Assembly: GCA_024278215.1 (NCBI GenBank)
Contig: JAJRTR010000084.1
Span: 1 to 21,188 of the forward strand
Length of the DNA: 21,188 nt
DNA from: a bacterium
GTDB taxonomy: Bacteria; UBP15; UBA6099; JAJRTR01
Direction of reading: 5' to 3'
How positions within the stretch are numbered: the first letter of the stretch is position 1; each line of letters starts with the position of its first letter. Both the position numbers and the translations under genes were made by a program. The notes under the pieces are model-generated. The model made no database searches and was not told the DNA's origin. It was given only the letters and a program-made list of their open reading frames with translations. This document shows positions 1 to 21,188 of this stretch, piece after piece.

Positions 1-41
1 CACCATAAAAACTTCGGCACGTTCGGATTGAGCCCTGTCGC

Positions 42-965
42 TCACGGCGTGTCAGGCGGCATGGGCGGCACATCTGGTGTTGTGACTTCCGGCACTCCCG
101 TCGTCGTGTCCGTAAGATCGTAACCGGCTTCCGCTGCGTTTTCGATAACATCGTTTATCGAATTTTCCATATTGTCATTCACTATTGCATCTATTGCGTC
201 GCCCGAATCACCTGCGCCGGACAGGTCCGCCGAGTCATCGCCGCCGCCTCCGGCGGATGCTCCCAACTCTTCGAGTTCAGCGCTGATTTCCGCGGATATG
301 CTTTCCATTTCCGTCCGCACTTCGGGAGCGACTTCTACAGGTTCAGGCGCGCCCTGCATTCCGGCGGCGACCTCCACCGCCTGGTTTTCTCCCAGCACAA
401 TATCCCCGCTTTCGGCAGAAATGCCGAGCAGCCCCGAAAGCATCGAAAATGACGATGCACCGCCGCGGACATCGACGAGAAACTCCGTGCCGCGCACTCC
501 CGCTATTGCCGTGGGCGTCCTGATGGTGAATGTAGATTCTTTCTTCAGCAGTTTTTTTGCCCGGACGAATGCCTTTCCTTTTAGTATATTCATGGATGTC
601 TTCTCGGACGCTTTTTTCAGCGAAAGTTCGTCGAGTGTCAGGCGGGTAAGTTCAAATACCTTCACAGCGTGGCCCCTGTTCCACACTAGCAGAGCCTGCG
701 AATCGGGGCCGGTCTTCAGTTGCGAGCCCTCGAACAGTTTGTCGCCTTCGCGCGCGGCGGTCCATTCTTCGTCGCCCGCGCCGCGCAACTGCACTTCGCC
801 CTGGATGTTGTGTATGGACGCGACGGGCTTGTCTGCGGCATAACCTGTCCGGATGCAGAAGGAAAGCGCTGCCGTAAAACAGAGTGTAAAAACCAGTGTG
901 GCGATGCCCGGCATCCGGCAAACTGCCGGTGTCTGTATATATGACAACTTCGTTTGATGTCTCAT
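42..965 (-). CDS. FecR-domain secreted/periplasmic protein
   Basis: This is a 307-aa exported protein with a FecR domain. I chose the ATG at 965 because an AAAGGA ribosome site lies about 8 nt upstream; the in-frame ATGs at 974 and 1022 are worse placed, and the latter would overlap the upstream gene. A hydrophobic stretch near the N-terminus (IATLVFTLCFTAALSFCI) acts as a signal peptide or anchor. The mature part begins with a strand-rich segment (GEVQLRGAG), then the FecR core around FTIRTPTAIAGVRGTEF. The last ~90 residues are acidic and Gly/Ser/Asp-rich, then Pro-rich, and look disordered. FecR domains of this kind occur in signalling and cell-surface proteins, often without a nearby TonB receptor, and none is seen here. 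It is the last visible gene of the 6324-42 operon, 46 bp after the large surface protein. The exact role is unknown. Confidence 0.85.
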   Translation of the reverse strand: MRHQTKLSYIQTPAVCRMPGIATLVFTLCFTAALSFCIRTGYAADKPVASIHNIQGEVQLRGAGDEEWTAAREGDKLFEGSQLKTGPDSQALLVWNRGHAVKVFELTRLTLDELSLKKASEKTSMNILKGKAFVRAKKLLKKESTFTIRTPTAIAGVRGTEFLVDVRGGASSFSMLSGLLGISAESGDIVLGENQAVEVAAGMQGAPEPVEVAPEVRTEMESISAEISAELEELGASAGGGGDDSADLSGAGDSGDAIDAIVNDNMENSINDVIENAAEAGYDLTDTTTGVPEVTTPDVPPMPPDTP

Positions 966-1011
966 GGTTACCATCCTTTTCACGGGTATACGGCGCCCGG
1001 AGTTCACGGAC

Positions 1012-4000
1012 TCAACGCGCAAGCTCGATTGTACACTCGGAAGCAGCCTTCAGCATGTAGCCTTTCCATGTTTCGAGCACGTCGCCGGGTTCAATCGCCG
1101 AGTAGCCCGAGCCGGGCACATAACCGAACAGCTTCGCACCGATCCGGCCCGCGGCTATCGCGGCCGGAAGACTCAGCGATTGTCCGCCGCATTCAATAGT
1201 TATATTGTCGCCCCATGTGAGCGCGCTCTCGAACGGATTGCCGATGAGGTTCCAGCCTTTGGCGAGCGGCACAGATACCGTCTGACCGGGCAGCGATGGA
1301 ACACCGTCGATATCTATCTGTGTCGCTTCGTCCGCATATATCCAGTAGCCCAGACCCGACTGGATATCCACGCCCTCTTTCGACGATGCCGAATAGTAGT
1401 TGTTCCCGAAATACTGGAATATATCAGCTACATCCAGATCGTCGCCCAGAAGTGTCAGCGCCTTTGTGATCCGCGGCTCGACAGGCACAGAAATAAGATT
1501 CCAGCCGGGGGCGAGTGTTGTCGACACGGTTTTGAGTTCAGGCAGACGCGCGACGAGCACAACCTGGAAACTGCGTGCGGTGCCGTCGGTGGTGTAAGAA
1601 TATCTTGTCTGTTCGAGCATATTGATTTCGTTGTTGTTGCTCATGTCTGTGAGATAGAGATCGTAGTAACCGCCGAGTTGCGGTAGTTGGCCCCACTCGA
1701 TAAGCATAGTGGTTCCGGATTCATTCGAGTCGACAGAGAAGTCCCAGACCTTGCAGACACCCGCTTTCGCCTCCTTCGGGCAATCCGGGTCAATGCCGAG
1801 GAGGTTGCGGAAATCGAAAGTGTACTTGCCGGGGTGCCTGGTCCATGCGCCGTGTGGGAAGTAGAGAGACGTGCGGTACGCGGAGAAGCCGGCGGGCGGC
1901 TCGAACAGGTCGCTGCCGTCGAACCCGTCGGCGGCATTCGCTGCCAGACCCAGCCGGTTGTCGCGGTCCGCGCTGTGCGCGCCGGTCGCGGAAATGTTTA
2001 TGTTCACGCCCGGTTTGTTTCTTATGATACGCGCCACGCCGTACTGGTTTTCCGAGCCGGGATCGTACACAAGCGACACGCCGCTTTCGTATACATATAG
2101 AAGGTAACCCGTACCGGCCGACATCGCCGTAGCGCTCAGCGCTGTCCAGCCTGTGTCGTCGTGGACGAAGGGTTTCACCGCGATAAGTTCCTGCGTATAA
2201 ACGGCATCTGAATAGCTGTAAGTCGTTCCGTCTTTCTTTACTTTTATATTGCTCCACGTGAAGTCCCAGTTGAAGGGCGGTCCGACCTGGTTCCAGCCCT
2301 GGCCGACCGAATACGCATAGTCCGCCGTGGTATCGACCGGCGCCCCGGTGAGAGAAACCTGCGACGCGCCGTCGAGCGGCTTGATCCAGAAGCCCTGCCC
2401 CGCGCTAAGCGATGAGGGCTTTTCATACTTGCCCATCACGGGATCGTCCTCGTTCGTGGGGTCCCACACGTACACAGTGTAATTGCCCGAGTCGAGCAGT
2501 ATGTTCAGTGAAGTCGCGTCCGGCGTCATCGGCAGCGACAACTGTGTCCAGGTCGACGGCGACACAGTCGCCACGCCTGTTATCTCGTTGCCGGAGATGG
2601 TGAATGTGACCGTGTCCTGTGACGAGTTACCGTGGTCGTCCGAAGCTGTGAGTCTTATCGTGTAGCTGCCGCTGAGGTTGCTCATGTCGATTGTACCGAG
2701 CGTGCCTGCCGAAACAGAAGTGGACGACGAAACCACCTGTTTCCACTTCGCGGGCGCGGATCCTGTTCCATATTCAAGTGTGAATGACGAGAAATTCGTA
2801 TCGGCGGCGGTGCCCGTAACAGTCACGGTGCCGCTTTGAGTCGAGCCGGTCGACGGCGCGGTTATAGTCGCAGTCGGCAACGTGCCGTCGTAGCTGACTG
2901 TCACACTCATGGACGCGGAGTTGCCGGCGGCGTCGGTGGCGATGACAGTGATCGTATTCGAACCGTCGGAAAGCGCCGTCGTCGCGGAATAGCCTGTGCC
3001 GGTCACCGTTGCCTGCGAACCATTGACGATAACTGTCGCGCCGGTCTCCACCGTGCCTGTTACGGAGACGGGAGACGAGTTCGTTTTTGCACCGTCCGCG
3101 GGAGAAGTTATGGTCGGCGAAGGAGAGGACGTGTCGACAGTCAGTCCGTCTGAGGTAACGACCGCGCTGTAAAGCCCCGCCCCGTTTTCGGCCTTGACCG
3201 AGAAATAATACGTCGTGCCGTCGACAAGAGAGAGCGCGGATTCGGTGATGGATAAAGTCGAGCTTGCGACGGAATCCCAGCTTACTACATCCGAAGCGCC
3301 AGCAGTTGTGCCAGCTGAATACCAGTACGCGCTTATGCCCGATTCGGTGTCTGTCGCAGCGGCCCAGTTTGTGGAGAGTGAAGTCGATGCGGAAGAGAAA
3401 TCTATGTCGGCGCTCGTGCCGTCATAGACATAAGCGGGATCGGAAGGAGGTGTAGTGTCCGCGCCGGATGTGGGAGTCGCCGATTGTTCCGACGTATTCG
3501 TGTCTTCGTTTCCGTAACTGTCTTCGGCGCGAACGACAAAGTAATATTTGACATCCTTTGTGAGTCCCGTGACAGAGTAAGTGGTCGTGGCCGACGTGGT
3601 AGCGTTGGCGGTCTCGAAATTCTGGCCGCCTGAATCTGTCGCGTAATAGATGTTGTAGGTGATGGGCGGCGAGTCGTCCGTCGCCTCGGTCCAGTAGAGA
3701 GCGATGCTGTCGCCTGTTTCGGCATCGGTCGCGGAATAGAGGCCGCTGAAGACCGGCGGTGTAGTGTCCGCGCCGGATGTGGGAGTCGCCGATTGTTCCG
3801 ACGTATTCGTGTCTTCGTTGCCGTAGCTATCTTCGGCGCGAACGACAAAGAAATATTTGACATCCTTTGTGAGTCCTGTGACAGAGTAAGTGGTTGTGGC
3901 CGACGTGGTAGCGTTGGCGGTCTCGAAATTCTGGCCGCCGGAGCTTGTCGCGTAATAGATGTTGTAAGTGATGGGCGGCGAGTCGTCCGTCGCCTCGGTC

Positions 4001-4836
4001 CAGTAGAGAGCGATGCTGTCGCCTGTTTCGGCATCGGTCGCGGAATAGAGGCCGCTGAAGACCGGCGGGGTGAGGTCGGCGGCAATAGTGATAGTCGTCG
4101 TAGCGAGAGTTGCCGTTATGTCGGTCGCGCCGTCGCTGCCCAGCATCAGCGTTTTTCTGTTGGTCGTGTAGTCCGTCGAGAAGGTGACGGATGTCGAGCC
4201 TGTCGCCTGCGCGGTGAAGTAGAATGTCGCGACCGTTACTGCCGTGCCGCTGGACGACACCGGCCCGGTCGTCAGGTTCCAGTAGTTCAGGTCGATCGCG
4301 CCGCCAGTGTTATCGACAGTGTTGAAATCAAACAGGTTTTCAAAATTATCTGTGTCGGTAACGTCGGTTACAAGCGTGCCCGTCGCGTCCGTCACCTGGA
4401 GCATCGCGGGGTCGAAGTCGATGAAAGCGTCCAGCGCCAGCGCGCTGTCTCCGTTGTATGTCACCGTGAAGTCGACAGCGAAAGTCTGCCTGTTCTCGAC
4501 AGTTGTGTTGCAGTTCAGCGCGAGTATTGCTATCGGATTCGTCGCGAGCTGATCGGAAATCGAGTCCGTTGCATATTTCCAGAAATCGGGTTTCATAATA
4601 TCTATGTCAATCGCATTTATAGTCTGATCACCGTTGAAATCGGCGTCCGGGTTGTAATTCGGGTCCTCAATTGATGTATTCCAGGCATCGGTGAACGGCC
4701 CGAGGTCGGCGACGTTTATCTGCTCGTTTCCAGTCAGGTCTCCCACAGCATCCAATGCGGCAGCCGGCCTCGCCGTCGCGACGAAAACCACCGTAATTAT
4801 AACCACTGCGATTGCGATCAGGCGCTTGCTGAACAT
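1012..4836 (-). CDS. Large secreted multidomain protein (dockerin-like, cohesin-like, FN3, Ig-like, GWN repeats)
   Basis: This 1274-aa protein has a signal peptide (MFSKRLIAIAVVIITVVFVA, cleavage near AAALD) and a strong ribosome site (AAGGAAGGGAT) before ATG 4836. Domains by eye are: a dockerin-like pair of EF-hand loops at ~30-95, of which DFNGDQTINAID is a textbook calcium loop; a cohesin-like beta domain at ~105-250 (FAVDFTVTYNG, FDPAMLQV); two nearly identical FN3 domains at ~257-359 and 360-462; a diverged third FN3 to ~565; and two bacterial Ig-like domains at ~566-745 (TSPADGAKTNSSPVSVTG). The C-terminal half carries GWNQVGPPF, GWNLISVPV and GWNLIGNPF motifs typical of large surface proteins in poorly studied phyla. 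There is no obvious sorting tail and no catalytic domain is recognised. It is probably a cell-surface or extracellular scaffold or adhesin, exported with the neighbouring barrel protein 27 bp upstream. Confidence 0.85.
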   Translation of the reverse strand: MFSKRLIAIAVVIITVVFVATARPAAALDAVGDLTGNEQINVADLGPFTDAWNTSIEDPNYNPDADFNGDQTINAIDIDIMKPDFWKYATDSISDQLATNPIAILALNCNTTVENRQTFAVDFTVTYNGDSALALDAFIDFDPAMLQVTDATGTLVTDVTDTDNFENLFDFNTVDNTGGAIDLNYWNLTTGPVSSSGTAVTVATFYFTAQATGSTSVTFSTDYTTNRKTLMLGSDGATDITATLATTTITIAADLTPPVFSGLYSATDAETGDSIALYWTEATDDSPPITYNIYYATSSGGQNFETANATTSATTTYSVTGLTKDVKYFFVVRAEDSYGNEDTNTSEQSATPTSGADTTPPVFSGLYSATDAETGDSIALYWTEATDDSPPITYNIYYATDSGGQNFETANATTSATTTYSVTGLTKDVKYYFVVRAEDSYGNEDTNTSEQSATPTSGADTTPPSDPAYVYDGTSADIDFSSASTSLSTNWAAATDTESGISAYWYSAGTTAGASDVVSWDSVASSTLSITESALSLVDGTTYYFSVKAENGAGLYSAVVTSDGLTVDTSSPSPTITSPADGAKTNSSPVSVTGTVETGATVIVNGSQATVTGTGYSATTALSDGSNTITVIATDAAGNSASMSVTVSYDGTLPTATITAPSTGSTQSGTVTVTGTAADTNFSSFTLEYGTGSAPAKWKQVVSSSTSVSAGTLGTIDMSNLSGSYTIRLTASDDHGNSSQDTVTFTISGNEITGVATVSPSTWTQLSLPMTPDATSLNILLDSGNYTVYVWDPTNEDDPVMGKYEKPSSLSAGQGFWIKPLDGASQVSLTGAPVDTTADYAYSVGQGWNQVGPPFNWDFTWSNIKVKKDGTTYSYSDAVYTQELIAVKPFVHDDTGWTALSATAMSAGTGYLLYVYESGVSLVYDPGSENQYGVARIIRNKPGVNINISATGAHSADRDNRLGLAANAADGFDGSDLFEPPAGFSAYRTSLYFPHGAWTRHPGKYTFDFRNLLGIDPDCPKEAKAGVCKVWDFSVDSNESGTTMLIEWGQLPQLGGYYDLYLTDMSNNNEINMLEQTRYSYTTDGTARSFQVVLVARLPELKTVSTTLAPGWNLISVPVEPRITKALTLLGDDLDVADIFQYFGNNYYSASSKEGVDIQSGLGYWIYADEATQIDIDGVPSLPGQTVSVPLAKGWNLIGNPFESALTWGDNITIECGGQSLSLPAAIAAGRIGAKLFGYVPGSGYSAIEPGDVLETWKGYMLKAASECTIELAR
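3451..4068 (-). repeat. Tandem duplication of a 309-bp FN3-encoding unit
   Basis: Two head-to-tail units lie at 3451-3759 and 3760-4068. Each is 309 bp and codes for exactly 103 residues, so the reading frame is kept. By eye they differ at about 11 positions, giving few amino-acid changes (for example ATSSGG against ATDSGG and KYFFVV against KYYFVV). The third FN3 domain just downstream in the protein is clearly diverged, so this duplication is recent. Confidence 0.9.
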
Positions 4837-4863
4837 GGCTGATCCCTTCCTTCTACCGTATTG

Positions 4864-6324
4864 CTAATAAGTTATCGTATAAATGGCGCGGAACACTTCG
4901 TCCCGGTCATCGCCGTTGCCGTACACGCCGTATTCCCTGTCGATGATCCTGTAGCCAAGCGTCACTTTTTCCTGTTTTCTCCAGGGAAGCGTATATTCAA
5001 GAGTATACTGATTGTAAATATGCTCGTCGACATCGAAACTGTAGATGTAATCGTAACCGGCGTTCCACCTGGTTTTGTTTCGCAGGTTCATATAGTAGTC
5101 CAGGCTGATTGTGCCGGATTTGCCTTCGTCGAAATCTTCATCCGTGGCGTAGCTCGCCGCGAGCCGGTAATAGCTGTTTTCGGTCCTGTCGCCCCTCATG
5201 GAAAGAATCCAGTTGTAGGCGAAGAAGAACGAACCGCGCGTGCTGTTGTCATTATTGTCGCTCAGCGGCAACGAATAACTCGCTGATCCGTATTCGGTCG
5301 GTCGATAAAATCTTGTATAGTTTATTCCGACCCTCGTGTTTCTGTAATCATCGTCACGGTCGGTTTCTATCGCGTTGTAAAGCCCGAAAAGCGTTATAAG
5401 GGTTTCATTGTGAATTCGCGTCGAGGACACGACTGCCGTGAACACGCTGTCCACCGAACCGGCATCGCCGTCGTGCGACTCATATCTGAACTGAAGATTG
5501 TTTATGGGACCGTTCCGCTTATTATTTTTTGCCTGCACATCGACCGATTCGCCGGTACTTTTCCCCGACGGAGTATTCGTCTGCACCGCTACCGCCACAG
5601 AGCCGCGCTCAGCTTCGTCACGCCTGCTCCTGCTGCCCGATCTTTTTCGAGACGACGAGCCACCAGCCCGTTTTCCTTCAGACGATTGTCCCGCGCTCGC
5701 GCTCCTGCTGCGCCCGCCGCTTTCAGCTTCGTCCGCATCGCCTGCATCGCCGTCGTCTCCAGCCAGGATTATCGTCTTTTTCTCCTTTTTATGTTTCGCC
5801 GCTGTTTTTCGCGCGGCGTTTCCCGCTTGTTTTTTCTCCGCGCCATTGCCCGCCGCCACGACCATCCCGCCGTGCCTGGGCTCAGCCGGTATGACATTCT
5901 TCACCTTGAGTGTTTTCAGATCGTTTTTTATTTCATCCGGTATCACCTTATATTCGTGCGTGAAATCCACAAGCTCCAGTGTCTTTCCTTCCAGATTCAG
6001 ATTCAACTTTCCTGCGATCACCTTCGCGGTCGAATACGTAGACTTCACTTCCGTAATCTCTATCGTCCCCGCTTCACTGCCCTTGTAGAAAACGCGGTAC
6101 TTCTTTCCCGCCGCAAGCTCGTCCGCAAGTTTCGGATTCTCCGTGTGATATATCAGCACCCGGCCGTCATCCGTCACTATCGCAAAGAACGCCGCCAGAC
6201 CGCTGTACCCGGACGAAGTATCCCAGACGACCGATTGGCCCCGCGCGGCGAACGCGAAAAAAAACACAGCGGCGGACAGGATCGAAAAAAATGCTGAAAT
6301 CCGCCTATTATATTGCCCTGTCAT
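4864..6324 (-). CDS. Predicted outer-membrane beta-barrel protein with basic/acidic linker
   Basis: This 486-aa protein starts best at ATG 6324: AAAGGA lies ~10 nt upstream, and translation from there gives a clean signal peptide (two Arg, then FFSILSAAVFFFAFA, cleavage near ARGQ). Residues ~25-140 form a small soluble domain (WDTSSGYSGLAAFFAIV, LIYHTENPKLAD). Residues ~150-250 are low-complexity Lys/Arg/Glu/Ser. The last ~220 residues alternate polar and aromatic positions (SASYSLPLS, YYRLAASYAT, YTLEYTLPW) and end in YTITY with a terminal aromatic, as expected for an outer-membrane barrel recognised by BAM. It is the first gene of the surface operon. I do not recognise the family. It might anchor or export the large protein encoded 27 bp downstream, which is inference from context. 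Confidence 0.75.
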   Translation of the reverse strand: MTGQYNRRISAFFSILSAAVFFFAFAARGQSVVWDTSSGYSGLAAFFAIVTDDGRVLIYHTENPKLADELAAGKKYRVFYKGSEAGTIEITEVKSTYSTAKVIAGKLNLNLEGKTLELVDFTHEYKVIPDEIKNDLKTLKVKNVIPAEPRHGGMVVAAGNGAEKKQAGNAARKTAAKHKKEKKTIILAGDDGDAGDADEAESGGRSRSASAGQSSEGKRAGGSSSRKRSGSRSRRDEAERGSVAVAVQTNTPSGKSTGESVDVQAKNNKRNGPINNLQFRYESHDGDAGSVDSVFTAVVSSTRIHNETLITLFGLYNAIETDRDDDYRNTRVGINYTRFYRPTEYGSASYSLPLSDNNDNSTRGSFFFAYNWILSMRGDRTENSYYRLAASYATDEDFDEGKSGTISLDYYMNLRNKTRWNAGYDYIYSFDVDEHIYNQYTLEYTLPWRKQEKVTLGYRIIDREYGVYGNGDDRDEVFRAIYTITY

Positions 6325-6357
6325 CAGGTATGCATCCTTTGAAAAATACATACATTA

Positions 6358-6386
6358 ATAATATCAAACAAGTAACCAAAAGACAA
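6358..6386 (-). promoter_or_regulatory. Sigma70-like promoter of the surface operon
   Basis: On the minus strand a -35 box TTGTCT (6386-6381), a 17-bp spacer and a -10 box TATTAT (6363-6358) sit ~34 bp upstream of the chosen start of the barrel gene. The region is AT-rich and lies between divergent genes. No equally clear promoter was seen for the divergent WYL regulator. Confidence 0.55.
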
Positions 6387-6530
6387 TTAAATATTTAACG
6401 TATTCAGAATATTAGAGTGATATTACACGACCTGCTTTGTGTCACGTAAATGTCGCCGGCAGCTTCATTTCCCAAATTGATATAAAATGGTGTAACATTG
6501 AAGGCAACGAACTCAAAGAGAGTGAATAAC

Positions 6531-7490
6531 ATGGGAAAACACCTGCGGCTTGCAAGACTGATCGAGATGATGATCCTCATCAAGTACCATCCCGACTACG
6601 GCCCGAAAAAACTCGCGGAATATTTCGAGATTTCCGAAAAAAGACTGTACGACGATCTCAACGAACTCAATGCTGCTGGCATCCCGATTGTCTATAACGG
6701 AAAAGGCTATTCTTTCCTGAGCCGCTCGCCCATGCCGCCTGTCGAATTCTCTATCGACGAGACACTCGCCCTGTGGCTGCATGTCACCATGATGCGCAAA
6801 CACAGGGAAGACATCTTCACGGGGCCGATCCGGAGCGCGGCGACAAAACTACTTGAGATGCTGCCCGCGGACATCAGCAAGAAACTTTATATGCTCGAAG
6901 GCTCGTTCGCCGACGAATCGCCGCGCATGAATGACAATATGGATAAATTTCTGACCACGATAAACCAATCCGTGATGGACAGGAAAACAATCGGGATAAC
7001 ATATTACACGTTCAGCAGGGACGAAACCACGGACAGGGAAGTTGATCCTTACGGCGTGATCTTCAGGGGCAATTCGTGGTATATGATAGGCTACTGCCAC
7101 AAGCGCGGCGAACCACGCACGTTCCGGATAAACCGGATAAAAAATATCGTAGTCACCTGCAAAGGTTTCGATTACCCGGCGGATTTCTCGATCAGCGATT
7201 ATGTTTCGCAGAGCTGGTCGGTCTTCAGGGGCGAGGAAACGGATGTCGAGATCGAGTTTTCGGCGAAGCTGGCTCCGCTTATCGAGGAACACCAGTGGCG
7301 GCCCGGCCAGAGGATCGTAAAACACGCGACCGGCGGCATAACATTTTACGCGAGTATGCGCGGAACACTTGAGATTCGACGCTGGGTGATGAGCTGGGGA
7401 GAAGGCGTGCGGGTGATAAGGCCGGATTCGCTCCGCGAAGAGATTGCGGCGCACGCCGCCGCGCTCGTGGATGCTCATTCCGGCGAATAG
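6531..7490 (+). CDS. WYL-domain helix-turn-helix transcriptional regulator
   Basis: This 319-aa cytoplasmic regulator starts best at ATG 6531, the usual N-terminus for the family; an upstream in-frame TTG (6498) would add 11 unconvincing residues. Residues 1-60 form a winged HTH (LARLIEMMILIKYHP, KKLAEYFEISEKRLYDDL). A WYL domain follows at ~150-225 with YGVIFRGNSWYMIGYCHKR and FRINRIKNI, and then a WCX-like C-terminal segment (ISDYVSQSWSVF ... RWVMSWGEGVRVI). WYL domains bind ligands, sometimes nucleic acids or nucleotides, and control the HTH. It lies 46 bp before aroA on the same strand and diverges from the surface operon, so it could control either or itself. It is YafY-like; the ligand is unknown. 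Confidence 0.88.
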   Translation: MGKHLRLARLIEMMILIKYHPDYGPKKLAEYFEISEKRLYDDLNELNAAGIPIVYNGKGYSFLSRSPMPPVEFSIDETLALWLHVTMMRKHREDIFTGPIRSAATKLLEMLPADISKKLYMLEGSFADESPRMNDNMDKFLTTINQSVMDRKTIGITYYTFSRDETTDREVDPYGVIFRGNSWYMIGYCHKRGEPRTFRINRIKNIVVTCKGFDYPADFSISDYVSQSWSVFRGEETDVEIEFSAKLAPLIEEHQWRPGQRIVKHATGGITFYASMRGTLEIRRWVMSWGEGVRVIRPDSLREEIAAHAAALVDAHSGE

Positions 7491-7536
7491 GCACCTTGAG
7501 GTCGCACCGACAGCACTATGTACAGGAGCATAACAA

Positions 7537-8817
7537 ATGAGATTCATCGTAAATAAATGCAGCGTCGAAGGCGGCGCGATAGATATCCCCGGCTCGAAAT
7601 CGCATACGATACGGGCACTGTTTTTCGCGACGCTCGCCAACGGCGTCAGCGTGATCGAAAAACCGCTCGCCTCCGCCGATACCGCTTCGGCGATGTATGT
7701 GTGCAAAGCACTGGGCGCGCGAATCGAAGAGCACGGCGACCGCTGGGAAGTCGCGGGCACAGGCGGCGACATACAATGTCCCGAAGACGTGCTCGACGTG
7801 GGCAATTCAGGCACGACGATGCGCCTGGCGCTCGGCGTGGCCGCACTTTGCGGTGGCGGCAGCATTACTCTCACAGGCGACGAACAGATACGGAAGCGGC
7901 CGGTCGCGAACCTTGTGAATGCACTGAATGATCTGGGCGCTGAAGTCTGTTGCGAAAGGGAGAATGGCTGCCCGCCGGTGACCGTCTCGAAACCGCTATC
8001 CGGCGGCAGTACCACACTTGCGGTGCCCACTTCGCAGTACCTGACGAGCCTGCTTATCTGCGCGCCGCTCGCGCCCGCGCCGGTGGAAATCACCGTGACG
8101 CAACTCAATGAAATACCTTATGTCGAGATGACGCTGTGGTGGCTTGACAAACTGGGCGTAAAGTACGAGCGGCGCGGCTTCGACTGGTTCAGGATCGAAG
8201 GCGGGCAGCACTACAGGCCGTTGAAACAGCGTATTCCGGCTGATTTCTCTTCAGCAACATTTTTCGCGGTCGCGGCGGCTGTGTCGGGCATGCGGATCAC
8301 ACTTCGGGGACTCGATATGACGGATGTACAGGGCGACAAAGCTGTGCTGGATTACCTTGCCGCGATGGGCACGCGCGTCGAGACCGTGCAGGGCGGTGTG
8401 CGTGTCGAGGGCGGCCCACTGCGGGGCGGCACATTCGACCTGAACGCCACGCCCGACGCGCTGCCCGCGATGGCTGTCGCGGCGTGCTTCGCCGACGGCG
8501 AAACCCGGCTGGTGAATGTGCCGCAGGCGCGCATGAAGGAGACGGACCGCATAGCCGTGATGACCGCCGAACTGCGAAAAATGGGCGCGCGCGTCGAGGA
8601 ATTGCCCGATGGAATGATCATCAGGAAAAGCGATTTGAGAGGGGCGGTAGTCGATGGACACAGTGACCACCGTGTAGTCATGTCGCTGGCGGTGGCGGGT
8701 ACGGAGGCGGAGGGCCGCACGATCATCGACACGGCGGAATCCGCTGCCGTCACCTTTCCGGGCTTCTTTGATCTGATGAAAACTATCGGCGCGGACATAT
8801 CGAAAGCGGATTTCTGA
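7537..8817 (+). CDS. aroA: 3-phosphoshikimate 1-carboxyvinyltransferase (EPSP synthase)
   Basis: AroA transfers enolpyruvate from PEP to shikimate-3-phosphate, the sixth step of the shikimate pathway to chorismate and aromatic amino acids, in the cytoplasm. The 426-aa length is normal. Family motifs are all present: PGSKSHTIRA near residue 19, VGNSGTTMR near 89, IRKRPV near 114, SQYLTSLL near 167, PADFSSATFF near 235, DALPAMAVAA near 307 and QARMKETDRIAVM near 330. AGGAG lies ~10 nt before the ATG. It follows the WYL regulator by 46 bp, probably in one transcript. No other aromatic pathway gene is in view. Its TGA stop lies inside an 8-bp direct repeat flanking a small inserted element, so the 3' end abuts foreign DNA without losing codons. 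Confidence 0.96.
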   Translation: MRFIVNKCSVEGGAIDIPGSKSHTIRALFFATLANGVSVIEKPLASADTASAMYVCKALGARIEEHGDRWEVAGTGGDIQCPEDVLDVGNSGTTMRLALGVAALCGGGSITLTGDEQIRKRPVANLVNALNDLGAEVCCERENGCPPVTVSKPLSGGSTTLAVPTSQYLTSLLICAPLAPAPVEITVTQLNEIPYVEMTLWWLDKLGVKYERRGFDWFRIEGGQHYRPLKQRIPADFSSATFFAVAAAVSGMRITLRGLDMTDVQGDKAVLDYLAAMGTRVETVQGGVRVEGGPLRGGTFDLNATPDALPAMAVAACFADGETRLVNVPQARMKETDRIAVMTAELRKMGARVEELPDGMIIRKSDLRGAVVDGHSDHRVVMSLAVAGTEAEGRTIIDTAESAAVTFPGFFDLMKTIGADISKADF

Positions 8818-8923
8818 TTAGCCCCAATACCGTTTACTTAAGATGGTATGGGTATCAATATTCGCGAAAATACAGGCTTTTTTACGCATCATTGTTGCTA
8901 AAGTAAACGGTATTGTGATTAGC
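8815..8923. mobile_element. 93-bp mini-element with 15-bp perfect terminal inverted repeats
   Basis: CAATACCGTTTACTT at 8825-8839 is repeated as its exact reverse complement at 8901-8915. The structure is bounded by an 8-bp direct repeat TGATTAGC at 8815-8822 and 8916-8923, with two extra C residues between left repeat and TIR. It has no coding capacity. The layout fits a non-autonomous IS derivative (MITE) with its target duplication. The left direct repeat contains the aroA stop codon. The parent IS is not in the window and I cannot assign a family. Confidence 0.6.
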
Positions 8924-8924
8924 T

Positions 8925-8945
8925 GGATTTCTCACAACGAAATCC
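8925..8945. other. Short hairpin after the mini-element
   Basis: GGATTTC at 8925-8931 pairs with GAAATCC at 8939-8945 around a 7-nt loop. No T-run follows on the plus strand, so this is not a standard intrinsic terminator. It may weakly end aroA transcription or mean nothing. The remaining bases to 9058 hold nothing I can recognise. Confidence 0.25.
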
Positions 8946-9058
8946 GGAAAATCGCGAGAATGTCCATTCTACTGCATTGTGTTTGTGACTTTTTCCTTTA
9001 TTAATAGGCTTATTATGGTTTTCGTTCAGTCCCTATATAGGCATTCTCACGATTCCGT

Positions 9059-9081
9059 CCCGCATTGGTGAAATATGCGGG
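9059..9081. repeat. Palindromic 23-bp motif, copy 1
   Basis: The arms CCCGCAT and ATGCGGG surround the loop TGGTGAAAT. A copy with one mismatch is at 16581-16603 and a weaker one, in the other orientation, at 13117-13139. Here it directly abuts the transposase remnant, so it may be an IS end or a dispersed extragenic palindrome. Confidence 0.5.
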
Positions 9082-9313
9082 ATGAGCAAGGTGCGCGAGA
9101 GGTTCGGACTCGAATATGTTGTGTTTGTGGGCGACCGAGGCATGATCACGCAAGCACGCATCGAAAAAGAATTTCGCGGCGTGGAGGGGCTGCGGTACTG
9201 CGAGCCCCGCAGATTCGCAACCTCGTGGGCAGCGGTGCCCTGCAACTTTCTTCGACACAACAGACATGGCCGCCATCACATCATCCGATTTACCCGGCGA
9301 ACAGCGACTATGA
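9082..9313 (+). pseudogene. Decayed transposase fragment (IS1634/IS4-like)
   Basis: Pieces of one transposase are spread over three reading frames. VRERFGLEYVVFVGDRGMIT and the following ARIEKEFRGVEGL are in the first frame (9082 to ~9200). LRAPQIRNLVGSGALQLS is in another (~9200-9250). FFDTTDMAAITSSDLPGE is in the third (9248-9313). Together they follow the order I recall for the catalytic region of IS1634-type (IS4 superfamily) transposases, where VGDRGM carries a DDE acidic residue. Both ends are missing and at least two frameshifts are present, so it is inactive. No matching terminal repeats were identified. Confidence 0.7.
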
Positions 9314-9326
9314 TTCTATTACACAT

Positions 9327-9355
9327 AAAAAAAATGCCATCCTGTACAGGATGGC
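9327..9355 (-). terminator. Rho-independent terminator of ftsZ
   Basis: A perfect 20-bp palindrome (GCCATCCTGT/ACAGGATGGC, 9336-9355) is followed on the minus strand by A and then eight T residues (9334-9327). It lies ~48 bp past the ftsZ stop in the right orientation. Confidence 0.9.
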
Positions 9356-9403
9356 AAGAAGGAAGAAAGAAAAGAAGCAAAACGAGCTAATTCACAATGT
9401 TTG

Positions 9404-10501
9404 TCAGTCCTGTCTTGCAGACCTGGGCCTGAAGAAGGAAGGTATGTCCGGATCATTAACAGCAGCCTTTTTCTTCTGCTGTTCCTGAGGTTGAATGTTA
9501 TATGTCTTTGTGCCGGTCTCGGCTTTTGGTATTGTACTCGTCGCGGCTTCACCGAAACCTGTCGCCAGTACGGTGACCCTGATCACTCCCTCTATTGTTT
9601 CATCGACGACAGAGCCGAAAATAATATTTGCGTTTTCGTGCGCTTCATTGGACACGATCTCCGCTGCCGCGTTGACTTCGTGCAGCGTCATGTCGCGACC
9701 GCCTGTGATATTCAGAAGTATACCCTGCGCACCTTTTATCGGCGTGTCCAGAAGAGGACTGTTGATAGCGTTTTCGGCTGCTTCAATCGCCCTGTGCTCG
9801 CCTTTGCCTTCACCGATACCGATTAGGGCAGAACCTGCCCTGGTCATGATTGTTTTAATGTCGGCGAAGTCGAGATTAATAAGGCCGTTAATTGTTATGA
9901 GGTCCGAGATTCCCTGCACGCCCTGCCTGAGAATTTCATCAGCCATCTTGAACGCATCCTTAAGGGCGAGTTTGGGATCGGCGACTTTGAGAAGCTGGTC
10001 GTTTGGAATCACAATCAGCGTATCTACCTTACCTTTGAGGACGGCTATGCCTTCCTCGGCGGTTGTTCTTCTGTGCTTACCCTCGAAGGAGAATGGCTTT
10101 GTGACCACGGCGACAGTAAGCGCCCCGAGTTCTCTTGCGACATCGGCGACGATAGGAGCAGACCCTGTGCCTGTGCCGCCGCCCATGCCGACAGTGATAA
10201 AAACCATGTCGGAGCCCTCGAGTGCCTGTTCGATCTCGTGCTGGCTCTCTTTAGCGGCGGAAAGACCTATGGAGGGATTCGCACCGGCACCGAGCCCGCC
10301 GGTAGTTTTCGGTCCGAGCTGAATCTTATGCCTCACCTTTGAGGAACACAGCGCCTGTGCATCTGTGTTAACAATGTAAAAATCAACTCCGCGAAGCCCC
10401 ATATCTATCATTCTTGTGACAGCATTACCACCGCCGCCGCCTACACCCATGACCCTGATTCTTACGAAGCGATCAATTTCCGGGTTTTGATTCGTTTCCA
10501 T
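9404..10501 (-). CDS. ftsZ: Cell division protein FtsZ
   Basis: FtsZ is the tubulin-like GTPase that polymerises into the Z-ring at mid-cell. The start at ATG 10501 (365 aa) is set by AGGAGG 7 nt upstream; the in-frame ATG at 10534 lies on the other side of that site. Residues include the N-terminal [15 protein letters not shown], the GTP-binding signature [12 protein letters not shown], the T7 catalytic loop [11 protein letters not shown] and the C-terminal peptide [11 protein letters not shown], which binds FtsA and other partners. The unstructured linker is short (~25 residues). It is not next to ftsA, ftsQ or mur genes, which is unusual, and has its own terminator. The leader of ~320 bp has two inverted repeats; no clean sigma70 promoter was found in it. 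Confidence 0.97.
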
Positions 10502-10613
10502 TCCCCCGCCTCCTAACAATTCACAATATTTCATATTTTAATATATAATACATGCTTTATGATTATTTATGTTCTGTAATTCGCTTAAATCGCATACAAC
10601 TTTGTTAGAAATT

Positions 10614-10672
10614 AATTGTATAATCATATACAATTTCCTGTTTTCTGCCTTTCATGATACATGGTGTCATGA
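10614..10672. promoter_or_regulatory. Two operator-like inverted repeats in the ftsZ leader
   Basis: AATTGTATA (10614-10622), a 4-bp centre and TATACAATT (10627-10635) form a perfect 9-bp inverted repeat. Seventeen bp further from ftsZ, TCATGATAC and GTGTCATGA (10652-10672) form another with one mismatch across a 3-bp centre. Both lie 113-171 bp upstream of the ftsZ start in a 323-bp AT-rich gap with no gene. They are candidate protein-binding sites, perhaps for the small DNA-binding proteins encoded next door; that link is inference. Confidence 0.4.
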
Positions 10673-10824
10673 TGTTGACGAAACACAGATAGATTTTCAG
10701 TAGATCATCCCTTTCAAGGTTTCTTAGCTTACTTAAGTCTTAGTGCAATTCTGTAAACAACTCTATTTTTAGTGAACATATTTCTTGACAAAATATTATA
10801 TATTCAGCAGTTCAATCTTTTTGT

Positions 10825-11325
10825 TTATTCACCGCCTGCTGAAAAATTATCCGCAAGCAGCGTTTTTATTCTATGAAAATCTTTCTGATCCTGAGCAATC
10901 TTCTGCTGTGTTACGGAGAGCACCTTTGTAGACATGTCGTACTGAAGTTTTGTCAGGTAATATATGTTGTCGAGAAGTTCCTCCAGCTTTTTTATCTGTT
11001 TTTCAAAAGAGTCCGACTTAGCAATAAGGCTCCTCAAGGCTTCTTCGACATCGAGCGGCTCCCTGTAATCTATATCGACCTCATAGATTTTAGCCAGTTC
11101 CTTGCGAATCTGGTCATTGTCATACTTGTATTCTGTTCTAAACCTCCTGATTGTCTTAAAGACATCTATTGATGTTTTGCTATACCTTTCGAGCCTTCCT
11201 TTCCCTTTACTTTTCAGGAATTCCTTAAAATTATCTCTGTAATTTCTGAGTGTTCCATCAGGAATTCCCATTCCTTCACTGTCAAGAAGTTCCCGAATTT
11301 CTTTTAGCGAATAAAGCTTTTCCAT
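10825..11325 (-). CDS. MerR-like HTH protein with C-terminal coiled coil
   Basis: This 166-aa protein has an N-terminal MerR-type winged-helix segment (YSLKEIRELLDSEGMGIPDG, then TLRNYRDNFKEFL, ~5-36). A helical middle follows (VFKTIRRFRTEYKYDNDQIRKEL, quoted only in part as DNDQIRKEL), and then a long amphipathic helix at ~95-160 rich in Leu/Lys/Glu (FEKQIKKLEELLDNIYYLTK) that looks like a dimerising coiled coil. No metal-binding cysteines are present. It starts 18 bp after the small HTH gene at 11344-11580, so the two form an operon. The ribosome site is weak. It is probably a DNA-binding regulator; its target is unknown, with ftsZ 323 bp downstream an obvious candidate. Confidence 0.7.
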   Translation of the reverse strand: MEKLYSLKEIRELLDSEGMGIPDGTLRNYRDNFKEFLKSKGKGRLERYSKTSIDVFKTIRRFRTEYKYDNDQIRKELAKIYEVDIDYREPLDVEEALRSLIAKSDSFEKQIKKLEELLDNIYYLTKLQYDMSTKVLSVTQQKIAQDQKDFHRIKTLLADNFSAGGE

Positions 11326-11343
11326 TAAGAGAAATCACAATTT

Positions 11344-11580
11344 CTAATTATTGTTTTGAGTTTCCCCTTCATTTTTCGAATCGAGATTGAGGGTTAACTG
11401 GTGAATTTTATCGTGATATTCCTTTACGCGCGCAACATCTTCATCTAACCATACTCTCCAATTACGCCCGTCCCTGTGTTTCACATCGTCGATTTTTTTC
11501 TGTTTAATCCAACGCAGAAGAGTAGATTTATCAACTCCTACAGTGACAGCTACCTGTTTGGTGGTGTACTTATTGTGCAT
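11344..11580 (-). CDS. Small MerR/excisionase-like DNA-binding protein
   Basis: This 78-aa protein is almost entirely a helix-turn-helix of the MerR/excisionase type: YTTKQVAVTVGVDKSTLLRW, then IKQKKIDDVKHRDGRNWRVW, where the R-x-W-RVW segment resembles the wing. A short helix (DEDVARVKEYHDKIHQLTL) and a polar tail follow. It is the first gene of a two-gene unit with the coiled-coil MerR-like protein. It could be an excisionase-like factor from a lost element or a chromosomal regulator. No integrase is nearby, which favours the latter slightly. Confidence 0.7.
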   Translation of the reverse strand: MHNKYTTKQVAVTVGVDKSTLLRWIKQKKIDDVKHRDGRNWRVWLDEDVARVKEYHDKIHQLTLNLDSKNEGETQNNN

Positions 11581-11595
11581 GAGTGAATGTAACCA

Positions 11596-11646
11596 CTATT
11601 ACCTATAGTTAATAGCAATAGTATTCTGTTTATAAAGTTTTGTCAA
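11596..11646 (-). promoter_or_regulatory. Near-consensus promoter and operator-like repeat of the two-HTH operon
   Basis: On the minus strand TTGACA (11646-11641), a 17-bp spacer and TACTAT (11623-11618) precede the 78-aa HTH gene by ~38 bp. Just downstream of the -10 box, CTATTA (11596-11601) and TAATAG (11610-11615) form a perfect 6-bp inverted repeat with an 8-bp centre. A repressor bound there would block initiation, so autoregulation is plausible. Confidence 0.65.
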
Positions 11647-11693
11647 CACCTTTTCAAATGTTTTTATTTATTAGTTATTGTTGGTTATTATTC

Positions 11694-11881
11694 TTATGAG
11701 CCAATTGCAAAATTCTGATTCTGCTGTGGTCGGCTGCTATTGTCCATAGCTGCGTTGTCGGCGCGAAATCGTCCTCGACGTACTCTACAAAAGTACGCCT
11801 GCGAGGATTTTACACCTCCGCCTTACTCTGAACAATTTCGCTCGACCTCGCTATGAACATAATTTTGCAATTGGCTCTTAT
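11694..11881 (+). mobile_element. MITE copy A (180 bp) with TTAT target duplication
   Basis: The element at 11698-11877 begins GAGCCAATTGCAAAATT and ends with the reverse complement AATTTTGCAATTGGCTC. It is flanked by TTAT on both sides (11694-11697, 11878-11881). It is ~93% identical by eye to copy B and is also matched by copy C. It has no ORF, an internal hairpin, and arms that are imperfectly complementary along most of their length, as in fold-back MITEs. Confidence 0.9.
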
Positions 11882-12336
11882 AACGCTCTGTCTCAATCAA
11901 TTGTTGTTACTGCTGCAAATGGGGTAGCAATAGCCTTGAGATTAAAAGTATTGATTTAATTACCATTTAACTATGAAAGATATTGAAATCCATATCAAGT
12001 ATAGTTAAGTATACTTGAAAAATCAATGGTTTTAGATAATTATTGAGCTTTTGTGTATTTTTTATCAAGAAGAAGTCGTCATATCCTGAAAGCCGCGCCC
12101 GCGATGCCTGTTGCCTGGATTCCCGGTTGTGCAGGCACGGGATGATGGATTTATGCGAATTGCAATGTGCCTGACAGCTCCATGTCGATCGCGTGAAACA
12201 GGGGGTACGGCAGAGTTGCTTAATATGTGCTATAACTGTAATGAACGGGTGAATGAAAGACGCTAAAACATTCTGGATGATATGAATTCATGCTATGTTT
12301 GCTAATGTGTGTATTTGTTTCAATGTATTCATAATC
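11882..12336. other. AT-rich spacer without a gene; one inverted repeat
   Basis: No coding region is convincing here on either strand. CAAGTATA (11996-12003) and TATACTTG (12010-12017) form a perfect 8-bp inverted repeat with a 6-bp centre, which looks like an operator but has no gene within 500 bp. A GC-richer patch at ~12085-12150 looks unlike its surroundings and may be decayed sequence of another origin. Confidence 0.35.
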
Positions 12337-12364
12337 TTGACGAAATGGCGGCACAGGGTAGAAT
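12337..12364 (+). promoter_or_regulatory. Candidate promoter of the winged-helix gene
   Basis: TTGACG (12337-12342), a 16-bp spacer and TAGAAT (12359-12364) give a fair sigma70-like promoter; a TATAAT follows at 12370-12375. The leader to the ATG at 12528 would be ~155 nt, which is long and holds nothing recognised. Confidence 0.4.
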
Positions 12365-12527
12365 ATGGATATAATATGGAATCGCAAAACAGATTGTTTG
12401 CCGACGCTTATTTGTATTATTGAAAGATGAGGTGCATCACGTCGTTCAGTATGGCAATAGCTCAAGTGATGGAAGGCAATAAAAGACCGTGATCTTCGCA
12501 ACAGCATCTTAAAAAATGGAGAAAAAC

Positions 12528-12794
12528 ATGTATCTTGAAGATGTGATCGGGAGCAAAACAAAGGTCAGAATACTCTATACGTTATTTTCGAATGAGAACA
12601 GGGCGTTTTTTGAGAAAGAGCTTGCAATAACATGCGGTTCTTCTATTTCCGAGGTCAACAGGCAGATAGTGTCGCTTGTGGAATTCGGGTTGATTCATCA
12701 TTACCGGGAAGGCCGCCTGAAGTTTTACAGGATAAATCCCGCACATTTTCTTTATAAGCCTTTGAAGGATTTATTTCTGGTGTCACTTGACTGA
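12528..12794 (+). CDS. Small winged-helix DNA-binding regulator
   Basis: This 88-aa protein begins at ATG 12528, set by GGAG 6 nt upstream and by the usual family opening (MYLEDVIGSKTKVRILYTLF); the ATG at 12516 overlaps the ribosome site. It is a single winged helix resembling ArsR-like and nucleotidyltransferase-associated regulators: FFEKELAITCGSSISEVNRQ is the HTH, LVEFGLIHHYREGRLKFYRI the wing, and a short C-terminal helix follows (LYKPLKDLFL). No nucleotidyltransferase or other partner is next to it. MITE copy B is inserted exactly at its stop codon. Its function is unknown beyond likely transcriptional control. Confidence 0.78.
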   Translation: MYLEDVIGSKTKVRILYTLFSNENRAFFEKELAITCGSSISEVNRQIVSLVEFGLIHHYREGRLKFYRINPAHFLYKPLKDLFLVSLD

Positions 12795-12974
12795 GCCAAT
12801 TGCAAAATTATGATTCTGCTGCGGTCGGCTGCTATAGTCCATAACTGCGTTGTTGGTATAGAATCGTCCTCGACGTACTCTACAAGTACGCCTGCGAGGA
12901 TTTTACACCTCCGCCTTGCTCTGAACAATTTCGCTCGACCTCGCTACGAGCATAATTTTGCAATTGGCTCGACT
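12789..12974 (+). mobile_element. MITE copy B (178 bp) with GACT target duplication
   Basis: The element at 12793-12970 has the same terminal repeats as copies A and C and is flanked by GACT at 12789-12792 and 12971-12974. It lies in the same orientation as copy A. Its left end supplies the GA of the winged-helix gene's TGA stop; the uninterrupted target (GACTGAG) would give the same stop. Confidence 0.92.
12862..12905. other. Conserved internal hairpin of the MITE
   Basis: GTACT and AGTAC close a small loop. After a short asymmetric bulge, TCCTCG pairs with CGAGGA, and the outer bases extend it. The same structure is kept in copies A (around 11790) and C (around 16830), so it is a feature of the family. 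Confidence 0.5.
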
Positions 12975-13074
12975 GAGATTTCATAAATTTCGTAGTTCCT
13001 CGAAATGTTGTTGCAGCACAAGACTACTGTTTACAGCCAATCCTCAAAGATGTTGAGCACCCGGCCATATATAA

Positions 13075-13103
13075 TTGACATTGATGTGTTAAAAAAATAG
13101 AAT
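13075..13103 (+). promoter_or_regulatory. Strong sigma70-like promoter of the methyltransferase-like/GH2-like pair
   Basis: TTGACA (13075-13080), exactly 17 bp, then TAGAAT (13098-13103). Transcription would begin near 13110, giving a ~75-nt leader before the TTG at 13186. The rest of the 12975-13185 gap holds the weak palindromic copy at 13117-13139 and nothing else recognised. Confidence 0.7.
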
Positions 13104-13116
13104 ATCGAAGTGTTGG

Positions 13117-13139
13117 TCCGCATATTTCGCCGTTGCAGG
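13117..13139 (-). repeat. Palindromic 23-bp motif, weak copy 3
   Basis: Read on the minus strand, 18 of 23 positions match the motif at 9059-9081, including 13 of 14 through the CCGCATATTTC(A/G)CC side. It lies in the leader of the methyltransferase-like gene. With five mismatches it may be coincidence. Confidence 0.3.
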
Positions 13140-13185
13140 CAAAAAAGCGAGCGGAAGAGCTCATGATCCTGGTGGTCCTAAGAGA

Positions 13186-14034
13186 TTGTTTATTCCTGTT
13201 GACGACAATATAGTAGCCGGCTGGGACGTGATAGGCAGAGCGGTCGAGGAGAAAGACGGGAAGCTGATAAGGGAAAAGGTTCGAGAGATAGAGGTGTGTG
13301 GAGCGAGTGCGCTGAATGTGAGCGGCGCAATGAGTGACGGAGACGAGTTTGAGGCGCTTTGCCGGCTTTTATCGAATATATGTGAGGTGAGCGAACTTCC
13401 GGTGTCGCTGGATTCCGCCGAGCCGGGGATACTGGAAGCTGCGACGGAACATTACCTTGAGAAGAGCGGAAAAAACATACCGGAGACGACAGTTGGCGAC
13501 GGGGTTCCGTGGCTTATATACAATTCGATAACTGCTGAGAAACGTAAGTACGATGGTGTGTTGCCGTTGATTCACAAGTATAGAGCGTCGGTGATAGCGC
13601 TTACGCTTGATGGTGGAGGGATGCCGGTTGGAGCGCAAAAGCGTGTGGAAATTGCGATGGAACTTGTGGGCAGGCTGAGGGAAGACGGGATAGGAGAGGA
13701 GCGGATATTTGTTGATCCGCTGGTGATGCCGACGGCGGTCGACACGAGACATGGAGTTTCGATAATCGAAGCAGTCCGAAAGATAAGGGAAACATATAGA
13801 GGAATACATATAACGTGCGGATTATCCAACGTATCGCACGGGTTGCCGTCGCGGCGGATATTGAACAGGACGTTCCTGGCGATGCTGGCGGCGGTGGGGC
13901 TTGATTCGGCGATACTTGATACGACGGATAAACTGCTGATGGGAACGATAGCAGCGGCGCAGGCGCTTGCGGGAAACGATCCGTATTGCGCTGAATATAT
14001 CGCCGCATACCGCAGCGGGAAGTTTGACTTCTAG
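13186..14034 (+). CDS. Pterin-binding methyltransferase homologue (AcsE/MtrH-like)
   Basis: This 282-aa protein is a TIM-barrel pterin-binding domain of the dihydropteroate synthase superfamily, closest by motif to methyltetrahydrofolate:corrinoid methyltransferases. Those enzymes move the methyl of methyl-H4folate to a corrinoid protein. Family landmarks are SLDSAEPGILEA (~78-90), YNSITAEK, VDPLVMPT, and GLSNVSHGLPSRRILNRTFL (~215-234) with the conserved Asn and Asp kept. Two positions that I recall as pterin ligands look changed: LDxN-type reads LNVSG, and DSTN-type reads DSAE. The N-terminus FIPVDDNIVAG replaces the usual IIGERING. The start is uncertain: TTG 13186 is the only start codon in this frame after the promoter. 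No corrinoid protein or CODH/ACS gene is nearby. It overlaps the GH2-like gene by 11 bp. Confidence 0.78.
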   Translation: MFIPVDDNIVAGWDVIGRAVEEKDGKLIREKVREIEVCGASALNVSGAMSDGDEFEALCRLLSNICEVSELPVSLDSAEPGILEAATEHYLEKSGKNIPETTVGDGVPWLIYNSITAEKRKYDGVLPLIHKYRASVIALTLDGGGMPVGAQKRVEIAMELVGRLREDGIGEERIFVDPLVMPTAVDTRHGVSIIEAVRKIRETYRGIHITCGLSNVSHGLPSRRILNRTFLAMLAAVGLDSAILDTTDKLLMGTIAAAQALAGNDPYCAEYIAAYRSGKFDF

Positions 14035-16513
14035 AAGAATAGCATTCACATTATTGTGGCTGGTGCTGTATATCGGCGTATGCTATGGTTTGAGCCTGAG
14101 CGGATTTTTTGTGTTCTGGCAGGCGGCCATACTCATGCTGCCTTTCGCGGTGCTCGCTGTGGGGCTTTCGTGGACAGGTTCCAGACCTGATTTCAGTCTC
14201 CCGCCGCCCGGTGTGTCCGAACCCATAGAAGATATTGCGAACCCATCGAGAAAAGTTATCTGGCTCAACGGTCTCTGGGAATTCTGCACGGCAAAAGATA
14301 ATCGTATGCACAGGATAGAGATACCCCGACCGTGGAACACGATCAAAGGGTTGGAGTATTATGCGGGCGAGGGACGCTACAGGCGTCTTTTTTCGGTGCC
14401 GGAAGGCTGGAACCGGGGCTGTATATTTCTTAATTTTCGTGGAGTCAATTACCGCGCGGTTGTCTCGATAGACGGTCGGCAGGTCGGCGCTCACGAAGGC
14501 GGCTTCACTCCTTTCAGCATCGATATTACAGACCGTATCCCCGACAGCCGCGAGCGGGAAATCGAAGTTATTGTCGATAATTCATTTACCGAATCGACAG
14601 TCCCTAATGTGGCCGGGTGGAACAATGACGGCGGCATACTACGAGAAGTCTATCTCGAGACCCGCAACGAGGTACACATTGAAGATACCTACATCTATTC
14701 GCGGCCCGACCTGAAGGGGCGGGCGGAAGTTGCGCTGATAATAAAAATCCACAACCCGGAGTTGAAAGCCAGGGATTACAGGATCGAAATTGTGTCGCCC
14801 CAGGGCGCGGTGGTCCATACGCACAGGATAGAAGGCTGGACGATGCAGACGCTGCAGCACCGGTTGCAGTTGAACTTCGCTTCGCTGTGGAGCCCGGACT
14901 CGCCGCTGCTGTACAGTTGCCGGATATCCGTCGAAGAAGAAAACGGGGACATATACGAGCAGAGTTTCGGAATCCGCACGCTTGAATTTGCAGAGAAGGG
15001 GCTCGAGCTCAATGGGAATCCGATCAGAATTCGTGGAACAAACCGGATAGAGGAATCGCCGTTGCTGGGAAGAACACAATCCCTGGAGTTGATAAAGAGA
15101 GACATCGAAAAGATAAAGGAGGCGGGTTTCAACACAGTGCGTCTGGGAGCGTTCGCGGTGCATCCGAAAACACTGGAGTTGTGCGACCGAATGGGACTGC
15201 TTGTGCTGGAGGAACTACCGGCGTGGCACACGCTTGTGCTAGACCTTGGCGACCCCGGCTATCAGCAGGCGGCCGAGACGCAGCTGCGGGAGATGATCAC
15301 GCGCGACAGGAACCACGCATGTATCGCGATGTGGGGTCTGGGCAACAGCATGGAGGGCGGAGCGAGCGAGACGAGATGGTTTGTGGAAAGGTTGTCGGGG
15401 CTGGCGCGAGGGCTTGACGACAGGCTTGTGTATGTTGCCACGTATGATTATCGCAACGCGCACTATGAAGACCTTGTCGACTGCCTTGTGGTGAATATGT
15501 CGGGCAGTTCGGTCGAGGAGTTGAAAAAAGAAGTCGATGCGGCAGGTTTTGATTCGTCGACCCTGCTGTGGCACAAGGGAGTGGCAGCGCACCGGCCAAA
15601 GGGTTTGCGGTATCCGTCTGTGTCCGGCTCGCAGGAGCAGCAGGCGGCGTTTGTTCAGGATTTTGTCGATGCGTTTGATGACAACGAGCAAATATCGGGC
15701 TGGTTGCAGGGTTACCTCAGCGACTACAGGGACCCCGGCAACTTCGCCGGTGCCACGCCGTTCGTAGCGCACACCGGCTTCATGCGCCGCGACCGCAGCG
15801 AAAAGCTGGCATATCGCGTAATAAAGAAAAGGCTCACCGAGGGGATCAGAACAGAGATCCCAATCCGCGACAGGTTTGTGCCGATCACGTCATTCTCAAA
15901 AGCGCTCGCGATAATTTTTTCTATTGTTGTGATTTTCTTTTTTCTGTCGAATCCGGCTCTTTTCTCGAAGCTGGCATATAACCCGCCGGGTTTCACAGCG
16001 GTATTTCCGGCCGCGTGGCGGGTGCTGCTTGTCGTCACGCTTCTGTCTTCCATTTCAATCGCCGTAATAATAAACCGTTATTTCCAGAGTGTGCCTTCGC
16101 GCGTGTACGGATCAATCGACATGTCGTTTTTTATCCTCATTTCCATCGTTTTCAGGAATGAATTCACTCTTTTTCTCTGCACATACTTCGCTATCATCCA
16201 TCTGTGGATATTCGCAACGACACTGACAGCTTTTGTCTTACCCGACACCAGCTTCATCGAGTTGATGAACCTCACGGCGGCAATGTCTCTGCCCGAACTG
16301 CTGTTTGTAATATCCGCTTTCCTGCGAGTTCCGTTCAGGTACATAACAATCCCGTTCAATATATGGAAAATGACACTTGCCTACATAGCGCTGGGGCCTG
16401 TCGGAGCGCTGGTATATATTTTAGTTGCACCGTTTATCTTCATTGCCGCGCCGCTTACCGCCTTCGAGATGAAGTTCCACATCCTCCGCTATCTGCGCCG
16501 TCATATCAAGTGA
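14024..16513 (+). CDS. Membrane-embedded GH2-family homologue lacking catalytic glutamates
   Basis: This 829-aa protein (TTG start with GGGA just upstream, overlapping the previous gene by 11 bp) begins with two hydrophobic helices (~6-50). It then carries a full glycoside hydrolase family 2 layout: sugar-binding jelly roll (VSIDGRQVGAHEGGFTPFSI, WNNDGGILREVYL), Ig-like domain, and TIM barrel (IRIRGTNRIEESPLLGR, LIKRDIEKIKEAGFNTVRLG, LVLEELPAW). Where GH2 enzymes have the acid/base Glu (W-x-x-GNE), this reads MWGLGNSMEGG, Ser at ~442. Where the nucleophile Glu is expected, the sequence is LLWHKGVA. So hydrolysis is unlikely. Six or seven transmembrane helices follow (~625-815), and the tail ends RYLRRHIK. 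It is probably a membrane carbohydrate-binding or sensing protein. Which side the GH2 part faces is unclear: an even number of N-terminal helices after MTSRR suggests the cytoplasm. Confidence 0.82.
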   Translation: MTSRRIAFTLLWLVLYIGVCYGLSLSGFFVFWQAAILMLPFAVLAVGLSWTGSRPDFSLPPPGVSEPIEDIANPSRKVIWLNGLWEFCTAKDNRMHRIEIPRPWNTIKGLEYYAGEGRYRRLFSVPEGWNRGCIFLNFRGVNYRAVVSIDGRQVGAHEGGFTPFSIDITDRIPDSREREIEVIVDNSFTESTVPNVAGWNNDGGILREVYLETRNEVHIEDTYIYSRPDLKGRAEVALIIKIHNPELKARDYRIEIVSPQGAVVHTHRIEGWTMQTLQHRLQLNFASLWSPDSPLLYSCRISVEEENGDIYEQSFGIRTLEFAEKGLELNGNPIRIRGTNRIEESPLLGRTQSLELIKRDIEKIKEAGFNTVRLGAFAVHPKTLELCDRMGLLVLEELPAWHTLVLDLGDPGYQQAAETQLREMITRDRNHACIAMWGLGNSMEGGASETRWFVERLSGLARGLDDRLVYVATYDYRNAHYEDLVDCLVVNMSGSSVEELKKEVDAAGFDSSTLLWHKGVAAHRPKGLRYPSVSGSQEQQAAFVQDFVDAFDDNEQISGWLQGYLSDYRDPGNFAGATPFVAHTGFMRRDRSEKLAYRVIKKRLTEGIRTEIPIRDRFVPITSFSKALAIIFSIVVIFFFLSNPALFSKLAYNPPGFTAVFPAAWRVLLVVTLLSSISIAVIINRYFQSVPSRVYGSIDMSFFILISIVFRNEFTLFLCTYFAIIHLWIFATTLTAFVLPDTSFIELMNLTAAMSLPELLFVISAFLRVPFRYITIPFNIWKMTLAYIALGPVGALVYILVAPFIFIAAPLTAFEMKFHILRYLRRHIK

Positions 16514-16580
16514 TCGGACCGCGACTTATGCGATTTGAAGTTTTCATAAAAGTTATATCCGACAGACGACCGGATGTTAT

Positions 16581-16627
16581 CCCGGATTGGTGAAATATGC
16601 GGGTTATACGGGCAATCGCTTGATTGC
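16581..16627. repeat. Palindromic 23-bp motif, copy 2, with an adjacent hairpin
   Basis: CCCGGAT, loop TGGTGAAAT and ATGCGGG at 16581-16603 match the copy at 9059-9081 at 22 of 23 positions. Eight bases on, GCAATC and GATTGC (16612-16627) form a perfect 6-bp stem with a GCTT loop, without a T-run. The bases from 16628 to 16743 show no gene or other structure. Confidence 0.5.
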
Positions 16628-16739
16628 GAAAAAGGGACACGGCAAAATGGTTGGACAAATATTACATTCTGCTCTGTTTATTAAATGCGATTGATTTAAT
16701 AGAACTTTGCTCCTATTATTGGAGTTAAACATTTCATTT

Positions 16740-16923
16740 AAAGGAGCCAATTGCAAATTATGTTCGTAGCGAGGTCGAGCGAAATTGTTCAGAGCAAGGC
16801 GGAGGCATAAAATCCTCGCAGGCGTACTTGTAGAGTACGTCGAGATGATTTTGTGCCGACAACGCGGCAATGGACAATAGCAGCCGACCGCAGCAGAATC
16901 AGAATTTTGCAATTGGTTCAAGG
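16740..16923 (-). mobile_element. MITE copy C (176 bp), reverse orientation
   Basis: The element at 16744-16919 matches copies A and B as their reverse complement. One end is intact (GAGCCAATTGCAAATT, one A short); the other has GGTTC instead of GGCTC. Flanks are AAAG and AAGG, an imperfect 4-bp target duplication. It therefore looks older than A and B. It ends 42 bp before the PilZ-receiver gene. Confidence 0.88.
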
Positions 16924-16961
16924 GATTAAGACATATTTACATAAACAGAGGTGCCGCAGGG

Positions 16962-17726
16962 ATGACAGATAAGAGAGAGTATCCGCGATACGAGATGAAG
17001 GGCAAGGTCAGGTTCAGAGTGCCCGAACAGATGGACATCAGCATGGCGAGTATAAAGAACATAAGCGGCGGTGGGCTATGCCTGCTGACGGAGCCGAAAG
17101 TGAAGGCAGGCCAGAAGCTGTCGCTGGAATTCGGGCTTCCCGGCGATGTGAAGCCGATACTCGGTGTCGGCAAGGTATGCTGGGTGGAAGAGTTGGATTA
17201 TCCGCTGGGCCGCTTCAACTTCCGTGTCGGAATCGAGTTTGTCAAAATCGACGAAGAACGACAGGCCAGAATAGACAAATTCGTCGTCAACTGCCTGAAG
17301 AGCCAGATAAAAGAAGAAGTGGGCCGAAAAGAAGGCGAAAGAATACCCGACTCGGATAAGATCACAATCCTGGCGATCGACGACGACAAGGTAACTCTCA
17401 AACTGATAAAGGATGTATTCAAAGACGAGTTCAATGTGATTGTCGCTACCAGCGGACACATGGGTCTGGAAAAAGCCCGCGAACTCGACCCCGACATTAT
17501 TCTACTCGACATCATCATGCCGGATATGGACGGTTTCTCGACCCTCATGCTCCTGAAGGATTTTCCCGAGACGGCGAAGATTCCCGTCATTATGCTTTCA
17601 GTGGTACGGGAAAAAACAAAAGTTTTCCAGGCGATCCAACACGGAGCGAACGATTTCATGATCAAACCGTTCACATCTGAAACTATCATTAAAAAAATCA
17701 AGAAATACAAAAAGAAGAAAAACTGA
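16962..17726 (+). CDS. PilZ domain-response regulator receiver fusion
   Basis: This 254-aa cytoplasmic signalling protein joins a cyclic-di-GMP-binding PilZ domain to a phosphoacceptor receiver domain. PilZ motifs are R5-x-x-x-R9 (KREYPRYE) and N33-x-S35-x-x-G38 (NISGGG), the usual ligand contacts. The receiver at ~133-250 has the acidic triad region AIDDDK (140-142), phospho-Asp 183 in LLDIIMPDMDG, Ser 213 in IMLSV and Lys 235 in IKPF, so it should be phosphorylatable. A Lys-rich tail closes it. GAGGTG lies 8 nt before the ATG. No output domain is present, so it probably acts by protein contact, for example on motility or surface processes. The partner kinase is not in the window. MITE copy C sits just upstream, and a terminator follows. 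Confidence 0.93.
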   Translation: MTDKREYPRYEMKGKVRFRVPEQMDISMASIKNISGGGLCLLTEPKVKAGQKLSLEFGLPGDVKPILGVGKVCWVEELDYPLGRFNFRVGIEFVKIDEERQARIDKFVVNCLKSQIKEEVGRKEGERIPDSDKITILAIDDDKVTLKLIKDVFKDEFNVIVATSGHMGLEKARELDPDIILLDIIMPDMDGFSTLMLLKDFPETAKIPVIMLSVVREKTKVFQAIQHGANDFMIKPFTSETIIKKIKKYKKKKN

Positions 17727-17753
17727 ATAGCCGGTTGAGCAATGATGATAAGG

Positions 17754-17777
17754 TGAAAGCCGGAGCTTTCAGTTTTT
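17754..17777 (+). terminator. Rho-independent terminator of the PilZ-receiver gene
   Basis: TGAAAGC (17754-17760), loop CGGA and GCTTTCA (17765-17771) form a 7-bp stem followed by GTTTTT, 28 bp after the stop codon. Confidence 0.85.
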
Positions 17778-18085
17778 GCGTTCCCAAAGTGGACCCTGTG
17801 AACAATGGAAATAGTTCTACTTCGTTTCAAGGATTATAAATGTCGCAATTGGCTCTATTTACTTAAACTTGTGCGTTTTTCGATATTATGTGAGAATTTC
17901 GGGGACATGACTGGAATTTGTCCTGTAATTCCGGATCGTGTCAAATTTGAAAGTTTTGTTGTCGCTGTGACACGGTTACAGGCTTATGGCTAACGCTGTT
18001 TCCTTAGTGTGGACTATCATAAATGTGGTCGGCACGATTTTTGATAGCTATACATTTCAACATATTAAGCGGGAGGAACAGAAAA
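17778..18085. other. Spacer without a gene; possible MITE end relic
   Basis: No convincing gene is present. GCAATTGGCTC at 17845-17855 equals the outer 11 bases of the MITE terminal repeat, with nothing else of the element around it. It may be a relic or chance. No clear promoter for ddl was identified in the stretch before 18086. Confidence 0.3.
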
Positions 18086-19036
18086 ATGGGAAAGCCGTTT
18101 TCAGGAAAACGAATCGGTGTGCTGATGGGTGGAAAATCAGGTGAGCGGGAAGTATCGCTGAGATCGGGCGCGGGCGTGCTGAACTCGCTGAAGAAGCAGG
18201 GTTATGACGCGGTGGGTATAGACGCAGTCGGAGATGTTGACAAAAAGCTACGGGCCGAAGGTGTCGAAGTCGCTTTTCTCGCGTTGCACGGGCCGGGCGG
18301 CGAGGACGGAAAGATACAGGGGCTGCTCGAAACGCTCGAAATCCCTTATACAGGTTCGGGAGTCACAGCGAGTGCGCTGGCGATGGATAAGGAACTGACG
18401 AAACTGGTTCTCGCCCACAACGGGCTGCCTTTCCCGGCAACGGCATATCTTGAAAACACACGTGATATAGACATGCAGTGTGAAAATATCCTGAAAAATG
18501 TCGGTCTGCCGGTTTTTCTGAAACCCACTTCTGAAGGTTCCAGCCTGGGTTGCGCAATCGTGAAAGAAGAAAGAGAACTCAGGCAGCAGGTAAAAGAACT
18601 TCTGGCGAGATTCCCCCGTATGCTTGCCGAGCAATATATAAAAGGCGTCGAGTTGACGGTCGGCGTAATAGGGTCGGGCGACGGCCTGAGGGGGCTGCCC
18701 GTGCTGGAACTTGTACCGAAAAATGAGTTTTATGACTATGAAGCAAAATATACGGAAGGCCTGACCGAACTGATATGCCCGGCGCGCATCTCGGACGAGA
18801 CACGCGATAAAGTGCAGGCGCTCGCCCTCGAGGCACACAGTGCACTGGGGTGCAGCGGAGTGTCGCGCGTCGATTTTATTGTGGACGCCGAGCCCGGCGA
18901 CGCCGTTATTCTGGAAGTCAACACAATCCCCGGCATGACCGTCACCAGCGACCTGCCGCGAGAAGCCATCGCCGAGGGCGGCAGCTACGACTCACTCGTA
19001 CTGGAGATACTCGCGTCGGCGGCACTGGGGAAATAG
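18086..19036 (+). CDS. ddl: D-alanine--D-alanine ligase
   Basis: Ddl joins two D-Ala with ATP in the cytoplasm to make the dipeptide added to UDP-MurNAc-tripeptide in peptidoglycan synthesis. The start at ATG 18086 (316 aa) is set by GGGAGG about 9 nt upstream; 21 in-frame residues further upstream are not family-like. Motifs are GGKSGEREVSLRSG (~13-26), HGPGGEDGKIQGLLE (~68-82), KPTSEGSSLG, the omega-loop tyrosine in FYDYEAKYTEG (Tyr, as in D-Ala ligases, not the His of VanA-type D-Ala-D-Lac ligases), and EVNTIPGMT near the C-terminus. All ATP-grasp ligands seem intact. It stands apart from mur/fts genes, 105 bp before the vapBC pair. Confidence 0.96.
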   Translation: MGKPFSGKRIGVLMGGKSGEREVSLRSGAGVLNSLKKQGYDAVGIDAVGDVDKKLRAEGVEVAFLALHGPGGEDGKIQGLLETLEIPYTGSGVTASALAMDKELTKLVLAHNGLPFPATAYLENTRDIDMQCENILKNVGLPVFLKPTSEGSSLGCAIVKEERELRQQVKELLARFPRMLAEQYIKGVELTVGVIGSGDGLRGLPVLELVPKNEFYDYEAKYTEGLTELICPARISDETRDKVQALALEAHSALGCSGVSRVDFIVDAEPGDAVILEVNTIPGMTVTSDLPREAIAEGGSYDSLVLEILASAALGK

Positions 19037-19061
19037 AGGAAACCCTTAGTTTTTTCATACA

Positions 19062-19087
19062 GCGAGCCGATTGCCCTGTTGGCTCGC
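19062..19087. other. Hairpin between ddl and vapB
   Basis: GCGAGCC (19062-19068) and GGCTCGC (19081-19087) form a perfect 7-bp stem with a 12-nt loop. A T-run (TTTTTT) lies before, not after it, so it is not a standard terminator for ddl. It might slow read-through. Confidence 0.35.
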
Positions 19088-19132
19088 GCATAGATACAGG
19101 CATATGATATAAGAGCATATAATATATGGAGG
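19079..19132 (+). promoter_or_regulatory. Candidate vapBC promoter and operator
   Basis: A possible -35 TTGGCT (19079-19084), an 18-bp spacer and TATGAT (19103-19108) precede the antitoxin gene. CATATNATAT occurs twice as a direct repeat (19101-19110 and 19116-19125), suiting a dimeric VapB operator. GGAGG at 19128-19132 is the ribosome site. Confidence 0.4.
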
Positions 19133-19141
19133 TTGATGCGC

Positions 19142-19345
19142 GTGAGAACAACAATCGATCTGCCTGAAGACCTTCTAAAAGAGGCTATGGAAGTGACGGG
19201 CGCTAAAACAATAACCATGACGATCTGCCTGGCCCTCCAGGAATTGATCAGGAAAAAAAGAATGATGAAAATCCTCGACTACAGGGGAAAGATCGATCTT
19301 GATCTGGACACTGTTAAGATCAGAAATGAGCGTGCAGTACGATGA
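19142..19345 (+). CDS. vapB: VapB-type antitoxin
   Basis: This 67-aa protein matches VapB antitoxins of the MRTTI type: an N-terminal ribbon-helix-helix (RTTIDLPEDLLKEAMEVTG, then AKTITMTICLALQELIRKKR) that binds the operon's operator, and a C-terminal toxin-binding tail (ILDYRGKIDLDLD). GTG 19142 is preferred because GGAGG sits 9 nt upstream and the family begins there; ATG 19136 is only 3 nt from that site and would add two residues. The stop overlaps the toxin start (ATGA), so the genes are translationally coupled. Confidence 0.88.
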   Translation: MRTTIDLPEDLLKEAMEVTGAKTITMTICLALQELIRKKRMMKILDYRGKIDLDLDTVKIRNERAVR

Positions 19346-19734
19346 TGCCGGTTTTGATCGATACATCGGCATGGGTTTCATATTTTCGGGAAAAGGACAG
19401 TACCGAGGGAGAAATAATAGACGGTCTTATAGAAGATACGGCAGTATGCACCACGGGTATTGTGGTCGCCAAACTTGTTGCCGGAGCGAAGAACAACAGG
19501 GATAAATCAAAACTCGAAAAGATTCTCCGTACTCTTCCGTTTCTTAATATTACGGAACCGTTATGGTGGAAGGCTGTGGAATATCGCTGGAAAATAAGAC
19601 TCGACGGATTTACAGACGGATTGCCTGACACTATTATTTCCGCCGCCGCCATCCATTTCGGCGCGCAACTCTTTACCCTCGACAGTCACTTCGACCATAT
19701 TGCCGAGTTTATACCTCTTGATTTATTCAAATAA
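19342..19734 (+). CDS. vapC: VapC-type PIN-domain toxin with altered active site
   Basis: This 130-aa PIN-domain protein is the toxin of the pair; VapC toxins are Mg-dependent RNases that usually cut tRNA or rRNA. Three acidic positions are kept: Asp7 in LIDTSAW, Asp96 in PDTIISAAA and Asp114 in FTLDSHF. The Glu normally found in the VVAELL-type segment is Lys44 here (IVVAKLVAG), codon AAA at 19471-19473; one G-to-A change from GAA would explain it. The ORF is otherwise full-length and intact. Activity may be lost or reduced. The start could also be the next ATG (19345). Confidence 0.92.
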   Translation: MMPVLIDTSAWVSYFREKDSTEGEIIDGLIEDTAVCTTGIVVAKLVAGAKNNRDKSKLEKILRTLPFLNITEPLWWKAVEYRWKIRLDGFTDGLPDTIISAAAIHFGAQLFTLDSHFDHIAEFIPLDLFK

Positions 19735-19795
19735 CGCCTTGGAAAACATTTCCTTCACAGGATGACAGACGGTGGCCGAGGAAACGGTTCATGTT

Positions 19796-20944
19796 TCATG
19801 TATGGAAAGAGAACTCGAGTCTGCCGGAGGCGAGGGCGAGGGCGAAGAGGAAGTAGAAGTCGGCGAAGACGCAGGAGCAGTCGACGTCGATTTTCGCGGG
19901 TTTGTGGAAGCAGACATGAGCGATAAGGCCGGGCTCGGATTCGGGTACGAGGCAGTTGCCGATCAGCGCCCGGAGCCATTTGTCGGCGTGTGATATGTAT
20001 TTTTCTTCATCCAGCATAAGCAATGCGTGAGTAACGATAGCGAGTGCGGAAGAGTCGCGTGGTTCCTTCTGCCATTCGTACTTTGCGCGCTCGGTTATAT
20101 CGAGGTCCCACAGTGGAATATTATCGTCGGGCAGGTGGTCGGAGAAATAGGTGAGGGTGAGGTCGAGTTGCTGTTTGTAATTGGGTTCGCCGGTGAAAAA
20201 ATAAGCGTAGGCCAGCCCGGAAACAGCCCATGCCTGACCGCGTGCCCATGCGGAGTCCGGGGCGCGGCCCTGCCATGTTTCTATTTTCATCATCTCCCGT
20301 TTGTCAATGTGGAAGTCGCCGATGTGGCAGGTGGAGCCGTCGCTGCGGACGAGATGCTCGATTGTCGTGTCGACGTGATTGCGCGCTGCTTTTTCGAGTA
20401 TCTGGTTGTTGGTCGATTGTGCGGCCCACCAGAGAAGCGGCAGGTTCATCATCGTGTCGATTGCGATGACGCGGTCAAGAGGTTCGCGCCTGAAGATCGT
20501 CATACAGCGGTAAAAAGGAGAGTAGCAACCGAAAAGGCCCGCCGCCGCTTCCATAGCCGTCCCGGCAAGCTCGATGTCGTCTGTCAACTCCGCGCCCAGG
20601 GCTGCCGAAGGAAAGAAAAGGAAACCGAGGTCGTGGATACCCTCTTTTTTTGCGCGGGGGCTTAATTCCGCAAACCATTTTCGGCCCCAGTCGAGAAAGT
20701 CCTTCTCCCCGGTGAGTTTGTATGCGAGGAATAACATGCCGACCCAGAAACCGCCGGTCCAGTAGCCGTCGATCAGTTTTTTCCATTCTTCCTCGCCGGA
20801 TGTGGACCAGGTTCCGCCGGACGCGCTGTGCGGGAAACGTGGGAAATCGTCCTGCAATTCGATGGCAGTGGCGCGGATTTTCCGGATACAGGAATCAAGA
20901 ACTTTATTATATTCTTTTTTGTGTTCGGTTGTCGGCAAAGACAT
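19796..20944 (-). CDS. GH88-family unsaturated glucuronyl hydrolase
   Basis: This 382-aa (alpha/alpha)6-barrel enzyme would remove delta-4,5-unsaturated uronic acid from the non-reducing end of oligosaccharides left by polysaccharide lyases. GH88 acts by hydrating the double bond. The two expected catalytic aspartates are visible: Asp105 in GIHDLGFLF and Asp163 in AIDTMMNLPLLWW. Other family landmarks are YWTGGFWVGM (~61-70), ARGQAWAVSGLAYAY (~235) and RDSSALAIVTHALL. There is no signal peptide, so it is probably cytoplasmic and acts on imported oligosaccharides. A GAGGGA site lies very close to the ATG at 20944. It follows, on the same strand, the end of another gene (stop at 21053), probably in one operon for uronic-acid glycans. 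Which glycan cannot be told from sequence. Confidence 0.9.
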   Translation of the reverse strand: MSLPTTEHKKEYNKVLDSCIRKIRATAIELQDDFPRFPHSASGGTWSTSGEEEWKKLIDGYWTGGFWVGMLFLAYKLTGEKDFLDWGRKWFAELSPRAKKEGIHDLGFLFFPSAALGAELTDDIELAGTAMEAAAGLFGCYSPFYRCMTIFRREPLDRVIAIDTMMNLPLLWWAAQSTNNQILEKAARNHVDTTIEHLVRSDGSTCHIGDFHIDKREMMKIETWQGRAPDSAWARGQAWAVSGLAYAYFFTGEPNYKQQLDLTLTYFSDHLPDDNIPLWDLDITERAKYEWQKEPRDSSALAIVTHALLMLDEEKYISHADKWLRALIGNCLVPESEPGLIAHVCFHKPAKIDVDCSCVFADFYFLFALALASGRLEFSFHT

Positions 20945-21032
20945 TCCCTCAGAATCAATACATTGCCCTGTACATGCGTCCGTAAGAAGTGCGGCGAGTA
21001 ATAAAGTGTTACTTATTGCAAGTGGTTCCTTA

Positions 21033-21061
21033 TCTTTTCATTCTTCATCTTTTCATTCTTC
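21033..21061. repeat. Short 15-bp tandem repeat before the GH88 gene
   Basis: TCTTTTCATTCTTCA at 21033-21047 is followed at once by a second copy lacking the last base match (21048-21061). The second copy overlaps the stop codon of the upstream gene. Between this repeat and the GH88 start (20945-21032) nothing was recognised. Confidence 0.5.
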
Positions 21062-21188
21062 CTGATTTGCGAACGGACTTTTTTCCGGCGGCTGCCAGTC
21101 GCTGCCGGACAGCATGCCGGTTTCCCTGTCTATGATTCTCTTCGCGCTGATAGTTACCGGGTCTCCCGGACCGGCCAGACCCGCGGCG
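21053..21188 (-). CDS. C-terminal end of an unidentified protein (partial)
   Basis: On the minus strand an open frame enters from beyond the window and ends at TGA 21055-21053, giving about 44 residues that include GDPVTISAKRIIDRETGML and end SPFANQEE. It is open from the window edge to the stop with ordinary codon use. It is too short to assign. Its position 108 bp upstream of the GH88 gene suggests co-transcription and a role in the same glycan process, which is inference. Confidence 0.45.
   Translation of the reverse strand, partial: AAGLAGPGDPVTISAKRIIDRETGMLSGSDWQPPEKSPFANQEE

Follow-up and report, generated by a model that had tools for sequence, protein, structure and literature searches.

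The 21,188-nt stretch of DNA analysed here (the window: assembly GCA_024278215.1, contig JAJRTR010000084.1, positions 1–21,188 of the forward strand), from an order that belongs to candidate phylum UBP15, encodes a glycoside hydrolase family 2 (GH2) homologue that is embedded in the membrane at both ends and is almost certainly a pseudo-enzyme. The protein fits a family of membrane-fused pseudo-GH2 proteins in which a GH2 region with a lost sugar pocket is flanked by a membrane part at the N-terminus and a multi-helix one at the C-terminus. While GH2 and Yip1 are already known families, this broad family is apparently undescribed, and a search of the open-access literature found no description of polytopic membrane pseudo-GH2 proteins as a broad bacterial family. 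For its function, we give roughly even odds to a non-catalytic scaffold or adaptor in the inner membrane.

Gene and domain organization

The gene and its parts, together with the gene directly upstream, are laid out as follows:

13186–14034 (+): methyltetrahydrofolate:corrinoid methyltransferase-like gene (Pterin_bind; Pfam, best PDB matches 4o0q and 2yci)
14024–16513 (+): pseudo-GH2 coding sequence, 829 aa, TTG start, TGA stop included
14039–14095 (+): N-terminal membrane helix 1, aa 6–24 (hydropathy and model)
14105–14161 (+): N-terminal membrane helix 2, aa 28–46 (hydropathy and model)
14246–14668 (+): GH2 N-terminal jelly-roll domain, aa 75–215 (Pfam PF02837 and model)
14669–14983 (+): GH2 Ig-like domain, aa 216–320 (Pfam PF00703 and model)
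14984–15841 (+): GH2 TIM barrel, without catalytic residues, aa 321–606 (Pfam PF02836, structure matches, alignments)
15347–15349 (+): S442, at the acid/base Glu position, GNS rather than GNE (sequence alignments)
15572–15574 (+): H517, at the nucleophile Glu position, WHKG rather than xEYG/xEFG (sequence alignments)
15893–16510 (+): C-terminal membrane domain of about six helices, aa 624–829 (hydropathy and model)

The TTG start at 14024 aligns with the position at which the orthologues begin with ATG. All three GH2 domains occur in order and above the Pfam cut-offs (GH2_C, E 6e-25; GH2_N, 2e-10; GH2, 8e-9), and the complete domain order described in an earlier, sequence-only reading of this DNA is thus borne out by Pfam, by the predicted fold and by alignment to a solved structure. 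That reading had also placed membrane helices at both termini; hydropathy and the model agree on two at the N-terminus and about six at the C-terminus, the latter with cores near aa 629–647, 665–683, 714–732, 748–766, 774–792 and 796–814. The window gene and its orthologues (clade A) typically encode two N-terminal helices; clades B and C and the relatives with intact Glu residues (see below) usually have one.

By fold family, the protein is a GH2 member. A sequence search matched it to 135 distinct PDB sequences of GH2 enzymes (best E 3e-45). An AlphaFold2 model from a 68-sequence alignment, which superseded a poor first model from seven sequences (pLDDT 48.7), reached pLDDT 83.8 and pTM 0.84, with confidence above 90 across most of the GH2 part and about 50–80 in the membrane part. 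Structure prediction had been proposed earlier as a check, and in a structure search residues 69–607 of the model proved beta-glucuronidase-like (Z 40.6, rmsd 2.4 Å over 538 residues).

Loss of the catalytic residues and sugar pocket

The catalytic positions were compared by sequence alignment. Against a solved GH2 structure (6d1p), WGLGN-S in the window protein aligns with WGLGN-E, which places S442 at the acid/base Glu; alignment with eight soluble GH2 proteins of the compared genomes again puts S442 at the acid/base site and H517, in WHKG, at the nucleophile site. These soluble controls carry E, E, H, H and N in eight of eight cases. Four distinct clade A sequences have S, R, D and N at the acid/base position and H, L, H and F at the nucleophile position, and the other orthologues of the order show the state seen in genome G001. 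Both Glu residues are absent in all seven clade A genomes, as the sequence-only reading had seen for the window protein, and among approximately 42 members of the related clade C neither position holds a fixed residue.

The losses extend to the pocket. Clade A lacks the His of RGVxxHE, the His and Tyr of SHY, the Tyr and GWY of NxYxGWY, and the barrel Trp; in the window protein the −1 subsite reads I342, A376, a deleted GWY and G563, leaving N441 as its only remaining residue, itself not fixed across clade A. By contrast with these positions, E397, G519 and D567, which support the fold, do not vary within clade A, and the earlier remark that the surrounding GH2 motifs are well kept therefore stands for the fold but not for the substrate pocket. 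Judged by sequence comparison, the protein is almost certainly not an active GH2 enzyme, as it is without the acid/base Glu, the nucleophile Glu and all of the −1 subsite but N441. With the whole sugar pocket lost and the fold residues kept, carbohydrate binding through the GH2 pocket is also unlikely, and the suggestion of a carbohydrate sensor or binder that uses the canonical pocket is disfavoured accordingly, its positions not being conserved in clade A.

Might catalysis have been relocated rather than lost? E444, two residues past S442, is invariant in clade A and could conceivably act with water or another carboxylate, and some glycosidases function without a protein nucleophile. We nevertheless regard a relocated active site as very improbable: no clade A member has Asp or Glu at the nucleophile position, the pocket His, Tyr and Trp residues are gone, and conservation is lowest in the barrel half that bears the active-site loops.

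Evidence against artefact and decay

The architecture recurs in six further genomes of the order, each assembled independently (one copy is cut by a contig end), and both Glu residues are absent from all of them. As seven genomes agree, a frame or assembly artefact is ruled out, and the membrane part that might have arisen from one is genuine. Pseudogene decay is likewise ruled out, in keeping with the earlier view that this is not simple decay, by dN/dS values of 0.05–0.10 over the whole protein in close orthologue pairs, a sign of strong purifying selection.

The pattern of conservation differs from that of soluble GH2 proteins. Within clade A the beta-domains are best kept (identity 0.50–0.65) and the second barrel half is lowest among the GH2 parts (0.33–0.44), whereas for soluble GH2 orthologues of these genomes conservation peaks in the first half of the barrel and is poorest in the Ig domain. 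This shift is suggestive of a function that may have moved off the active site.

Distribution and relatives

Each of the seven genomes examined from the order carries a clade A gene. When 84,980 species genomes were scanned with two peptide patterns, a method that would miss distant members, six clade A records came back, all from MAGs. Other membrane pseudo-GH2 proteins occur beside clade A in the order: clade B (816–825 aa, pocket lost) in G000, G001, G003, G004 and G006, and a third paralogue family, clade E (approximately 650–785 aa, pocket lost; L067:6607–8919 (+), L174–L177), in G000, G001, G003, G004 and G005, where the G005 copy is cut by a contig end. Outside the order, clade C proteins with an N-terminal helix, a dead GH2 region and a C-terminal membrane domain are found in many families, and within one other phylum, that of genome G051, a strong clade C match (E <1e-70) occurs in 49 of 82 genomes, at about one per genome. 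A homologue search, proposed at the outset as a further check, has thus recovered relatives with both Glu losses and a C-terminal membrane domain across the order and beyond. The architecture, which the sequence-only reading did not know for GH2, is common to a broad family in several phyla.

Two relatives, L014/L172 (genome G046) and L159/L173 (genome G272), are membrane-fused GH2 proteins with both Glu residues and an intact pocket. Proteins of the L014 and L159 type possibly represent the ancestral, active state, as membrane fusion may predate active-site loss given that these two retain both Glu residues. In the tree, membrane-fused GH2 proteins fall on one side of a branch and soluble ones on the other (support 85/80), which allows, though does not demonstrate, a single origin of the membrane-fused proteins.

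The membrane domain and its topology

In profile comparisons the clade C membrane domain matches Yip1 (hhalign probability 96–97%, E 4e-9 to 7e-11), where the Yip1 profile was built from genome hits and the controls gave E ~1 for shuffled profiles and 0.025 for one reversed profile. One fusion is also matched directly by PF04893 (E 3.4e-4), below the family's curated cut-off. On these sequence profiles, we assign the clade C domain to the Yip1 family. The same comparison yields no significant similarity for clades A, B or D or for the intact-Glu relatives; the window's clade scores 16–17 against the Yip1 profile, where a reversed-profile control scores about 12, and a Pfam scan of the isolated membrane domains gave no match above cut-off. 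We found no GH–Yip1 fusion in the open-access literature.

These matches bear on a second alternative, that the protein serves in membrane transport or lipid handling and that its GH2 part does no more than cap a Yip1-like membrane domain structurally. The idea draws on the clade C matches, yet the likeness fades to non-significance in the window's own clade, and bacterial Yip1 proteins are not known to have an established role in transport; we consider it rather unlikely.

Topology appears to vary within the family. Clades B and C and the intact-Glu relatives would hold their GH2 domain outside the cytoplasm, given their usually single N-terminal helix and, in clade C and L014, a strongly positive first C-terminal loop. 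In clade A, the loop between C-terminal helices two and three is rich in R and K and the C-terminus is positive, with alternate loops neutral or negative. By the positive-inside rule, and from these charges alone, the clade A GH2 domain is expected to be cytoplasmic, although a negative stretch right after the second helix counts against this placement.

Gene neighbourhood

In every one of the seven clade A genomes, the gene immediately upstream of pseudo-GH2 is the methyltransferase-like one; in the window its end overlaps the pseudo-GH2 start by 11 nt. A stop/start overlap is seen wherever the junction was read (the window and four others), suggesting translational coupling of the two genes. 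In four relatives gyrB lies downstream. Elsewhere in the family the company is different: smc is directly downstream in 18 of the 42 clade C loci read, including those of G007, G061, G080 and G301 outside the G051-phylum set. It lies directly 3′ of clade C genes in L061 (11592–15131), L063, L066 and others, followed in L061 and L066 by a GWxTD-like gene.

In the loci read, no glycan-processing or polysaccharide cluster surrounds the clade A, clade B or annotated clade C genes, with one exception (L064), where a Wzi-like capsule-assembly gene lies two genes from the clade C member. Within the window itself, 42–4836 (−) holds a FecR-domain protein beside a 1274-aa fibronectin/dockerin-like repeat protein, and relatives of this FecR-domain protein also lie near pseudo-GH2 genes in L052, L053 and L055. 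The approximately 1.6 kb at 11581–13185 holds no convincing gene or Rfam match, and Rfam gave no match anywhere in the window.

Possible function

A third alternative is that the protein senses or binds a carbohydrate or lipid-linked glycan, where the dead barrel or the jelly-roll would hold the glycan and the membrane domain would signal or move the ligand. Dead glycosidases can be reused as binding modules, as in Klotho; here the modelled GH2 fold is intact and the jelly-roll is among the best-conserved parts of clade A. Set against this are a canonical pocket that is lost and variable among orthologues, the scarcity of glycan genes nearby in the loci read, and a GH2 domain that is predicted to be cytoplasmic in clade A. 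We give this reading about one chance in four, which makes it the next most likely after the scaffold.

We instead lean, with about as much confidence as reservation, toward a scaffold or adaptor, in which the GH2 fold would be retained as a rigid, non-catalytic module on the membrane domain and its surface would hold another protein at the membrane, presumably without binding or cutting sugar. The sequence-only reading had offered a glycan scaffold among its options; scaffold is the best of those options, while the glycan part finds no context in the neighbourhoods read. In clade A the methyltransferase-like protein is a candidate partner, as its gene overlaps from upstream and it would lie on the same predicted side as the GH2 domain, although gene overlap alone is no proof of interaction. 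Because the neighbours in other clades differ (smc, GWxTD), such a partner cannot be the family-wide function. Counting against the scaffold reading are the invariance of E444 in clade A and the chance that conserved barrel residues could still bind a ligand.

A fuller scenario, to which we attach only a slim chance, would have an active GH2 enzyme fused once to a Yip1-like domain and catalysis lost later, with the UBP15 protein also flipped in the membrane, which would bring the dead enzyme into the cytoplasm to dock a co-translated methyltransferase of C1 metabolism. Whether fusion came before loss can be tested with the relatives that combine this architecture with intact Glu residues.

These proteins matter for annotation, as their domain content may lead to their being called GH2 glycosidases and so inflate the apparent sugar degradation of uncultured phyla, even though they cannot work by the GH2 mechanism. 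Further, a conserved and widespread membrane pseudo-enzyme, in other phyla often encoded next to smc and here by a gene that overlaps that of a methyltransferase, points to a membrane function. On GH2 pseudo-enzymes we found nothing relevant in the open-access literature.

Comparison with known systems

The closest structural counterparts are GH2 beta-glucuronidases and beta-galacturonidases (PDB 5z1a, 6ncx and 6xxw), with which the window protein has in common the order and fold of the jelly-roll, Ig and TIM-barrel domains (22–26% identity over 520–540 residues, 2.1–2.5 Å). Unlike these enzymes, it is without both catalytic Glu residues and most of the sugar pocket and carries membrane helices at its two termini; the structural matches span the GH2 part only. 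To the Yip1 family (PF04893) the likeness is a multi-helix membrane domain of approximately 200 aa, with homology in the related clade C and without a significant sequence match in the window's clade. Finally, Klotho is a GH1-like, single-pass co-receptor of animals, and thus of another GH family, and common descent is not implied; even so, the two are alike in a dead glycosidase fold that is carried on a membrane protein, which in the window protein, as in Klotho, may have been reused as a binding module.
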